Shown here: piece by piece, positions 1-64,000 of the stretch | Layout: every line of letters starts with the position of its first letter | How positions within the stretch are numbered: position 1 is the stretch's first letter | Origin: Verrucomicrobiaceae bacterium | Lineage (GTDB): Bacteria > Verrucomicrobiota > Verrucomicrobiia > Verrucomicrobiales > Verrucomicrobiaceae | Length of the DNA stretch: 64,000 nucleotides | Assembly (NCBI GenBank): GCA_016795365.1 | Contig: JAEUHN010000017.1 | Location: forward strand, 62,001-126,000 | Reading direction: 5' to 3' | Translations under genes and position numbers: made by a program | Notes under the pieces: generated by a model | The model's input: the letters and a program-made list of their open reading frames with translations, nothing else | What the model was told of the DNA's origin: nothing | Databases searched by the model: none

Positions 1-1376
1 GCGCGCTCGCCATCGAGCTGACTGCGGACCAGTTCCACGTAGCGATGCAACATCACCAGCAGTGCGGGCAGGCGATGGGCATTGGACTTCGAGAGGTCCC
101 AGTTGAGGAAGAGTTGCACCACCTCACGCCCCTCCGCCGTGCGTGTGCGGCGTTGCAGTGCGAGCACGGCATCACCACGCCAGAGCAGGGGCGAGTCCGA
201 TTCGAGCACTGCCAATGCTCGCGGCTTGTTGGAGATCAGTCCGGTCCAGTTCAGTTCGCGGGTCAGCGAATGGTTCTCAGCCACGACCAGCGAGGCATCG
301 AGCTTCGAGCCCTCTGGTGCAGTGGAGTCGATGTAAATCGCATCTGTGGGGGCCTCGTCTCCGATCTCGGCGAGCGTGAGATCTGCCCGTGTGGTGGCAT
401 CCACGAAGGTCACGCCATCGAGCGCTTCGATCATGCGCTTGATCAGCGAGCCCGATTCACCACCTGCACGCAACGCAACGCGCACAGGTCGCTCCACGGG
501 CACGACGAGACTCATGCGGTCATCGAGTGCGAAGGCATCTCCCTCCATCACCAGGGTGGCTTGCTTGAGGTTGGGAGGCAGCTCGCCGGACAATGAGACG
601 GACTGATGGGGTTGCAGCGTGAGCGTGGACTTGGTGGGTGCGGTCGCCAGCTCAAGCTCCACCCACCATTGACGCGTTTGCACGGCGTCACTGTGGTTCG
701 TCGCGAGCGTTTTCCATTGGCGTGAAGCATTCATCTCAGCGCCGCTCCAGCCGACATTGCTCTTGGACTCGCCAACGGCCAGCACGGCGATGTCAGAGGG
801 CACGGTGGCCGTTCGGTCAGTCACATAGATGATCGCGCCGCTGCCATCGCGGACGAGTCCTCGGGAGGTATTGAAAGCATCCGTGGGATCGAGTTCACCA
901 CGCAGTGGCTGCCATCGGCTGAAGGCCGCGAGCAGTGCCTCGCGATCGTCGCCTGCGTAGAGCGTTGGCTTGCGAGCATCGCTCTCCAGCAGATGCCACC
1001 GCGTCTTCGCGGCGACACGCGACCACTGAGCCAGCGTCTTCTCGATCGCGGCGCGCGCTTCGGTATTGAAGGCCGACATGGATGCGGTGCTGTCCAGCAC
1101 GATCACGATGGTCTGCTGACTGTCCTTTTTCATCCATCGCGGCTCCGCCAGCATCCAGGCGAGCAGGCAGGCGGCGAGCAGTTGCATCCACATGGGCAAG
1201 GACTGGCGCAAGCGCTCAAACTTGGCACCACTGACACTCTCGGGGGCCACGCGCTCGAGCAGGAAAAGGGTGCTCACGCGCAACCGGCGTGACTTCTCCT
1301 GGAGGCAGTGAATCGCGAGGATCACTGGCACTGCCAGCAAGGCCCAAAGCCCGAGAGGATTGGCAAAGTGAAGCAT
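1..1376 (-). CDS. BatA-like VWA-domain membrane protein (3' end beyond window)
   Basis: The reading frame starts at ATG 1376 (MLHFANPLGLWALL) and stays open to the left edge, so about 458 residues are seen and the C-terminus is missing. The first ~25 residues match the aerotolerance-regulator N-terminal type of BatA-like proteins: a short hydrophobic start followed by a basic stretch. A second membrane segment follows (MWMQLLAACLLAWML), then a von Willebrand A fold opening with VIVLDSTASM, a slightly altered DxSxS MIDAS motif (DSTAS). It is the last visible gene of the MoxR operon and starts 8 bases after the DUF58 gene. Families of this kind accompany MoxR ATPases and are thought to act in envelope protein assembly or stress tolerance; the substrate here is unknown. 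Confidence 0.8.
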   Translation of the reverse strand, partial: MLHFANPLGLWALLAVPVILAIHCLQEKSRRLRVSTLFLLERVAPESVSGAKFERLRQSLPMWMQLLAACLLAWMLAEPRWMKKDSQQTIVIVLDSTASMSAFNTEARAAIEKTLAQWSRVAAKTRWHLLESDARKPTLYAGDDREALLAAFSRWQPLRGELDPTDAFNTSRGLVRDGSGAIIYVTDRTATVPSDIAVLAVGESKSNVGWSGAEMNASRQWKTLATNHSDAVQTRQWWVELELATAPTKSTLTLQPHQSVSLSGELPPNLKQATLVMEGDAFALDDRMSLVVPVERPVRVALRAGGESGSLIKRMIEALDGVTFVDATTRADLTLAEIGDEAPTDAIYIDSTAPEGSKLDASLVVAENHSLTRELNWTGLISNKPRALAVLESDSPLLWRGDAVLALQRRTRTAEGREVVQLFLNWDLSKSNAHRLPALLVMLHRYVELVRSQLDGER

Positions 1377-1384
1377 GGCAGGAG

Positions 1385-2242
1385 TCAGGTGAGTTCCACG
1401 GCCCCCACGGTTGCGGCTTCGGCGCGGAGCGCGGCGATGAAGTCGCCCTCGGCTCCGATGCGGGCAAAGGCGATGCCGCGGCGCTGGCAGGGTTCGCGCC
1501 ACAGGTCGAAGTGGCGACGATAAGCCTCGCGGTAGCGTTCGAGGGTGGTCTGCGGCACACGGCGGCGGTCGCGCTGGGTGCTCTCGCAGTCTTCGAAGTC
1601 AATGTTGCCGCTCCAGTCGGGATCAGCTTCCTCCTGGCAAAAAGGAGCCAGCACCAAAGCGCGTCCTCGTTGGGCGACGAGGGGTGTTAGGCAGAGGTCA
1701 GGTGAGGCGGGAAAGAGCACGTCGCTCACCAGCACGCGCAAGGATCCTGGACGCAGCGCCAGCAGATCCAGTCGCAGCCCGTTGCTGGAGGCAGCGATCT
1801 CTTCCAACGGCCAGCGGTCGGCCATGACGTGATCCATGGGCACCTCGCGTCCGCTGCCGCTAACGAGATGCACCTTGAGCGCAGCTCCGAGGCGAAGAGC
1901 GCTCTCGATGCAGAACCACACCGTCTCCCACACCCGGCGGGTCTTGGCTTCATTGAGGAACATGCTGGGCGAGGCATCGAGCACGAGGTCCACGCGAGGG
2001 CTTACCTCCTGGCGGTAGAGCTTCATCGTGTAGCTGCCGTTACGGGCGTAGGCCTGCCAGTTGATGTGACGCGGATCATCGCCGGGCACGTAGGGGCGCT
2101 GGTCCTGGAAGTCGAGCGAGCTGCCGGTGCCCAGGCCCTGGATCTGGCCATTGAGCCCGCTCCATTGACCGGCACGCAAGGGCAATCGCACCATTTGGGC
2201 GACCCGGCTCATGCGCTGGCGGATGTCGGTGAAATCAGGCAT
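1385..2242 (-). CDS. DUF58 domain protein
   Basis: A 285-residue protein with the DUF58 hallmark near the N-terminus: YVPGDDPRHINWQAYAR, followed by a VWA-like segment (VDLVLDASPSMF). The start at ATG 2242 (MPDFTDIRQR) is preferred over an upstream alternative that would add 17 proline-rich residues; with it the gene overlaps the stop of the upstream permease by 8 bases, in keeping with the packed operon. DUF58 proteins are almost always encoded beside MoxR AAA ATPases and VWA proteins, as here, and are presumed partners of the MoxR chaperone. The biochemical role is not established. Confidence 0.88.
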   Translation of the reverse strand: MPDFTDIRQRMSRVAQMVRLPLRAGQWSGLNGQIQGLGTGSSLDFQDQRPYVPGDDPRHINWQAYARNGSYTMKLYRQEVSPRVDLVLDASPSMFLNEAKTRRVWETVWFCIESALRLGAALKVHLVSGSGREVPMDHVMADRWPLEEIAASSNGLRLDLLALRPGSLRVLVSDVLFPASPDLCLTPLVAQRGRALVLAPFCQEEADPDWSGNIDFEDCESTQRDRRRVPQTTLERYREAYRRHFDLWREPCQRRGIAFARIGAEGDFIAALRAEAATVGAVELT

Positions 2243-3650
2243 CGGACGTGAGGGCGGCGGATTCTGGAGCAAGGGCGCGGCCTTCCATCTCACGGATCAG
2301 TCGGAATTCCTTCCGGGCTCTGATGAACAGGAAGACGGCGATGCAGCCGCCGATGGGGAGGGTGAGGATCGTGAAGAACGGCCAATGATTGTCGCTGGAA
2401 GTGAGGCCACCCATCACGGCCATGGCTGCGCTCGTGGGAGTCAGGCTGTCGATCAAGGAGGTGGCCACACTTCGTGAACCATTGATCGTCCGGGCGACGA
2501 TGAAAAAGAAGGCACAGAGCAGGTGAACGAGGAAGTAGATGGCTCCTCGGAACTTCACTCCCGGCATGAGGACGAGCACTGCGACGGGTGCGATCAATGC
2601 GAACCAGAAAATGAGGCCCTCGATCAAAGGCTGCCATTGTTCACTGCGGGGATGGGGCAAGAACAACATCTGGTTTCCAATCATGACGGTCATCATCGCA
2701 AGCGTAAACAGCAGCCCCGTTGCCCAGCCAGGGTAAAGAGTTCGCGCCACCATCCGTGTGACGGGTCCCCGGCTTGCCCAGGGGGCATACAGGCTGGGCA
2801 CTTCGCTGGTTAGTTCTGTCAGTGCTTCGAAGCTGGCCCATAGCAGGAGAATGACTCTCGGAACGGCCCATTCCGTGGCCCCCATGGCGCTGCCTAACAA
2901 AGCGATCACCACGCCAACGACGGCGATGAGACGAATGCGGGTGGCGTGATTTTCGGCGATGGGCGCGATGCGCGATGCGGCCAGCTCCAGCAGGAAGATG
3001 GTCATTATGATCGTCGCGTAGATCCAGACGAAGACGGAGCCATTTGCGACTGAGGACATGCCAAACACCGGAGCCATGCGGCTGCCCACCAGGAGCGAAG
3101 GAATGAGGTAGATCGCCAGTCCCACGCCGATCCCACGAGCAGCGGCGGGCATCGTGGACAACCACAAGCACAGGGCCGTGGCGGCGGCTGAGCCGAGAAT
3201 CATCGCGGTCAGTGTGATGAGATTCTCCACCACATCCACGCCGCCGAAGAAGTAGCGCAGCACGGCATACGGCAGCACGGCAACCGCAATGAGCAGGGAT
3301 TGAGACATCACAGCCACCCACTTGCCGAGCACGATGCCGGTGCTGCCCATGCGCGTCATTTGCACGAGGTCCAGCGTGTTCGCCTTCTGCTCCTCGGTGA
3401 TGGAGGCCAGACCGCGCATGGGCATGATGATCAGGAGGGCCAGGCCCAATCCCGTCCACAGCACACCATCAAGGAACCCGCCCACCATTTGGTCGGCACC
3501 CGAGGCAGCCGATAACATGCGGAAGCCGATGAGGATCACCATGGCGATCTGCACGAGCAGGAAAACGCTGACAAAGACACTCTTGCGCAGGCCTTGGCGC
3601 AGTTCTTTGACGAGCATCGGGTTCAGCCAGTCGGCGTAGTCGGGATTCAT
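2235..3650 (-). CDS. ABC-2-like transporter permease, paralogue 1
   Basis: A 471-residue polytopic membrane protein with about ten hydrophobic segments. It opens with DWLNPMLVKELRQGLR, an amphipathic motif shared with the next two upstream genes, and carries the cytoplasmic loop SITEEQKANTLDLVQMTR followed by GKW, the ABC-2 family pattern in which the permease meets the ATPase. Its start overlaps the stop of the neighbouring permease by 4 bases (ATGA). The partner is presumably the ABC ATPase at 5951-6952. The cargo cannot be inferred from sequence; export or gliding-type ABC complexes are the nearest precedent. Confidence 0.78.
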   Translation of the reverse strand: MNPDYADWLNPMLVKELRQGLRKSVFVSVFLLVQIAMVILIGFRMLSAASGADQMVGGFLDGVLWTGLGLALLIIMPMRGLASITEEQKANTLDLVQMTRMGSTGIVLGKWVAVMSQSLLIAVAVLPYAVLRYFFGGVDVVENLITLTAMILGSAAATALCLWLSTMPAAARGIGVGLAIYLIPSLLVGSRMAPVFGMSSVANGSVFVWIYATIIMTIFLLELAASRIAPIAENHATRIRLIAVVGVVIALLGSAMGATEWAVPRVILLLWASFEALTELTSEVPSLYAPWASRGPVTRMVARTLYPGWATGLLFTLAMMTVMIGNQMLFLPHPRSEQWQPLIEGLIFWFALIAPVAVLVLMPGVKFRGAIYFLVHLLCAFFFIVARTINGSRSVATSLIDSLTPTSAAMAVMGGLTSSDNHWPFFTILTLPIGGCIAVFLFIRARKEFRLIREMEGRALAPESAALTSDA

Positions 3651-5143
3651 GATTCGGGAGCAGGGGTGAGAGTGGCAGCGGCGGACGAGTCCGGCGTCGT
3701 GTGGGCATTTAGCAAGTCACTGGCTTGAGCCTCCCAGGCGCGGATCCGCCGCCGTTCGTGACGGCTGTGGAAGATGATGAGCGCGAGGATGACGAGGTCT
3801 GAACACAGTGCCATGGTCATGTGCGTGGGCCAGGGATAGGAATCGTGGTAGCCGCGCGACAGCTCCCAGACCATGGCTGGCATCGGGAGGAGTCCCGAGA
3901 GCACCGCACTCGTGATGCTGTCTCTTCCATTGAAGGCCGCCATCAAGCCAACGGCGATCAGGAAGCAGACCACCTGGATGCCTACGTAGAGCCAGTGCCG
4001 GTGCTTGAAGGAAGGCATCAGTGGCATGATCGCGGCGGGAAACACGAGTGCCATGGTGAACTGGATGGCCGTGATGGCGAACTGAGCTGCGTTGTCGAGC
4101 TGTAAATGACGGGCATACCAGAAGTAGTTTGCCTCGGCGAACATCAGGCCAAGCATCAGCACGAACCAGACGCCCGAAGTCCAACCCGGATAGAGCACTC
4201 GCCCGGCCAGCCTTCCCAGCAGTCCTCGGCGCACGAAGGGCACGTAGATCCCTGGGTGCTCTTTCGCTGGCTCGCTCAGGGATTCCAGACCTGCGACCAC
4301 CAGCAGCGGAATCATCCACATGATCCAGGCGATGCCCTCGCGGTCAGGGCTCATCAGTCCACCGAAGATGGAGCCAGCCATCAGGAAAATCGCAATCACG
4401 CGGAAGCGCGTGCTACCATTCTCGCCCGGAGCACTGAGCTGCTTCGAGGCCAGTGTGAGCGCGATCACGATGGCAGCCACCAGCAGGTAGGCTACCGAGA
4501 GAACGGGCGGACCGCCGGAGGTGAAGTTGTCGCGATTCTCCACAAACTCGGACGCCATGATGTAGCCCGGAAATCCGATCACCCCGAGCACCACCAGCCG
4601 ACCGACCATTCCGGCGGGCGAGGTGGCGATGCACACGGCCGTCAGGCTGATGGAGATCAGCGTCATCCAGCCCAGGGCGAGCACATTGAACCACACATCC
4701 TCACCACCGAAAAAGTAGCGCAGCACCAGGTAGGGCATCATTGCGATCACCAGCAGCATGGTCTGGCTGATCAAGGCCAGCCACTTATGGAACACGATCT
4801 TCAGGCTGCTCAGGTGCGTCAGCTGCACGAGGTCGATGGTGCCACCCTTGGTCTCCTCGCTGATGGCCATCAGACCGCGCAGCGGCATCAGCACCAGCAG
4901 GGTGACGATGATCGCGACCCACAAGTATTGATCCAAATCTTCTTGGAGGTTCGCCACGCCTCCATCGCGAGCTGCCAGCAACTGGAACCCGAGCAACGAC
5001 ACCATTGCCAGCTGCAAGGTGACAAACGCCCCCACGAACATGTGCGTCCGCAGGCCCTGGCGCAGCTCCTTCACCAGCATCGGCGGCAGCCAGTCGGCGA
5101 ACTGGGCAGCGGACCGGGCATAGGATGGAGGGTTTGCCGTCAT
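3647..5143 (-). CDS. ABC-2-like transporter permease, paralogue 2
   Basis: A 498-residue polytopic membrane protein clearly paralogous to its downstream neighbour: it repeats the N-terminal motif (DWLPPMLVKELRQGLRTH) and the loop AISEETKGGTIDLVQLTH followed by HKW at the same place. About ten hydrophobic segments run to the C-terminus, which ends in a basic, then Ala/Thr/Ser-rich tail. Both ends overlap neighbours by 4 bases (ATGA), so translation is likely coupled. With paralogues 1 and 3 it probably forms the membrane part of one or more ABC complexes powered by the ATPase encoded just upstream. Confidence 0.78.
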   Translation of the reverse strand: MTANPPSYARSAAQFADWLPPMLVKELRQGLRTHMFVGAFVTLQLAMVSLLGFQLLAARDGGVANLQEDLDQYLWVAIIVTLLVLMPLRGLMAISEETKGGTIDLVQLTHLSSLKIVFHKWLALISQTMLLVIAMMPYLVLRYFFGGEDVWFNVLALGWMTLISISLTAVCIATSPAGMVGRLVVLGVIGFPGYIMASEFVENRDNFTSGGPPVLSVAYLLVAAIVIALTLASKQLSAPGENGSTRFRVIAIFLMAGSIFGGLMSPDREGIAWIMWMIPLLVVAGLESLSEPAKEHPGIYVPFVRRGLLGRLAGRVLYPGWTSGVWFVLMLGLMFAEANYFWYARHLQLDNAAQFAITAIQFTMALVFPAAIMPLMPSFKHRHWLYVGIQVVCFLIAVGLMAAFNGRDSITSAVLSGLLPMPAMVWELSRGYHDSYPWPTHMTMALCSDLVILALIIFHSRHERRRIRAWEAQASDLLNAHTTPDSSAAATLTPAPES

Positions 5144-5946
5144 GCGTGGCGGGAGGCTTGAGATTCCGCGTTCATGAGCTGGCGGTCTTGGTCAGACAGA
5201 TAAAGATGTGCGACTCCCCGGGGCTGCTGCATGTCGTAGTCGTAGCGGCCTGCGGTGAGGCCGAACGAGATGCCTGCGACGATCAGATAGATCATGCCCA
5301 CCGAGACCAGTCTCTCGGGTTCGCCGATGCGATCAATCACCGTCGCCACGCCCACAAACGCAAACCCATTGCCAAGAAACACCCCAGGGATCATCAGCAA
5401 CGCCGTGATGTAACGACCCGCTGCTGGCAGGCTAGACACCAGCAATCCCCAGAGCGAAGCGACCATTCCGTTCACCAACAGCACAGTGAGGCCTAGGAGT
5501 TCAATCATGATCTCGTGTTCCACGATGTAGTATCGGAGCAGCTCGTATGGCAGGATCGATAACCAGCAGATCAGCATCTGGGAGATCATGGACATCCATT
5601 TTCCCCAGAGCACGCCATCGCCACTCTGGAGGGTGACGATCAGGAGCTCCCAGTTTTCCTTTCGTCGATCCGTGTCGCCTTTGAATAGATCGCGAAGTGG
5701 TAGGATGAGGTGCAGGAGGGTCCCGATGAGCAGCCAATAAAACACGTCAAGGGATCGAGTGGTCGGAACGTCCTCGGCTATGATCCGCGCCATGGTAACG
5801 AAGGCGAGAGCGGTCTGAAGGCCCGTCAATCCGAACACAAACACCCGGCTGCGCAGTCCCTGCCTCAACTCCTTCACGAGGAAGGGATTGAGTCGGTCCG
5901 AAAAATCGGACTCTCGAACCAGGGTTGATGGAAACGCCGCCGTCAT
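5140..5946 (-). CDS. Short ABC-2-like permease, paralogue 3 (N-terminal half only)
   Basis: A 268-residue membrane protein with the same opening motif as the two larger permeases (DRLNPFLVKELRQGLRSR) and an equivalent but diverged cytoplasmic loop (TDRRKENWELLIVTLQ then GKW). It corresponds only to the N-terminal half of the 471- and 498-residue paralogues, with about six hydrophobic segments, and ends in a hydrophilic tail (DYDMQQPRGVAHLYLSDQDR). It overlaps the downstream permease by 4 bases and follows the ATPase gene by 4 bases. Six segments is the size of a classic ABC-2 subunit, so it may be functional rather than truncated. Confidence 0.75.
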   Translation of the reverse strand: MTAAFPSTLVRESDFSDRLNPFLVKELRQGLRSRVFVFGLTGLQTALAFVTMARIIAEDVPTTRSLDVFYWLLIGTLLHLILPLRDLFKGDTDRRKENWELLIVTLQSGDGVLWGKWMSMISQMLICWLSILPYELLRYYIVEHEIMIELLGLTVLLVNGMVASLWGLLVSSLPAAGRYITALLMIPGVFLGNGFAFVGVATVIDRIGEPERLVSVGMIYLIVAGISFGLTAGRYDYDMQQPRGVAHLYLSDQDRQLMNAESQASRHA

Positions 5947-5950
5947 GCGC

Positions 5951-6952
5951 TCAGGCCTTGCTCTTGTCCTTGATCATATCGACGAAGGCATCCTCCAGGC
6001 GGCGCTCCTCGCGGTGGAAGTCGATGACGCTGAGACCGTCGCCAATCATCTTGCGCAGCGCAGCAGCGATGGACTGAGGATCATCGGCTTCAAAGGCGAG
6101 CCGAGCGCCGTCGCGACGAGTCTCCACCACCGTCCATCCGGGATTCATGCTGGCCCATTCGCTGATGGCTTCGGGGCGGTCCGCCACCACGATGTCGATG
6201 GCCATGCGCGTGCCATTGGCGGCGCTGCCTTTGCGCAGCTCGTTGGCATCGCCGTGATACACGATCTTACCGCCGTCGATGAAGAGCATCGTGTCGCACA
6301 TCTCGCCGAGTTCGCTGAGGATATGGCTGCTGATGAAGAGCGTCTTGCCGCGTTGCGAAAGCAGACGGACGAGGTTCTTGAACTCCATGCGCGCCTTGGG
6401 GTCCAGCCCGGCAGCGGGTTCGTCGAGGATGAGGAACTCGGGATCGGGCAGCAACATGCGGCCAAAGCAAAGCCGCTGGCCCATGCCCTTGCTCAGCGCA
6501 TTCATCATGCGGTCCGCCAGCGGTGTGAGGTCCGCGAAGTCCATCACCTCCTGCACGCGCTGGGCTCGATCCTTGCCCTTCAAGCCATAGGCGCGGGCAA
6601 AGAAGTCGAGGTATTCGAAGACCGTCATGTTTGCATACGTGCCGTAGTTGTCCGGCATCCAGCCCACAAGGCGGCGCACTTGGGCGGGGCGCTGGACCAC
6701 GTCTTCATTGGCGATGCTGATCTGCCCGCGCGTGGGCACATCGAGCGTGGCCATCATGCGCATCGTGGTCGTCTTGCCCGCGCCATTGGCTCCGATGAAG
6801 CCGACGACCTGGCCGCGATGGATGTCGAAGTTGATGCCCTTCACCGCATACACGTTGGGGAAGAGACGATGCACATCGCGCACGCGCACCAGAGGCTCGG
6901 CACTGGTCGAGGAGGTGCTCGTGAGAGGAGGGGGAGTCGTGGTGGAGTCCAT
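5951..6952 (-). CDS. ABC transporter ATP-binding protein
   Basis: A 333-residue ABC ATPase. Walker A is GANGAGKTTTMRMM, the signature is LSKGMGQRLCFGRMLL, Walker B with catalytic Glu is FLILDEPAAGLDP, and the switch His follows in LFISSHILSEL. A C-terminal extension of about 100 residues resembles the domain after DrrA/CcmA/Nat-type ATPases. ATG 6952 is chosen; an in-frame TTG at 6961 would add three residues and overlap the upstream gene. It lies directly before three ABC-2-like permease genes and is surely their energy source. The Thr/Pro-rich N-terminal ~20 residues precede the ABC domain. Confidence 0.9.
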   Translation of the reverse strand: MDSTTTPPPLTSTSSTSAEPLVRVRDVHRLFPNVYAVKGINFDIHRGQVVGFIGANGAGKTTTMRMMATLDVPTRGQISIANEDVVQRPAQVRRLVGWMPDNYGTYANMTVFEYLDFFARAYGLKGKDRAQRVQEVMDFADLTPLADRMMNALSKGMGQRLCFGRMLLPDPEFLILDEPAAGLDPKARMEFKNLVRLLSQRGKTLFISSHILSELGEMCDTMLFIDGGKIVYHGDANELRKGSAANGTRMAIDIVVADRPEAISEWASMNPGWTVVETRRDGARLAFEADDPQSIAAALRKMIGDGLSVIDFHREERRLEDAFVDMIKDKSKA

Positions 6953-6957
6953 GGCGA

Positions 6958-8730
6958 TCAAGGTGTGAGGCGACCGGTGACAAAGGCGCGGTCGAGGTCC
7001 CAGCGAATGCTGTCGAGGGTGGGGGTGGCGAGCTTGGCAGGTTCGGCGGCTTCGGCGAAGAACCAGGAGCCGGATTCATTCATCGAGAGCTTGATGCGGT
7101 CGCGAAGAAGCATGCCCATCTGACGCACGACATCGTTGGTGATCCAGCCATCGACGGTCTTTCGATCTGTCGGCTGCAAAGCGACCCGCTCACCCGTGCG
7201 GACGTTGCTCGCCATCCACAGCCGTTTCTCGTTGTCCTGAATGACGAGCTTCTTGAGGGTGGTTGGCAGGCTGTTGATGACGGCGGGCTTGTCACCAGGG
7301 ACGAACTCGATGCCGCCACGGTTCATGCGCGTGTCTTGCACCAGCATCGACTGCAAGGCGCGACTGGTAAACCAGCCTCCGCCAGCGGTCGAGTTCGTCA
7401 GCGCCAGGTTGCGCTTCTCCTGACGAGGGTTCATGACGCCAAATCGGTTGGTGGTCTGCTGATTGTTAGGCAGTTGGGTGATGAGAGCCGAACCGTCGGA
7501 CGGGAGGTCGAAGGTGCGCGAGAGCAAGATACCTGTCTTGGCGAACTGCTCCTGCAGCACGGCCATCTGCTTTTGCTCAGGCAGCACCACCGCGAGCGAC
7601 ACACGAGCCCCAGTGCCGCCGAAACCATCCTGGAGAATCATGACCACCACGAGCACCGCAGCGCCGATGAAGGAGATCAGCGGCGTGGTCCAGAACATGC
7701 GCGGACGGCGGTTGCCAGCAGCAAACCAAAAGAGATTCACCGGCCCCACCACGATGCCGAAGATCAGGATGAAAGTGAAGATCAGCGCCGTGTTCATCTT
7801 CAACGGTGGCAGCAAGCTGGCCAGACGACCTGCCTCTGCGGGCTGCGAGGTGGCTTGTTTTTCCACGGACCGGGTGCGCTCGAGTTCGAGGATGGAGTTG
7901 GCGTTTTTCTCCAAGGCACTGGAGCCAGCGATCAATCGCACCTGGCCCATGCCGTGTTCCAGATGCTCACCCTTCCAAGCAGGGAACCCTTCGGGCAGAG
8001 GTAGGGTGGTAGTGCCTTCCTTGGCGGAGACGACCACCAGGCCACCGTGCGCCACCCATGTCATCAATGCCTGGTGTTGCATCGCACTGAGCGAGGACCA
8101 CTCTCCATCGGTCATCCACAGTTGCGCGAGTGATGAGTAGCCACGCCAGTCGGACGGTGGAGTCGCCATGTTCACCGTGTCGCCAGAGAACTCGCGTCCA
8201 CCGCTGAAGCCCGCGCGTCGCCACGCCGCGCCGCGGGTGTTTTCGAAGACCTCGCTCACGCCGAGGAAGGCCGTGGGCGTCTTGCCCGATGATCCTGATG
8301 AGCGCGACGAGCTGGAGGTGAGGTAAAACATCCCCGGCCCCTGCAAAGCGGGACCGCTGATCGTGCAGCGCAGATTCGAGTAGCTGCGACTGTTATCGAA
8401 GTCCGCCATCACTGGCACCAGCAGCGATGTGGTGGACGCTCCCTTCGCCGGGGCACCGAAAGCAAAGGTGCCGCGCATCTCGCCCGACATGTAATCATTG
8501 TCGATGGTTGATAACACCCAGTTGCGCGGCTGATCGCTGTAGTTGGTCACTCTGACCGTCATGGGCATCCAGCCCGTGGGCGGCACATGCTCCAGCCAAC
8601 TGTCAATCGTGATGGTGCAGGAGCCATCCGTGGTGATGACTTGCGATTTGCCAGCAGCCATCAACGGACCTGCGGGCACGGCCAGCAGCAGCGCCATCAC
8701 TGCCCGGCAAAGGAAAGACTTCACATTCAT
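6958..8730 (-). CDS. Exported/membrane protein of the MoxR-ABC operon
   Basis: A 590-residue protein with a clear signal peptide (MNVKSFLCRAVMALLLAVPA, cleavage near LMAAG), a large extracytoplasmic region with beta-rich character, then hydrophobic segments around residues 310-370 (TALIFTFILIFGIVVGPVNL and a second after NRRPRMFW), and a C-terminal soluble part. This arrangement resembles large periplasmic proteins with a late membrane anchor seen next to ABC-2/MoxR clusters; no catalytic motif is recognised. It ends 5 bases before the ABC ATPase start and follows the MoxR gene by 14 bases, so it belongs to the operon and may be the periplasmic part of the machine. Confidence 0.7.
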   Translation of the reverse strand: MNVKSFLCRAVMALLLAVPAGPLMAAGKSQVITTDGSCTITIDSWLEHVPPTGWMPMTVRVTNYSDQPRNWVLSTIDNDYMSGEMRGTFAFGAPAKGASTTSLLVPVMADFDNSRSYSNLRCTISGPALQGPGMFYLTSSSSRSSGSSGKTPTAFLGVSEVFENTRGAAWRRAGFSGGREFSGDTVNMATPPSDWRGYSSLAQLWMTDGEWSSLSAMQHQALMTWVAHGGLVVVSAKEGTTTLPLPEGFPAWKGEHLEHGMGQVRLIAGSSALEKNANSILELERTRSVEKQATSQPAEAGRLASLLPPLKMNTALIFTFILIFGIVVGPVNLFWFAAGNRRPRMFWTTPLISFIGAAVLVVVMILQDGFGGTGARVSLAVVLPEQKQMAVLQEQFAKTGILLSRTFDLPSDGSALITQLPNNQQTTNRFGVMNPRQEKRNLALTNSTAGGGWFTSRALQSMLVQDTRMNRGGIEFVPGDKPAVINSLPTTLKKLVIQDNEKRLWMASNVRTGERVALQPTDRKTVDGWITNDVVRQMGMLLRDRIKLSMNESGSWFFAEAAEPAKLATPTLDSIRWDLDRAFVTGRLTP

Positions 8731-8744
8731 TAGGAGGAAATGGG

Positions 8745-9743
8745 TTACACCTTGGCCGCTGCCAGTGTGGTGGGCAGGGGCTTGTCCTGCGCGGGGATGT
8801 TCTCGATCAAACGCTGCACCACGAGGTCAGGCGTGAGGCCCTCGATCTTCGCACCATAGTCGAGAATCAAACGATGACGCAGCACGGCGGGAGCGATGGC
8901 GCGCACATCTTCGTAGCTCGCATTGGGCCGGCCTTCGAGCACCGCTTTCGCCTTGGCACCTGCGGCCAGAGCAAGCGCGGCACGCGGACTGGCCCCATGC
9001 TTCACGCCCGTGGCATGAGGTTCACCGGGTTGTGTGGCGTGAACGAGTCGTGCGATGAAGCTGGCCACGGGCTGAGGCATGAAGATGCTGCGCGTGAGCT
9101 GAAGCAATGCGGCAAAACTCTCCGCGTTCATCACCGCTGGCACCACGGGCTCGACACCGATCTCGCGATTTAGCACGATCTTCTCCAGCGTCTCCGCTGT
9201 AGTTGCACGCACTTCGAGTTTAAACAAAAAACGGTCGAGCTGGGCCTCGGGCAGCGGGTAAGTGCCTTCAAGTTCAATGGGGTTCTGCGTGGCGAGCACG
9301 AAGAAGGGCTCGGGCAGCGCATGTGATTCACCCATCACCGTGACGCGACGCTCCTGCATGGCTTCGAGCAGGGCGGACTGCGTCTTGGGCGAGGCTCGAT
9401 TGATCTCGTCTGCGAGCACCAGATTGGCAAACACCGGCCCAGGCTGAAACACAAACCGCCGACCCTGCGGAGTCTCCTGGAGCATCGGATTGCCCGTGAT
9501 GTCGCCAGGCAAGAGATCGGGCGTGAACTGGATGCGCTTGGCTTCGAGCCCCAGTGCTTTCGACAGTCCCTTCACCAGCTCCGTCTTGCCCAGTCCGGGC
9601 AGACCCTCGAGCAGCAGATGCCCGCGTGCCAGCAGGCCGGTGAGAACCAGATCAATGAGCTGCTCCTGTCCAAACAGAACAGACTGCAAGGTGGTGCGGA
9701 GCTGGTGGAGTGAGGCGTGGGCCTGGGGTAGTTCTTGGGACAT
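8745..9743 (-). CDS. MoxR family AAA+ ATPase
   Basis: A 332-residue MoxR-type AAA ATPase. Walker A is GLPGLGKTELVKGL, Walker B is LVLADEINRASPKTQSALLE, sensor 1 lies in FFVLATQNPIELEGTYPLPE, and the helical lid with sensor 2 follows at ~residue 245 (GASPRAALALAAGAKAKAVL). Length and motifs are normal for the family. MoxR ATPases act as chaperones for maturation of protein complexes with DUF58 and VWA partners, both of which are downstream in this operon. A 69-base spacer full of AATGAC-type repeats separates it from the four-helix-bundle gene upstream. Confidence 0.93.
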   Translation of the reverse strand: MSQELPQAHASLHQLRTTLQSVLFGQEQLIDLVLTGLLARGHLLLEGLPGLGKTELVKGLSKALGLEAKRIQFTPDLLPGDITGNPMLQETPQGRRFVFQPGPVFANLVLADEINRASPKTQSALLEAMQERRVTVMGESHALPEPFFVLATQNPIELEGTYPLPEAQLDRFLFKLEVRATTAETLEKIVLNREIGVEPVVPAVMNAESFAALLQLTRSIFMPQPVASFIARLVHATQPGEPHATGVKHGASPRAALALAAGAKAKAVLEGRPNASYEDVRAIAPAVLRHRLILDYGAKIEGLTPDLVVQRLIENIPAQDKPLPTTLAAAKV

Positions 9744-9753
9744 GCGAGTGAAA

Positions 9754-10195
9754 AAATGACGAATGACGGAATGACCAATGACGAGTGAATGCCGAAGCTC
9801 GAATGACGAGGTTCAGCCGGGCGGAGTGTTTCGAAAGATGGCGGCGAAAATGAGGTGCAGTTCTTTGGCTTCCCTCCAAACAGGCTCCGCAGCGGAACGC
9901 AATTCGGGGACGGCCTTGACCAGCATGCGAGTGAAGAATTTGGTCTCTCGGGCTTCCTTTTTGCAGGTGCCAATCTTGTTGCGGAACTCCTTCTTGGACA
10001 CGGAGTCATCTGCCTCGCAGTAGTTTGCGCCCACACACGTGCCTGCACCCACGAACTGACTGATCAGTCTCGTAGTGACTGGATTCACGGGAACCTGTTT
10101 GGCGACCTCAATCACCAACTCGCCGAACTTCGCAGTTCGTTCTTCGAGGTCGTAAGGCGGTTCGGACTTGGGCATTCGACATTCCTTCGTCATTT
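9754..10195. mobile_element. Inverted-repeat unit enclosing a four-helix-bundle gene
   Basis: The four-helix-bundle gene is enclosed by perfect 10-bp inverted repeats: AAATGACGAA at 9754-9763 and TTCGTCATTT at 10186-10195. Inside the left end are further AATGAC-type tandem motifs up to about 9808; inside the right end is CATTCGACATTCC. The right end covers both the stop codon of the upstream gene and the start of the four-helix gene. The unit is 442 bp. A 94-bp ORF-less sequence with similar ends lies at 24433-24526. This is the layout of rRNA intervening sequences; mobility is inferred, not shown. Confidence 0.5.
9813..10193 (-). CDS. Four-helix-bundle protein (S23/IVP-like)
   Basis: A 126-residue helical protein matching the four-helix-bundle family first known from ORFs in 23S rRNA intervening sequences and related to the Avd protein of diversity-generating retroelements. 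Typical pieces are DLEERTAKFGELVIEVAK, the central FVGAGTCVGANYCEADD and KIGTCKKEARETKFFTRML. ATG 10193 overlaps the upstream stop by 4 bases; an in-frame ATG at 10175 (MPKSEPPYDL) is equally likely, since the first residues lie in the repeat. No reverse transcriptase or rRNA is near. It interrupts an otherwise compact MoxR operon. Family members are often basic and may bind nucleic acid; function here is unknown. Confidence 0.85.
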   Translation of the reverse strand: MTKECRMPKSEPPYDLEERTAKFGELVIEVAKQVPVNPVTTRLISQFVGAGTCVGANYCEADDSVSKKEFRNKIGTCKKEARETKFFTRMLVKAVPELRSAAEPVWREAKELHLIFAAIFRNTPPG

Positions 10196-11509
10196 AAAAA
10201 ATCTTTTCAGCACCGCGCGCTCCGCAGGCACCAGCGTTGCTTTCTCGACGGCCGCGCCGCCATCGCCTGTGCTTTGCAGGGAGCCGCCGGACTGGGGGCC
10301 GGTGAAATTTTCCTTGGTCGTGGGCCGGGCGTCTTGCAGACCAATGAGATCACCAGGAGTGACACGTTCAGGATCGATCATCGAGGCTAGCTTGTCGGTG
10401 GCCTGGGTGTTGAGGTTGGTCTCCTTCTCTTTGACGGTGAGTTCGGCATCGGCACGCCCGCGATTGGCTCCACCCTTGCCCGGCTTGTCGCCTTCACCTT
10501 CGCCAGGCTTGTTGCACGACTTGCACTCCTTGAAGCTGAACTGAGGAGCATTCGCCAGTGCCTTGCGCAGTGCCTCAGCATTCTGCTTCAAGCGCTCGGC
10601 GAGCTTTTGCATCTGCTCCTTGGACATGCCATTGCAGGCCTTGGGGTCCATGTTCTTGAGCTGTTCCGCGAGGTCGCCGCTGGTCTGCATCGCGCCCGAG
10701 CGCAGGCCTTTGAGCTGGTTCTCCAGTTGCTTGCTCAGACCGTTCTTCGCTTCCTCGCTGAGGTGGGAACCGAGTTCCGCCAGGGTGCTAAGGCTGCCTT
10801 GCGTCTGTTCGAGCTGCGCGCCCAGCTCTTGAAGATCCTTGCCCGTCTGATCGCGCAGATGATCAGCGGCTTCGAGGCTGGCGTGCTCATACCATTGTTC
10901 GTTCGGACGACGCAGCAGTTCCTCCATCTTCTCCTCCACCTCGGCGAGGTTCTGCGGGTTCACGGCTTCCTCCTTGCGCAGTTCCTCGACCCATTGCTCC
11001 ACCTGCTTGAGCGCGGAGGGTTTCTCAATGACGTGCGCCTTGTCAGCCTGCCGTGCGGGGACGGGCATCCAGGCTCCGAGGCAGAGGATGGCGATGCAAA
11101 AACCGAGCACGCTCACCGGGCGCTGCCACTGCCAGGTGATCGGCAGGGCAGGTTGCTGCTCGGGGAACGACGGCCATTCGCCCACGCCTGCGGATGCGGC
11201 GGACAGACGGCTGCGCAGCTGCCAGGCATCCTCCAGCCGAACGCGCGCAGCGCTGGTGGATTCGAATCGACGACGGGCTGCGATCCAGGCGATGACCATC
11301 GCGATCACGACGAGGCCTGCGATGGTGGCGCGCATCCAGGCCACTTCAGGTCGAGCCAGGGTGCGCAGGGCGAACCACGTCAGACCTCCGACAATGCACA
11401 CGAACATCAGCACGGGCAGCCATCGCTCCAGCCACCATCCGAGATTCACCCAACGGGCAAGACGCTTGATTGTTCTCTCCCATTGCTGGCGGATTTCCTC
11501 CTGATTCAT
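10190..11509 (-). CDS. Membrane protein with long coiled-coil region
   Basis: A 439-residue protein, first gene of the MoxR operon. Two hydrophobic segments lie near the N-terminus (residues ~30-50 and ~60-82), a third near residue 130-150 (VSVLGFCIAILCLGAW), followed by about 180 residues of charged helical sequence rich in Glu, Gln and Leu, probably a periplasmic coiled coil. A short pair of cysteines (FKECKSCNKPG) precedes a Gly/Lys linker and a polar tail. It resembles DUF4175-like proteins that accompany MoxR/BatA clusters, but I do not recognise the family with certainty. The 128-base divergent spacer upstream (11510-11637) should hold the operon promoter. Confidence 0.7.
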   Translation of the reverse strand: MNQEEIRQQWERTIKRLARWVNLGWWLERWLPVLMFVCIVGGLTWFALRTLARPEVAWMRATIAGLVVIAMVIAWIAARRRFESTSAARVRLEDAWQLRSRLSAASAGVGEWPSFPEQQPALPITWQWQRPVSVLGFCIAILCLGAWMPVPARQADKAHVIEKPSALKQVEQWVEELRKEEAVNPQNLAEVEEKMEELLRRPNEQWYEHASLEAADHLRDQTGKDLQELGAQLEQTQGSLSTLAELGSHLSEEAKNGLSKQLENQLKGLRSGAMQTSGDLAEQLKNMDPKACNGMSKEQMQKLAERLKQNAEALRKALANAPQFSFKECKSCNKPGEGEGDKPGKGGANRGRADAELTVKEKETNLNTQATDKLASMIDPERVTPGDLIGLQDARPTTKENFTGPQSGGSLQSTGDGGAAVEKATLVPAERAVLKRFFK

Positions 11510-11637
11510 GGTGCGAGGTTAGTAGGGATAGCCTCGCTCTGGCAAGCTCAGTCGTGTGAAAGGATGATGAAAAAACGGCAAACATTGGCAGGTGCAAGAT
11601 CAGCATGGCTGGCCATGATTTGGGAACCAACCTAGCC

Positions 11638-13089
11638 ATGTCACACTTCCCTACCGACCGCCCAGGCACGCTCCAGAAGGCGCTGAAGATCAATCTTTCC
11701 AAGGCCATCTACGGCACCTTCGCCGAGATCGGTGCAGGCCAGGAGATCGCCAACTGGTTCTTCCGCGCGGGTGGCGCCTCCGGCACGATCGCCAAGACGA
11801 TGTCCGCCTACGACATGACGATCAGCGATGAGATCTATGGCAAGGCCAGCCGCTACGTCTCACGCCAGCGCATGTGCTCGATGATGGACCACGAGTTCCC
11901 CATGCTGGTGGATCGTCTCGCCACGAAGCGCGGAGCCACGACGAGCTTCTTCACACTCGCCGACACCGTGCGCGCCAAGGCTTACAGCGACACCACCCAG
12001 GAGTGCCACGGCTGGATCGGGATGCGATTTCAAACCGAACCCAATGGGCCCAGCAACGACATCCAGATGCATGTGCGCCTGCTCGACGATTCGAACGCCC
12101 GTCAATCCGAGGCGCTCGGCATCCTCGGTGTGAACCTCATCTACGCAGCCTTTCACCTGCGAGATTCCATGTCCTCGCTGCTGCAAAGTCTGCTCGATGA
12201 CCTCAGTCGCAAACGTGTGGAGATCGACATGATCGACTTCAGTGGTCCCGCCTTCGCCTCGCTCGAGTATCAGGACCGCCTCGTCGCGCTGAAGCTCGTT
12301 CGTCTTGGGTTGGCTGATGCTGCCTTGTTCGGTGCGGATGGCGAGATCTGGCAGGCTGCCGATGTGCTGCACAAGAAGCCCGTCTTCCTCAAGCGCGGCA
12401 GCTTTGATCCGATCACGAAGCTCAACCTCGACATGATCGAGCGCGGTCAGGCCGCCTTCCAGGCCGACTTTGGCGATGCCGCCAAGGACAACATCGAGAT
12501 CCTCGAGATCACCATGCACAACCTGCTCGCCTCCGGCTTCGACGTGCCGGACACCGAGTTCCTCGCGCGTGCCGATGTCCTGCAAGGGCTGGGCAAGAAC
12601 GTGCTCATCTCACGCTATCCGCAGTTCCATCGCATCAGCGGCTACCTCGCGCGGCACACGCAGATGCCCATCGCTATCGTGCTGGGCCTGCCGCTGTTCC
12701 AGGAGCTGTTCAATGAACGCTGGTGCACCGATCTCGAAGGCGGCCTGCTCGAAGCCTTCGGCCGCCTCTTCAAGAACCAGGTGCGCCTCTACGTGTATCC
12801 AATGGGCGACCCAGTCACCGGCCAGATGCTAGGCATCAAGGATGCCGCCGTCACCCCGGAGCAGAAGCACCTGCTGCAATACCTCATCGAGACCAACAAC
12901 GTGCGCCCGCTCGAAGTGCCGAAGCAGGACTTCCTCTTCAAGACCAGCGCCGAAGTGCGCAACATGATCCTCCAAGGCCAGCAAGGCTGGGAAAGCCTCG
13001 TGCCCGACATCGTCCTCCAACAAGGCCCCTGGAAAACCGTCGCCAGCAGCTCCGGTCGCACAACCGCGAGCACCGTGGCGCTGGCTTGA
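11638..13089 (+). CDS. Conserved protein of unknown function
   Basis: A 483-residue cytosolic protein with no signal peptide. The start at ATG 11638 (MSHFPTDRPG) is preferred to ATG 11605 because the conserved part begins at LQKALKINLSKAIYGTFAEI. The motif GAGQEIANWFFRAGGASGTI near the N-terminus and the overall length match a widespread bacterial family. From memory its database names are inconsistent (nicotinate-nucleotide adenylyltransferase, TonB-dependent receptor); neither fits what is seen, since there is no HxGH nucleotidyltransferase motif and no export signal. It is transcribed divergently from the MoxR operon and stands alone. No function is proposed. Confidence 0.75.
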   Translation: MSHFPTDRPGTLQKALKINLSKAIYGTFAEIGAGQEIANWFFRAGGASGTIAKTMSAYDMTISDEIYGKASRYVSRQRMCSMMDHEFPMLVDRLATKRGATTSFFTLADTVRAKAYSDTTQECHGWIGMRFQTEPNGPSNDIQMHVRLLDDSNARQSEALGILGVNLIYAAFHLRDSMSSLLQSLLDDLSRKRVEIDMIDFSGPAFASLEYQDRLVALKLVRLGLADAALFGADGEIWQAADVLHKKPVFLKRGSFDPITKLNLDMIERGQAAFQADFGDAAKDNIEILEITMHNLLASGFDVPDTEFLARADVLQGLGKNVLISRYPQFHRISGYLARHTQMPIAIVLGLPLFQELFNERWCTDLEGGLLEAFGRLFKNQVRLYVYPMGDPVTGQMLGIKDAAVTPEQKHLLQYLIETNNVRPLEVPKQDFLFKTSAEVRNMILQGQQGWESLVPDIVLQQGPWKTVASSSGRTTASTVALA

Positions 13090-13140
13090 CGGAACGGTGT
13101 GTGACTCTGGCAGCTGCCTTCGTTTGGAGATGTAGTCCTC

Positions 13141-14598
13141 ATGAAGATCCACGCCCTCACTCTTTTCGTCTCGCTTGGTTTGCTCCGTGCTGAGATTCAA
13201 ACCGGCAGCTATGACATGGCTGCGATTCGTGATACTTCGACGCTGGAGACGAAAGTCATTCAGGATTGGACACCCGTGGTGAAAGATCCCTCGGTGCGGC
13301 AGAAGCTGGTGGAGGTGACCATCTGTGAATGGTGGCCGGGGCAGAAAGTGCGGCTGCCGGTGACGTTCAACGCGCCGGCGAGCGGTGCGGTGTGCAAACA
13401 GATCGTCGTGGGCAATGCGGGCCTCGCCTTGAAGCCTGCGGCTCCGACGGGCGCGATGCTGAGGCTTCTGAAAGAGAAAGGCGTGGGCGTGGTGCTGATC
13501 GGAATGAGCACGATTGATGCGATGGAGCCTGCGCCGTTGCTGATGTCGGGCATGAAGGAGCACATGCTGAAGACCAAGGATGCGCGCTACACACCCGCAT
13601 GGATCTGGGGCATGAGCGACATGCGCGCGATCACGGCGGCGGTGGCGGAGAAGGATGTGTTTCAACTTGAGAAGGTGCTGGTCACGGGCGGCTCGAAGCG
13701 TGGTGTGGCGACGGCAGCAGCGGGCATTCACGATGAGCGTGTGACGGCGATCCTGCCGGTGGTGGCACCGATCATTGATCCGCCGGGCGGGCCGTATGTG
13801 CATGGCATGATGCCGGAGGAGATCACAAAAATGAACGAGCAGTTCATCGTGGATCTGAGGGCGGGTAAGATTCCCGGAGCACCCATAACGGCGGCGGAGC
13901 CGCTGCTTGCTCGTGAGAAGATCCGAGCGGATGAGCGCATCGACCTCGCGGCTGCGAAGGCCGCAGGTTGGAGCGAAGCAGAGATGAAGGCGATGTGCAC
14001 GGGTGCCTGGGAGGTGTGCCGCACGACGAACTACTGGCCCGCCTTGAAGCAGCGCGGGCTCGAGGTTTTCTACAACCAGGGCTCCAATGACAACGTGGGT
14101 CCGGGGCTGATCGAACTCGGTCAGAAGTTCCCGGACCTCCCGATCTACGTCGTCCCTGGCGGCCAGCATGGCGGTGCGAAGGAGACGGGTTTCACCACGC
14201 AAGTCGGTGGTCTGCCCGAGGTGGATGAGAACCTCTACGCCTTTGCCATGCATCACTTCTTTGCCACACGTCGCATGGTCGCTCCGCCCAAGATCGTCAC
14301 CCAATGGAGCGAGTCGAAGCGCTCGCTGCATGTGACCGCGACCTTCCCCGATGGCAGCGAGCCGCAGAAGAACGAGCTGTGGACGGCGCTTGATCGTCAT
14401 CCTGATTACTCGATGCAGATGGAGTATGATGCGTGGTCGTCGGTGCCGATGACGAAGACGGGCACGGCTACTTATGAAGCGGACGTCACAGTGCCAGCCG
14501 GGACCAAGACGGTGAACTACGTGACCGTGCATGCTCACGAGGAAGCGGGATCAACGATCACGCTGTCCAGCCCTGCTTTGCAGACCGTGGTGCCGTGA
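13141..14598 (+). CDS. PhoPQ-activated pathogenicity-related-like hydrolase
   Basis: A 485-residue exported protein with a short signal peptide (MKIHALTLFVSLGLLRA). It matches the PhoPQ-activated pathogenicity-related family, an alpha/beta-hydrolase fold: the nucleophile elbow is VTGGSKRGVATAAAG, with the GGSKR pattern typical of the family, followed by the strand VTAILPVVAPIID. Later GSNDN and GGQHGG probably supply the acid and the catalytic His. A C-terminal beta domain of about 110 residues is also normal for the family. It follows the unknown protein by 51 bases and converges with the oxidoreductase gene, 5 bases away. The substrate is unknown. Confidence 0.85.
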   Translation: MKIHALTLFVSLGLLRAEIQTGSYDMAAIRDTSTLETKVIQDWTPVVKDPSVRQKLVEVTICEWWPGQKVRLPVTFNAPASGAVCKQIVVGNAGLALKPAAPTGAMLRLLKEKGVGVVLIGMSTIDAMEPAPLLMSGMKEHMLKTKDARYTPAWIWGMSDMRAITAAVAEKDVFQLEKVLVTGGSKRGVATAAAGIHDERVTAILPVVAPIIDPPGGPYVHGMMPEEITKMNEQFIVDLRAGKIPGAPITAAEPLLAREKIRADERIDLAAAKAAGWSEAEMKAMCTGAWEVCRTTNYWPALKQRGLEVFYNQGSNDNVGPGLIELGQKFPDLPIYVVPGGQHGGAKETGFTTQVGGLPEVDENLYAFAMHHFFATRRMVAPPKIVTQWSESKRSLHVTATFPDGSEPQKNELWTALDRHPDYSMQMEYDAWSSVPMTKTGTATYEADVTVPAGTKTVNYVTVHAHEEAGSTITLSSPALQTVVP

Positions 14599-14603
14599 GT
14601 GGC

Positions 14604-15893
14604 TCAACCCACGGGGGTGGCCCAGTGATCGCGATACTCGCGGCGCAGCAGCTTCGAGGTGTCGGCGTCGCCAATGAATTGCTCGGCGACCGGATCGAAG
14701 ACCAGTGACCGACGTGTGCGGGCGGCGATGTTGCCCAGGTGGCAGAGCGAGGTCGAGAGATGGTTGATGGTAATGTCGGCGTTCAGCTTGGCTCCGGTGC
14801 GGATGGCATCGAAGAAGTTCGCATGATGCGCGGCGAGATCGGGTCCCGAGGGTGGTTTGATGTCTTCGATGAGCTTGTTGCGCTCGCCAAAGACCTGCCA
14901 GCCCTTCGCCTTGCCTCCCACAATCATGCCTTTGGTGCCATACCACGCACAGCCATTCTCGTGACCCTCCTGCACATAGGGTGACCAGTCGCGCTGCTCA
15001 TAAACAAGCTGGCGTGTCTTGCCGCCTGCGTTGTCGTATTCGAAGGCGCAATACAGCGTGTCAGGCCACTCCTGGTCATCATCGAAGAAGAGCTTGCTGC
15101 CCTGGCCAATGACGCGATTCGGATGCTGGTCCACACCGAGTCCCCAGCGCGCGATGTCGATGTCATGCACGCCATCGTTGCCGAAGTCGCCAGCGCCGAA
15201 GTGATGGAACCAACGCCAGGCACCGGGATGATACGTGCTCTTGAACGGCACCTTCGGCACGGGGCCAAGCCAGAGATCGTAGTCGAGTTCGGCGGGTGGT
15301 TCGCTCGTGGGCTTGTGGCCTTGATTGGCGCGACGCTGACTGTTCCAGGCCTTGGCGACGAGCACGTCTCCAATAATGCCGCTGCGCAGCTTCTCGATGA
15401 TCTGCATGATGTGCCCGGTGCTGCGGCTCTGTGTGCCGACTTGCATGGCGACCTTGTTCCTGGCAGCGGCCTCAATCATGAGCCGCCCTTCGTGCAGGTT
15501 GTGTGAGCAGGGCTTCTCGACATACACATGCTTGCCTGCATTCGCAGCGAGGATTGCTCCCGGCGCGTGCCAGTGGTCGGGTGTCGCCATCAACACAGCC
15601 TGCACGGCTTTGTCTTCAAACACTCGCCGCATGTCGCTGACGATCTTGGGTGACTGGCCGGTGAGTTCCTGGATCAACTTCGCTGCGGTCGCGGCACGCT
15701 TCGAGTCGGCATCGCAGACATACGAGAAGATCACGTCGGTGCGTTTGCACATCGTCTTGATGTGATTCGTGCCCATGCCGCCCGGGCCGACGAAAGCGAG
15801 GTTGATCTTGTCGTCAGTGCTGACGGCACGACTTAGACTGGCGCAAGCGAAGCCTGCTTGAGTGAAGAAGTGACGACGGGTGATCAGGTTCAT
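14604..15893 (-). CDS. Gfo/Idh/MocA family oxidoreductase with Tat-like leader
   Basis: A 429-residue NAD(P)-dependent oxidoreductase. The N-terminus TRRHFFTQAGFACASL is a twin-arginine-type leader, usual for exported members in Planctomycetes and Verrucomicrobia. The Rossmann motif is FVGPGGMGTNHI, and the family EKP motif is VEKPCSHNLHEGR near residue 115. The C-terminal half is the Gfo/Idh/MocA alpha/beta domain, with the bacterial-type OXRED C-terminal part. These enzymes oxidise or epimerise sugars and inositols; the substrate cannot be named. It is divergent from the azurin-PA14 gene (140-base spacer). Confidence 0.9.
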   Translation of the reverse strand: MNLITRRHFFTQAGFACASLSRAVSTDDKINLAFVGPGGMGTNHIKTMCKRTDVIFSYVCDADSKRAATAAKLIQELTGQSPKIVSDMRRVFEDKAVQAVLMATPDHWHAPGAILAANAGKHVYVEKPCSHNLHEGRLMIEAAARNKVAMQVGTQSRSTGHIMQIIEKLRSGIIGDVLVAKAWNSQRRANQGHKPTSEPPAELDYDLWLGPVPKVPFKSTYHPGAWRWFHHFGAGDFGNDGVHDIDIARWGLGVDQHPNRVIGQGSKLFFDDDQEWPDTLYCAFEYDNAGGKTRQLVYEQRDWSPYVQEGHENGCAWYGTKGMIVGGKAKGWQVFGERNKLIEDIKPPSGPDLAAHHANFFDAIRTGAKLNADITINHLSTSLCHLGNIAARTRRSLVFDPVAEQFIGDADTSKLLRREYRDHWATPVG

Positions 15894-16033
15894 GGCGGCG
15901 ACTGGTTTGCCCGAATACGTCCGGTTTTAGCTCGGGCATTCAGGTTGAATGCGGTTTGGTCTCCCGGAGGATTTCGCTCGAAAAGGTATCGTCGCCTCCG
16001 TATGGCTGCGACCTCCTCACCCATCTCATTCCC

Positions 16034-17626
16034 GTGCGACTTCTGACTTCTCTATTCCTGTTCCTCGCTGCTGGTTTCGCATCAGCCGTCGAGCCTGCGA
16101 TCTTCAACATCAAGACGATGACAGCGCAGATGAAGTATGATGTCACCGAGCTGGTGGTGGAGCCAGGCACGCCTGTGAAGCTCACCTTTGAGAACGGTGA
16201 TGATCTTCCCCACAACATCGTCTTCTGCCAGCCCGGCACCGACACGGCGGCGATGGCGATGAAGCAGATGGAAAAGCCCGAGGAAGCGCTGAAGCGTAAC
16301 TGGCTGCCTGATGACCAACGCATCTGGTTGCACAGCAAGCTGCTCAACCCGCATGAGAAGCAGGTGCTCGAATTCACCGCGCCATCGAAGCCGGGCGTGT
16401 ATCCGTTTGTCTGCACCTTCCCCGGTCATGCGCTGACGATGAAGGGCAGCCTGCGCGTCTTCCCACGTGGCGAGGGCTTGAAGGATCTCTCGTTCAAGCT
16501 CTACCTCGGCTCGTGGAAGCAGCTCCCGGATTTTTCCAAGCTCACGCCTCACCGCGAAGGCAGCGTGCCGGACAACAAGATCCAGATCAAACTCGACGAC
16601 TACAAAAACGAGTTCGGCGTGGTCTTCACCGGCAAGCTGACGGCTCCGAACAAGGGGGCCTATCGCTTCTACCTCGCCAGCGATGATGGCGGACGTATCC
16701 TGATCGATGGCAAGATGGTGGTGGAGTATGATGGCATCCATCCAGCGAATCCGATCAAGGAAGGATCGGTGCAGTTGGAGAAAGGCGATCACGAGTTCCG
16801 GCTCGAATACTTCCAGGCCGCCGGGAACATCGAACTCTACGCAGCGTGGAAGGGCACGAAGTTCGACATCACACCGCTTTCGACCTGGCTGCATCCGAAC
16901 TGGCGTGCGGGTGCCAAGCCCAAGGAGAATCGCTTCACCGGCATGCCGCTCATCGTGAAGGACGAGCCTGTGATCTATCGCAACTTCATTCAAGGTGCGG
17001 GCACGCGAGGCATTGGCGTGGGCTATCCTGGAGGGTTCAACATCGCGTGGAGTGCGGAGACGATGAACCTCGCACTCGTGTGGCGCGGTGCGTTCATGGA
17101 TGCGGCGCGGCACTGGAATGATCGTGGCGGTGGCTATCAGCCACCCTTGGGGTTCGATGTGCTCCAGCCAGCGCCCGAGGGCAGCCTGCCCTTCTTCGTT
17201 GCCTCGTCGCCAAGTGCCGACTGGCCCAAGGTGGATCCGAAGACGCGGACTGCTGATTATCAATGGAAAGGCTACAGCCTGGATGCCAGGCGCCAGCCGG
17301 TATTCAGCTATGAGTGGCAGGGGCTCAAGGTGCAGGACCAGTTCGAGGTCGAGGGCCTGGGCACGAAGGCGGACGGGAAGCTCATTCGCACGCTGACGAT
17401 TCAAGGTCAGGTGCCGGAGAATGCTTGGTTCCGCCTTGCCCAAGGGGCCAAGATTGAAGCCAAAGACGGCGGGTTCATCGTGGATGCGGGTCGTTTCGAT
17501 CTCAGCGGGCAGGGTTTCGAAAATCGTTTCCGCATCATGGCTCCGGGGGCCACGCTGGCTGGAACCAACCTGGTGCTGCCGGTCAAGGCGGGCTCGATCA
17601 AGGTCACGTATCAGTGGCTTCAGTAG
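16034..17626 (+). CDS. Exported azurin-like copper domain fused to PA14 domain
   Basis: A 530-residue exported protein. GTG 16034 is chosen because it gives a well-formed signal peptide (RLLTSLFLFLAAGFASA); the frame extends to a TTG at 15956, which would place 26 polar residues before it. Residues ~25-145 are a cupredoxin domain with all four azurin-type copper ligands in the right spacing: His60 in LPHN, Cys127, His132 and Met136 in CTFPGHALTM. Residues ~175-275 are a PA14-type beta domain (FYLASDDGGRILIDGKMVVE). The C-terminal ~250 residues are beta-rich and unassigned. A role in electron transfer coupled to carbohydrate binding is an inference. The gene is free-standing and divergent from the oxidoreductase. 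Confidence 0.85.
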   Translation: MRLLTSLFLFLAAGFASAVEPAIFNIKTMTAQMKYDVTELVVEPGTPVKLTFENGDDLPHNIVFCQPGTDTAAMAMKQMEKPEEALKRNWLPDDQRIWLHSKLLNPHEKQVLEFTAPSKPGVYPFVCTFPGHALTMKGSLRVFPRGEGLKDLSFKLYLGSWKQLPDFSKLTPHREGSVPDNKIQIKLDDYKNEFGVVFTGKLTAPNKGAYRFYLASDDGGRILIDGKMVVEYDGIHPANPIKEGSVQLEKGDHEFRLEYFQAAGNIELYAAWKGTKFDITPLSTWLHPNWRAGAKPKENRFTGMPLIVKDEPVIYRNFIQGAGTRGIGVGYPGGFNIAWSAETMNLALVWRGAFMDAARHWNDRGGGYQPPLGFDVLQPAPEGSLPFFVASSPSADWPKVDPKTRTADYQWKGYSLDARRQPVFSYEWQGLKVQDQFEVEGLGTKADGKLIRTLTIQGQVPENAWFRLAQGAKIEAKDGGFIVDAGRFDLSGQGFENRFRIMAPGATLAGTNLVLPVKAGSIKVTYQWLQ

Positions 17627-17702
17627 CCTGACACAGTGGTAATGCGATTCGTGCAGACTGGTCGAGACACGGCTGTCGTTACTGTGTTAGACTTTGATTC
17701 CG

Positions 17703-19022
17703 ATGTCCGACGAACGCTCCTACAACAACCTGCTCGTGTCCGCCTCTGTGGTGGTGGTCGCGTTTGCAGCGTATTTGGCGTGGAGCAGCATTCAGGGCCT
17801 GAGCAAGCCGGAGGTCTCCCTGCCCAAGGTGACCGCGTCTACGCCGAATGAGCGACCACTGGAACCCGTGGAGGTCAAGGAGGAGCCTTCGTCCCAGCGT
17901 CGCGAGGAGCGTGTAGTGGAGGCACCCGCTGAAGATCCGATCATGGCGCAGGCGAAGAAGTTGCTGGAGAATCCCAATGCGGTGCCTAACGAGGCCCTGC
18001 TCTCCTTCCGGACCAAGGGCGAGCTGGCGATGTTCCTTCGGCAGGCATCGAAGTATGGGCTGAAGTTGATCGGCACGATTGATGCATTGAACACGGCGCG
18101 AGTGGGCTACGAGAAGATCAGCCAGGTGCGTGACTATCTCGCCAGTGCCGGAGCCAATGCACCAGGGCTCGATGCCAACTACTGGGCCGCAGTGCCGAAG
18201 CTCCCCAAAAGCGATCCGACCAATCAAGGCGGCACCGCTCCGGTGGGCGATCAACTGCTTCAATCCCTCAACGCCTCGGGTGACCGAACGACGTGGGGCA
18301 AAGGCATCACCGTCGCGGTGCTGGACACCGGCGTGAAGAATCATCCGACCTTCGCGGAGGGCCAGGTGACGCACGTGGACTTGGTCAACGATGGCACGCC
18401 GATGCACTCGCATGGCACCAGCGTCGCCTCATTGATCGTTGGCAATGACGACCGCGTGCCCGGTGTAGCCCCAGGTGCCCACATCCTCGACATTCGCGTG
18501 GCGAATGACAAAGGCTACAGCGTGTCCAGCGTGCTGGCCCAGGGGATCATCGAGGCGGTCAATCGCGGTGCGCAGATCGTGAACATCAGCATGGGCAGTT
18601 ACGATGACAGCCTCGCGCTGCGGCAGGCGGTGGCGTATGCGGCGCAAAAGAATGTCTTCATCGTGGCCGCTGCGGGGAATGATGGCTACACCGAGCTGGC
18701 CTATCCGGCGGCGATCCCTTCGGTGATCAGCGCCGGGGCGGTGGATGCGCAGGGGAAGCAGGCGTCGTTTTCGAACTCGGGCACCAACCTCGACTTCGCT
18801 GCCTATGGTGTGAGCCTGCCTACGGCTTGGGATACGGACAAGATGGCAAGCGTGAGCGGCACCTCGCAAGCATCGGCGGTGGTCGCGGGAGTAATCGCGG
18901 CGAACCTCACGCTCGGCGTGCCCTACGGTCAGCTCATCGCCACGATGCAGAAGGATGCGAAGGCCACGGGAGCTTCACCTGCGAAGGTGGGCTCAGGCAT
19001 TGTGCAGGTCACAAGGCACTAG
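17703..19022 (+). CDS. Membrane-anchored S8 family serine protease (subtilase)
   Basis: A 439-residue subtilisin-like protease. ATG 17703 is taken over the TTG nine bases upstream. An N-terminal hydrophobic segment (NNLLVSASVVVVAFAAYLAW) is an uncleaved-type anchor, so the enzyme should face the periplasm. A ~150-residue charged region precedes the catalytic domain. The triad is Asp208 (VAVLDTGV), His237 (HGTSVASLIVG) and Ser388 (SGTSQASAVVAG), with oxyanion Asn326 (AAAGNDG). The region between anchor and domain may act as a propeptide. It ends 7 bases from the convergent PQQ-like gene; targets are unknown. Confidence 0.92.
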   Translation: MSDERSYNNLLVSASVVVVAFAAYLAWSSIQGLSKPEVSLPKVTASTPNERPLEPVEVKEEPSSQRREERVVEAPAEDPIMAQAKKLLENPNAVPNEALLSFRTKGELAMFLRQASKYGLKLIGTIDALNTARVGYEKISQVRDYLASAGANAPGLDANYWAAVPKLPKSDPTNQGGTAPVGDQLLQSLNASGDRTTWGKGITVAVLDTGVKNHPTFAEGQVTHVDLVNDGTPMHSHGTSVASLIVGNDDRVPGVAPGAHILDIRVANDKGYSVSSVLAQGIIEAVNRGAQIVNISMGSYDDSLALRQAVAYAAQKNVFIVAAAGNDGYTELAYPAAIPSVISAGAVDAQGKQASFSNSGTNLDFAAYGVSLPTAWDTDKMASVSGTSQASAVVAGVIAANLTLGVPYGQLIATMQKDAKATGASPAKVGSGIVQVTRH

Positions 19023-19029
19023 TCCCGGA

Positions 19030-20331
19030 TCATTTCCCGCCGAGGCGATACATCGACTTCTCCGTGCGCACGAAGAGTGCGCCGTCGAGTGCTGCCGGAC
19101 TGCTCATGATGGCGCTGTCGAGCTTGTTCTGCGCGAGCACTTCGAACTTGGTGCCCGGCTTCAGCACGGTCGTGACGCCCTCGCGGCTGCACACGTAGAT
19201 GCGTTCATCGGCGAACAAGGGCGACGAGGTGAACTTGCCACCCACGCGTTCGCGGTAGTGCTCCTTGCCCGTGCGCGCATCGACGCAGCTGAAGATGCCG
19301 CCATCGCTGATGGTGTAGAGTTCTTCGCCGACCAGGAGCGGGCTGGGGATGTTGGGTCCGTTTTTCGAGTTGTGCCAGACTACCTCTGGCACCTTGAGCC
19401 CTTCATACTTGAGGCCAAAGACTTCCGGTTTGCCGAACGAGGTGCTGAAGAAAATCATGCCCAGTCCAGCGACGGGCCGTGGTGACATGCTGAAGCCGAG
19501 CTGACCATACGGCACCTTCCACAACTCCTTCCCTGTCGCGGGATCGTAGCCGTAGATCCAGTCGGCCCCGGTGCTCACAGCGGTGGGCTGGCCATTCATG
19601 TCCACGATCAGCGGCGTGCCATAGGCCTTCTTTTGCTGAGGATTGGCGTGCATCTCGCCACTGCGATTCGTCGTCCACACGATCTTGCCGGTGGTCTTGT
19701 CCAGCGCGCAGACGAATTGCTTGTCACTGCCGTCGCAGTGGAAGATCAGCTTGTCCTTCCAGATCACCGGCGTGCTACCAGGGCCGTTCTCGTGCATGAT
19801 TTGAGTCTCCTGATTCCGCCACAAGACGCTGCCGCTCAGGGTATCGATGCAGGCCGTGCCGAAGGCTCCGAAGTGGGCATACAGCCGGCCTTCTTCGAGC
19901 ACGGGGGTGGGGGAGGCGTAGCTGTTGAGCTGATGAACCCATTGAGGCTCTTTAACGTTGAGCAATTCGTTGTCGCTGATGATCTCGCCACTGTCACGAT
20001 CCAGACAGATCGCGCGCAGGCTCACGGATTCCAGCACGGTCACCGGCTGGTCCCCTGTGTTCGCCTTGAGACGCTTGGCTTTCTCTTCTTCGGACGCAGC
20101 CTTTTCAACGGCGGAGGTCACCCATACTTGATTGCCCCAGATGACAGGCGATGAATAGCCGCGTCCAGGCACCTCGCGCCGCCACTTCACGTTCTCGGTC
20201 TCACTCCACTTCAGCGGCACGTCTTTGGCAGCCGCATGGCCCTGGCCGTCGGGTCCGCGCCATTGTGGCCAGTTTTGCTGGGCAAAAACCGAGGAGGCAA
20301 GCGCGAGAGAGAAAGCGAGGGCGAGTTTCAT
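19030..20331 (-). CDS. Exported PQQ-like beta-propeller protein
   Basis: A 433-residue protein with a signal peptide (MKLALAFSLALASSVFAQ) followed at once by NWPQWRGPDGQG, the opening motif of the verrucomicrobial/planctomycetal outer-membrane-assembly-like PQQ family. Repeated blades follow, with motifs such as DTLSGSVLWRNQET, DKTTGKIVWTTN and DPATGKELWKVPYG. No catalytic residues of true PQQ dehydrogenases are recognised, so it is more likely a binding or scaffold propeller than an enzyme. A second protein of the same type starts at 62812. Confidence 0.85.
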   Translation of the reverse strand: MKLALAFSLALASSVFAQQNWPQWRGPDGQGHAAAKDVPLKWSETENVKWRREVPGRGYSSPVIWGNQVWVTSAVEKAASEEEKAKRLKANTGDQPVTVLESVSLRAICLDRDSGEIISDNELLNVKEPQWVHQLNSYASPTPVLEEGRLYAHFGAFGTACIDTLSGSVLWRNQETQIMHENGPGSTPVIWKDKLIFHCDGSDKQFVCALDKTTGKIVWTTNRSGEMHANPQQKKAYGTPLIVDMNGQPTAVSTGADWIYGYDPATGKELWKVPYGQLGFSMSPRPVAGLGMIFFSTSFGKPEVFGLKYEGLKVPEVVWHNSKNGPNIPSPLLVGEELYTISDGGIFSCVDARTGKEHYRERVGGKFTSSPLFADERIYVCSREGVTTVLKPGTKFEVLAQNKLDSAIMSSPAALDGALFVRTEKSMYRLGGK

Positions 20332-20339
20332 GGGCTGTG

Positions 20340-20432
20340 GAAATCGGAAAAAGGAAGGTGAAGTTCGGAGAGCTTACGATTGAACTGGCTCCGCTCTTCG
20401 TCACGTCTCAACATCTTCAGTTTCCGACTTTC
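20340..20432. repeat. Imperfect inverted repeat between divergent genes
   Basis: GAAATCGGAAA at 20340-20350 faces TTTCCGACTTTC at 20421-20432; the arms match as inverted repeats with one base inserted. GGTGAAG inside the left arm also faces CTTCAG inside the right. The element fills most of the 114-base space between the PQQ-like gene and the DMT transporter. It has the same overall size as the clearer elements at 24433 and 57302 but a different sequence. Confidence 0.35.
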
Positions 20433-20445
20433 TGCCTGCCCGCAC

Positions 20446-21318
20446 ATGCCACCCGTTCTCTTGCTCCACCTCGTCATCATCGCCTGGAGCCTGACGGCCA
20501 TTTTGGGAAAGTTGATCACCTTGCCGGCCACGGATGTGACCGTGTGGCGCACGGGCCTTGCAGCGATCGGTTTTGCCATCGTTGCCAAGCTGATGCGGCT
20601 GCCCTTGAAGGTGACGCCCAAGGAGCGCTGGCATCTGCTCATCATCGGTTGGTTCATGGGATGGCATTGGCTGCTGTTTTTCCTGTCTTCCCGGCTGGCC
20701 ACGGCCTCCGTCACGTTGGCGGCGATGCCTGCCATCCTGATCTTTTGCTCGCTGGTGGAGCCGCTGGTCAATGGCACGCGCCGCTGGAAGAAGGCGGAGG
20801 TGCTCATCGGTTTGATCATCATGGGCGCAGTGTCGCTGATCTACAAAGTGGAGCTGCGCTACTGGCTTGGCTTCACTGTGGCCCTCGTCTCCGCAGCGCT
20901 GGCCACGGTGTTTGCGTTGGGTAACAAGCAACTTACGCATCGTCATCCGTTCGCTGTGCTTTGCTTCTGGCAGATGTGCGGAGCTTGCGCCGCCTGCTGG
21001 TGCATGTTGCCATTCGTCTCGGGTCATTGGCTGCCGATGGTGCCGGGCGGTATCGACTTGCTATGGCTGCTGGTGCTTTCCCAGGTCTGCACGGTAGCAG
21101 CCTACGCGGGTTACATTGTGGTGCTGCGTCACCTGTCCATCTTCACGGTCAACGTGGTTTACAATCTGGAGCCAGTTTACGGCATCGTGCTTGCCGCGGT
21201 GATCTTTGGTCAGTCAGAGCACATGAGCACCGGCTTCTACCTGGGGGCGGCCATCATCGTGGGATCGGTGGTCGCGCTGCCGTGGTTGAATCGAAGCTCG
21301 CCGTCGCCCACGGCTTGA
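20446..21318 (+). CDS. EamA/DMT superfamily transporter
   Basis: A 290-residue integral membrane protein with ten hydrophobic segments in two similar halves, as in EamA drug/metabolite transporters. The first segment opens with PPVLLLHLVIIAWSLTAILG and the second half begins near ELRYWLGFTVALVSAALATV. The last helices (NLEPVYGIVLAAVIFGQ) carry the EP motif typical of the family. ATG 20446 is chosen because the 22 residues upstream in frame fall in the intergenic inverted repeat. It is followed by trpS 63 bases downstream on the same strand. Substrate is unknown. Confidence 0.9.
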   Translation: MPPVLLLHLVIIAWSLTAILGKLITLPATDVTVWRTGLAAIGFAIVAKLMRLPLKVTPKERWHLLIIGWFMGWHWLLFFLSSRLATASVTLAAMPAILIFCSLVEPLVNGTRRWKKAEVLIGLIIMGAVSLIYKVELRYWLGFTVALVSAALATVFALGNKQLTHRHPFAVLCFWQMCGACAACWCMLPFVSGHWLPMVPGGIDLLWLLVLSQVCTVAAYAGYIVVLRHLSIFTVNVVYNLEPVYGIVLAAVIFGQSEHMSTGFYLGAAIIVGSVVALPWLNRSSPSPTA

Positions 21319-21381
21319 TTGCGCACACTTCGACGTTGACGCCTCGGCGAGAACCGCGAAGAGAAAGCCGCACTTCGACTT

Positions 21382-22347
21382 ATGAGAATCCTTTCCGGCC
21401 TTCAACCCAGCGGCAGACTGCACATCGGCAATTACTTCGGCATGATGGAGGCGGCGCTCAAGCTGCAGACCGAGGGCGATGCGTATTACTTCATCGCGGA
21501 CTACCACTCGTTGACGAGCATTCACGACGGCAAGTTGCTGCGCGATCACGTTCGCAATCTGGCCATCGACTTCCTCGCGTGCGGGCTCGATCCGAGCAAG
21601 TGCGTATTCTTCCGCCAGAGCGATGTGCCGGAGCACTGCGAGCTGTCGTGGATCCTCAGCACGGTGACGCCGATGGGCTTGCTGGAGCGTTGCCACAGCT
21701 ACAAGGACAAGGTGGCCAATGGCATCAAGCCTTCGCATGGTCTCTTCGCTTATCCGGTGCTGATGGCGGCGGACATTCTCATCTACGACGCCGATGTGGT
21801 GCCAGTGGGACGTGATCAGAAACAGCACGTCGAGGTGACGCGCGACATCGCGATCAAGATGAATGAGACCTTTGGCGAAGGCCTCTTCAAGCTGCCCAAT
21901 CCGCGCATCAAAGAAGAGACAGCGGTGGTGCCGGGGCTTGATGGCCAGAAGATGAGCAAGAGCTACGACAACACGATCCAGCTCTTCGAGGAAGCACCCG
22001 CGCTGAAGAAAAAGATCATGGGCATCAAGACGGACAGCACGCCGGTCGAGGCTCCAAAGGCGACAGAAGGCAGCAGTATCCTAGCGCTCTACAAACTGGT
22101 CGCCAATGAGGCCGACTACGCTGCCATGGTGGCCGATCACGAGCGAGGTGGTGTGGGCTACGGCGACTTCAAGAAGCGCCTGCTCGCGGCGGTGAGCGAT
22201 TATTTTGCGCCCTTCCGCGAGAAGCGCGCCGAGATCGTGGCCGATCCGAAGTATGTGGATCGGGTGCTTGCCGAGGGCGCTGAGAAGGCTCGTGCGGTTG
22301 CTCGCAAGACGCTTGCACGCGTGCGCGACGCGGTGGGCTTGGGCTAG
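21382..22347 (+). CDS. trpS: Tryptophan--tRNA ligase
   Basis: A 321-residue class I aminoacyl-tRNA synthetase that charges tRNA-Trp. The HIGH-type signature is GRLHIGNYFG at residues ~12-21, and the KMSKS loop is GQKMSKSYDN at ~residue 192. LQPSGRLHIGN, FIADYHSLTS and YPVLMAADILIYDADVVPVG are family-specific for bacterial TrpRS. The length is slightly under the common 330 residues and complete. It converges with the kinase gene with 18 bases between. Confidence 0.97.
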   Translation: MRILSGLQPSGRLHIGNYFGMMEAALKLQTEGDAYYFIADYHSLTSIHDGKLLRDHVRNLAIDFLACGLDPSKCVFFRQSDVPEHCELSWILSTVTPMGLLERCHSYKDKVANGIKPSHGLFAYPVLMAADILIYDADVVPVGRDQKQHVEVTRDIAIKMNETFGEGLFKLPNPRIKEETAVVPGLDGQKMSKSYDNTIQLFEEAPALKKKIMGIKTDSTPVEAPKATEGSSILALYKLVANEADYAAMVADHERGGVGYGDFKKRLLAAVSDYFAPFREKRAEIVADPKYVDRVLAEGAEKARAVARKTLARVRDAVGLG

Positions 22348-22365
22348 TCGGCAAGGCAAGCGGCA

Positions 22366-24426
22366 TCACCACGCGGCGATCAACCCGAGCGGACTCGCGG
22401 TGAGGTGCGTGGTGCCCGGGGGCATGCTCATGCGCTGGGGTGAGTCGGGAACGGCGGAGCCCCAGATCGTGAGCTTGTTCTTCCAGTCGCGAGCGATCGC
22501 GAAACCATCGCCCGTGATGATCTCGGTGATCCCTTGGAGCGATGGCACGGGCTCTTTAAGATCGAATCCTTCGACGCGTTCGTCCGCAGTAATGAGGAGC
22601 ACGCCCGGACCCCAGGCGGCCAGCTTCCGGAGATTCGTGTGGCCGGACTGACGGGTGAATTGTTGGCTGCCGACCGTGAGGCCTAGAAGCACACCGTTGG
22701 CATCGAGACCGAAGACTTTTCCATCCGTCGCAATGGCGAGCCTCATGCCTGCTTGGAAAGGAAGCGCCGTGTCAGGCTTGGACATCTGCAGTGATGACAA
22801 CCACGCCTGATGATCGGCCATCACCAGTGCGACGCTGGCACCAGCCGAGCTGACAATGCTGACGACCTGAGTGCGGCGGACGACTGGTGAACTCGTCGAG
22901 TTAAACTGCATGGTCCATACCTGGCCGGTTCGATCAAGCATCGCGACCGAGTCACGATTGCAGCCCAGCCATACCAACTCACCGGGCACCTTGACCCTGT
23001 GAACGCCGTCGAGGGAACGATGCCAGGCAAACACGCTCTGGTCATCGACGAGCACAGCCCCACCGTCCTGAGACAGCACGCAGTCCTTCCAAGCGAGTTT
23101 CATCACCGCCGCAGGTGGCGAGAGTGCTGGCGGCAAGGAATTGATCGACCAGACTTTCGCAGTCGCGTTCGGCGACGCGGGTGGGGGTGATGGCTTGGCT
23201 GATTCAGCAGAAGGCGTGGGATTGACGGGAGGGGCGAGCTTGATCGTCGGGGTTACGTTTGCGGGAGTGACTGTAGAAGACTGGTTCTCTGTGGGGCTTG
23301 GAGTTGGCGACATGATGATCGGAGGCGATTCGGGCACGCGGGATTTCACGACGATGGATGAGGTGCCCGAAGTGCTAAGGCTTGCCATGGTGGAGCGTGG
23401 GTCGAGCGTTTCAAAAACATTGCGGATGATCAGCCAGCAGCCGAACAGAAGAACTGCAACCAAAACGAGTGCCGCAACGCCCATGGCAGCCCAGGGGGAG
23501 CGCTTGGCGGATGACGGGATGTTCTCTGACGCGGGGCGCACGCCTGTGACGTCGTTCTTCAACTCGCTCGCGGCTTGATAGCGATCTTCGGGACGCTCTT
23601 GAAGCGCGCGTTGCACGACGTTGTCGAGACGGGCATCGGTGCCGGCTTTCCGTGACGGCGGCTGAAAGACACCGCGTGGCAGCTCGCCGGTGAGCATCTC
23701 ATACAGCAGCACGCCCAGACTGTAGAGATCTGCGCGATGATCGGCGTGCGCAGCATCGCGAGCCTGCTCGGGCGCGGTGTAGGCAGGGGTGCCCATGAAC
23801 ACGCCGGTCTGCGAGAGTTCGAGGGCGCCCGAGGCGTCCGGCTTGTCCCATCGAGCGAGTCCGAAGTCAGCGACGCGGGCATGACCATCTTGGTCGATCA
23901 GGATGTTCGAGGGTTTGATGTCGCGATGCACGATGCCCTGCGCGTGTGCATAAGCGAGCGCATCACACACCTGGCGCACGATGTCGATCGCACGTAGCAC
24001 ATCCACCTTGCCCTTCGCGATGAGTTCGCTGAGCGGATGGCCGTTGATGTATTCCATCACGAAAAAGAAGTGACCGGCGGGCGTGGTGCCGGCCTCGTGC
24101 AGGGCGACGATGCCGGGGTGCTTCAGCTTGGCCAAGGTGCGTGCCTCGCGGCGGAAGCGCTCCACTTGGCGTTCATCGCGGCTCGCTTCGATGGGCAGCA
24201 ATTTGACTGCGACTTCGCGATCGAGGTCGGGCTGGTGAACGTGATACACGGCACCCATGCCGCCGCGTCCGAGCAGGCCGAGCACCTTCCAAGTGGGGAA
24301 CAGCTTCGCGGCTTCTTCGACACTCGGTGGCTGCCACAAACCAGGAGCGCTGGGCTCGTCGGCGCTCAATCCGAAGAGCGCGGCGGGATCGAGACCCGCG
24401 ATGAGAGATGGATCGGTGGAAGGCAT
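22366..24426 (-). CDS. Hanks-type serine/threonine protein kinase with C-terminal propeller-like domain
   Basis: A 686-residue receptor-like kinase. ATG 24426 (MPSTDPSLIAG) is the start; 28 residues upstream in frame are read-through of an intergenic repeat. The kinase domain spans ~46-310: GRGGMGAVYHV loop, catalytic Lys in VAVKLLP, HRDIKPSNIL, DFGLARW and APEQARD. One transmembrane segment follows (AAMGVAALVLVAVLLFGCWL), then a Pro/Ser/Thr-rich linker and about 250 residues of repeated beta strands resembling an RCC1-like propeller outside the membrane. It likely senses an external signal and phosphorylates cytosolic targets; the sigma factor at 26133 is a possible but unproven one. Confidence 0.92.
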   Translation of the reverse strand: MPSTDPSLIAGLDPAALFGLSADEPSAPGLWQPPSVEEAAKLFPTWKVLGLLGRGGMGAVYHVHQPDLDREVAVKLLPIEASRDERQVERFRREARTLAKLKHPGIVALHEAGTTPAGHFFFVMEYINGHPLSELIAKGKVDVLRAIDIVRQVCDALAYAHAQGIVHRDIKPSNILIDQDGHARVADFGLARWDKPDASGALELSQTGVFMGTPAYTAPEQARDAAHADHRADLYSLGVLLYEMLTGELPRGVFQPPSRKAGTDARLDNVVQRALQERPEDRYQAASELKNDVTGVRPASENIPSSAKRSPWAAMGVAALVLVAVLLFGCWLIIRNVFETLDPRSTMASLSTSGTSSIVVKSRVPESPPIIMSPTPSPTENQSSTVTPANVTPTIKLAPPVNPTPSAESAKPSPPPASPNATAKVWSINSLPPALSPPAAVMKLAWKDCVLSQDGGAVLVDDQSVFAWHRSLDGVHRVKVPGELVWLGCNRDSVAMLDRTGQVWTMQFNSTSSPVVRRTQVVSIVSSAGASVALVMADHQAWLSSLQMSKPDTALPFQAGMRLAIATDGKVFGLDANGVLLGLTVGSQQFTRQSGHTNLRKLAAWGPGVLLITADERVEGFDLKEPVPSLQGITEIITGDGFAIARDWKNKLTIWGSAVPDSPQRMSMPPGTTHLTASPLGLIAAW

Positions 24427-24432
24427 GGCCTG

Positions 24433-24526
24433 AATGACGAAATCAGAATGACGAATGATGAATGGAGGAAACGCCCACCGAATGACTCCGTGCCCTTCGG
24501 CCTTGGTCATTCGAGGTTCGTCATTT
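24433..24526. repeat. ORF-less inverted-repeat element, similar ends to 9754-10195
   Basis: AATGACGAA at 24433-24441 faces TTCGTCATT at 24517-24525. The right end (CTTGGTCATTCGAGG then TTCGTCATTT) closely matches the right end of the four-helix-bundle unit (CTTGGGCATTCGACATTCC then TTCGTCATTT). It fills the gap between the kinase start and the ompA-like stop codon, which lies inside the right arm. It contains no ORF. Confidence 0.6.
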
Positions 24527-25544
24527 ATCTCGCGACCAACTCCACACGGCGGTTCAGAGCGCGGCCCTCGTCGGTGCTGTTCGTTGTGACTGGCGCCATG
24601 AACGAGGCGCCCAGTGGCGTGAGGCGCGACGGGTCGATGCCATGCTTGCTGGCGAGTTCAGCGACCACGGCTTGAGCACGGCGCTTTGAGAGGTCCTCAT
24701 TAAACTCGAAGGTGCCGACGTTGTCCGTATGGCCGACGACGAGCACTTTCAGGTTCGGCTCGTTCTTCAGCAGCGTCGCCATCTCCGTCAGCGTGGGGGC
24801 CGACTCGGGCTTGATGTCCGCTTTGTTGAAATCAAAGAGGATGCCGTAGATCGCGACCTTGCCGCTGGCGGTGATCGACTTCTGCATCTCGGCAGCGGAG
24901 ACCATCACCATCTTTTCTTCCATCGGGCGCGTGTCCACATAGTCCACCTGGATGAGGACAGAGTCTTCGGGGAGCGTGACGTTCTGCTTCCACGGATTCA
25001 CCTCGGACTTCTCGCTGATCACGTGATCCCAGGAACGCGCAGTGATGAAGATGGCGGCAAACAGGCCGCCCTTCTCCATGCAGAAGTAGCGGCGATCCTT
25101 CACGCCCGTGGTGAGCAGCTGGTGATCAAGCTCCGGGATGCCGTAGTAGGCCTTGGGCGGGCCATTGCGAATCTCCACCTGACCACCGGACCAGATCGAG
25201 GTGAAGCCGACCTCTTTAAAGGCCTGCTCGTAGTTGCGCGCGATCTCGAGCGTGCTGCGCTTGCCTTTGGCGAGGTTGAGCAGCACATAGGTGGTGCGAT
25301 GCGTGCGGCCTTCCACCTTGCGCACTTCCTTGGGATCCGTGGATGCGGGTGAACTGAGTCCGCCGATTTGAAGGCCGAGTTCGCCATACTTTTGCGAGGA
25401 CTGGAGCACGATGGTGCTGCCCTCGTAGCGAGGCATTCCGGGGTAGTCCTTGGTGTTCGGTGCGTCGGCGGTGGGCGCTACTTTTTGTGCGAAGGTGCTG
25501 CCGGCCAGGGCAAGGAGGCTGACGATGAAGTGCTTTGTTTTCAT
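24525..25544 (-). CDS. OmpA family protein with peptidoglycan-binding domain
   Basis: A 339-residue exported protein with signal peptide MKTKHFIVSLLALAGSTFAQ. Residues ~40-215 form an unassigned domain without beta-barrel pattern. The C-terminal OmpA domain (~225-339) is typical: ILFDFNKADIKPES, VVGHTDNVGTFEFNEDLSKR and GRALNRRVELVAR, including the Asp and Arg that bind diaminopimelate in this family. It should link an envelope component to peptidoglycan. It is encoded upstream of the kinase on the same strand, separated by the repeat at 24433-24526. Confidence 0.92.
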   Translation of the reverse strand: MKTKHFIVSLLALAGSTFAQKVAPTADAPNTKDYPGMPRYEGSTIVLQSSQKYGELGLQIGGLSSPASTDPKEVRKVEGRTHRTTYVLLNLAKGKRSTLEIARNYEQAFKEVGFTSIWSGGQVEIRNGPPKAYYGIPELDHQLLTTGVKDRRYFCMEKGGLFAAIFITARSWDHVISEKSEVNPWKQNVTLPEDSVLIQVDYVDTRPMEEKMVMVSAAEMQKSITASGKVAIYGILFDFNKADIKPESAPTLTEMATLLKNEPNLKVLVVGHTDNVGTFEFNEDLSKRRAQAVVAELASKHGIDPSRLTPLGASFMAPVTTNSTDEGRALNRRVELVAR

Positions 25545-25644
25545 GGTGTTCCGTGTGTTTGAAGTTCGAGGAGCGATGGGTGCTCGTCGGGGTTTCTGGC
25601 GCTGCGTTGGCGGGTGTTACAAAGAATTTTCAAAAAGCCCGGCT

Positions 25645-26010
25645 TCATGGCTTTCGCATAGCCTGGCGGGCTTGGTCGATGAGGTAGCGCGGGGCACTGA
25701 TGTCCGGGTGTTTTGACGAATAGACGATCTCAATGGGGCTGCCTTCGTCGTAGCGGTCGTAGATGTCGATCGGCACCACGGATGTGTGGCTATGTGTGGC
25801 TCCGGCACTGTCGGTGTATCGATACTCAAGCTTCTTCTGGCGAGCGCCGGAGTTTGAAGGTTTGACCGTCCGCTTGCCTTCGACACGCCCGGTGGTCTCG
25901 ATGCCATGATCGCACAGTTCTTTGATCTGAAGTCCACGTCGGACGAAGATGATGATGATCGCGCCCACGATGAGCACAGGCGTCAACAGACCAATGATAA
26001 GCGTTGTCAT
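25645..26010 (-). CDS. DUF3592 domain membrane protein
   Basis: A 121-residue protein with one N-terminal membrane segment (TLIIGLLTPVLIVGAIIIIF) followed by a small beta domain: GIETTGRVEGKRTV, YRYTDSAGATHSH and GSPIEIVYSSKHPDISAPRY. This is the standard pattern of DUF3592 proteins, whose function is unknown. It lies 100 bases upstream of the OmpA-like gene on the same strand and is divergent from the sigma factor gene. Confidence 0.82.
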   Translation of the reverse strand: MTTLIIGLLTPVLIVGAIIIIFVRRGLQIKELCDHGIETTGRVEGKRTVKPSNSGARQKKLEYRYTDSAGATHSHTSVVPIDIYDRYDEGSPIEIVYSSKHPDISAPRYLIDQARQAMRKP

Positions 26011-26132
26011 GGGCAGGCAGTGTTGAGGTTCGCTGGAAGCCTATGGACTTCGCCTTTGCCGCGCAAGGGTCAATGCACCGGACTTCAACCTATGATTGTC
26101 CAAGGGGATGCCAGGGTTATGCTTGTGTCGTC

Positions 26133-26876
26133 ATGATCTCCTCAAGTGATGCACCCTTCCCTGTGACTCGCTGGAGCCTCGTCTCCGGGGCACGCGCTGC
26201 TGCTGACCCTGCTAAGCGTCGCGCTGCCGTCGAGGAACTTTGCACGCTCTACTGGCGTCCCATCTATGGCTTCCTCCGGCGGCGAGGGCTGCCGAGTGCC
26301 GATGCTCAAGATGCGACGCAGGGCTTCTTCGTTTCATTGCTCGACGAAGATTTGTTTGCCAAGGCGGCTGAAGGCAGCGGGCGGATGCGGAGTTTTCTGC
26401 TTGGAGCTTTGCAACGCTGGCAACGTGGTGAGTGGCGCAAGGGCATGGCGGAGAAGCGTGGCGGTGGCAAGGAACTGCTATCGCTCGATGTGATGCGTGA
26501 CGAAGAGGACTTCGATCCCAGTGCTGGCGATCACGAAACGCCCGAGCACTTCTTTGAGAAAAGCTGTGCGCTTGTGCTGCTGGAAAGTGCCATGCAACGC
26601 CTGGCCAGCGAACAAGCGGCAGCGGGCAAAGGCGATGCCTTCGCGGTGCTGCGCCCCTTGCTCGCACCGATCGGTGGAGCCGCCGCGCCATCGTATGAAG
26701 ACGCGGCAAAGACCTTGCACATCTCTGCCGAAGCTTTGCGCGTGACCTTGCACCGGCTGCGGAAGCGCTTTGCCGAAGTGCTGCGGAATGCCGTGGCTGA
26801 TACGCTGGCAAATCCGACGGATGAAGCTGTCCAAGCGGAGATCGATGCTCTGCGCACGGCGCTGAGCAGCCGGTAA
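26133..26876 (+). CDS. ECF-like RNA polymerase sigma factor
   Basis: A 247-residue sigma-70 family protein of the type common in Planctomycetes and Verrucomicrobia. It opens with FPVTRWSLVSGARAAADP, has the region 2 pattern ELCTLYWRPIYGFLRRRG and DAQDATQGFFVSLL, and a region 4 helix-turn-helix near the end (YEDAAKTLHISAEALRVTLHRLRKRF). ATG 26133 fits this family N-terminus; 43 residues upstream in frame are non-conserved. Such sigma factors often lie near Hanks-type kinases, as one does here at 22366. The neighbouring exported repeat protein may be a target gene. No anti-sigma factor is recognised nearby. Confidence 0.88.
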   Translation: MISSSDAPFPVTRWSLVSGARAAADPAKRRAAVEELCTLYWRPIYGFLRRRGLPSADAQDATQGFFVSLLDEDLFAKAAEGSGRMRSFLLGALQRWQRGEWRKGMAEKRGGGKELLSLDVMRDEEDFDPSAGDHETPEHFFEKSCALVLLESAMQRLASEQAAAGKGDAFAVLRPLLAPIGGAAAPSYEDAAKTLHISAEALRVTLHRLRKRFAEVLRNAVADTLANPTDEAVQAEIDALRTALSSR

Positions 26877-27015
26877 ATCAGGGCCGGGAGCGGCTTGGTG
26901 AAAAAGTTTCGGATTGGCTGTAACGCGATCAAGCGTGGCCGCCAGACAGGGGATGACGCGGCTCATCATGATGATGGTCGCTAGCACATCACGAAACTCC
27001 AAGCCAAGTCATCCC

Positions 27016-28302
27016 ATGAAAACGAACATCTTCATCCTCCTCGCTCTCAGCACGAGTGTTCCATTCGCCCCAGCCGCTCAGCCTGCGGCACCTTCGGTGC
27101 GGCCGAACATGTTGGTGAGACCCTCTGCCAAGATGCCGCCACTCAGCGCCCCTCGCCCGTCGATAGCTCCAATCCCGCCCAAGGCGACTGGTGCCATTCG
27201 TCCACCGGCTGGACGGGTGTTGAACCAGATCTCGCCCTCCACTCGCGCTCGGATCGAAACCAAGCCAGGCGCAGTGGCACGCGGAGGGTTGCCAGCCGGA
27301 ACTAACCAGCGACTGGGAGGTCAGAATGGTGCGGCCCTGCGCGAGGGCTTTTCGATGGCGAATCGCGTCCGGGAGTTCAGCCAACTGCGCCAGCTCGTTC
27401 CCGATGGTCTTCGAGAAAATGCCATCCAGCGCAATGCACCGCGTGGTCCTGGCAAGCCCAACCTCGACATCGGATCGGATGGTGGGTTCTCAGGCCGTGA
27501 GATTCGCAACCCGCTAGACCGGAACTCGGGTGCCGGAGCTGGTTTGACCGACATTCGTGGTTCGGCTGACAGTGGTCGCCAGGGCACTCGCAGGGACGAT
27601 GGTCCGATGTCCACGTTTGGCCTCGGTCTTGCGACTCGGGGACCGAATACCTCGACGGTTCATATTTGGAACCATGATGGCAATACCTATGCCGCAGCTG
27701 ACACCACTGATGGCACGCATCTGACCACCGAACATCACGATACCAACGGTCGTGTGGTGGGCTATACTGACAGTTACAATCACACCTCGTCCACCGGTGT
27801 CTCGCGAACCACAGACACCTACGATGCCCGTGGCCGTTTCACCGGATCGGAAACGGTGACACAGAATGACGACGGAAGCAGCCAATCGAAGAGCGTTGCT
27901 GCCGATGGCACAGTGGTAGTCACGGAGAATGACGGGCACGGTCACGTCACGCAGCATGAATCCGCAGGCTCGACGGGCTCGCGCAGTTGTGATCGTGGCA
28001 ATGGCGACGTCGCCATGGGTGGTCCGATGATTCGCGTGGCTGATGTTACGGGGTTGAAGCTGATCGATCTCCTGCGTCAGACAGCGGAAGGCGAACAAAC
28101 CTCTGGTGGTGAAAACACGATGACTTTCGGCCGCATCAGCAGCGCTCAGGTGAATCGTGGTGGACGGGATGGAAACCAGCTCAGCACCCGAACCAGCGAT
28201 CCACATGGTCACGCGCTGCGAAGCGCCATCGGCAGCGGTCTGGCGGGTCCGAGCACGGGAGGTAGCAGTGGTGGCAATGGCGGAGGCAACCGCCCAGACT
28301 GA
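27016..28302 (+). CDS. Exported low-complexity protein with YD-like short repeats
   Basis: A 428-residue protein. ATG 27016 gives a good signal peptide (MKTNIFILLALSTSVPFAPA). The N-terminal half is Pro/Arg/Gly-rich and probably disordered. From about residue 210 come short beta-type repeats with the pattern TxxxYDxxGRxxG and DGSS/DGT turns (TTDTYDARGRFTGSETV, SVAADGTVVVTENDG), reminiscent of YD/RHS repeats but far too few for an RHS shell. The C-terminus is Gly/Ser-rich. No catalytic motif is visible. It is 139 bases downstream of the sigma factor and followed by a good hairpin terminator. Confidence 0.68.
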   Translation: MKTNIFILLALSTSVPFAPAAQPAAPSVRPNMLVRPSAKMPPLSAPRPSIAPIPPKATGAIRPPAGRVLNQISPSTRARIETKPGAVARGGLPAGTNQRLGGQNGAALREGFSMANRVREFSQLRQLVPDGLRENAIQRNAPRGPGKPNLDIGSDGGFSGREIRNPLDRNSGAGAGLTDIRGSADSGRQGTRRDDGPMSTFGLGLATRGPNTSTVHIWNHDGNTYAAADTTDGTHLTTEHHDTNGRVVGYTDSYNHTSSTGVSRTTDTYDARGRFTGSETVTQNDDGSSQSKSVAADGTVVVTENDGHGHVTQHESAGSTGSRSCDRGNGDVAMGGPMIRVADVTGLKLIDLLRQTAEGEQTSGGENTMTFGRISSAQVNRGGRDGNQLSTRTSDPHGHALRSAIGSGLAGPSTGGSSGGNGGGNRPD

Positions 28303-28328
28303 ACCGCACGCGTGAGTGATTCTGACGG

Positions 28329-28367
28329 CTCCCTTTCGATCGTGAGGTCGGAAGGGAGTTCTTATTT
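28329..28367 (+). terminator. Hairpin terminator after the exported repeat protein
   Basis: CTCCCTTTCGA at 28329-28339 pairs with TCGGAAGGGAG at 28348-28358 (11 pairs, one G-U), with an 8-base loop, followed by TTCTTATTT. It lies between two convergent genes and its T-rich tail overlaps the stop of the minus-strand esterase. Confidence 0.65.
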
Positions 28368-29216
28368 GCCAGCAACCTTCAAATGCTTGTTGAAGAATCC
28401 GATCATCACCGGGCGCAGATCCTTCTGTTTGGGCTGCATGTGAAAGGTGTGCGGCGCACCCTCGATGATCACGAGTTCGTGCTCGATCCCAGCCTTCTCG
28501 CACGCTGCTGCCATGAGTCGGCTCTGGTCCAGGTCCACCGTTTTGTCGGCTGTGCCGTGCATGATCATGAGCGGCGGATCGCCTTTCGTGGCCTGGAAGA
28601 CGGGACTGGCTTGCTTGTAGAGGGCGGGTGCCTCTTCGAAGCTCTTGCCAAACATGGTGCTGCTCTTGGTGCGAATCGTGAAGTCACTCGGGCCATAGAG
28701 GTCGATCCCGCATTGCACCTGGCAGGAGAAAGTGCCGAAGGGTTCGCTGGGATCGAGTCCGGCATCAGGTCCGCACAAGGTGACGAGGGCCGCGAGTGTG
28801 CCGCCTGCGCTGCCGCCGATTACACCGATATGGTCGGAGTCGATGTGATAGGTGTCCGCGTTCGCTCTCAGCCAGCGGACAGCCGTTTTGCAGTCGTGGA
28901 TGTTTTGCGGCCACGAAGGTTTCTCGGGCGTCGCGAGTAGGTAGTCGATGCTCATGGCGACGTAGCCAGCACGCACGAGATTGCTCCCGATGTTCAGCTC
29001 GCGTTCGGCATTGCGTTTGCCTCCCGTGAATCCGCCACCGTGGATGATCAGCACGGCGGGTAATTTCTTGCCATCGGGAAACTGCTCCGGCAGATACATG
29101 TCGGCGCGCTCCTTTCGGCCTTCTGGCAGATAAGACACGGGCTGGATCTTCACACCAGACAAATCAGCGGCGTGCGAGATGACGGTGACGATGAAGAGAG
29201 GAAGGCAGAGGCGCAT
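28362..29216 (-). CDS. Exported alpha/beta hydrolase (esterase/lipase)
   Basis: A 284-residue protein with a hydrophobic leader (MRLCLPLFIVTVISHA). It has the HGGGF oxyanion motif of hormone-sensitive-lipase/BD-FAE-type esterases (IIHGGGFTGGKRNAERE), the nucleophile elbow GVIGGSAGGTLAAL (Ser in GGSAGG), an acid in HGTADKTVDLDQS and the His in GAPHTFHMQ. Similar proteins remove acetyl or feruloyl groups from polysaccharides, but the substrate is not visible here. It is followed upstream by a beta-lactamase-like hydrolase on the same strand. Confidence 0.88.
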   Translation of the reverse strand: MRLCLPLFIVTVISHAADLSGVKIQPVSYLPEGRKERADMYLPEQFPDGKKLPAVLIIHGGGFTGGKRNAERELNIGSNLVRAGYVAMSIDYLLATPEKPSWPQNIHDCKTAVRWLRANADTYHIDSDHIGVIGGSAGGTLAALVTLCGPDAGLDPSEPFGTFSCQVQCGIDLYGPSDFTIRTKSSTMFGKSFEEAPALYKQASPVFQATKGDPPLMIMHGTADKTVDLDQSRLMAAACEKAGIEHELVIIEGAPHTFHMQPKQKDLRPVMIGFFNKHLKVAGK

Positions 29217-29284
29217 GAGGGTGGTGAAGACGATTCCAGGGTGTGCGGTCTCGCAACCAACACGTGTGCGGACAAGCGATGGGG

Positions 29285-30472
29285 CTACTTGGCGAAGCGC
29301 TCGATGGCCGTCTTTTGCAGCACGCGGCGCATTTCGCTTTGATCCGAGTTTGGAAGGCCTGCACGCTGGATCAGCAAGACAATGGCGAGACCGCGTGAAG
29401 GGTCGATCCAGGCTTGAGTGCCGTAAGCGCCGCCATGACCGAAGCTCCCGGGGCTGAGCGATTCAGTGACGCCTTGGGGCGTTCCCACGAGGTGAAAGCC
29501 GAGTCCCATCTGCATGCCATCGGCAAAACTCACCTTGGGCAGGTCGCCGAGTTGGTTGGTGGTCATGAGCTTGAGGGTCTCGGGTTTTAGATAACGATGT
29601 CCGTCAAGGGTGCCTTCATTGAGCACCATCTGGTAGATGCGGGCGAGGTCGCGGGCGCAGGAGAAGAGCCCGCCCGCAGGCATGGGCATGCGCTTGTGAT
29701 CGCCAAGCACGGGGCTGAGATAACTGACGGTGGTGGCTTCGAGGCCGGTGTTGTCAGCTTTGGGTTTGTAGGAGGTGGCGAGACGGCCAAGCTGTTCTTT
29801 GTCCGGCCAGAAGGTGGTGTCCTTCATGCCCAGAGGGGTGAAGAGACGCTCCTGCATGAAGGCTTCGAAGGCCTTGCCGCTCGCGACTTCGACGAGGCGG
29901 CCGAGCGTGTTGATGCCGGGGTTGCAATACGACCACTTGCTGCCCGGCTCAAAGGTGAGCGGCGAGAGTGCATAGGTGAGCACGGCTTCTCGCAGAGTGA
30001 GTTTGTCCAAGGCGCTGGCTTCGAGTGGAGACTTGCCGATGAGGCCGCTTGTGTGGGTGAGCAGGTCTTTGATGGTGATCGGTCGTGAGGGCTTTTTCAG
30101 CATCGTATGATCTGGAGTCTTCTCGACGGCGAGCATCTGGCCTTTGAATTCGGGCAGGTGCTTCTCGACCGGATCGTCAATGCTCAGCTTCCCTTCTTCG
30201 ACCAGCATCATGAGCGCCATCGACGTCATCGGTTTGGTCATGGAAGCGATCCAGAACATAGCGTCCTTGGGCATGGGCTCCTTGGTGGACAGGTCGCGCA
30301 AGCCGACACTCTCGAGGCTTTTCACGCCCTCTTTGCCTACCACGAGAGTGACTGCGCCAGCGATGGTATGGTCATCAACGAACTGTTGGAGAGCGGGGGC
30401 GATTTGCGGCGGCAAGTCGCGTGCCAGCAAGGTGAGGGGAAGGATGGCAAGCAGGAGGACGATGCATTTCAT
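29285..30472 (-). CDS. Serine hydrolase, class C beta-lactamase-like
   Basis: A 395-residue exported protein with signal peptide MKCIVLLLAILPLTLLA. The three active-site elements of the penicillin-binding-protein/beta-lactamase class C fold are present: SxxK in IASMTKPMTSMALM, YxN in WSYCNPGINTLG, and HGG in SFGHGGAYGTQ as the third box. The full length and the family order suggest an esterase or peptidase of the EstB/LpqH-like group rather than an antibiotic-resistance enzyme; no resistance claim can be made from the motifs. It lies 68 bases upstream of the esterase on the same strand. Confidence 0.9.
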   Translation of the reverse strand: MKCIVLLLAILPLTLLARDLPPQIAPALQQFVDDHTIAGAVTLVVGKEGVKSLESVGLRDLSTKEPMPKDAMFWIASMTKPMTSMALMMLVEEGKLSIDDPVEKHLPEFKGQMLAVEKTPDHTMLKKPSRPITIKDLLTHTSGLIGKSPLEASALDKLTLREAVLTYALSPLTFEPGSKWSYCNPGINTLGRLVEVASGKAFEAFMQERLFTPLGMKDTTFWPDKEQLGRLATSYKPKADNTGLEATTVSYLSPVLGDHKRMPMPAGGLFSCARDLARIYQMVLNEGTLDGHRYLKPETLKLMTTNQLGDLPKVSFADGMQMGLGFHLVGTPQGVTESLSPGSFGHGGAYGTQAWIDPSRGLAIVLLIQRAGLPNSDQSEMRRVLQKTAIERFAK

Positions 30473-30541
30473 GAGAAGGCGATGATCGTGCGAGGAACGT
30501 CACTGCCTGTCCAGCCTCGAATCTTTGGCACTAGGAGTTCA

Positions 30542-31600
30542 TCAAAGCGTTCCTTCCGTCAGCCGTTTGCGTCGCTCGTGCTTGCTCAGTGAATTTGTTG
30601 CTTTGAGCACGGCGAAGAACTTCTCCAGGTCGCCATGGCATTCCTTGAGCAGGCGTTCAAAGGCCGGGAGCAGATCATAGTAAGTGGCCACCGTGTTGAG
30701 TCGGGCGTTGTTCATCGGCTTGGCGAAGAAGCGGTCATAGCGTGAGTCCCCTCGCCATTGCTGACGGATGGCGGCATAGCGTTTCTCCATGTCCTGGAAG
30801 ATGCTCGCCTTCGAGCGTGGCAGATCCACGCCGCTTGCATACGCGGTTTTCAGTTGTGACTGGGTATCGAGCAGCAGGTGGATGATCTGGCGGTCCTTCG
30901 CGAGGTTCTGCTCGTAGGCCGTGAGCTTGGCTGTCTCGCCACGGCTTGTGAGCCACCGTCTCACACTGGCCTCGGCCACTGCTGTGGCTAGGGCTTCATT
31001 AAAGTCGGTGTCACCGGGTAGAAACAGACGGGCATGGGTCAGTTCGTGGAAGATGAGTTCCGCGAGTTCAGCCTCGTTTCGATGAATGAAGGTATTGAGG
31101 ACCGGATCGGCGAACCAGCCGAGGGTGGAGTAGGCCTCCGTGCCCCCCACATAAACATCGAGGCCTTGGGCCTTGAGTTTGTCAGCCTCTTCCTGGGCCG
31201 CTCTTTCGGTGAAAAAGCCCCGGTATTTGAGAGTGCCCACGAGAGGATACCACCAGGTATGGGCTTCCGTATCGAACTCCGGAGCGGCAAAAACCACCCA
31301 CACGACGTAGCGCCGGTTCAGGTCGGCGTAGTCTCTGAACTGCTTTTCGGCCGGAAGGTGGAGTTCCTTTCGAGCATAGTCCCGGAGCGCCTGGACCAGG
31401 GCCAATCGGGTGCGGAGGTCCGCTTTGGTGGATGGGTCGGCTAGGACGTCCGGGATTGGGCGGGCTTTGTGAACGATCTCCCACTGTCCGCGCGCGGCCT
31501 GGGCGTAGAACTTCAGCGTGCGGCAGGACGCTAGACCCAGGACTGATAGTGCCAAGATCAGCCAATGGCGTGGACGAAGCCGAGATCGGAGAGCGCACAT
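30542..31600 (-). CDS. Predicted zinc aminopeptidase lipoprotein (PF10023 type)
   Basis: A 352-residue protein. ATG 31600 gives a type II signal (LILALSVLGLASC) with lipobox LASC, so it should be a lipoprotein; an in-frame TTG at 31657 would add 19 residues. The zinc-peptidase motif HELTH occurs in LAELIFHELTHARLFLPGD, with downstream Glu in FNEALATAVAE. GWFADPVLNTFI and YVVWVVFAAPEFDTE are typical of the DUF2265 predicted aminopeptidase family. Catalysis is inferred from the motif. Upstream is a divergent AT-rich promoter region. Confidence 0.88.
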   Translation of the reverse strand: MCALRSRLRPRHWLILALSVLGLASCRTLKFYAQAARGQWEIVHKARPIPDVLADPSTKADLRTRLALVQALRDYARKELHLPAEKQFRDYADLNRRYVVWVVFAAPEFDTEAHTWWYPLVGTLKYRGFFTERAAQEEADKLKAQGLDVYVGGTEAYSTLGWFADPVLNTFIHRNEAELAELIFHELTHARLFLPGDTDFNEALATAVAEASVRRWLTSRGETAKLTAYEQNLAKDRQIIHLLLDTQSQLKTAYASGVDLPRSKASIFQDMEKRYAAIRQQWRGDSRYDRFFAKPMNNARLNTVATYYDLLPAFERLLKECHGDLEKFFAVLKATNSLSKHERRKRLTEGTL

Positions 31601-31755
31601 GGCGAGATGAATAGAGGCCAGCAGCCGACTTGGCCAGCCAGACTTGAGGACGACCAAGGTTCACTATTCACCCTTGTTAATTATCACAACTGATAAAAAA
31701 CGCCGGTATTCAACCTCTCCTAAATAATAATATATGAAAATTTGAGAAAACGTGG

Positions 31756-31784
31756 TTGATCAAGATTTGGCGAACTGTTATTAT
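31756..31784 (+). promoter_or_regulatory. Candidate sigma-70 promoter of the beta-helix gene
   Basis: TTGATC at 31756-31761 and TATTAT at 31779-31784 are separated by exactly 17 bases, 26 bases before ATG 31811. The spacer region from about 31660 is strikingly AT-rich against the GC-rich window. No clear ribosome-binding site precedes the ATG (AACAATAACA). Confidence 0.55.
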
Positions 31785-31810
31785 TTCCATAATTAACGAA
31801 AACAATAACA

Positions 31811-33391
31811 ATGAAACCAAGCACACCGATCATCCTCCTTGCCTCACTTGCGGCTTCAAGCGCCCTGGCAACTGATCGCTTCGTCAGCCCAACCGGACGT
31901 GACACCAACCCGGGCACGCTGGCTGCTCCTTGGAAGACGATCCAAAAGGCTGCCAACTCCGCCAAGGCTGGAGACAATGTTTTTGTCCGCGCAGGCATCT
32001 ATAAAGAGAAGGTGCAGATCAATGTGAATGGCACGGCCACGGCTCCGATCACTTTCGCAAACTACAAAAGCGAGAAGCCGGTGATCGACCTTACCGGAGT
32101 GACACCCGGCAGCGACCTCAGCGCCATGATTCGCATTCCCAGCCGCTCTTATGTGACGGTCAAGGGATTCGAGCTTCGCAATTTCCGCACGGCTGACGAA
32201 ACTCGGGTGCCTGTGGGCATTCTCGTGGACGGTGCTTGCAAGGGCGTGAAGCTCATCGGCAACAAGATCCACCACATCGAGCAGAACAACTCGGTGGAAG
32301 GAAACTTCGATGCGAACGCGCACGGGATCGCTGTCTATGGCACCTCGGCAACTGCGGTCGATGGACTCGTTATTGATGCGAATGAGGTCTCATTTCTGAG
32401 ACTCGGAGCCAGCGAAGCTATCGCAATCAATGGCAACGTAACCAACTTCACCATCACGAAGAACAGTATCCACGACTGCAACAACATCGGCATTGATGTG
32501 ATTGGATTTGAAGGCACCAACAGCAACAAGAGCCTCGACCGCGCTCGCAATGGCTACATCGTCGCCAACACGGTTTACAACATCGACTCCTCGACCAACC
32601 CTGCTTACGGTGGCAGCTTCAGCAGCGGTGGTGGCGCTCTCGCCGCTGCCGGCATCTACGTAGACGGCGGCACGAACGTGGTGATCGAGCGCAACCACAT
32701 CATGGGCTGCAACTATGGCATCGAACTCGCCAGTGAGTGGGCCGATGGCAAGACCGACCTGATCACCGTTCGTGACAACCTCATCCGTCACAACCACTTG
32801 GCTGGCATCACACTCGGCGGCTATGATGAACAGCGCGGTTCGACTGAGAACTGCAGCATCATGAACAACACGATCTACCAGAACGACACTACCTCCAGCT
32901 GGTGCGGACAGATTCAGTTCCAGTTCTATGCCAAGAACAACATCTTCAAGAACAACATCATCTGGGCCAACAGCAGCACCAAGCAGATCGTCGTTCACTA
33001 TCCTGGCAGCGACACCGCCAGCGACGCGCAGAAGGAATTCGGCACTGGCAACGTGTTCGCCTACAATCTCTACTATGCCAACGGTGCCAGCACCTCTGAC
33101 ATTGCCTTCGAGATCTACAGCGCTGGTGACTTCCGAAGCTACAGCAGTGTGAGCGCCTGGCAGAACAGCGGCAAGGTTGGTGGCGACGCCGGCAGCAGCT
33201 TTGCCAATCCGAAGTTCGCAACGAGCACTCCTGGCACGAGCGCCACGATCGCCCAGTTCAAGCTGCAGAGCACTTCTCCCGCTGTGAACAGTGGCCTGCC
33301 TTCTTATGCCCCGGCCCTCTCAGAATTGGATGTCTCCGGTGAAACTCGTCTCAATGGTGGCCGCATCGACCGCGGCGCAGAAGAATTTTGA
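31811..33391 (+). CDS. Exported right-handed beta-helix protein (pectate lyase-like)
   Basis: A 526-residue protein with signal peptide MKPSTPIILLASLAASSALA. DRFVSPTGRDTNPGTLAAPW is the DUF1565-type opening of pectate-lyase-like helices. From about residue 95 to 420 there are parallel beta-helix coils with Asn ladders (VTNFTITKNSIHDCNNIGI, NNTIYQNDT, KNNIFKNNIIWANSS). The C-terminus carries the usual PAVNSGLPSYAPALSELDVS end motif. It may cleave or bind an extracellular polysaccharide; catalytic residues cannot be assigned. It has a probable promoter of its own and stands alone. Confidence 0.9.
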   Translation: MKPSTPIILLASLAASSALATDRFVSPTGRDTNPGTLAAPWKTIQKAANSAKAGDNVFVRAGIYKEKVQINVNGTATAPITFANYKSEKPVIDLTGVTPGSDLSAMIRIPSRSYVTVKGFELRNFRTADETRVPVGILVDGACKGVKLIGNKIHHIEQNNSVEGNFDANAHGIAVYGTSATAVDGLVIDANEVSFLRLGASEAIAINGNVTNFTITKNSIHDCNNIGIDVIGFEGTNSNKSLDRARNGYIVANTVYNIDSSTNPAYGGSFSSGGGALAAAGIYVDGGTNVVIERNHIMGCNYGIELASEWADGKTDLITVRDNLIRHNHLAGITLGGYDEQRGSTENCSIMNNTIYQNDTTSSWCGQIQFQFYAKNNIFKNNIIWANSSTKQIVVHYPGSDTASDAQKEFGTGNVFAYNLYYANGASTSDIAFEIYSAGDFRSYSSVSAWQNSGKVGGDAGSSFANPKFATSTPGTSATIAQFKLQSTSPAVNSGLPSYAPALSELDVSGETRLNGGRIDRGAEEF

Positions 33392-33512
33392 TCTGATGCT
33401 ATCACTTTTGTGAATCACTAGACAGCTTGACATCAAAACTGATTGCCGCCTAGTCCCAGCCCCCTCAGCTCCACGGTTGAGGAGCCCTTTTGTGTGCAGA
33501 GACCGGTTAGTC

Positions 33513-33540
33513 GGGGGCCGCAGAGGCCCTTGTTTCTAGG
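33513..33540 (+). terminator. Weak hairpin in spacer after beta-helix gene
   Basis: CGGGGGCC at 33513-33520 can pair with GGCCCTTG at 33526-33533 (two G-U pairs) around loop GCAGA, followed by TTTCTAG. The U-run is poor. It lies in the 231-base space between the beta-helix and DUF1549 genes, in which no gene or tRNA was recognised. Confidence 0.3.
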
Positions 33541-33622
33541 GACTCCAGGTCCGAGGTGCTCTGGAGTGATTGCTCGTGAATTGTGATAAACCAGCTACGG
33601 ATTGGCGTTTTAGTGTCCACTT

Positions 33623-36154
33623 ATGATGAATCACCGCACGTCGTTTTTGACACTGCTCGCCGTGGCTCTCAGCCCTGTGGTCATGGCCAAGGGGCCTGAT
33701 CCCCTGACGGCCGCCCGAGCCATCGATGGCATCCTCGCCAAGGATTGGGAGAAGGCCAAAGTGAAGGGCAATCCTGCCGTCGATGATAACACGTTTGTTC
33801 GCCGGATTTACCTTGATGTGATCGGGCGAATTCCCACCACCCGGGAAGCAGAGGCTTTTCTCAGTGACAAGGCGACCGACAAGCGGGCCAAGCTAATCGA
33901 CAAGCTGCTAGCCTCCGAGGGCTACGTTCAGCACTTTTTCAATTACTGGGCCGACGTGCTCCGCGTGACTTCCAATGGTCAGCAGACCGGCCAGATCACC
34001 GGTGCTGCCTACATGAACTTCGTGAAGCAGAGCCTGCGGGACAACAAGCCCTACAATGAGTTTGTTCGCGAGATGGTTGCCGCTCAGGGCAAGGCCTGGG
34101 AGAATGGAGCTATCGGCTACTACATGAGAGATCGTGGCATGCCCCTGGACAACATGGCCAACACAGTGCGTGTGTTCCTCGGCACCCGCATCGAATGCGC
34201 TCAGTGCCACAATCACCCGTTCGACAAGTGGACGCAGATGCAGTTCTACAAGATGGCGTCCTTCACTTACGGCGTGCAGACCCAGGACTACTACGGTGGC
34301 TCGATGAGCGGGGTTCGCGACATTCTTCGCGAACAGGAAAATGAAGCCCGTGCCGCGATCAAAGAACCTCAACGCCCACGTCGTCCTGACAGCCCAAGAA
34401 TCAAAGGCAACATGACCGCTGAGCAAAAGGCCAAGGTCATGGCCGACTACAAGGCGGCTTCTCAGAAGTATGCGGAGGATCAAAAAGCCTACGACGTCGC
34501 AATGAAAGAGGTGAATCTCAAGCGTCGCGAAGTTCAGGAGAAGCTCCGTCGTGAGCAGCGCTCTTATCAGGAGGCGATGACCGATATTCGCGACACGATG
34601 CGCTACACTTCCGTGTCGTTTGAAGATCGCAAGCCTCAGCTCCCACATGACTATAAGTATGAAGATGCGAAGCCCAAGGATCGCATTGAGCCCGGCACAA
34701 TGATGGGCCACGAGGCGAACTGCCTGCCCGGAGAGACGCCCCTTGAAGCCTACGCCCGCTGGATGTCGGGCCCCGAGAATCCTCGTTTCACGACCGTCAT
34801 CACCAACCGACTCTGGAAGAAGGCCTTTGGTCTCGCCTTGATCGAGCCCCTGGATGAACTGATGGACGGCTCCACGCCCATGGTGCCTGAGCTTCAGAAG
34901 CATCTGGAGAAACTCATGGTCGATGTGGGTTACGACATGAAGGCCTACCTTCGTGTGTTGTTCAATACCAGCTCCTATCAGCGTCAGGTAACGCGGGACG
35001 AGATCAGCCCGGGGGTCGCTTACCACTTCACGGGGCCGATCCTGCGTCGCATGACCCCTGAGCAGATGTGGGACAGCTTTGTCACCCTGATCAATCCGAA
35101 CCCCGACATGATCAATGCCAGGGCGCGGGAGGACATGGATCAGCGCATCCTGCAGGCCAAGAAGAACGCCGACAGCGTGGAGGCCCTTCCACCCGAAGAA
35201 CTGCTCAAAGGCATCAAGGCCTCCGCAGCTATCTACGACAAAAACCGAGAGCGCACTCAGGATGTGCAATCACGTTTCGCTGATGCCCGGACGGCAGCGA
35301 AAGCCGCCCTCGCCAAAGCCGAGGTCATGAAGGAAGGACCCGAGCGCGACAAGGCGATGGAAGAGGCCAAGAAACTCCGCGCCAAAGCCGATGAGATCCG
35401 AAGCGAATCCAATCGCATCCAGAACGAAGGCCGTCAGGTGGCTTACCGCGAGATCTTGGTCAACGGCTCGAAGAAGTTGTTCGAGAAGGTTACCGGCAAA
35501 CCCTATGAAATGGCATCGCTCAAACCAGCTGCTGATGGCAAGCCTGCCGATGCGGCCGCTCCAGCCATGATGATGAGTGGTGGTGACATGATGACCATGA
35601 ACGGTGGCGCTCGCATGGAGCGGGTTCGCATCCCTGGCTATGACCGCAAAGAACTCACACCCGAAGAGCGAAAGGCAGACGAGGCCGCACGTGACGCTGC
35701 TTATCGTGAAGAGGCTGAATTCTTCGGAATGAAGGAAGAAAAGCAGATCCGCCAATACGTCAGCAACCGTCGGGCGATTGCCGCCCGCTATTTGCGATCC
35801 GCTGAGCAGGAGAGCCCGGCTCCACGTGGCCACTACTTGCGTGAGTTCGGACAGAGCGATCGTGAAACCATCGAGAACTCGAACAATGAGGCCAGTGTGC
35901 CACAGGCGCTTGCGATGATGAACGGTGAATTGCTTCCACAGATCACCAATAACTTTAGCCAGCTGATGCTCACCATCAATAAGGCGCAGTATCCCGACGA
36001 CAAGATCGAGGCAGCTTACATGACCCTTCTTTCCCGCAAGCCGACGGCCCGCGAAAAGCAAGTCTGGATGGCGGCTCAGGACCAGGGGTTGAGTGACATG
36101 AACGACCTCGTCTTCTCACTACTCAACACCCAGCAGTTCATCTTCATCCAGTAA
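33623..36154 (+). CDS. DUF1549/DUF1553 domain exported protein
   Basis: An 843-residue exported protein with signal peptide MMNHRTSFLTLLAVALSPVVMA. The N-terminal DUF1549 region (~35-230) includes FVRRIYLDVIGRIPTTREAE and a CxxCH motif, Cys192-Cys195-His196, in IECAQCHNHPFDKW. A charged coiled-coil insert follows (~235-335, many Lys/Glu/Arg). The DUF1553 region begins near GETPLEAYARWMSGPENPRF and runs to the C-terminus, with a second charged helical insert around 530-610. CxxCH resembles a haem c site but haem binding in this family is not demonstrated. It is paired with a DUF1501 gene, the invariant partner in Planctomycetes and Verrucomicrobia. Confidence 0.93.
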   Translation: MMNHRTSFLTLLAVALSPVVMAKGPDPLTAARAIDGILAKDWEKAKVKGNPAVDDNTFVRRIYLDVIGRIPTTREAEAFLSDKATDKRAKLIDKLLASEGYVQHFFNYWADVLRVTSNGQQTGQITGAAYMNFVKQSLRDNKPYNEFVREMVAAQGKAWENGAIGYYMRDRGMPLDNMANTVRVFLGTRIECAQCHNHPFDKWTQMQFYKMASFTYGVQTQDYYGGSMSGVRDILREQENEARAAIKEPQRPRRPDSPRIKGNMTAEQKAKVMADYKAASQKYAEDQKAYDVAMKEVNLKRREVQEKLRREQRSYQEAMTDIRDTMRYTSVSFEDRKPQLPHDYKYEDAKPKDRIEPGTMMGHEANCLPGETPLEAYARWMSGPENPRFTTVITNRLWKKAFGLALIEPLDELMDGSTPMVPELQKHLEKLMVDVGYDMKAYLRVLFNTSSYQRQVTRDEISPGVAYHFTGPILRRMTPEQMWDSFVTLINPNPDMINARAREDMDQRILQAKKNADSVEALPPEELLKGIKASAAIYDKNRERTQDVQSRFADARTAAKAALAKAEVMKEGPERDKAMEEAKKLRAKADEIRSESNRIQNEGRQVAYREILVNGSKKLFEKVTGKPYEMASLKPAADGKPADAAAPAMMMSGGDMMTMNGGARMERVRIPGYDRKELTPEERKADEAARDAAYREEAEFFGMKEEKQIRQYVSNRRAIAARYLRSAEQESPAPRGHYLREFGQSDRETIENSNNEASVPQALAMMNGELLPQITNNFSQLMLTINKAQYPDDKIEAAYMTLLSRKPTAREKQVWMAAQDQGLSDMNDLVFSLLNTQQFIFIQ

Positions 36155-36189
36155 TTTCGATCCCAGACCAGACCACTGACTCCATCATC

Positions 36190-37503
36190 ATGAACCAAGA
36201 ACTCGCCTCCAAACTCCTCCGCTCCGGTGAGATCACTCGCCGCGATTTTGCCGCCAAGACCGCTTCTTCGCTGCTGGGCGTCGGCCTCCTCAACAGCTTT
36301 ATGGAAGGCAAGTCCTTCGGAGCCTTCGAGGGATCTTCCAAGCTCAAGCAGGTCGCCACTGCGAAGAACGTCATCTATCTCTACATGAGTGGTGGCCAGT
36401 CCCACCTCGACACCTGGGACAGCAAGGAAGGCGTCGAAACAGCGGGTCCGGTCAAGCCCATCAAAACCAGCGCCGACGGTGTCCGCCTCTCCGAGTATCT
36501 TCCGCTGACGGCCAAGCAGATGCATCATGGTGCGATCGTGAACTCCCTCTCGTCTACCCAGGGAGCCCACGAGCAGGGCAACTATATGATGCACACCAGC
36601 TATGAGCTGCGTGGCACCATTCGTCATCCAGCAATGGGCGCATGGTTGAACGTGTTTCAAGGGGGCGGCAACAGCACTTTGCCGAACTTCGTGTTCGTCG
36701 GCAATGACAGCCGTCACCCGGGTGCAGGCTTCTTCCCCGCGTCGCACAGCCCTCTTTTTGTGAGCAATCCCGAGAACGGTCTCAAGAATGTCCGCCTTCA
36801 ACCGGGCCTCACAGAAGACAAATTCCAGGCCCGCATGAAGCTGGCCGATGAACTCGACAAGGACTTCCGTTCCACCTTCCCTCACCGCAATGTCAAGGCC
36901 TACACCGAGATGTATGACGACGCGATTGCGATGATGAAGTCTGAAGACCTCAAAGCCTTTGACTTGAATCAGGAGCCCGGCGATGTCCGTGCGGCCTATG
37001 GCAAGGAAGCCTTTGGTCAGGGTTGCTTGCTTGCCCGCCGACTGGTCGAGCGCGGAGTGCGCTTCGTCGAGGTCTCCCTTGGTGGCTGGGACACGCACAA
37101 TGCCAACTTCGTTGCTGTGCCTGAGCGTTGCGACACCCTCGACAAGGGCTTGTCCGCACTCATCGCCGATCTGAACAGCCGTGGTCTGCTCGAAGACACG
37201 CTCGTCGTCGTGACTTCTGAGTTCGGACGCACGCCGGACATCAACAAGAACGTCGGCCGCGACCATTATCCGAAGGCGTTCTCTGCAGCGATGTTTGGTG
37301 GCGGTGTGAAGGGTGGTTACGTCTATGGCAAGACGGACAAAGAAGGCCGCGAAGTGGTCGAGAACAAGATGAAGGTCCAGGACTTGAATGCCACCATCGC
37401 CTACGCTCTCGGTCTGCCGCTCGATCAGGTCATCTACTCCCCAAGCAAGCGCCCCTTCACCATCGCGGACAAAGGACAGCCAGTGGTCGATTTGTTTGCT
37501 TAA
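36190..37503 (+). CDS. DUF1501 (sulfatase-like) protein with Tat leader
   Basis: A 437-residue protein with a twin-arginine-like leader (ITRRDFAAKTASSLLGVGLL). DUF1501 motifs are present: NVIYLYMSGGQSHLDTWDSK, SSTQGAHEQGNYMMHTSYE, SLGGWDTHNANF and VVVTSEFGRTPDINK, giving the alkaline-phosphatase-superfamily arrangement of Asp and His metal ligands. It follows the DUF1549/DUF1553 gene by 35 bases, and a strong terminator comes 27 bases after it, so the two form a bicistronic operon. The substrate is unknown; degradation of sulfated or other polysaccharides is often proposed. Confidence 0.93.
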   Translation: MNQELASKLLRSGEITRRDFAAKTASSLLGVGLLNSFMEGKSFGAFEGSSKLKQVATAKNVIYLYMSGGQSHLDTWDSKEGVETAGPVKPIKTSADGVRLSEYLPLTAKQMHHGAIVNSLSSTQGAHEQGNYMMHTSYELRGTIRHPAMGAWLNVFQGGGNSTLPNFVFVGNDSRHPGAGFFPASHSPLFVSNPENGLKNVRLQPGLTEDKFQARMKLADELDKDFRSTFPHRNVKAYTEMYDDAIAMMKSEDLKAFDLNQEPGDVRAAYGKEAFGQGCLLARRLVERGVRFVEVSLGGWDTHNANFVAVPERCDTLDKGLSALIADLNSRGLLEDTLVVVTSEFGRTPDINKNVGRDHYPKAFSAAMFGGGVKGGYVYGKTDKEGREVVENKMKVQDLNATIAYALGLPLDQVIYSPSKRPFTIADKGQPVVDLFA

Positions 37504-37530
37504 TCGCTACGATTCGATTTTGCTTCTCGA

Positions 37531-37565
37531 AAGCGGATGCCTCTCCGGCATCCGCTTTTTTATTT
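37531..37565 (+). terminator. Rho-independent terminator of the DUF1549-DUF1501 operon
   Basis: A perfect 11-bp stem (AAGCGGATGCC at 37531-37541, GGCATCCGCTT at 37547-37557) with loop TCTCC and a T-run from 37556. It rules out the earlier in-frame ATG at 37537 as the start of the next gene. Confidence 0.9.
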
Positions 37566-37605
37566 GGGACGTTGCTACTCGCTCTCTCATACCTTCGCTG
37601 CCAAC

Positions 37606-38376
37606 ATGCTTGTCTCCTTGCTCAAAGAACTGATCGAATTGCTTCAGCCGCTTCCACTGGTTTGGCTGTCGCTTCTTGCTTTTACATGGTGGTTGCGCCG
37701 CCAGGCACTGCGGAAGCCATCGAGGGTTGCCATGGGCATCTGGTTGTTCATGACCATCACCATGTGCTTCCCCTTCGGCAATCGCTGCTTGGCGACAATC
37801 GAGCAGCCTTGGAGAAGCATCAATCAGCAGTGGGATTCGCTGCCGAAAGGGGATGCGGTGATCTTGCTTGGCGGAGGTGTTCAGCCATCCATTCGCGAGA
37901 TCATCGGTGTCAATGTGCAGGAGAGTTCGGACCGCCCTACCACCGCCATTGAACTAATACGCCGCAAGCGCGCTCCGCTCCTCGTCATTGGTGGCGGTGC
38001 TCCCGAGAACCATCGCACCGAAGCTCAAGCCGTGGCGGAGTGGATTGAGAGCTGGAATCTCACCACCGCAGCCGTGATGGGCCTGGGCAATTGTGCAGAC
38101 ACTCACGACGAAGCGCTCAAGACGGCAGTGCTGGCCAGGAAGCATGGGTGGAAGCGCATTCTGCTCGTGACCTCGGCATCGCACATGAACCGTGCCTCCG
38201 CCGTGTTTCGCAAAACGACGGGCATCGAAGTCATCCCGGTGCCCTGCTCATTCATCACCAAGAAAAACGTGACCCAGTGGGTGCAATGGCCGGAGACCGG
38301 ACAACTGCTCGATTACGGAGTCTGGTTCCACGAAGTCGTGGGCACTATCGCCTACCGGCTGCGGGGATGGATTTGA
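37606..38376 (+). CDS. YdcF/DUF218-like membrane protein
   Basis: A 256-residue protein. ATG 37606 (MLVSLLKELIELLQPLPLVW) starts after the terminator. Two hydrophobic segments lie in the first 70 residues, followed by the DUF218 domain: GDAVILLGGGVQPS, RRKRAPLLVIGGGAPENHRTEAQ, NCADTHDEALKTAVLARKHG and LLVTSASHMNRASAVF. In the family (SanA/YdcF/ElyC) this domain is linked to envelope biogenesis. Its stop touches the stop of the convergent livF-like gene with no gap. Confidence 0.88.
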   Translation: MLVSLLKELIELLQPLPLVWLSLLAFTWWLRRQALRKPSRVAMGIWLFMTITMCFPFGNRCLATIEQPWRSINQQWDSLPKGDAVILLGGGVQPSIREIIGVNVQESSDRPTTAIELIRRKRAPLLVIGGGAPENHRTEAQAVAEWIESWNLTTAAVMGLGNCADTHDEALKTAVLARKHGWKRILLVTSASHMNRASAVFRKTTGIEVIPVPCSFITKKNVTQWVQWPETGQLLDYGVWFHEVVGTIAYRLRGWI

Positions 38377-39093
38377 TCAGCCGCCGAGATACGCTTCGCG
38401 CACCTGGGGATTCTTGCGCAGTGCTTCCGAGGTGTCTTCGAGCAAGACATTGCCCGTCTCCAGCACATAACCGTGTTTGGAAATCGCGAGCGCGAGGTTC
38501 GCGTTCTGCTCGACGAGCAGAATGGTGATCCCGCGTTCCTTGTTGATCGCGACGATCTGTTCGAAGATCGAGCGCACGAGCATTGGCGCAATACCGAGCG
38601 ACGGCTCATCGAGCATCAGGCAGCGTGGCTTGCTCATAATGGCCCGGGCGATGGCGAGCATCTGCTGCTCACCGCCCGACATCGTGCCTGCCGCTTGGTA
38701 GATGCGTTCCTTGAGACGTGGGAACATCTGGAAGGAAAACTCCAGGTCCTCGGCGACGCCCGCTTTGTCATTCCGCAGGTAGGCACCCATGCGCAGGTTC
38801 TCTTCGACGGTCAGATTCGCAAACACCATGCGGCCCTCGGGCACATGGCAGAGACCTTTGGCGACGATCTTGTGCGCAGGCAGATTCGTGATGTCTTCGC
38901 CATCGTATTTCACTTTGCCGCTGCGCGATTTGATCAAGCCAGAGATGGCACGCAATGTGGTGGACTTGCCTGCTCCGTTTGCTCCGATGAGTGTGACGAT
39001 GCTGCCCTGCGGCACTTTCAAAGACACGCCGTGGAGTGCCTTGATGGAGCCGTAGCTGACTTCCAGGTTTTCAATCTCAAGCATCGGAGTCAC
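38377..39093 (-). CDS. livF: Branched-chain amino acid ABC transporter ATPase (LivF)
   Basis: A 238-residue ABC ATPase of the LivF group. Walker A is GANGAGKSTTLRAI, signature LSGG-type MSGGEQQMLAIARAIM, Walker B CLMLDEPSLGIAP, and switch His-region ILLVEQNANLAL as in LivF. The conserved VPEGRMVFANLTVEENL is characteristic. It overlaps livG by 17 bases and is the last gene of the liv operon. Confidence 0.93.
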   Translation of the reverse strand: MTPMLEIENLEVSYGSIKALHGVSLKVPQGSIVTLIGANGAGKSTTLRAISGLIKSRSGKVKYDGEDITNLPAHKIVAKGLCHVPEGRMVFANLTVEENLRMGAYLRNDKAGVAEDLEFSFQMFPRLKERIYQAAGTMSGGEQQMLAIARAIMSKPRCLMLDEPSLGIAPMLVRSIFEQIVAINKERGITILLVEQNANLALAISKHGYVLETGNVLLEDTSEALRKNPQVREAYLGG

Positions 39094-39859
39094 CTCCTTC
39101 GGTTCCCAGGTAAGCTTCGATCACCTTCGGGTTCTTTTGAATCTCCTCGGGCGTGCCTTCGGCAATTTTGACGCCGTATTCGATCACGACGATGCGCTGG
39201 CAGATGCCCATGACGACTTTCATGTCGTGCTCCACGAGCAGCACGGCGATGTCGAATTTGTCGCGAATGAAACGGATGAGGTGCATTAGCTCTTCCTTCT
39301 CCGTCGGGTTCATGCCAGCGGCAGGCTCGTCGAGCAGCAGGAGCTTTGGTTTGGTGGCCAGGGCCCGGATGATTTCGAGGCGGCGCTGGTCGCCATACGA
39401 GAGAGACTTGCAGGGCACATGCGCCACGTCGCGCAGCTTGAAGATGTCGAGTAGGTCCAGGATGTCGTTTTCAATCGTGGCCTCTTCGTCGTGAAAGGCA
39501 GGGCCGCGCACAAGAGCGTGAGTGATGCCGTGCTGCTGGTGCATCACCATCGCAGTGCGCACGTTGTCGAAGACGGACATCGACGGGAACAGGCGGATGT
39601 TTTGAAATGTCCGCGCGATGCCCAGGCGCGTGATCTGGTGCGGCTTGTGACCAGGGATCGCGATGTCGTTGAAGTGAATGCTGCCGGCAGTCGGATGATA
39701 CACACCGGTGATCAGGTTGAAGACGGTGGTCTTGCCTGCGCCGTTGGGACCGATGAGGCCGATGAGTTCGCCTGGATTGATGTGGAAGCTTAGATCACCC
39801 ACCGCACGAAGGCCGCCGAACTGAATCGTGACGTTATCGAGTTGGAGCTTCGCGCTCAT
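39077..39859 (-). CDS. livG: Branched-chain amino acid ABC transporter ATPase (LivG)
   Basis: A 260-residue ABC ATPase of the LivG group, paired with LivF. Walker A is [18 protein letters not shown], LivG-specific [14 protein letters not shown] follows, the signature region is [18 protein letters not shown], and Walker B is [13 protein letters not shown]. It drives uptake with LivF on the LivHM channel. It overlaps livM by 4 bases and livF by 17, so the stoichiometry is probably set by translational coupling. Confidence 0.94.
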
Positions 39860-40824
39860 GCCTGCTTCCTCCTCTGAAACACGGTGGCGGGCAACAGGCC
39901 TTGCGGACGCACGATCATCATCACGATGAGCAGCAGTGAGAAGACGATCATGCGATACTGCTCGAAGTCGCGCAGGAACTCGTTCAGCACCGTCAGCACG
40001 ACGGCAGCGAGAATGACACCGACGGTGCTGCCCATGCCGCCCAGGATCACCATCACGACCACATCAACGGACTTGAGGAAGTTGAAGCCCTCGGGCGAGA
40101 TGGTGGTGCGCAGATGTGCATAAAGGCCTCCCGCCAGGCCGGCAAAGAATGATCCCGTCACGAAAGCGATCACCTTGTAGCGCACCGTGTTGACCCCCAT
40201 CGACTCGCCTGCGATCTCGTCATCGCGCACAGCGAGGAACCCGCGGCCATAGGTGGAGTTCACCAGCGCGCTGATCGTGTAGATCGCGATCGCGGCCGTG
40301 GCGAAGACCCAGAAGAAGTTCGTGTAGGGCTCGATGCCCTTCAGTCCCAAGGCACCGCCGAAAGGGCCGTCGCCGCTGGTGTTCTGCAAGACGACGCGGA
40401 TGATTTCATTGAAGCCGAGAGTGACGATGGCGAGGTAGTCGCCCCGCAGTCGCAGCGATGGCACGCCGACCATCCAGCCGCAGATCGCTGCGCACAGGCC
40501 ACCGATGCTTAGCGCGATCAGAAAGGTGAGCCCTTCGGCGAACCAGCCGTGACCACCGAACACGTGAATCATAGCAGCACCCATCTCCAGCGTGACGATG
40601 GATGAACCGTAAGCCCCCACCGCCATGAAGGCTGCGTGCCCGAGGGAAAACTGCCCCGTGTGCCCGTTCACCAAATTCAAACTTACCGCGAGGAGCACGT
40701 TGATCCCCACATTAAGCATGATGTCGAGGTAGTAGTCGTCGATCGACGAAGAGCAAAGCGACACGCCCAAGCTCACGGCGAGGGCGATGATCAGAGCGAG
40801 TTGCGATTGGTATTGCTTCATCAC
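39856..40824 (-). CDS. livM: Branched-chain amino acid ABC transporter permease (LivM)
   Basis: A 322-residue permease with about nine hydrophobic segments. NLVNGHTGQFSLGHAAFMAVGAY near the start and GRGFLAVRDDEIAGESMGVN, the coupling region facing the ATPase, are diagnostic of LivM. GGMGSTVGVILAAVVLTVL lies near the C-terminus. It lies between livG (4-base overlap) and livH (1-base gap) in one operon. Confidence 0.94.
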   Translation of the reverse strand: MMKQYQSQLALIIALAVSLGVSLCSSSIDDYYLDIMLNVGINVLLAVSLNLVNGHTGQFSLGHAAFMAVGAYGSSIVTLEMGAAMIHVFGGHGWFAEGLTFLIALSIGGLCAAICGWMVGVPSLRLRGDYLAIVTLGFNEIIRVVLQNTSGDGPFGGALGLKGIEPYTNFFWVFATAAIAIYTISALVNSTYGRGFLAVRDDEIAGESMGVNTVRYKVIAFVTGSFFAGLAGGLYAHLRTTISPEGFNFLKSVDVVVMVILGGMGSTVGVILAAVVLTVLNEFLRDFEQYRMIVFSLLLIVMMIVRPQGLLPATVFQRRKQA

Positions 40825-40825
40825 C

Positions 40826-41749
40826 TTAGACTTTCTCGCGTTCGACTTTGCCCAGCAGGCCGGAGGGTTTGAAGAGCAGGATCAGGATCAGAATCACAAA
40901 CGCCACGCCATCGCGGTAGCCGGATGGTATGCCGAGCACATCGCTGTAGCCCGCGACCAGTGTCTCGGTCACGCCAATGATCAGGCCGCCCAGGGCCGCG
41001 CCTGGAATATTGCCGATGCCACCGAGCACGGCGGCGACGAACGCCTTGAGCCCAGGCAGGATGCCCATGAAGGGCTCAATGCTCGGATACAGTGACGCAT
41101 ACAGAATGCCGCCCGCTGCGGCGAGTGCGGAGCCGAGACCGAAGGTGAAGGAGATCACCACGCTGTTGTTCACGCCCATGAGCGATGAAGCGGTCGGATT
41201 CAGCGACAACGCCCGCATGGCCATGCCCATCTTTGTCTTCATCACGATGAAGCGCAGCCCAATCATGAGCGCCACAGCCGTCACCGACACGATGACCTGT
41301 GTCATCGTCACCGTGAGTCCGCCCAGGCCGCCGACATTCACCTTCGGAATGATGGCGGGGAATGGCTGCTGCGTGGCACCAAAGACGAGCTGCCCGGTGT
41401 ATTCGATCAGCAGTGACACGCCGATGGCGGTGATCAGCACATTGAGCCGCGGCTTGTCGCGCAGCGGACGATACGCCAGCCATTCGATGAGAATCCCCAG
41501 CGCTGCGCAGATCGCCATCGACAGCACCAACACGATCAAGATCGCGACGGGCCAGGGCAAAGCGGCGAGTATTGGGCCCATCAACTTGTTCAGATAGAGG
41601 CCGGTGAAGGCACCGAGCATGAACACATCGCCGTGCGCGAAGTTGATGAAGCGCAGCACACCATACACCATCGTGTAGCCCAGCGCGATCAAGGCGTAGA
41701 TCGAGCCGAGGAAGAGGCCGTTCAGGAGCTGTTGGATGAACTGGGACAA
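40826..41749 (-). CDS. livH: Branched-chain amino acid ABC transporter permease (LivH)
   Basis: A 307-residue permease with eight or nine hydrophobic segments. QQLLNGLFLGSIYALIALGY and YGVLRFINFAHGDVFMLGAF at the start are diagnostic of LivH; the coupling region is MGMAMRALSLNPTASSLMGV and the end motif GGIGNIPGAALGGLIIGVTE. It forms the heterodimeric channel with LivM. It is 42 bases downstream of the substrate-binding protein gene. Confidence 0.94.
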   Translation of the reverse strand: MSQFIQQLLNGLFLGSIYALIALGYTMVYGVLRFINFAHGDVFMLGAFTGLYLNKLMGPILAALPWPVAILIVLVLSMAICAALGILIEWLAYRPLRDKPRLNVLITAIGVSLLIEYTGQLVFGATQQPFPAIIPKVNVGGLGGLTVTMTQVIVSVTAVALMIGLRFIVMKTKMGMAMRALSLNPTASSLMGVNNSVVISFTFGLGSALAAAGGILYASLYPSIEPFMGILPGLKAFVAAVLGGIGNIPGAALGGLIIGVTETLVAGYSDVLGIPSGYRDGVAFVILILILLFKPSGLLGKVEREKV

Positions 41750-41791
41750 GGGCGGCAGTCAGTGAAGATGGCAGTCAGTTCTGGGCAGCGG

Positions 41792-42943
41792 TTACGGTGC
41801 CAGGGACTCCACGAAGCTGAACTTGCCATCCTTGATCGTGAGGACCACGGCAGATTTGTTGGCATTGCGCTTCTCGTCGAGCGTGATCTTGCCGGTGATG
41901 CCGTCGAAGTCTTTGGTCGCGGCAATGGCGTCGCGCAGGGCCTTGCCCTCCGTGGTGCCCGCCCGCTTCATGGCATCGGCCAGGATCATGGCGCTGTCGT
42001 AGCCGAGAGCGGCCATGGCGTCAGGCGTCTTGCCGTGCTTGGCCTGGAATTTCTTCACGAACTCCTGAATCTTTGGCGACTGGTCTTCGTTGGAGAAGTG
42101 GTTGCTGAAGAAGCTGCCTTCGATGGCTTTGCCTGCGACCTCGACGAGCGAGGGCGAGTCCCAGCCATCGCCGCCGAGCAGCGGGGCCGTGATGCCGAGT
42201 TCACGAGCCTGTGCAGCGATCAGGCCAGTTTCGTTGTAGTAACCGCTGGCGAAGATCGCATCGGGCGCACCCGCTTTGATCGCGGTGAGCTGGGCTTTGA
42301 AGTCTTTGTCACCGGAGCCGTAGCTCTGCTCGCCTGTGATTGTGCCGCCGTTCTTGGCGAAGTATTCTTTGAAGAACTGAGCCAGGCCCACGCTGTAGTC
42401 CTGCTTCGTGTCCGTCAGGATCGCCACTTTCTTCCAGCCGCGGGACATCGCGAACTTCGCCATCACAGTGCCCTGGAACGGATCGATGAAGCACACGCGG
42501 AAGATGAAGTCGCCGGTCTCGGTCACCTTGGGGTTCGTGGATGCTGGCGAAATCATCGGGATGCCAGCCTTCTGGCAGATCGGAGCCATCTCCAGCGAAC
42601 GGCCTGAGGCAACCTCGCCCAGCAGGGCCACGATCTTCTCACGTGAGATCAGCTTCTTCGCAACTGTCCCAGCTTCGCCTTGCTTCGACTGGTCATCTTC
42701 CGTGATGAGCTTCAGCTTCTTGCCCAGCAAGCCGCCTGCCGCATTGATCTCATCGATCGCCATCTGCGTGCCGGCATGGGATGAGGTGCCGAAGGTGGCG
42801 GTGCCGCCGGTCATGGCAGCGACTTCACCGATCACGATTTCATCCGCGTTGGCGTTGCTGCCTTCCTTTTTGCAGCCAGTGAAGCTGATGACCAATGCGC
42901 CTGCGAGGGCCGTGAGAGAAGCGAAAGAGCGTGGGGAGAACAT
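41792..42943 (-). CDS. livK: Branched-chain amino acid ABC transporter substrate-binding lipoprotein
   Basis: A 383-residue periplasmic binding protein, first gene of the liv operon. ATG 42943 (MFSPRSFASLTALAGALV) gives a type II signal with lipobox FTGC followed by KKEGSNAN, so it is probably membrane-anchored as a lipoprotein. The binding fold is the LivJ/LivK type: IVIGEVAAMTGGTATFG, KKLKLITEDDQSKQGEAG, AGIPMISPASTNPKVTE and DAIFASGYYNETGLIAAQA. The ligand may be a branched-chain or other amino acid, since this fold also serves urea and amides; specificity cannot be read directly. Confidence 0.9.
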   Translation of the reverse strand: MFSPRSFASLTALAGALVISFTGCKKEGSNANADEIVIGEVAAMTGGTATFGTSSHAGTQMAIDEINAAGGLLGKKLKLITEDDQSKQGEAGTVAKKLISREKIVALLGEVASGRSLEMAPICQKAGIPMISPASTNPKVTETGDFIFRVCFIDPFQGTVMAKFAMSRGWKKVAILTDTKQDYSVGLAQFFKEYFAKNGGTITGEQSYGSGDKDFKAQLTAIKAGAPDAIFASGYYNETGLIAAQARELGITAPLLGGDGWDSPSLVEVAGKAIEGSFFSNHFSNEDQSPKIQEFVKKFQAKHGKTPDAMAALGYDSAMILADAMKRAGTTEGKALRDAIAATKDFDGITGKITLDEKRNANKSAVVLTIKDGKFSFVESLAP

Positions 42944-42994
42944 GGCGGCAAGGGTAGGCATCTCCGGCTTGCCCGGCAAGGCAGAAATCAATCG

Positions 42995-43019
42995 CGAGCG
43001 CAATCATTGATCGCGCTCG
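42995..43019. promoter_or_regulatory. Dyad in the livK-GNAT divergent spacer
   Basis: CGAGCGC at 42995-43001 faces GCGCTCG at 43013-43019 with an 11-base centre. It lies in the 154-base space between the divergent livK and acetyltransferase genes, where an operator could act on either. It could equally be a chance palindrome. Confidence 0.25.
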
Positions 43020-43097
43020 GCCAGATGAGGCGCACTCGCGAGCGCTGCGCTGGCATGGCGGCTGCTTGGACAACAGATCACTCCCCACCACTCCACC

Positions 43098-43676
43098 ATG
43101 ATCGACTTTGCCCTCGACAAGTTTCCCGTTCGTCACGCGCTCAACAATGGCATCCAGTGCCTCATCCGGCCTTTGCAGCTCGATGATCAACCAGCGTTCC
43201 AGAAGTTTCACCACGCCGTGCCTGAGACTGATCGCTTCCTGATCAAGCATCGCTACCCTGACAGTGCGGCCACCGAATGGGTGCAGGACCTTGATTACGA
43301 GCAGCACCTGCCGCTGCTCGCCTTCGCCGACGGACAGATCATTGGATATGCGTCCCTGCATCAGCGGGCTGGTGGGTGGAAGCGCCATATCGGCATGGTC
43401 GGCGCGCTCACCCATCCCGAGTATCGCGGCATCGGGTTGATCAAGGTGTTGATCGATGAGCTCGTCGAAGTCGCGTGTCACTGCGGACTCACCAAGCTGG
43501 AGGCCGAGTTCAATGGCGACCGCTCCACGGCGATCCACAACTTCAAAGAGTGCGGCTTCGACGAACTCGCTCGCATCCCTGCCTATCTCCAGGACATGCA
43601 TGCCAATGAATACGACTGGGTTCTCATGGGCATGAAACTCACCATCGATGCCGAGAACGCCGGGGCGGGGGATTGA
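43098..43676 (+). CDS. GNAT family N-acetyltransferase
   Basis: A 192-residue acetyltransferase. The acetyl-CoA binding motif A is seen in IGMVGALTHPEYRGIGLIKV (with R/GxGxG-like YRGIG), after the beta strand LAFADGQIIGYASLHQ, and motif B follows in LEAEFNGDRSTAIHNFKECG. The N-terminal region NNGIQCLIRPLQLDDQ is a normal GNAT opening. The acceptor substrate is unknown. It is divergent from the liv operon and followed by the P-type ATPase on the same strand. Confidence 0.87.
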   Translation: MIDFALDKFPVRHALNNGIQCLIRPLQLDDQPAFQKFHHAVPETDRFLIKHRYPDSAATEWVQDLDYEQHLPLLAFADGQIIGYASLHQRAGGWKRHIGMVGALTHPEYRGIGLIKVLIDELVEVACHCGLTKLEAEFNGDRSTAIHNFKECGFDELARIPAYLQDMHANEYDWVLMGMKLTIDAENAGAGD

Positions 43677-43755
43677 TCGGCATCTCAACAACTGACGCTT
43701 GGAAAGGCACAAGGAATAGCTCGTCGCCGGGCTAATGCTTGGCGTAAGTTCGGGC

Positions 43756-46416
43756 ATGACTGCACCGCATCATGCTGAACTCGATGAACTCCTTCGTTCG
43801 CTCGGCACTGATGCACGGTGTGGGTTGAGCATGGCCACCGTGTCGAAGCTCCTCGCCGCGCACGGTCCTAACGAACTGCCGGAAGCCAAAGCCAAGTCCT
43901 GGTGGTGCATCTTTGGCGCGCAGTTCGCCAGCCCGCTGATCTACATCCTGCTCGTCGCTGCGATCATCGCCTTCGCGATGGGGCATCGCAGCGATGCGAT
44001 GGTGATCCTCGTGGTCGTGCTGGTGAATGCTTTGATTGGCGCGGTGCAGGAGGGGCGTGCCGAGCAGTCGATGCATGCCTTGAGGAAACTCTCCGTGCTG
44101 CGAGTGCGCGTGATTCGTGATGGCATGGAGCAAAGCATCGAGGCGCGAGAGCTTGTGCCCGGCGATGTCATGCTGCTGAGCGCAGGCGATGGCGTGGGTG
44201 CAGATGCACGTTTGATCGAAGCCGCTGCGCTCGAATGCATGGAGGCCGCGCTCACTGGCGAATCGCTGCCCGTGGTGAAGCACACCGACGCCCTGCCCGA
44301 GGACACCGCGCTCGGCGATCGCAGCAACATGGTCTTTGCCGGCACGCACGTTACCACTGGACGCGGACGCGCCGTCGTCACCGCCACCGGCACGCATACT
44401 GAGGTGGGAAAGATCGCGCAGATCACTACCAGCGCCGAGGAGCCGCCCACGCCGCTGGAGCAGCGGCTGGAGCAATTCGGCCACTGGCTTGCGGGCGCGG
44501 CGCTCGTGCTCTTCGCCATCGTGCTCGGCCTCGGCTTGATGCGGGAGATGCCGTTCATGCAGGTCTTCATGGTCGCCATCAGTCAGATGGTGTCGATGGT
44601 TCCGGAGGGTCTGCCCGTGGCCATGACCATCGCCCTCGCCGTCGGCATGCAGCGCATGGCCAGGCAAGGCGTCATCGTGCGCCGTCTCGCTGCCGTGGAG
44701 ACACTTGGCTCCACCAGCGTGATCTGTTCGGACAAGACTGGCACGCTCACCAAGAACGAGATGACCGTCACCACGCTCGTGCTGCCTGATCAACGCCGCG
44801 TCTCGGTCACCGGCACCGGCTACGCGCCCGAGGGATTGCTGCGCTGCGACGGTCGCGATTTCACTGCCACGGATGATGCAGCGCTGCGTTCGTTGCTCGA
44901 AGCCCTGGTGCTCTGCAACGACTCGCAACTCGTCCCGCCCGAAGTTCCCGACACCCGCTGGCGCGCGCTCGGTGATCCCACGGAGGCCGCCTTGCTCACC
45001 GTCGCGTTCAAAGGCTGCCTCGACCCCGAGGCCCTGCGCCGCAACGCACCACGTCGCGCCGAGATTCCCTTCGACTCCACAAGCAAGCTCATGGCCACGC
45101 AGCATGGCCACGGCAGCACCGGACGTGTGGTCATCAAAGGTGCCGCCGAGCGCGTGCTCGAACTCTGCGATCCAGCGTCGTTCGATCGTGCGGCCATTGA
45201 TCGCATCGCCGAGTCACTCGCCAGCGATGCCCTGCGCGTGCTCGCCGTCGCCGAGCTGAGCGATGCAGCCATCGACGAAGCTGCCGGGTTCGAACCCTTT
45301 CGTGGTCGCGCCCGGTTTCTCGGTCTCGTCGGACAAATTGATCCGCCCCGCGAGGAAGTGCGCGATGCCGTGGCCGAGTGCATCGCCGCTGGCGTCCGCC
45401 CCGTGATGGTCACCGGCGATCATAAGACCACTGGCCTCGCCATCGCGCGCAGCCTCGGCATTGCACGACCCGACGACATCGCAGTGGACGGCACCGAGCT
45501 TGAGGCCATGCCCGAACAGGATCTGCGCGCCGCTTTGTCACGCATCTCCGTCTTCGCCCGCGTGCATCCGGCGCAGAAGCTCCGCATCGTCGAGGCCTTC
45601 CAGTCGCAGGGCCACGTCGTCGCCATGACCGGCGATGGTGTCAACGATGCACCCGCGCTTGCCACCGCCGATGTCGGCGTCGCCATGGGCATCACCGGCA
45701 CCGAGGTCGCGAAGGGCGCGGCGAAGATCATCATCACCGACGACAACTTCGCCACCATCGTGAAGGCCATTGAGCAAGGCCGCCTCGTCTATCAGAACCT
45801 CAAGAAGGTCGTGCTCTTCCTCTTCGCCACCTCGCTGGATGAAGTCATCGTCCTCATGCTCGCCATGCTGCTGGGCTATCCCCTGCCGCTCGCTGCCGTG
45901 CAGATCCTTTGGATCAACATCGTCACCGAAGGCACCGTCACCGTGAACCTCATCATGGAGCACCTGGAGGGCGACGAACTCCAGCGCCCGCCCATCCCGA
46001 AGAACGAGCCCCTCGTCACACGCCCCATGCTGCACCGCCTGCTGCTCATGGTCAGCACCTCCGTCATCGCCATCTTCGGCTTCTTCCACTGGCGTCTCGC
46101 CGCCGGCGTCCCTTTTGAGCTGGTGCAAACCGAGACCTTCACCCTCGTCGCCGTCTGCCAGTGGTTCAATGTGCTCAACTGCCGCAGCGCCACCCACACC
46201 GTCTTCACCCTCGATGTCCTGCGCAACCGCTGGATCGTCGGCGGCCTGCTGCTGGCCAACGCGCTGCAACTCCTCGTCATCTACACCGAGCCGATGAACC
46301 GGTTGTTCAAGACCGTGCCCATCCCGCTCGCCGACTTCTTCCTCATCGGCGCCGTCGCCAGTGTGGTGCTGTGGGTGGAGGAAACGCGGAAGTGGTTCGC
46401 CCGGCGGCGGTCATAA
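43756..46416 (+). CDS. Cation-translocating P-type ATPase (P2-like)
   Basis: An 886-residue P-type ATPase with about ten membrane segments. ATG 43756 (MTAPHHAELDE) is chosen; an in-frame ATG at 43735 would add seven residues. The actuator TGES motif is in EAALTGESLPVV, the phosphorylation site is CSDKTGTLTKNEMT, the nucleotide domain has KGAAERVLELCD, and the hinge is TGDGVNDAPALATADVGVAM. Ion-site helices show VSMVPEGLPVAMTIALA in M4 and ILWINIVTEGTVTVNL in M6, where the Asp of the usual N-xx-TDG is Glu. Calcium or sodium-type transport is plausible but not provable from sequence. Confidence 0.9.
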   Translation: MTAPHHAELDELLRSLGTDARCGLSMATVSKLLAAHGPNELPEAKAKSWWCIFGAQFASPLIYILLVAAIIAFAMGHRSDAMVILVVVLVNALIGAVQEGRAEQSMHALRKLSVLRVRVIRDGMEQSIEARELVPGDVMLLSAGDGVGADARLIEAAALECMEAALTGESLPVVKHTDALPEDTALGDRSNMVFAGTHVTTGRGRAVVTATGTHTEVGKIAQITTSAEEPPTPLEQRLEQFGHWLAGAALVLFAIVLGLGLMREMPFMQVFMVAISQMVSMVPEGLPVAMTIALAVGMQRMARQGVIVRRLAAVETLGSTSVICSDKTGTLTKNEMTVTTLVLPDQRRVSVTGTGYAPEGLLRCDGRDFTATDDAALRSLLEALVLCNDSQLVPPEVPDTRWRALGDPTEAALLTVAFKGCLDPEALRRNAPRRAEIPFDSTSKLMATQHGHGSTGRVVIKGAAERVLELCDPASFDRAAIDRIAESLASDALRVLAVAELSDAAIDEAAGFEPFRGRARFLGLVGQIDPPREEVRDAVAECIAAGVRPVMVTGDHKTTGLAIARSLGIARPDDIAVDGTELEAMPEQDLRAALSRISVFARVHPAQKLRIVEAFQSQGHVVAMTGDGVNDAPALATADVGVAMGITGTEVAKGAAKIIITDDNFATIVKAIEQGRLVYQNLKKVVLFLFATSLDEVIVLMLAMLLGYPLPLAAVQILWINIVTEGTVTVNLIMEHLEGDELQRPPIPKNEPLVTRPMLHRLLLMVSTSVIAIFGFFHWRLAAGVPFELVQTETFTLVAVCQWFNVLNCRSATHTVFTLDVLRNRWIVGGLLLANALQLLVIYTEPMNRLFKTVPIPLADFFLIGAVASVVLWVEETRKWFARRRS

Positions 46417-46440
46417 AGTCGCAGGCGTTCATCGCGAAAC

Positions 46441-46649
46441 CTACCGTCCCAGCGCCCGTTCGATTCTCCGCCACGTCGTCGCCTGTCGCTGCTTGGCCAA
46501 CGCGCACTCCCAGATATGCAGCGCCGTCCAGGCCGCCGTCTTCAGACCTCGTCTCACAGCCCGATCACCGTTTGCGGGGACACAAGTCGTTGGCTCTGAT
46601 ACTCTCGCCCGTTCCGACCGATTTTCGAGATGCCGCACTGACTAGCCAT
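46441..46649 (-). pseudogene. Decayed Vsr-like endonuclease fragment
   Basis: The minus strand at 46441-46560 encodes the C-terminal signature of very-short-patch-repair endonucleases: DRAVRRGLKTAAWTALHIW followed by ECAL and, at the end, RRIERALGR. In another frame, at 46611-46625, KIGRN resembles the KIxxN motif that precedes it in Vsr; the distance is about 35 bases too long, implying an insertion and frameshift. The catalytic N-terminal half is absent. It lies downstream of the P-type ATPase gene and next to an HNH endonuclease. Confidence 0.55.
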
Positions 46650-46857
46650 GAACTTCCAACCTCATTCTCTTCATTTCAGAACCGAGCGGATCAGTCTCTC
46701 GGGCGAAGCCCGTTTGCGTGCAGTTTGTGATCAACTCATCGCGTGGAGCCAATGGTTCAGCATCATGCCGATGCCGGACGACGAGTGGGAGGTGGAAGTG
46801 AAGATCGAGAATGCAGAGCGAGTTCGCTCTTGGGCCCAATCAGCAACACCACGATAA
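46648..46857 (+). CDS. Small hypothetical protein upstream of HNH endonuclease
   Basis: A 69-residue ORF with plausible protein composition (SGEARLRAVCDQLIAWSQWF, then an acidic stretch DDEWEVEVKIENAERVRSW). It ends 7 bases before the HNH endonuclease start, which favours cotranscription. There is no signal peptide or known domain, and no family is recognised. Its start touches the divergent Vsr-like remnant. It could be a partner or immunity-type protein, or a chance ORF. Confidence 0.45.
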   Translation: MNFQPHSLHFRTERISLSGEARLRAVCDQLIAWSQWFSIMPMPDDEWEVEVKIENAERVRSWAQSATPR

Positions 46858-46864
46858 CGCCCAT

Positions 46865-47665
46865 ATGAGCACTCGAACGAGATGGACTGAAGCAGAGCTG
46901 CTCATCGCTCTGAACCTCTACCACAAACTTACGTTTGGGCAGATGCACGCTCGCCAACCACTGATAGTCGAGGTGGCCGCCAAGCTGGGGAGAAATGCGA
47001 ACAGTCTGGCGATGAAGCTTTGCAATCTCGCCTCGCTCGATCCCGCATTGAAACTCCGCGGCATCAAGGGACTTAGCGGTGCGAGTGCTCTGGACCAGTC
47101 CATGTGGGATCGCTTCCATGCCGAGATCAACGAATTCGCCCCTGCCAGTGAGGAGGCGTTTCGCAAGCTCTACGCGATCGGGAATGAGTCTGAGATCGAC
47201 GTGATTCCAAAACGCGGAGTCATCGTGCGCATGCTCCGTGCCCCAACTTCTACCGAAAGTCTCGCGAACGTCAGAGTGCGCCGTGGTCAGGAGTTCTTCC
47301 GGGAAGCCGTGATCAACAACTTCGATGGACGCTGTGGTGTGTCTCAGCTTGGCGTGCGCGAATTGTTGATCGCCTCGCACATTCTTCCGTGGTCGAGTCA
47401 TCCGGCAGAGCGATTGAATGTGCGGAACGGCCTTTGCCTGTCGCGGGTTCACGACGCTGCCTTCGATCAAGGATTGATCACCTTTGATGACTCGCTGCAG
47501 CTGGTGTTGTCCAAGGGACTGCGAGATCATCTGTCGGAATCGATTGTGGACGACCTGTTTGGCAAGTTTGAGGGCAAGGTGCTTCACCTGCCTGATGACG
47601 CCGCTTTGCCCGAATTGGGATTTTTGGCGACTCACCGGAAGAGCATCTTCAGAAAGGCCTCGTGA
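46865..47665 (+). CDS. HNH endonuclease domain protein
   Basis: A 266-residue protein. ATG 46865 (MSTRTRWTEAELLIALNLY) is preferred; the 18 extra residues upstream overlap the small ORF in another frame. The N-terminal ~90 residues are a helical domain of the kind that precedes HNH_2-type nucleases (RWTEAELLIALNLYHKL). The HNH core follows at ~140-215: RCGVSQ, LLIASHILPWSSHP, RLNVRNGLCLS and VHDAAFDQGLITF, giving the H, N and H residues. The usual paired cysteines are reduced to one. Restriction-type cleavage is expected, but no methyltransferase is in the window. Confidence 0.88.
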   Translation: MSTRTRWTEAELLIALNLYHKLTFGQMHARQPLIVEVAAKLGRNANSLAMKLCNLASLDPALKLRGIKGLSGASALDQSMWDRFHAEINEFAPASEEAFRKLYAIGNESEIDVIPKRGVIVRMLRAPTSTESLANVRVRRGQEFFREAVINNFDGRCGVSQLGVRELLIASHILPWSSHPAERLNVRNGLCLSRVHDAAFDQGLITFDDSLQLVLSKGLRDHLSESIVDDLFGKFEGKVLHLPDDAALPELGFLATHRKSIFRKAS

Positions 47666-47812
47666 ATGGTGCCTAGCGCCGATCCGATAATATTGGGACC
47701 TCCAAGGATCTGCTGTATCCGCGTGATGCCACGCTGGCTGGTTTGGTGGCGCTCAGCAATGGAGGCCCAACGTCTTCGTCGCTAACGCCAGCTCCTGGCA
47801 GATCGGCAAGCC

Positions 47813-47845
47813 CTTGCGGACAGGAGTGTCCGCGCTCCTTTGCGG
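47813..47845 (+). repeat. REP-like hairpin, copy 1
   Basis: A 33-bp unit identical to copy 3. Its core GCGGACAGGAGTGTCCGC (47816-47833) is a perfect 7-bp stem with loop GGAG. It is followed by GCTCCTTTGCGG. Confidence 0.8.
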
Positions 47846-47921
47846 AGCAGCGATGCTCGTGCCTTACGCACAGGTCAGACTGACGCGGCGCTCGCGAACG
47901 CGCGCCAAGGGTCGGCCCAAT

Positions 47922-47944
47922 GGAGCGCGGGCACTCTTGCCCGC
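47922..47944 (-). repeat. REP-like hairpin, copy 2 (inverted, covarying)
   Basis: Read on the minus strand the core is GCGGGCAAGAGTGCCCGC followed by GCTCC, the same hairpin as copies 1 and 3 in opposite orientation. The fifth stem pair has changed from A-T to G-C, keeping the stem perfect. Confidence 0.75.
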
Positions 47945-48060
47945 TCGTCGAAGCACAGGGCTTGGTCGGTGAGGATGCGTTGGTGACCGAGGTTGGCTCC
48001 GCCTTTGCCCAGCACGGTGCGATCACAAGCGATGCGAGGCTTGGGAGACCGTCGCTCCGG

Positions 48061-48093
48061 CTTGCGGACAGGAGTGTCCGCGCTCCTTTGCGG
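48061..48093 (+). repeat. REP-like hairpin, copy 3
   Basis: Identical over 33 bp to copy 1, 215 bp away. It ends 3 bases before the ATG of the SDR gene at 48097, so the hairpin would fall in the mRNA leader of that gene. Confidence 0.8.
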
Positions 48094-48096
48094 GGC

Positions 48097-48882
48097 ATGA
48101 GCACGACTTCTTCAAAGACGGCAATCATCACCGGCGGTGGCACCGGTGTGGGACGGGCGACGGCGTTGCAATTGGCGGCACTGGGATTTGATATCGCGGT
48201 CGTGTATTCGCGTTCGGTAGCCGAGGCGGAGCAGACGGTGCGGGACATCGCGGTGGTGGGTGGTCGGGCTTTGGCGATCAAGGCGGATGTGGCGAACGAT
48301 GCGGAGGTGCGGGCGATGGTGCGTGAGGTGGTGGCGGCGTTGGGGCGTGTGGATGTGCTGGTCAATGGTGCGGGGCAGACGGAATTCATTCCGTTCGATG
48401 ATCTCGATGCGGTGGCTGATGAGGTGTGGGACAAGCTGTTTCGCGTGAACGTGGTAGGCGCGTTTCACTGCGCGCGGGCGGTGCGGCAGGCGATGCTCGA
48501 CTCGGGTGGTGGCATCATCATCAATGTGTCGAGCGTGGCAGCGCAGATCGCGCAGGGGAGTTCCATTCCGTATGCGTGCTCGAAGGCGGCGCTGGACAAT
48601 CTGACGGTGTCGCTGGCACGCACGCTGGCTCCGCAGATTCGCGTGAATGCGGTGGCTCCCGGCTTCATCACGGGGCGCTGGCTGGAGAATGGGCTGGGTG
48701 CGAACTACGAGGCTGCGAAGGCGGCGTTTGAAGCCTCGCTGCCGTTGCATCGTGTGTGCGATCCGGCGGATGTGGCGGCGTGCATTGTGAGTCTCATTAC
48801 TGGCAGCACGCTGGTGACGGGGCAGACGCTGCTGGTCGATAGCGGCATGATGATCGCGGGCTTCCAGGCGAGGATCAGCTAG
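48097..48882 (+). CDS. SDR family oxidoreductase (3-oxoacyl-ACP reductase-like)
   Basis: A 261-residue classical short-chain dehydrogenase/reductase. The NADP-binding motif is IITGGGTGVGRATALQL, the NAG motif is VLVNGAGQTEF, the active Ser is in IIINVSSVAAQ and Tyr/Lys in YACSKAALDN. The C-terminus (ILVTGQTLLVDSGMMIAGF-like) is normal for the FabG-type group. ATG 48097 follows a REP-like hairpin almost directly. The substrate is unknown; the gene is not in a fatty acid cluster. Confidence 0.93.
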   Translation: MSTTSSKTAIITGGGTGVGRATALQLAALGFDIAVVYSRSVAEAEQTVRDIAVVGGRALAIKADVANDAEVRAMVREVVAALGRVDVLVNGAGQTEFIPFDDLDAVADEVWDKLFRVNVVGAFHCARAVRQAMLDSGGGIIINVSSVAAQIAQGSSIPYACSKAALDNLTVSLARTLAPQIRVNAVAPGFITGRWLENGLGANYEAAKAAFEASLPLHRVCDPADVAACIVSLITGSTLVTGQTLLVDSGMMIAGFQARIS

Positions 48883-49172
48883 GGCTGAATGCATGACAGA
48901 ATCATGGCTCGCCTTTCAAAGTCGTGGTTTTGCCACTGGTGGTTTGATCGGAGATTCGGGTGCCAGGTGTCTTGGCTGGAATGATCGACAGGTGGCTGGC
49001 GGGTGATTCATCAAGGGTCCCAGACGCTGCTAGGCGACGGATTCGCTTTCGCGTTTTGGGCACGAGCTGATCTAGGCGCAGAAAAGCGCAGAAATGGAGC
49101 GATGGTGAATGCCTCCCTGGCTGAGCGGAATGCGTAAACATCAACTCAACCGACGTTTACCTAGACTTTTCG
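48883..49172. other. 290-base spacer, nothing recognised
   Basis: The space between the SDR and ADP-ribosylglycohydrolase-like genes has one 80-codon minus-strand frame (48902-49144) with a composition rich in Ser, Thr, Arg and Pro and no family likeness. No tRNA, clear terminator or repeat copy was found. Confidence 0.4.
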
Positions 49173-50081
49173 ATGCCTTTCAATTCTTCCGCTGACTCTC
49201 TCCGGTCCCGACGTGTGGGCCTGCTTTATGGTTCATTTATCGCGGAGGCGCTCTCGCTGGGCGTGCACTGGAACTACGATCCGGCGGACATCATGGCGAG
49301 GCATGGACAGGTGAAGGATTTCATTGCTCCAGGGGCGGGATCTTATCATCCGCACAAACAAGCGGGTGATCAGGGACATGTGGGCGATCAGGCGCTGAGG
49401 CTGATGGCGTTTCTGCATCGGGAGCAGCACTGGCATGCGCCATTGTTCCTGACCGATTGGGCGGCGATATGGCCGGACTACACCGACTATGTGGACAAGG
49501 CCACGAAGGCGACGCTAGCGAATCTGGCGGCGGGTGCCACGCTGGCGAATTCGGGCTCGACCTCGGATGAACTCGCGGGTCCGGCGCGGATCGCCCCTCT
49601 GGTGGCATTCAAGGCGGAGGCGGACGAGGAGGTGCTGACCACGGCAGCGATCGAGCAGACGATGGTCACGCACCATTCGCAGCTTGCGATCGCGTGCGCG
49701 GAATTTCTGGCTCGTCTATGCCATCGGTTACTGGAGGGGCAGCCTTTGGAGGCCACGCTCCGGTCTCTGGCTCCGGCCTGGGCGCTCGCTGCGGCGGATC
49801 AAGTGCTGGCCCCTGGCACGGTGGATCCGATCGGGCAGCTCGGCCGATCTTGTTCCATGTCGGCAGCCTTGCCCTCGGTGATTCATTTGGTGCTCAAGCA
49901 TGACCACGACGTGGAAGGGGCCTTCATCGAGAACGCGATGGCGGGCGGTGACAACTGCGCCCGTGGTCTGGCGCTGGGCATGATCCTGGGGGCGGCGCAT
50001 GGCGTGGAGGCGATCCCGCAGCGATGGGTCGAGGGTCTGCGTGCAGCTCCGGCAATCGAGGCGTTCCTGGCGTTGCGTTGA
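49173..50081 (+). CDS. ADP-ribosylglycohydrolase-like protein (divergent metal site)
   Basis: A 302-residue all-helical protein. The N-terminus GLLYGSFIAEALSLGVHWNY and the late segment AMAGGDNCARGLALGMILGAAHG match the two conserved ends of the ADP-ribosyl-glycohydrolase (DraG/ADPRH) fold. In the usual enzyme the second is GGDTDS with the Asp ligands of the dinuclear metal; here the second Asp and Ser are Asn-Cys (GGDNCA). An early GDQ motif (HVGDQALRLMAF) stands where the first metal ligands fall. It may be a non-canonical hydrolase or a binding protein. Its stop is 70 bases before the DEAD-box start. Confidence 0.8.
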   Translation: MPFNSSADSLRSRRVGLLYGSFIAEALSLGVHWNYDPADIMARHGQVKDFIAPGAGSYHPHKQAGDQGHVGDQALRLMAFLHREQHWHAPLFLTDWAAIWPDYTDYVDKATKATLANLAAGATLANSGSTSDELAGPARIAPLVAFKAEADEEVLTTAAIEQTMVTHHSQLAIACAEFLARLCHRLLEGQPLEATLRSLAPAWALAAADQVLAPGTVDPIGQLGRSCSMSAALPSVIHLVLKHDHDVEGAFIENAMAGGDNCARGLALGMILGAAHGVEAIPQRWVEGLRAAPAIEAFLALR

Positions 50082-50151
50082 GCGGATTGTGCTTCTGGCA
50101 TTGTCCCGACAATCCCGTGGCAATCGGCGTGAGACGCTGGTATGGGCACCG

Positions 50152-51546
50152 ATGCCCTTCACTCAGCTAGGACTCGATACCCGCATTCTTCAAGCCATCC
50201 AGGAAGCTGGATACACCGAACCCACTCCGATTCAGGGGGCGGCCATCCCGCTCGTTCTGGAAGGTGGCGACGTGATCGGCATCGCGCAGACGGGCACGGG
50301 CAAGACGGCGGCTTTCACTCTGCCGATCCTCTCGCTGCTGGCGTCGGTGCCAGCCTTGCCTCCGGGCACGAAAAAGAAGACGCGTGTGCTGGTGCTGGCT
50401 CCCACGCGTGAACTCGTGGCCCAGATCGAAGAGAATGTGCTGGCCTACGCGAAGCACCTGCCGCTGCGCATCGCGAAGGTGTTCGGCGGGGTGGGGGAGA
50501 AGCCGCAGATCGAGGCGCTGAAGTCGGGCGCGGACATCGTGATTGCAACCCCTGGACGCCTGCTGGACCTCATGGGCCAGGGCGCGGCAGACTTCTCGGG
50601 GGTGAAGCACTTGGTGCTGGATGAAGCGGACCGGATGCTGGACATGGGCTTCCTTCCCGACATGCGCCGGGTGGTGAAGGAACTGCCTTTCAAGCGCCAG
50701 ACGCTGCTGTTCTCGGCCACGCTGTCGAAGGACATCGAGGGGCTCACCCGCGACTTCCAACGCTCGCCGAAGATGGTGCAAATCGGCAAGCGCTCGAACC
50801 CTGCGGAGACGGTGAAGCAGCTCGTCTATGAAGTGCCCCGTCACCTCAAGCTGGACCTGCTCAAGCATTTGCTGACCAAGGACAACACCTTCGAGATGGT
50901 GCTCGTCTTCGCCCGCACCAAGCACGGTGCCGACCGCATCGCGAAGAAGCTGGAGAAGGACGCGGGCGTGAAATGCGCCACGCTCCATGCCAATCGCTCG
51001 CAGAATCAGAGGCTCAAGGCATTGGCAGACTTCAAGTCGTGGAAGGTCCGCGTCCTCGTCGCGACGGACATCGTCGCCCGCGGCATCGACGTCGATGGCA
51101 TCTCCCACGTGGTGAACTTCGATTTCCCCATGCACGCGGAGGACTATGTGCATCGCATCGGCCGCACGGGACGTGCGCAGGCGATCGGGGATGCGATCAG
51201 CTTCGTCTCACCGGAGGACATGAGTTACCTGCGCAGCCTGGAGAAATTCATCGGTCGCGGCCTGACACGCAAGCGGGCCGAGGGCTTCAATTACAACGTG
51301 CCACCGCCAGCCGTGCCTGAGCAGGTGGATGTGAAGGAGCGTGGCAATCGCCCGCAGCCGCAGGGGCATAAGAACTTCGAAAACCGTCCGAAGGAGAAGA
51401 TTCGTTTCGGTGGCGGTGGCGGCGGCGGCGGCGGCAATCGACCTGCCCGAGGCAAACCGGGGCCTCAGCGCTCAGGCCGTCCGCAAGGTCAAGGCGGTGG
51501 TCGAGGCGAAGGCTATGGCGGTCCCTCGAGAGGTGACCGGCGCTGA
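50152..51546 (+). CDS. DEAD-box RNA helicase (RhlE-like)
   Basis: A 464-residue helicase. ATG 50152 (MPFTQLGLDTRILQAI) fits the family start; the frame is open upstream through the previous gene in another frame. Motifs in order: Q motif PTPIQ, Walker A AQTGTGKTAAF, PTRELVAQ, TPGR, DEADRMLDMGF, SATLS, and in the C-terminal RecA domain VATDIVARGIDV and HRIGRTGRA. The tail from ~residue 410 is Gly/Arg/Pro-rich with a run of glycines and RGG-like pieces, as in RhlE-type RNA-binding tails. It probably unwinds rRNA or mRNA structures; the exact subfamily is uncertain. Confidence 0.95.
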   Translation: MPFTQLGLDTRILQAIQEAGYTEPTPIQGAAIPLVLEGGDVIGIAQTGTGKTAAFTLPILSLLASVPALPPGTKKKTRVLVLAPTRELVAQIEENVLAYAKHLPLRIAKVFGGVGEKPQIEALKSGADIVIATPGRLLDLMGQGAADFSGVKHLVLDEADRMLDMGFLPDMRRVVKELPFKRQTLLFSATLSKDIEGLTRDFQRSPKMVQIGKRSNPAETVKQLVYEVPRHLKLDLLKHLLTKDNTFEMVLVFARTKHGADRIAKKLEKDAGVKCATLHANRSQNQRLKALADFKSWKVRVLVATDIVARGIDVDGISHVVNFDFPMHAEDYVHRIGRTGRAQAIGDAISFVSPEDMSYLRSLEKFIGRGLTRKRAEGFNYNVPPPAVPEQVDVKERGNRPQPQGHKNFENRPKEKIRFGGGGGGGGGNRPARGKPGPQRSGRPQGQGGGRGEGYGGPSRGDRR

Positions 51547-51595
51547 GGTTTGCTCACTGATCGATTCGCTACGCTGCTAGAACAGCACATGCTCC

Positions 51596-52978
51596 TCACC
51601 AGCCTCCGCCGAGCGCCTTGATGAGGAGCACGCTGTTGAGCATGAGTTCGCCGTCGATGGCCGTGGCTTCCTGCTCAGCGCGGAGCTGGGTGCGCTGCGC
51701 ATCGAGGACTTCGAAGAAGGCCACGAGGCCTGCGTCGTAGCGCTTCTGCGCCAGCTCGACGGTGCGTTGAGCGGCGGCGACGGTCTGCTGTTGCACAGCG
51801 CGCTGGCGTTGCAGCACTTCGATGCTGCTGAGGGCATCCTCCACGTCCCGGACGGCGGCGAGCACGGTGCTACGATACTTCGCGGCAGACTCGTCGTAGC
51901 GGGCGCGTGCGGCTTCCACCTTGGCCTTGTTCTTTCCTCCATCGAACACAGGCAGTTGCAATTCCGGGCCGATGCCCCAGACGCGGCTGGCGGAGTTGAC
52001 GATTTTTTCAATGAAGCTGGTCTCGCTGCCTGCGCCGACGCCCAGCTTCACACTGGGGAACATGGCGGCTCGTGCCACGCCGACCTCGGCATTCAGCGCT
52101 GCCATCTCCCGCTCGGCAGCGGCGATGTCTGGGCGGCGCTCCAGCAGATCGCTGGGCACGCTGCGCGGCACGGTCGGCGGATGAGGAGGAAGGCTGAGGG
52201 CTGGCAGGCTGAAGTCGGACGGCGTGCGGCCGATCAGGAGGGCCAGGGCGTGCTCGAGTTCATGCCGCTTCTTTTCGAGTCCGATGGCTTCGGATTGGGT
52301 CGCGGCGAATTCGGTTTCTGCCTGGGCGACATCGAGTTGCGCGGTGTCGCCTTGCTTGAACCGGGCCTTGGCGAGATCGACGGCTTTCTGGCGCAGGGCC
52401 AGCGTGCGCTGGAGCAGGGCGATGGTTTCGTCCTGGGCCTGGAGAGCGAAGTAGTTCAGTGCTATCTCGCCCTGGAGGGAGAGCAGGGCACTGCGGTAGT
52501 TCGCCTCTTCGGCCTGGGCGGCTGCATCCGATGCGGCCCGGGTGTTCTTCACCTTGCCCCAGAGATCGAGTTCGTAGCTGAGGTCCAGCGTGGTGCGCAG
52601 TCGGGTAACCGTGCGCCCGCCAGCGAAGCTGTAAGCGATGGAGCCAGAGCTGCGATTGCGTTTGTCGGACTGATTGAGGAGGACCGACGGTAACAGATCG
52701 GCGCTGTCGGCGCGGGCGACGGCCTTGGCAGCGGCGACGCGATGGGCGGCGGCTTCGAGGTCGGGGTTCGCGGCCTCGGCTTTCTTCATCAAGTCGCTGA
52801 GGCGGGAATCGCCAAACGCGGACCACCAGGCTCCGCGAGGCTCGTGGTCGGAGGGCTTGGCTGTGCGCCAGGGTCCACTGGTCTTGAAGGTGGCGGGGAG
52901 CTGAGCGGAGGGCGGCGAGTAGGGGGGGGCGACGTTGCAGGCGGCGAGGAAGAGCAGGGGGACGAACGAGAGTCGCAT
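51596..52978 (-). CDS. RND-type efflux outer membrane lipoprotein (NodT family)
   Basis: A 460-residue outer membrane factor. ATG 52978 (MRLSFVPLLFLAACNVAPPY) gives a lipobox LAAC, as in NodT/OprM lipoproteins. Two tandem TolC-like repeats are seen: SDLMKKAEAANPDLEAAAHR near residue 85 and LERRPDIAAAEREMAALNAEVGVARAAMF near 255, each followed by the helical hairpin and LDLSYELDLWGKVKN-type strand. The partner inner membrane pump and adaptor are not adjacent, so it is an orphan that could join a pump encoded elsewhere. It is divergent from ispF. Confidence 0.92.
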   Translation of the reverse strand: MRLSFVPLLFLAACNVAPPYSPPSAQLPATFKTSGPWRTAKPSDHEPRGAWWSAFGDSRLSDLMKKAEAANPDLEAAAHRVAAAKAVARADSADLLPSVLLNQSDKRNRSSGSIAYSFAGGRTVTRLRTTLDLSYELDLWGKVKNTRAASDAAAQAEEANYRSALLSLQGEIALNYFALQAQDETIALLQRTLALRQKAVDLAKARFKQGDTAQLDVAQAETEFAATQSEAIGLEKKRHELEHALALLIGRTPSDFSLPALSLPPHPPTVPRSVPSDLLERRPDIAAAEREMAALNAEVGVARAAMFPSVKLGVGAGSETSFIEKIVNSASRVWGIGPELQLPVFDGGKNKAKVEAARARYDESAAKYRSTVLAAVRDVEDALSSIEVLQRQRAVQQQTVAAAQRTVELAQKRYDAGLVAFFEVLDAQRTQLRAEQEATAIDGELMLNSVLLIKALGGGW

Positions 52979-53076
52979 GGGGGATGGAGGGGACGCAGGG
53001 CATAGCAGGCATCTTGCGTGCGAGCGAGGAAATCGATCTTGCAAGGCCGCAGGCAGGCCCTTATCGCAGCCTCCTT

Positions 53077-53559
53077 ATGAGTTACCGCACCGGCATCGGA
53101 TATGATGTGCATCCCTTTCAGGAAGGCCGCCCGCTGATCCTCGGCGGCGTGGACATTCCGCACACGCGAGGTCTGAAGGGGCACTCGGACGCCGATGTGC
53201 TCTGCCATGCGATCGCCGATGCGGTGCTGGGTGCGATGGGCCTGCCGGATATCGGCTTCTACTTTCCTCCCAGCGACGCCTCCATCGAAGGCATCAGTTC
53301 GCTGAAGATCTTGGAGAAATGCGCCGCATTAGCGGCTGAGCGTGGCGTGCGGATCGAGAACGTGGACAGCTCCCTGATCGCCGAGGCTCCGCGAGTGATG
53401 AAACACGCACCTCGGATGAAGGAGAACATTGGTGCCGCGCTCGGCATCACGCCGGATCGCGTAGGGGTGAAGGCGACCACCAACGAGCGCCTGGGCTTCG
53501 TGGGGCGCGAGGAGGGCATCGCGGCCCTGGCGACCGCGAGCGTGCGGTTCCCGGATTAA
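53077..53559 (+). CDS. ispF: 2-C-methyl-D-erythritol 2,4-cyclodiphosphate synthase
   Basis: A 160-residue enzyme of the non-mevalonate isoprenoid pathway that makes the cyclic diphosphate from CDP-methylerythritol phosphate. The zinc ligands are in GYDVHPF and KGHSDADVLCHAIADA, and the GFYFPPSD, KATTNERLGFVGREEGIAA motifs are standard. ATG 53077 (MSYRTGIGYDVHPF) is preferred over a 31-residue in-frame extension. ispD is not adjacent. Confidence 0.97.
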   Translation: MSYRTGIGYDVHPFQEGRPLILGGVDIPHTRGLKGHSDADVLCHAIADAVLGAMGLPDIGFYFPPSDASIEGISSLKILEKCAALAAERGVRIENVDSSLIAEAPRVMKHAPRMKENIGAALGITPDRVGVKATTNERLGFVGREEGIAALATASVRFPD

Positions 53560-53625
53560 GTCTCTGCAAAGGTGAAGAAAGAGCTTGGGGCACTGGGCGA
53601 ACTCTGATAAAAAACCGGGCTTCCG

Positions 53626-56130
53626 ATGGCTTTTCCCGCACCCGGCAATTCTTGCTTCCTCCTCCCAGGTCTGCTTTCACGCAGAGGGATCGTTGCTTTT
53701 GCACTCGCACTGTCTGGATTGACGCCCTTGTTTGCAGGCGAAGGACAGGGCTTGATGTCGATCACGGAGCGTGAAATTCAGCGTCGCCAGCAAGCCGTGG
53801 CAGAGGCCGATGCCAAGGTGGCGGAAGCTGTGAAACTGGGGGACGAAGGCAAGTATGAAGAGGCCGCGCGCCTCATGCTGAAGACCTACGAGTCGCTGCC
53901 CAACTCGCCGCTCGCAGGACCGGTCAAGGATCGCGTGCGAGCCACTTATGCGGATGCCTCGCGCGGTTGGGCTCAAGATTTGCTGGCCAAGGGCCGGAAA
54001 GCCGAAGCCCTCGAAGTGCTCGATGCCGTCTTGGCTGAGAACATTGATCCGAAGAACGAGGCAGTGCTCAAGCTCAAGAAGCACGCCAACGATCCTGATC
54101 GCTACCCACCTGCGCTCAGCCCCATGCACATTGCCAATGCCCAGAAAGTGAAGGAGCTGCTCATCAAGGCGGGCTCCTACATTGACCTCGGCGACTATGA
54201 TCGTGCCAACGTGACCTACCAAGACGTGCTGCGCATCGACCCCTACAACGTGGCCGCTCGCCGTGGCATGGAGCGAGCCGAGCAGCATCGGGCGGAGTAT
54301 TTTGAAGCAGCCCGCGACCACAAACGTGCCAAGCAGCTCAGCGAAGTGAATTCCCTCTGGGAAGAACAGATTCCACCGCCTTCTGACCTCGGCACCATGT
54401 TCGCTAGCTCGGCAGCAGCAGGTTCGGTGACCGACACGGCCCGGCAGAGGCTGGAGAAGAAGCTGCGCAACCTGCGTGTCCCTCGCGCTGAATTCAACGG
54501 CGCCACACTGGAAGAAACCGTGGAGTATCTGCGCGTGCAGGCTCGCAACCTCGATCCCCAGGGCAATGGAATCGGCTTTGTGCTCAACGTTGACGAGGCG
54601 ACGAAACAAAAAACGATCACGCTGAACCTCCAAGATGTGCCGCTCGAAGAACTCGTGCGCTACATCACTCAGATGTCCGGCGCGGCCTTCCGCACCGAAG
54701 ACAATGCCGTGGTCATCACTTCCCTGACGGAAAAGAGCACCCAGCTGGTGAGCAAGACCTATCGCGTGCCACCTGATTTCATTCAGACGGCCGAAGTGGG
54801 CGGCGCAGCAGCTCCTGCCGCTGATCCTTTTGCACCTCAGGCCGGAGGTGCTGCTCAAGGCGGGCTCCAACTCAGGCGCATGGGTGCCAAGGAGTTCCTC
54901 GAAAGCCGCGGCGTGATGTTCCCTGCCGGAGGTGGTGCGAGTTTCTCGCCGAGTTCAGGCCTGCTCATCGTTCGCGCCACCGCCGAACAAATTGACTTCG
55001 TGGACTTGCTCGTCGAGCAAGCAGCAGGTGCCGTGCAGAAGCAGGTCAAGATCACCGTGCGCATGGTCGAGATCTCCCAGACCGATTTCAACGAGGACGG
55101 CTTCGATGTTGGTATCGGGCAGGCGAATTTGCCGGGATCGGACCGTGTGTTCGCCAGTGGCGGGACGACGGGAACGAGCTTTAAAAATGATGGCGAGATT
55201 GGGTCGTTTGGCCCTGTCAGTGCGCTGCCATTGACGACTGCCGGCATCCGTAGCTCAGGAGCGATCTATGGTGTGCCGGGCATTTCAGAACTCATTCGGC
55301 AAAACGGTGAGACACCCAATGTTGGAGGTTCTTCATCCAGCCAGTTCTCGCTCAAGGGTGTGTTTACCGATCCCCAGATTGATCTGGTGATTCGTCAGAT
55401 CAGTCAGAAAAAGGGCAGCGATGTCGTGAACATGCCCTCGGTGGTGACGAAGAGCGGTCAGAAGGCATCGGTTCGAGTCGTGCGCGAATTTCCTTATCCG
55501 ACCGAGTTTGATCCGCCACAGATTCCTCAGCAGGTCAATGGGCAAACTGCCGTGGGCCTTCAGATTGGCGGGAACGGATTGATTGGCATCAACCAGGTGA
55601 GCCAGTCCGGCGGTGCCCCCGTGATTCCGGCAACGCCAACCGCGTTTGAGAAAAAGGAGCTGGGCATGGTCCTGGACGTGGAACCGAACATCTCAGCCGA
55701 TGGAAAATCGGTCGAAGTCGCTGTGACTCCCACATTTACCGAGTTTGAGGGCTTTATTGACTACGGTTCTGATATCACCAATTCGGTGGGGACATCGACG
55801 ACTTCGTTCACGAACGGACTGGCCAGCACTTCAAGGATTCCCACGTATGTCCAGGACAACGATTTGCTGCAGCCCGTTTTCAAAAAGAACAGCACCACAA
55901 CCGCAGTGACCGTTTATGATGGCAGCACGATCGTGATCGCAGGCTTGGTCAATCAGCGCACGATCGACGTCAAAGACAAGGTGCCAGTGATCGGCGATAT
56001 CCCGCTTGTGGGTCGCTTGTGGCAAAGCAAGGTGAAGGAGACGGCCAAGAAAAACCTCGTCTTTTTCCTTACCGTGGACGTGATCGACCCAGCGGGTCAG
56101 CGGGTGAATCAGGTTTCCGCAGCTCGCTAG
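53626..56130 (+). CDS. Type II/IV secretion secretin with TPR region
   Basis: An 834-residue outer membrane channel protein. The leader SRRGIVAFALALSGLTPLFA fits a signal peptide. Residues ~40-230 form TPR-like helices (AVAEADAKVAEAVKLGDEGK, ANVTYQDVLRIDPYNVAARR). Short N-type ring domains follow, with FNGATLEETVEYLRVQ and VPLEELVRYITQMSGAAFR. The secretin core runs from ~residue 470 (QVKITVRMVEISQTDFNEDG) to the C-terminal VPVIGDIPLVGRLWQ. Similar TPR-secretins are known in type IV pilus clusters of Verrucomicrobia (Amuc_1098-like). It converges with PilT-like genes, 59 bases apart, suggesting a shared pilus or secretion role. Confidence 0.93.
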   Translation: MAFPAPGNSCFLLPGLLSRRGIVAFALALSGLTPLFAGEGQGLMSITEREIQRRQQAVAEADAKVAEAVKLGDEGKYEEAARLMLKTYESLPNSPLAGPVKDRVRATYADASRGWAQDLLAKGRKAEALEVLDAVLAENIDPKNEAVLKLKKHANDPDRYPPALSPMHIANAQKVKELLIKAGSYIDLGDYDRANVTYQDVLRIDPYNVAARRGMERAEQHRAEYFEAARDHKRAKQLSEVNSLWEEQIPPPSDLGTMFASSAAAGSVTDTARQRLEKKLRNLRVPRAEFNGATLEETVEYLRVQARNLDPQGNGIGFVLNVDEATKQKTITLNLQDVPLEELVRYITQMSGAAFRTEDNAVVITSLTEKSTQLVSKTYRVPPDFIQTAEVGGAAAPAADPFAPQAGGAAQGGLQLRRMGAKEFLESRGVMFPAGGGASFSPSSGLLIVRATAEQIDFVDLLVEQAAGAVQKQVKITVRMVEISQTDFNEDGFDVGIGQANLPGSDRVFASGGTTGTSFKNDGEIGSFGPVSALPLTTAGIRSSGAIYGVPGISELIRQNGETPNVGGSSSSQFSLKGVFTDPQIDLVIRQISQKKGSDVVNMPSVVTKSGQKASVRVVREFPYPTEFDPPQIPQQVNGQTAVGLQIGGNGLIGINQVSQSGGAPVIPATPTAFEKKELGMVLDVEPNISADGKSVEVAVTPTFTEFEGFIDYGSDITNSVGTSTTSFTNGLASTSRIPTYVQDNDLLQPVFKKNSTTTAVTVYDGSTIVIAGLVNQRTIDVKDKVPVIGDIPLVGRLWQSKVKETAKKNLVFFLTVDVIDPAGQRVNQVSAAR

Positions 56131-56189
56131 AGCGCGGCGGCGCGAGACTCGTTTTAAGCCCGAAGGTGCCCGCTAAAGATCTGGTCAAA

Positions 56190-57296
56190 TCAGCGCTTCC
56201 GGCCTTTCGGAATCGCACCGATTTCTTCCAGGTGCTTCCGGTAGTTGCTGCGAATGAAATCCTGGTCCCGACAATGTGCCAGGGCATGATCTTCCTCGAT
56301 GAAGTCGTGAATCAGGAGGTGTAGCAAACTGTCATCAATGGTGTGCATACCATCTTTGGCACCGATCTGAATCAAGCCGGCGAGCATGGAGAATCGACGA
56401 TCGCGAATGCATCGTCCGATGCCATGGTTCATCGTCATGATCTCGGTGGCGAGCACGCGCCCGAGACCATCTTTGCGAGGGAGCAGGTGCTGGCAGACAA
56501 CGCCTCGCAAGCAGCTCGATAGCTGCGCGGCGACGTAGTCCTGCTGTTCTTCGGGGAAGGCGTCAAAGATACGGGTGAGCGTGCCGGTAGCCTCGCTCGT
56601 GTGTAGCGTGGAAATGACGAGATGCCCGGTCTCGGCGGCCTGAATCGCCGTGCGCATCGTTTCGAGGTCGCGCAACTCGGACACGACGATCACATCGGCA
56701 TCCTGACGCAGGGCGCTCTTCATCGCGCTGGCGAAGGAGTTGGTATCGCTTCCGACCTGACGTTGGCGGATCAAACTGCGTCCGTGCTCGAAGACAAACT
56801 CGATGGGGTCTTCGATGCTGATGATGTTGGTGGATCGCGAGCGGGCGATCGCTTGCGTCATGCTGCATAGCGTGGTCGTCTTGCCTGATCCGGTGGTGCC
56901 GGTGATCAGGATGAGGCCGTCGCGAAGCGTGGCGAGTCGTTCCACCGTGGCACCGTGGCCGAGATCGACAAGTTCGGGGATCGTGTCTGGAATGTAGCGA
57001 AAGTTCGCTTCGATGCGCCCAAGCACGTAGCAGGCATTGCCACGGAAGCGGCCGAGGTTCTCCACCTGCACGGCGAAGTCGAGTTCCCACTCGTGCTCCA
57101 GTTTCGCGCGTTGCGATTCCTTGAGCACGTTCAGGATCAGCTCACGGCTGTCGTTTTGATCCAGAATCTCGTCGGTCAGCGGTTGAAGCACGCCGTGAAT
57201 GCGTGCCATCGGCGGCGCATTGGCGCTCAGATGAAGGTCTGAACCACCGCGTTCGATGACCATCGCGAGGTATTCAATCAGATCGTAGGCGTGCAC
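56190..57296 (-). CDS. PilT-like type IV pilus ATPase 1
   Basis: A 368-residue ATPase. GTG 57296 is chosen; the frame extends to a TTG at 57371 but that stretch is repeat sequence. The N-terminal DLIEYLAMVIERGGSDLHLS is the PilT PAS-like opening. Walker A is ITGTTGSGKTTTLCSM, the Asp box is ISIEDPIEFVFEHG, Walker B is DADVIVVSELRDLETMR (usual GEMRD reads SELRD) and the His box is GHLVISTLHTSEA. It should power pilus retraction or a related process. It lies 111 bp of repeat downstream of the second PilT-like gene on the same strand. Confidence 0.9.
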   Translation of the reverse strand: MHAYDLIEYLAMVIERGGSDLHLSANAPPMARIHGVLQPLTDEILDQNDSRELILNVLKESQRAKLEHEWELDFAVQVENLGRFRGNACYVLGRIEANFRYIPDTIPELVDLGHGATVERLATLRDGLILITGTTGSGKTTTLCSMTQAIARSRSTNIISIEDPIEFVFEHGRSLIRQRQVGSDTNSFASAMKSALRQDADVIVVSELRDLETMRTAIQAAETGHLVISTLHTSEATGTLTRIFDAFPEEQQDYVAAQLSSCLRGVVCQHLLPRKDGLGRVLATEIMTMNHGIGRCIRDRRFSMLAGLIQIGAKDGMHTIDDSLLHLLIHDFIEEDHALAHCRDQDFIRSNYRKHLEEIGAIPKGRKR

Positions 57297-57301
57297 GGCT
57301 G

Positions 57302-57412
57302 GGAAAGGATGAAGTATGAATGATGAAGTATGAAAAAAGACCGGAGCCTGGAAGCAGGTGACGAAGTCCAAGGATCAATTTCATCCTTCAGACTTCATCA
57401 TTCATACTTTCC
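57302..57412. repeat. Intergenic inverted-repeat element, type GTATGAATGATGAAGT
   Basis: GTATGAATGATGAAGT at 57314-57329 is perfectly inverted at 57392-57407, and GGAAAG at 57302-57307 is matched by CTTTCC at 57407-57412. The whole element is 111 bp, lies between two PilT-like genes, and begins immediately after the stop codon of the upstream one. It has no ORF. Confidence 0.7.
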
Positions 57413-58471
57413 TTACCCCGTGCTCACGCCGCGGGCGGCGCGGCGGAATTCGGTTTCGTTGCCTGTGGCCATGATGGCGGTGGCTTCGTCGATGAACCCG
57501 TTTTCATACGCGCGGATGATCGAGCGCAGGAAGTTCACGGCGTTCGGGTCGCTGCCGCGCATAAGGTAGTCCTGGATCTTGTCCACATCGCGTCGCGCGA
57601 TCCAGTCACGCACGGCACCGCCGTTCTCGATGTGCTCGCATAGCAGCATGAGCTTGCCATCCACGCGCGGGACCAGCTTTTGACAGCAGATGCCGATGAG
57701 CTGATGAGCCAACAGGTGCAGGCCGAGATTGATTTGATCCGTCGGGAACAGATTGAGGAAACGCTCCATTGTGTCGCTCACCTTTTCGCTGTGCAGCGAG
57801 GCGAGCACCAAGTGCCCAGTTTCGGAGGCCTGCAGCGCTGTGAGTGCCGTGTCGAAGTCACGAATTTCACCGACGAAAATCACGTCTGGAGCCTGACGCA
57901 TCGCGCCGCGCAGGCCTCGACCGAAAGTGTCTGTATCGCGACCCACCTCGCGTTGGGTGAAGAGGCACTGATCGTTGTGGAAGATGTATTCGATCGGGTC
58001 CTCAATCGTGACGACGTGCCGCCCGAGTGACTGGTTCAGCCATTGTAGAAGCGCGGCCAGCGTGGTCGATTTGCCAGTGCCTGTGGGGCCGGTGACGAGG
58101 ATGATGCCATACGGTTTGGATACCCACTTCGTCAGCAGATGATCGGGAGCGCCGAGGGTTTCGAGTTGAGGAATTTTGGTGCGGATCCGTCGCATGACAG
58201 CCCCGAGCCGACCAATCGACCTGTGCATGTTCACGCGGAAGCGAGTGCCTGCGTGTGATATCAGACCTGAATCCCGGTCACGGTCGGACACGGGATCGGC
58301 ACCGCATGTCTGCCAGAGCGCGGTCAAATGGGCGAGCGTGACAGGCTCCTCGCCATACAGGCAGATCTGTTCATTGATCTTCAAGCGAGGCAGTTCGCCC
58401 TCCTGGAGGAAGACGTCACTGGCGTTATGCTCATCCGCAGCGCTGAGGATTTGATCAATCGAGATCGACAT
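57413..58471 (-). CDS. PilT-like type IV pilus ATPase 2
   Basis: A 352-residue ATPase, shorter and diverged from PilT 1. ATG 58471 (MSISIDQILSAADEHNASD) is preferred; 12 more in-frame residues are unlikely. Walker A is VTGPTGTGKSTTLAALLQ, the Asp box VTIEDPIEYIFHNDQ, Walker B APDVIFVGEIRDFDTALTAL and the His box GHLVLASLHSEKVSDTMERF. The N-terminal part carries ASDVFLQEGELPRLKINEQ. The two ATPases likely give retraction (PilT/PilU pair). No PilB, PilC or PilM-P genes are in the window. Confidence 0.93.
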   Translation of the reverse strand: MSISIDQILSAADEHNASDVFLQEGELPRLKINEQICLYGEEPVTLAHLTALWQTCGADPVSDRDRDSGLISHAGTRFRVNMHRSIGRLGAVMRRIRTKIPQLETLGAPDHLLTKWVSKPYGIILVTGPTGTGKSTTLAALLQWLNQSLGRHVVTIEDPIEYIFHNDQCLFTQREVGRDTDTFGRGLRGAMRQAPDVIFVGEIRDFDTALTALQASETGHLVLASLHSEKVSDTMERFLNLFPTDQINLGLHLLAHQLIGICCQKLVPRVDGKLMLLCEHIENGGAVRDWIARRDVDKIQDYLMRGSDPNAVNFLRSIIRAYENGFIDEATAIMATGNETEFRRAARGVSTG

Positions 58472-58552
58472 GCTGTGGATTAAGACAGGAGCCCTGTTCG
58501 AAGGCAAGCGCGCGAGCCATTAAATGAAAGCAATCCTCACTTCACCTCAGCT

Positions 58553-59299
58553 TCAGGATGGCTGAAGTGCGGGAGGTTCAGCAGCCAGCTTCGAGCTGAT
58601 GGTTACAGGCTCGCCACCGCGGGCAATGTAGAGATCGTAGATTTGCCTTTCGAGGTGCCACTGTGCGAATGTCAGCAGTGGAATCACAAGGTAAGTGCCG
58701 AGGCAGATGGCGAACATGCCGATGATCAACAACACGATGCCTGCGACCACGAGGAAGAAGATGCTGAGCAGTTGTTCCACCCACGTGCGTAATATGAAGT
58801 CCTTGATGAAGCGGAAGTTGAACGCCTGCCCAAAGTCCTGCGTGATCGCTGCGCGCAGCATCAGCGGACGGATGATGAGTGTGAGCATGCATGCCGCAGT
58901 TGCGATCAGAACCACGACGAGACCGATGCTGCACAAAGCTAGCAGGCCCATAGCCTCGGAGTTCCTCTCCGCATTAGTGGCGGCAGTGCTGGCGACGAGC
59001 AATCCGACCGGCAAGGCCAGCACGATCCACATCAGTGGCACCACGATGATCCCGGCTACCAAGTTCACAAGGAATGGCCAGACGCCACGTTCGAGCAACT
59101 TGCCGAAATCGCTGAAGTCGAAGTCTGGGAAGCGATCAAAGTTGACCGGATCACGACTGCGAAACAGCGGCCCCACTACCCAACCAATGAGCACCAGCGG
59201 TCCCACGATCGGGATCAACATGCAAACCGCGCCGAGCAGCAAGTTCGGCACCCACTTGGGGCTGCGGAAGAAGTCGGTGATGGATGCCATGTAGTTCAT
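58553..59299 (-). CDS. DUF4013 family membrane protein
   Basis: A 248-residue integral membrane protein with six hydrophobic segments. The opening ITDFFRSPKWVPNLLLGAV and LIPIVGPLVLIGWVVG, then a soluble loop with RDPVNFDRFPDFDFSDFGKLLERG, are typical of DUF4013, whose function is unknown. ATG 59299 (MNYMASITDF) is used; the ATG three codons later is an alternative. It lies 18 bases downstream of proC and upstream of the PilT genes on the same strand. Confidence 0.82.
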   Translation of the reverse strand: MNYMASITDFFRSPKWVPNLLLGAVCMLIPIVGPLVLIGWVVGPLFRSRDPVNFDRFPDFDFSDFGKLLERGVWPFLVNLVAGIIVVPLMWIVLALPVGLLVASTAATNAERNSEAMGLLALCSIGLVVVLIATAACMLTLIIRPLMLRAAITQDFGQAFNFRFIKDFILRTWVEQLLSIFFLVVAGIVLLIIGMFAICLGTYLVIPLLTFAQWHLERQIYDLYIARGGEPVTISSKLAAEPPALQPS

Positions 59300-59317
59300 G
59301 GCGTGGGAGAATAGCGG

Positions 59318-60124
59318 CTACTTCGCGCCCAAGGCGATACTTTTCTCCGTCGCGGCGCGCACGCCCTGGATGAGCGCATTGCGCAGGCCATGAGCTTCGA
59401 GTTGTTCGAGCCCGGCGATGGTGGTGCCGCCGGGGCTGGTGACTTCGTCGCGCAGTTGGCCGGTGTGCTTGCTAGTTTCGAGCACCATCTTCGCGGCACC
59501 GATCAGGGTTTGGGCGGCAAGGCGAATGGAGGTGGCGCGCGGCAGGCCCATGAGCACGCCGCCGTCGGCGAGCGCCTCTATGATGGTATAAACGTAAGCC
59601 GGTCCGCTGCCACTGAGGCCGGTGACGGCGTCGAGGAGCTTCTCGCTGACTTCATCGACAATGCCAACCGCACCCAGGATCGTGCGCGCGATGTCGGCGT
59701 CGTGGTCGGTCGCCTTGCTGCCACGGGCGAAGGCGGCGGCTCCGGCGTTGACCAGCGCGGGCGTGTTGGGCATGGAGCGAATGACGCGCTGCTTGCTGCC
59801 CAGCCAGGACTCGAGGTCGGCGAGCTTAAGGCCGGCGGCGATCGAGAGGTAGAGGCGGCTGCCTTTGACCTTGGCGAGCTTTTCGCACAGCGGCTTCATG
59901 TCGGCGGGCTTCACGGCGAGGATGACCACATCCGCGTGCGCAGCGACGTCGTGAGGCTCGGCAGCGAGTGACGCAGACTTCAAGTCCTTGCGCAGTGCTT
60001 CAACGGCAGCGGGCACCACATCGCTGAGCGCGAGGCTCAGGCCTGAGGCACCAAGTTTCTTCTCCACGCCGCGCAGAAGTGCGCCGCCCATTTTGCCACA
60101 GCCGATCAGTCCGAGTTTCAACAT
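59318..60124 (-). CDS. proC: Pyrroline-5-carboxylate reductase
   Basis: A 268-residue enzyme that makes the last step of proline synthesis with NAD(P)H. The nucleotide motif GLIGCGKMGGALLRGVEK is at the start, VVILAVKPADMKPL follows, and the C-terminal helical region carries LTGLSGSGPAYVYTIIEALADGG and DEVTSPGGTTIAGLE, which define the family. ATG 60124 (MLKLGLIGC) is chosen over a 39-residue in-frame extension that reads into the divergent MFS region. The length is normal. Confidence 0.97.
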   Translation of the reverse strand: MLKLGLIGCGKMGGALLRGVEKKLGASGLSLALSDVVPAAVEALRKDLKSASLAAEPHDVAAHADVVILAVKPADMKPLCEKLAKVKGSRLYLSIAAGLKLADLESWLGSKQRVIRSMPNTPALVNAGAAAFARGSKATDHDADIARTILGAVGIVDEVSEKLLDAVTGLSGSGPAYVYTIIEALADGGVLMGLPRATSIRLAAQTLIGAAKMVLETSKHTGQLRDEVTSPGGTTIAGLEQLEAHGLRNALIQGVRAATEKSIALGAK

Positions 60125-60211
60125 GCCGCGATGATGCCTGCTCTTTGCAGAAAGCGCAAACGTTGTGCAGAGCCTTGATCGACTCCCGGCACTCGCCACG
60201 TTCAGAGCGCG

Positions 60212-61726
60212 ATGTCTTCTACTCAACCTTCCCGCGGCCACCTGGCTGCTCTCACAGCGGCGTTTCTTGGCTGGCTCTTCGATGGCTTTGAAATGGGTCT
60301 GTTCCCCTTGATCGGCAAACCTGCACTGAAGGATCTGCTTATGGATCAGTATCCGGCTGCAGGTCTCGATCTGGCGCTAGCGAACTGGTTCAATGTGATC
60401 ATCGCCACCTTCCTCGTGGGCGCGGCGACCGGGGGCGTGCTCTTCGGCTGGCTGGGCGATCGCGTGGGTCGTGTGCGTGCGATGGCGATCGCGATCTTCA
60501 CGTATGCGATCTTCACGGGGTTGTGCGGACTGGCCACGCAGGCCTGGCAGATCGCGGGACTGCGCTTCATCGCATCGCTGGGCATGGGTGGCGAGTGGGC
60601 GCTGGGCGTGGCGCTGGTGAATGAGCTGTGGACCAAAGGCTCGCGTGTGTGGATGGCGGGCGCGATCGGTGCTGCGGCCAACATTGGCTACCTGCTGGTG
60701 GCCTTTGTGAGCCTGGGACTGAACAAGTATCTGCCGGGCATCCAGGAGTGGAGCGTGCACAGCATTGGCCTGAGCCAGCAAACCGCGAACTACTGGCTCG
60801 AGCACAGCGCGTGGCGTCTGCTGATGGTGATCGGTGCGCTGCCAGCGCTGCTGATTTTCTTCATCCAGATCTTTGTGCCGGAGTCGCACAAGTGGGAGGA
60901 AGAGAAAGCCTCGGGCGCGACGAGCCATTGGAGCAATACGGACCTCCTCGGCGTGCTGCTCGGTGGTCTGGTGAGCCTCATCATCATCTACATCTGGTCG
61001 CCGCTAACGCCTGTAGGCAAAGGCGTGGCCGGTGTGCTTACGGTCGTCGGTTTGTTCGCGGTGATCTGGGGCTTCGTCTTTCCAGTGCGTCGCTATCTTG
61101 CGCGCTCAGGCGCTGCGGGCGGCATGAATGAAGCTGCACGCGCGCAGGTGATGCGTCATCTGGCGCTGGGCGGTCTGATCGCAGGCGTGGCACTGCTGGG
61201 CACCTGGGGCGCAGCGCAGCAGGCACCGAAGTGGTCCACGGAGATTCCCGCGAACGGCTGTCTGTTCCCGAAGGAATACACGCAGATCTGGACCTCACTG
61301 GGCGCGATCATCATGACGCTGATCACACCGTTGATCGGCGACTTGTTAGGCCGCCGTCTGTCCTACACGCTCGCGTGCGTGGTGGCGATGGCTTCAGCGC
61401 TCCTCTTCTATCAGACGAACGGCGCAGGCATCGGCACGTGGTTCTTCGTCACCGCCTTCCTCATGGGCGGCATGACGGCGTCGTTTTACGGCTTCTTCCC
61501 GCTCTACCTTCCGGAGCTGTTCCCCACGAGCGTGCGCGCTACGGGCCAGGGATTCTGCTTCAATGTGGGCCGCGTCATCGCTGCGGTGGGTGGTCTGCAA
61601 ATCGCCAACCTCGTCGCGTCCTTCGGCACGGCGGCCAATGCTTACTCGGTGCTGTGCTGCATCTACCTCGTCGGCATGGTGGTCGTGTGGTTCGCGCCGG
61701 AAACCAAAGGCCAGGCACTGAAGTAA
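60212..61726 (+). CDS. MFS transporter
   Basis: A 504-residue major facilitator protein with twelve hydrophobic segments. The family motif between helices 2 and 3 is GWLGDRVGRVRAMAIAIF, and the second-half counterpart is GDLLGRRLSYTLACVV. The N-terminal AFLGWLFDGFEMGLFPLIGK with Asp-Gly-Phe-Glu resembles sugar-acid and aromatic-acid symporters. The substrate is likely an organic acid or sugar derivative. It is followed after 20 bases by a TIM-barrel enzyme, perhaps acting on the imported compound. Confidence 0.9.
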   Translation: MSSTQPSRGHLAALTAAFLGWLFDGFEMGLFPLIGKPALKDLLMDQYPAAGLDLALANWFNVIIATFLVGAATGGVLFGWLGDRVGRVRAMAIAIFTYAIFTGLCGLATQAWQIAGLRFIASLGMGGEWALGVALVNELWTKGSRVWMAGAIGAAANIGYLLVAFVSLGLNKYLPGIQEWSVHSIGLSQQTANYWLEHSAWRLLMVIGALPALLIFFIQIFVPESHKWEEEKASGATSHWSNTDLLGVLLGGLVSLIIIYIWSPLTPVGKGVAGVLTVVGLFAVIWGFVFPVRRYLARSGAAGGMNEAARAQVMRHLALGGLIAGVALLGTWGAAQQAPKWSTEIPANGCLFPKEYTQIWTSLGAIIMTLITPLIGDLLGRRLSYTLACVVAMASALLFYQTNGAGIGTWFFVTAFLMGGMTASFYGFFPLYLPELFPTSVRATGQGFCFNVGRVIAAVGGLQIANLVASFGTAANAYSVLCCIYLVGMVVVWFAPETKGQALK

Positions 61727-61746
61727 ACTCACTCTCCCACAGACTC

Positions 61747-62670
61747 ATGAACACTCGTCGTCATTTCCTCCAAACCGCAGCGCTCGGTGCTGCATCGTTC
61801 GCTCTCGGCTCGAAGGCCCAGGATGCGAAAGGCAAGCACACGCTCTGCGCCTTCACCAAGCATCTGCAAGGCCTGAGCTTCGATCAGATCGCTGACATCG
61901 CGGCAGAAGTCGGGCTCGATGGCATTGAGGCTCCCATTCGTCCCGGTGGACATGTGGAGCCTGAGCGTGTGACGGAAGATCTGCCCAAGCTCGCCGAGGC
62001 GCTGAAGAAGCGGAATCTGGAGATCACCATCATGACCTCCGGCATCAACTCGGTCAGCAAGGAGCAGAACACGGAGCAAGTGCTGCGCGCGGCCAAGGCG
62101 CTGGGCGTGCAGCGCTATCGCATGAACTACTTCAAATATGACCTCAAGAAGCCGATCCAGGCGCAGCTCGATGAGTGGAAGCCGCAGATCAAGGACCTCA
62201 TCCAGCTGAGCAGCGAGATCGGCATCCAGCCGTTGCTCCAGAACCACAGCGGCAAGGACTACTTCGGTGCGCCGATCTGGGACGCGTGGTCGCTGATGAA
62301 GGACTACACGCCACAGCAGTGGGGCTTTGCGATGGACGCGTATCACACGACGGTCGAGGCCGGACTGAGCTGGCCTATCGACACTGCGTTGATCGGCGAT
62401 CACATTCAGATGATCTATTTCAAAGACGTGAAGTGGATCGCGCCCGGCAAGGCCGAAGGCGTGCCGCTGGGCACGGGCCTCGTCACTCGCGACTTCGCTA
62501 CGACGCTGCTGAAGCGTGGCTTTACCGGCCCAATCTCGCTGCACACCGAATACATGGTGGAGAAGGGCGCGAAGAAGGATGCGGTGCCGTCGCCGGAGTT
62601 CGTGAAGGCGAGCCTGGAAGCGTTCAAGCGCGACTTCGCGGTGATGAAGGAGTGGATCGGGCAGGCTTAG
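61747..62670 (+). CDS. Tat-exported sugar phosphate isomerase/epimerase-like protein
   Basis: A 307-residue protein with a twin-arginine-like leader (NTRRHFLQTAALGAASFALG). The rest is an AP-endonuclease-2-type TIM barrel: LSFDQIADIAAEVGLDGIEA, PLLQNHSGKDYFGAP, WGFAMDAYHTTVEAG and IQMIYFKDVKWI with metal-binding His, Asp and Glu positions, and ISLHTEYMVEKGAKKD at the end. Members are xylose isomerase-like enzymes acting on sugars or inositols. It is 20 bases after the MFS gene and presumably in its operon. Confidence 0.88.
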   Translation: MNTRRHFLQTAALGAASFALGSKAQDAKGKHTLCAFTKHLQGLSFDQIADIAAEVGLDGIEAPIRPGGHVEPERVTEDLPKLAEALKKRNLEITIMTSGINSVSKEQNTEQVLRAAKALGVQRYRMNYFKYDLKKPIQAQLDEWKPQIKDLIQLSSEIGIQPLLQNHSGKDYFGAPIWDAWSLMKDYTPQQWGFAMDAYHTTVEAGLSWPIDTALIGDHIQMIYFKDVKWIAPGKAEGVPLGTGLVTRDFATTLLKRGFTGPISLHTEYMVEKGAKKDAVPSPEFVKASLEAFKRDFAVMKEWIGQA

Positions 62671-62685
62671 TGAGCTTCGCTTGAG

Positions 62686-62799
62686 GAGTGAGAAGAGAGA
62701 GGTCAAGAAGTTGCGAAGAGCGCGATGACGAAGTCTCCCGCCTTCCGGCTTTTCCAGTTTTCTTCATCTCGACTTCTCCACATCTTCACTTCTCAACTC
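62686..62799. repeat. Imperfect inverted repeat between TIM-barrel and PQQ-like genes
   Basis: GAGTGAGAAG at 62686-62695 faces CTTCTCAACTC at 62789-62799 with one extra base, and GAAG-rich inner sequence faces CTTC-rich sequence. It fills most of the 141-base gap between co-oriented genes. It resembles the elements at 24433 and 57302 in position and size but not in sequence. Confidence 0.35.
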
Positions 62800-62811
62800 T
62801 GGCGAACACCC

Positions 62812-64000
62812 ATGAAGACCCTGATCACCTCGCTCATCCTCGCTGCCACAGCGCACGCCGCCGACTGGCCGCAGTTCCTCGGTCCTGCGCGTGATGGACA
62901 CGCCGCAGCCGAGGAGAAAGCGTTGCCCGACAGCTTCAGCGGCGATCCGAAGGTGCTCTGGGAGTATCCGCTCGGCAGTGGGCACACGGGGCCGGTGGTG
63001 GTCGAGGGCAAGGTGGTCATCGCGCATCGACAAGGTGGCGATGTGGTGATCGAGGCGCTCGAAGCAACGACTGGCAAGAGTGTGTGGAAGTTTAGCTACG
63101 CGACTGATTACCGCGACAGCTTTGGTATGGACGATGGCCCGCGCGCGGTGCCTGCGGTGAGCGAGGGACGGGTGTTCGTCCACGGTGCCGAGGGTATGGT
63201 TCATGCGCTGTCGCTCGCCGATGGCAAGCTGCTGTGGAAGGTGGACACCGTGAAGGATTTCAATTCACCGCAGGGCTTTTTCGGCCGCGTGTGCGCGCCG
63301 CTGGTGACCGATGGTAAGGTGATCATCACGACGGGTGGCACGAAGGCCGTGGTTGCGTTTGATGCCAAAGATGGCCAGGTCGTGTGGAGCAGCGGCAACG
63401 AAGACGCGAGCTACGTCTCGCCCGTGCTGTCATCACCAAAAACACTGACCTGTTGGCTGCGCGACAATCTCACGACACTCGATCTCGCAAGTGGCAAGGT
63501 CTTGTCCGCCGAACATTTCCGGCCAGCCATCGAAGCCAGTGTGAGTGCTGCGACGCCGATCAAGACGGATCACGGCTGGTTCGTCAGCGCTGAGTATGAT
63601 GTGGGCGGTTCGCTGTGGGACGTCGGTGACGATGGCTCACTGAAGAAGACCTGGAGCGGTGACGATGGCATCAACTGCCACTACGCGACACCCGTGTATC
63701 ACGAGGGCTACGTCTATGGCTTCGACGGTCGGCAGGAGTCGGGGCAGACCCTGCGCTGCTGGAACACCGCAACGCACGAAGTGAAGTGGAGCTCGCCTCG
63801 TGTGCGTGGAGGCACGCTCTTGATCGTGAAGGACAAGCTCCTGGTGCTCACCGAGACGGGCGAACTGTGGATCGTTCGCGCCACAGCGGAGAAGTTTGAT
63901 CAACTGCTCAGCGCGCAGATCTTGCGCGCCGGTCATCGTAGCTACGCCGCGTTCAGCGATGGTGTGTTTTTCGCACGCGATGGCCAGAAGCTGGTGGCGG
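62812..64000 (+). CDS. Exported PQQ-like beta-propeller protein (3' end beyond window)
   Basis: About 396 residues are seen and the frame is open to the right edge. Signal peptide MKTLITSLILAATAHAA is followed by DWPQFLGPARDGHAA, the same opening as the PQQ-like protein at 19030. Propeller blades contain EALEATTGKSVWKFSY, LSLADGKLLWKVDTV, FDAKDGQVVWSSGNE and IVKDKLLVLTETGELWIV. It is a scaffold or binding propeller by analogy; no catalytic residue is seen. It may belong with the MFS/TIM-barrel operon, though a 141-base gap with a repeat precedes it. Confidence 0.85.
   Translation, partial: MKTLITSLILAATAHAADWPQFLGPARDGHAAAEEKALPDSFSGDPKVLWEYPLGSGHTGPVVVEGKVVIAHRQGGDVVIEALEATTGKSVWKFSYATDYRDSFGMDDGPRAVPAVSEGRVFVHGAEGMVHALSLADGKLLWKVDTVKDFNSPQGFFGRVCAPLVTDGKVIITTGGTKAVVAFDAKDGQVVWSSGNEDASYVSPVLSSPKTLTCWLRDNLTTLDLASGKVLSAEHFRPAIEASVSAATPIKTDHGWFVSAEYDVGGSLWDVGDDGSLKKTWSGDDGINCHYATPVYHEGYVYGFDGRQESGQTLRCWNTATHEVKWSSPRVRGGTLLIVKDKLLVLTETGELWIVRATAEKFDQLLSAQILRAGHRSYAAFSDGVFFARDGQKLVA

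Follow-up and report, generated by a model that had tools for sequence, protein, structure and literature searches.

A family of GGAG-tagged REPINs in a Verrucomicrobiaceae genome, and the RAYT that very probably mobilises it

Three hairpins lie between a gene for an HNH endonuclease domain protein and a gene for a short-chain dehydrogenase (SDR) in the window, the 64-kb stretch of a Verrucomicrobiaceae genome that we analysed (Table 1). Read tag first, each hairpin unit is GGAGC followed by a perfect 7-bp stem with a CTCY loop, and each of these 23-mers, taken alone as single-stranded DNA, is predicted to fold at −7.7 or −9.1 kcal/mol (z of −3.1 to −3.2). The first-pass annotation had reported two identical 33-bp copies with an inverted copy between them, and this is what we find: the direct copies (47813-47849 and 48061-48097) agree at 36 of 37 nt, including all of the first 33, and the inverted copy sits between them. 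It had also reported a change from A-T to G-C at the fifth stem pair that preserves the stem. This holds as well, as the pair is A-T in the outer copies and G-C in the inverted copy, and both versions of the stem are fully paired. The degenerate 23-mer has three matches without mismatches in the window; in ten Markov-resampled windows, it has no match with up to four mismatches.

Two of these hairpins form the ends of a single REPIN, and the third is a solo copy, for which no left partner with six or fewer mismatches was found in the window. Outside the element, the direct copies have 10 of 11 further bases in common (TTTGCGGRGCA, at 47839-47849 and 48087-48097), which is perhaps a trace of local duplication. 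The start given for the SDR gene is the likely one, judging by an SDR motif and also by conservation in the sister species. A frame of 320 codons (47920-48882, MERGHSCP...ADRSVRAPLRGMSTTS...) is open across the whole REPIN and into the SDR gene, so an annotation pipeline could predict a false N-terminal extension of the SDR.

Table 1. Hairpin elements and neighbouring genes, in coordinates of the window
Feature	Position	Strand	Description
HNH endonuclease domain protein	46811..47665	+	upstream neighbour
Solo REP	47816..47838	-	sequence identical to right end of the REPIN
REPIN, long class, 165 bp	47922..48086	.	two inverted REPs, tags outward; G-C left end, A-T right end
REP, REPIN left end	47922..47944	+	GGAGC tag, stem GCGGGCA/TGCCCGC, loop CTCT
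REP, REPIN right end	48064..48086	-	GGAGC tag, stem GCGGACA/TGTCCGC, loop CTCC
Short-chain dehydrogenase (SDR) gene	48097..48882	+	likely ATG 10 bases past REPIN end

The first-pass annotation had called these hairpins REP-like, and further copies with compensated stems do occur throughout the genome (6.74 Mb in 55 contigs). Genome-wide, the 18-mer has 66 matches and the 23-mer has 57 exact matches, or 75 with up to three mismatches, while the reversed pattern has none. Among the 57 exact copies, the fifth pair is A-T in 33, G-C in 23, and A.C in one, so that it is Watson-Crick in all except one. The hairpins belong to a family of short mobile elements with dozens of scattered copies. In the loci that we examined in this genome, at least 31 inward-facing pairs of REPs form elements of 84-187 bp, in three size classes (20 of 84-89 bp, 2 of 111-113 bp, and 9 of 165-187 bp). 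These are REPINs in that two inverted REPs at a short and regular spacing recur as a unit. Several of the elements of 84-89 bp have an inner GCGGCTTCGCCGC hairpin. The REPs are not canonical GTAG repeats, which have GTAG or GTGG at the foot of the hairpin; the tag of the 57 exact copies, and also of copies in relatives, is GGAG, one base off the stem. We also rejected an assignment to the CGTC REPs: CGTC occurs only inside some of the long-class elements, beside one hairpin, and the family is associated with a RAYT.

That RAYT (REP-associated tyrosine transposase), which the first-pass annotation had suggested looking for, is one of ten Y1_Tnp genes in this genome. It lies outside the window, at 2256-2912 of contig C30, and encodes a HUH/Y1 protein of 218 residues (P0001). 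The gene is flanked by the same REP, with copies at 1797, 1954, 2026, and 2183 upstream and at 2864 and 3023 downstream, which make up three long-class REPINs. At the other nine Y1_Tnp loci, no REP copy with up to six mismatches was found within the stretches examined. P0001 matches Y1_Tnp (PF01797) over its cut-off and the TnpArep of known structure 4er8 (E = 8e-4), and its HVH at positions 121-123 (the HUH motif), Tyr182, and Asn186 are invariant in 137 aligned homologues. Its score against the NCBIfam RAYT model NF047646 is 60.8 bits, under the cut-off of 80, so by its sequence we class P0001 as a divergent relative of that family and not as the curated equivalog. Very probably, then, the hairpins of the window are copied by a single transposase gene elsewhere in the genome. 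The REP at C30:2864, together with the start of its REPIN, encodes the C-terminal end of P0001 (RGHSCP; L026:2864-2912). The genome also has a second RAYT-like gene (L027:1813-2523), a 236-codon frame whose product is 36% identical to P0001, and the REPs of this family are not found near it.

The association between this REP and this type of RAYT extends to other Verrucomicrobia. In a collection of named genomes, the closest relatives of P0001 are 57-66% identical and come from Verrucomicrobia MAGs. The best 14 of 80 relative RAYT loci (L046-L059, 57-65% identity) have the REP next to the gene, in copies with 0-2 mismatches, as do L067 and L072. One exact copy is found at L061, only a degraded one (5 mismatches) at L060, and none at L062. 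More distant loci among the 80 have only matches with 4-5 mismatches, such as the units with a shorter stem at L080 and L106. At these two loci (L080:2802-3693 and L106:2911-3609, RAYTs of 42% and 35% identity), the REPs are tagged GTGGAG and have the same CTCC loop on the shorter stem. Across homologous RAYTs of 35-49% identity, the tag is GTAG, GTGG, or GGAG.

The exact 23-mer is present in 29 of 57 genomes searched and in 12 of 24 genera. When pairs 5 and 6 were left free, 124 of 127 copies in six related genomes were Watson-Crick at both pairs and the other 3 had a G.T wobble. At relatives' RAYT loci, where tag and loop were the sole criteria for selecting copies, pair 5 is A-T, G-C, or T-A and pair 6 is C-G or G-C. 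Going by these counts, stem changes are compensated, with further compensated stems in the relatives. Seven genomes whose RAYT is full-length and at least 59% identical have 3, 8, 11, 21, 10, 7, and 30 copies, which is more than in 28 other genomes of the same bacterial family (P = 0.001, ignoring kinship and leaving out the window's own genome). If partial RAYTs are also counted, the difference has P = 0.03 (again ignoring kinship). Two genomes count against a link between RAYT and copy number: G003 has 33 exact copies with only a 51% identical RAYT, and G010 has 18 copies and no RAYT match at E of 1e-40. All 33 exact copies in G003 have the A-T end type and most of them are single, in contrast to the mixed types elsewhere.

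Comparison with a sister species (G001, whose genome is 87% complete) suggests that the elements move. We observed one exact REP copy in G001, as compared to 57 in the window's genome. G001 has a RAYT at the same genomic place (the flanks are 88-90% identical), and it matches P0001 at 59% identity from residue 23 on; from its sequence, it is a truncated relic. No REP lies upstream of it and only a degraded one lies downstream. All three of the REPIN sites that we tested lack the element in G001, one of them cleanly: an 85-bp REPIN (C10:66406-66490, or L030:2907-2991) sits within a long open frame and is read in frame, and G001 has a shorter gene without it (a net difference of 81 bp). At C10:64591-64675 and C30:125012-125096, the element is absent from G001 and other sequence is found instead, so these are not clean empty sites. 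At the site in the window, G001 has an SDR gene of 91% identity, but just half of the right hairpin is left. Upstream of this gene, homology breaks off within that hairpin (window 48074; L289:2279-2302), a synteny break. As the homology ends there, a REP was already present before the species split, and it was cut later.

Given how close the REPIN ends to the likely SDR start (10 bases), one could suppose that the hairpins are RNA control elements of that gene, such as a terminator, an mRNA stabiliser, or a 5′-UTR switch, and that they are kept for their RNA structure. A role in mRNA has indeed been proposed for REPs elsewhere (PMC3733652). This explanation seems very improbable: the hairpins do not match any Rfam family, no terminator-like or promoter-like site was found, copies lie at many unrelated places (some of them in frame within open frames), and G001 retains the SDR gene with just half of the right hairpin. 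The REPIN may have a side effect on SDR expression. Of the proposal in the first-pass annotation that there is selection on RNA or DNA structure, the DNA part is the likelier one, as the evidence favours recognition of single-stranded DNA by a transposase and not a role in RNA. It is also conceivable that the REPs are fossils of past RAYT spread and that the covariation comes only from two old sub-families, with neither activity nor selection at present. Copying would preserve the two types of pair 5 that we see, and related genomes do retain copies without a close RAYT. We nevertheless consider this unlikely. P0001 is intact, with all of the conserved residues present; the ratio of 57 exact copies to one in G001, together with the sites that lack the element there, suggests that the elements spread around the time when the two species separated, or later; and new compensated stems are found in relatives.

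We return, then, to a family probably mobilised by P0001, and to the two types of ends. Of the 27 scorable REPINs in this genome, 21 have one A-T end and one G-C end (shuffle P = 0.004; 4 of the 31 elements have an unpaired fifth pair and were left out). The "compensatory change" in the window is a difference between end types that was spread by copying, and so the copies are related and are not independent events. A similar pattern is seen across 190 RAYT loci, which include duplicates from different collections (such as L081/L211 and L111/L273). We required both stems to be perfect and at least 6 bp long, with up to two stem differences and up to one loop difference, and we merged near-identical inward pairs (150 to 128). 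In 72 of the 128, the ends differ by one compensated pair, in 15 by two, and in 41 they do not differ; the position of the differing pair ranges from 1 to 7, counting from the loop. Resampled loci had no inward pairs. At 19 loci with several elements, some of which are tandem repeats, 42 of 47 elements have unlike ends, as compared to 28.7 expected from reshuffling the ends. If no more than one element is counted on either side of the gene, then 33 of 34 elements have unlike ends, as compared to 23.4 expected (P = 0.001); this test covers 17 loci with unlike arms out of the 32 that have an element on both sides (82 of the 190 have any).

To put a size on the effect of unlike ends, we compared the energy of end-to-end pairing to that of two local hairpins (medians, with DNA parameters). 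In this genome, the difference (end-to-end minus local) is −3.6 kcal/mol for unlike ends and −13.0 kcal/mol for like ends; at the RAYT loci, it is +1.7 and −5.1 kcal/mol. In these calculations, unlike ends put the end-to-end fold and the two local hairpins near balance. Because the mismatch itself makes unlike ends pair worse, by construction, the comparison gives the size of the effect and not its cause. Also, unlike types are just as frequent among neighbours that face outward as among those that face inward (46 of 63 versus 107 of 150), so the REPIN unit is not alone in having unlike ends. This fits polar elements in arrays, and it weakens a reading that is specific to inward pairs. We offer only tentatively, as something that we think somewhat less probable than its converse, the idea that in this RAYT clade selection keeps the ends of a REPIN about one compensated pair apart, which would leave the end hairpins perfect and the folds near balance, so that the transposase is offered ends that it can recognise while a long stable palindrome is avoided.

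The RAYT loci also bear on the tag and the loop. A hairpin family is found on both sides of the gene at 144 of the 190 loci. The better conserved flank is 5′ of the pyrimidine-loop strand at 120 of these and 3′ of it at 9, with 15 ties. After merging duplicates and leaving out loci where flank conservation differed by less than 0.1 or the better flank was below 0.6, there were 101 REP families. In 96 of them, a pyrimidine-rich loop is found on the tag-first strand (most commonly TCC, TTCC, TCT, or CTCC), and such loops occur whatever the tag (GGAG, GTAG, GTGG, or others). This suggests a pyrimidine-loop rule for the RAYT clade.

As GGAG is exactly complementary to the CTCC loop in the window's family, the tag might pair with the loop in a pseudoknot that is read by the transposase. 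The tag flank and the loop can form at least three Watson-Crick pairs in 31 of the 101 families, as compared to 13 for the opposite flank, and the summed run length of tag-loop pairing is slightly raised relative to shuffled loops (P = 0.02-0.04). However, when the loops are shuffled among the families, complementary pairs are almost as numerous (31 observed versus 30.4 expected, P = 0.49, or 55 versus 52.6 if G.T is allowed, P = 0.25), so tag and loop do not covary. TCC loops accompany GTAG and GTGG tags just as they do GGAG. We rejected tag-loop pairing as a rule, and we give the pseudoknot hardly any credence.

What we propose, with considerable confidence, is that this REPIN family is mobilised in trans by P0001, which would recognise the tag and the hairpin in single-stranded DNA, and that one compensated pair distinguishes its two ends. 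Each REP, once single-stranded, would fold into a short and perfect hairpin that has GGAG as its 5′ guide tag and CTCY as its pyrimidine loop. On the analogy of RAYTs that have been studied, P0001 would bind the tag and hairpin in this form, cut at a dinucleotide that is picked through the guide tag, and move or copy the unit of two inverted REPs, and we take the route of transposition from the same analogy. With one compensated pair separating the two end types, each end hairpin should remain perfect and pairing between the ends should be weaker. The unlike ends may bring a benefit.

When we searched the literature for REPs or RAYTs together with Verrucomicrobia, PMC3733652 was the sole on-topic paper found; it includes the verrucomicrobium Opitutus terrae among the hosts, with intragenic REPs. 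In a search mainly of openly accessible main texts, we saw no family of REPs with a GGAG tag reported. GT[AG]G has been given as the rule for REPs, with CnGA for class 3 (PMC6006769), and GGAG is absent from the tags given in PMC3733652 (GTAG, GYAG, GYRG, GTRG, GTMG, and GTGG). Thus, our analysis adds a family of REPs with GGAG tags and CTCY loops, along with its RAYT, in the Verrucomicrobia. RAYTs have been treated as vertically kept (PMC8049555); among the relatives here, intact, decayed, and no close RAYT are all represented. Apparently new are GGAG as a tag, the rule of pyrimidine loops, and the pattern of one compensated pair. Heterodimers and compensated sub-families are not, as both were published in PMC3733652. 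That paper sees no obvious explanation for the preference for heterodimers and suggests escape from SbcCD. Our results put this puzzle in a concrete and testable form (one compensated pair, with a calculable shift in the balance between two folds), and if selection does keep the ends about one pair apart, that would explain why heterodimers of REPs prevail.

REPINs were defined in Pseudomonas fluorescens SBW25 (PMC3116915), where, as here, inverted doublets of REPs replicate, solo REPs are remnants, and the RAYT is flanked by its REPs. The doublet in SBW25 was described as symmetrical, with identical and invariant ends that pair into one hairpin, whereas the window's family has a GGAG tag and ends that are mostly set apart by a compensated pair. 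The GTAG repeats (PMC3733652) share with our family the compensated stem sub-families, the head-to-head dimers, the prevalence of heterodimers, the intragenic REPs, and the REP-flanked RAYT. In E. coli, the BIMEs that accompany TnpAREP combine y and z REPs (PMC8266576), so that there, too, each unit has two unlike REPs, with a 5′ guide tetranucleotide and a hairpin in single-stranded DNA. E. coli REPs are 29-37 nt long and bulged, with a GTAG tag and unselected loops, in contrast to the perfect 7-bp stem and conserved loop of the window's family. The Group 3 pairs of RAYT and REP from Stenotrophomonas and Marinomonas (PMC8266576) have the same short perfect stems with a guide tag, and in this group the loops matter for cutting and the guide tag helps to select the cut site. 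They differ in having GTAG tags and GCT or TTTA loops, where the window's family has GGAG and CTCY.
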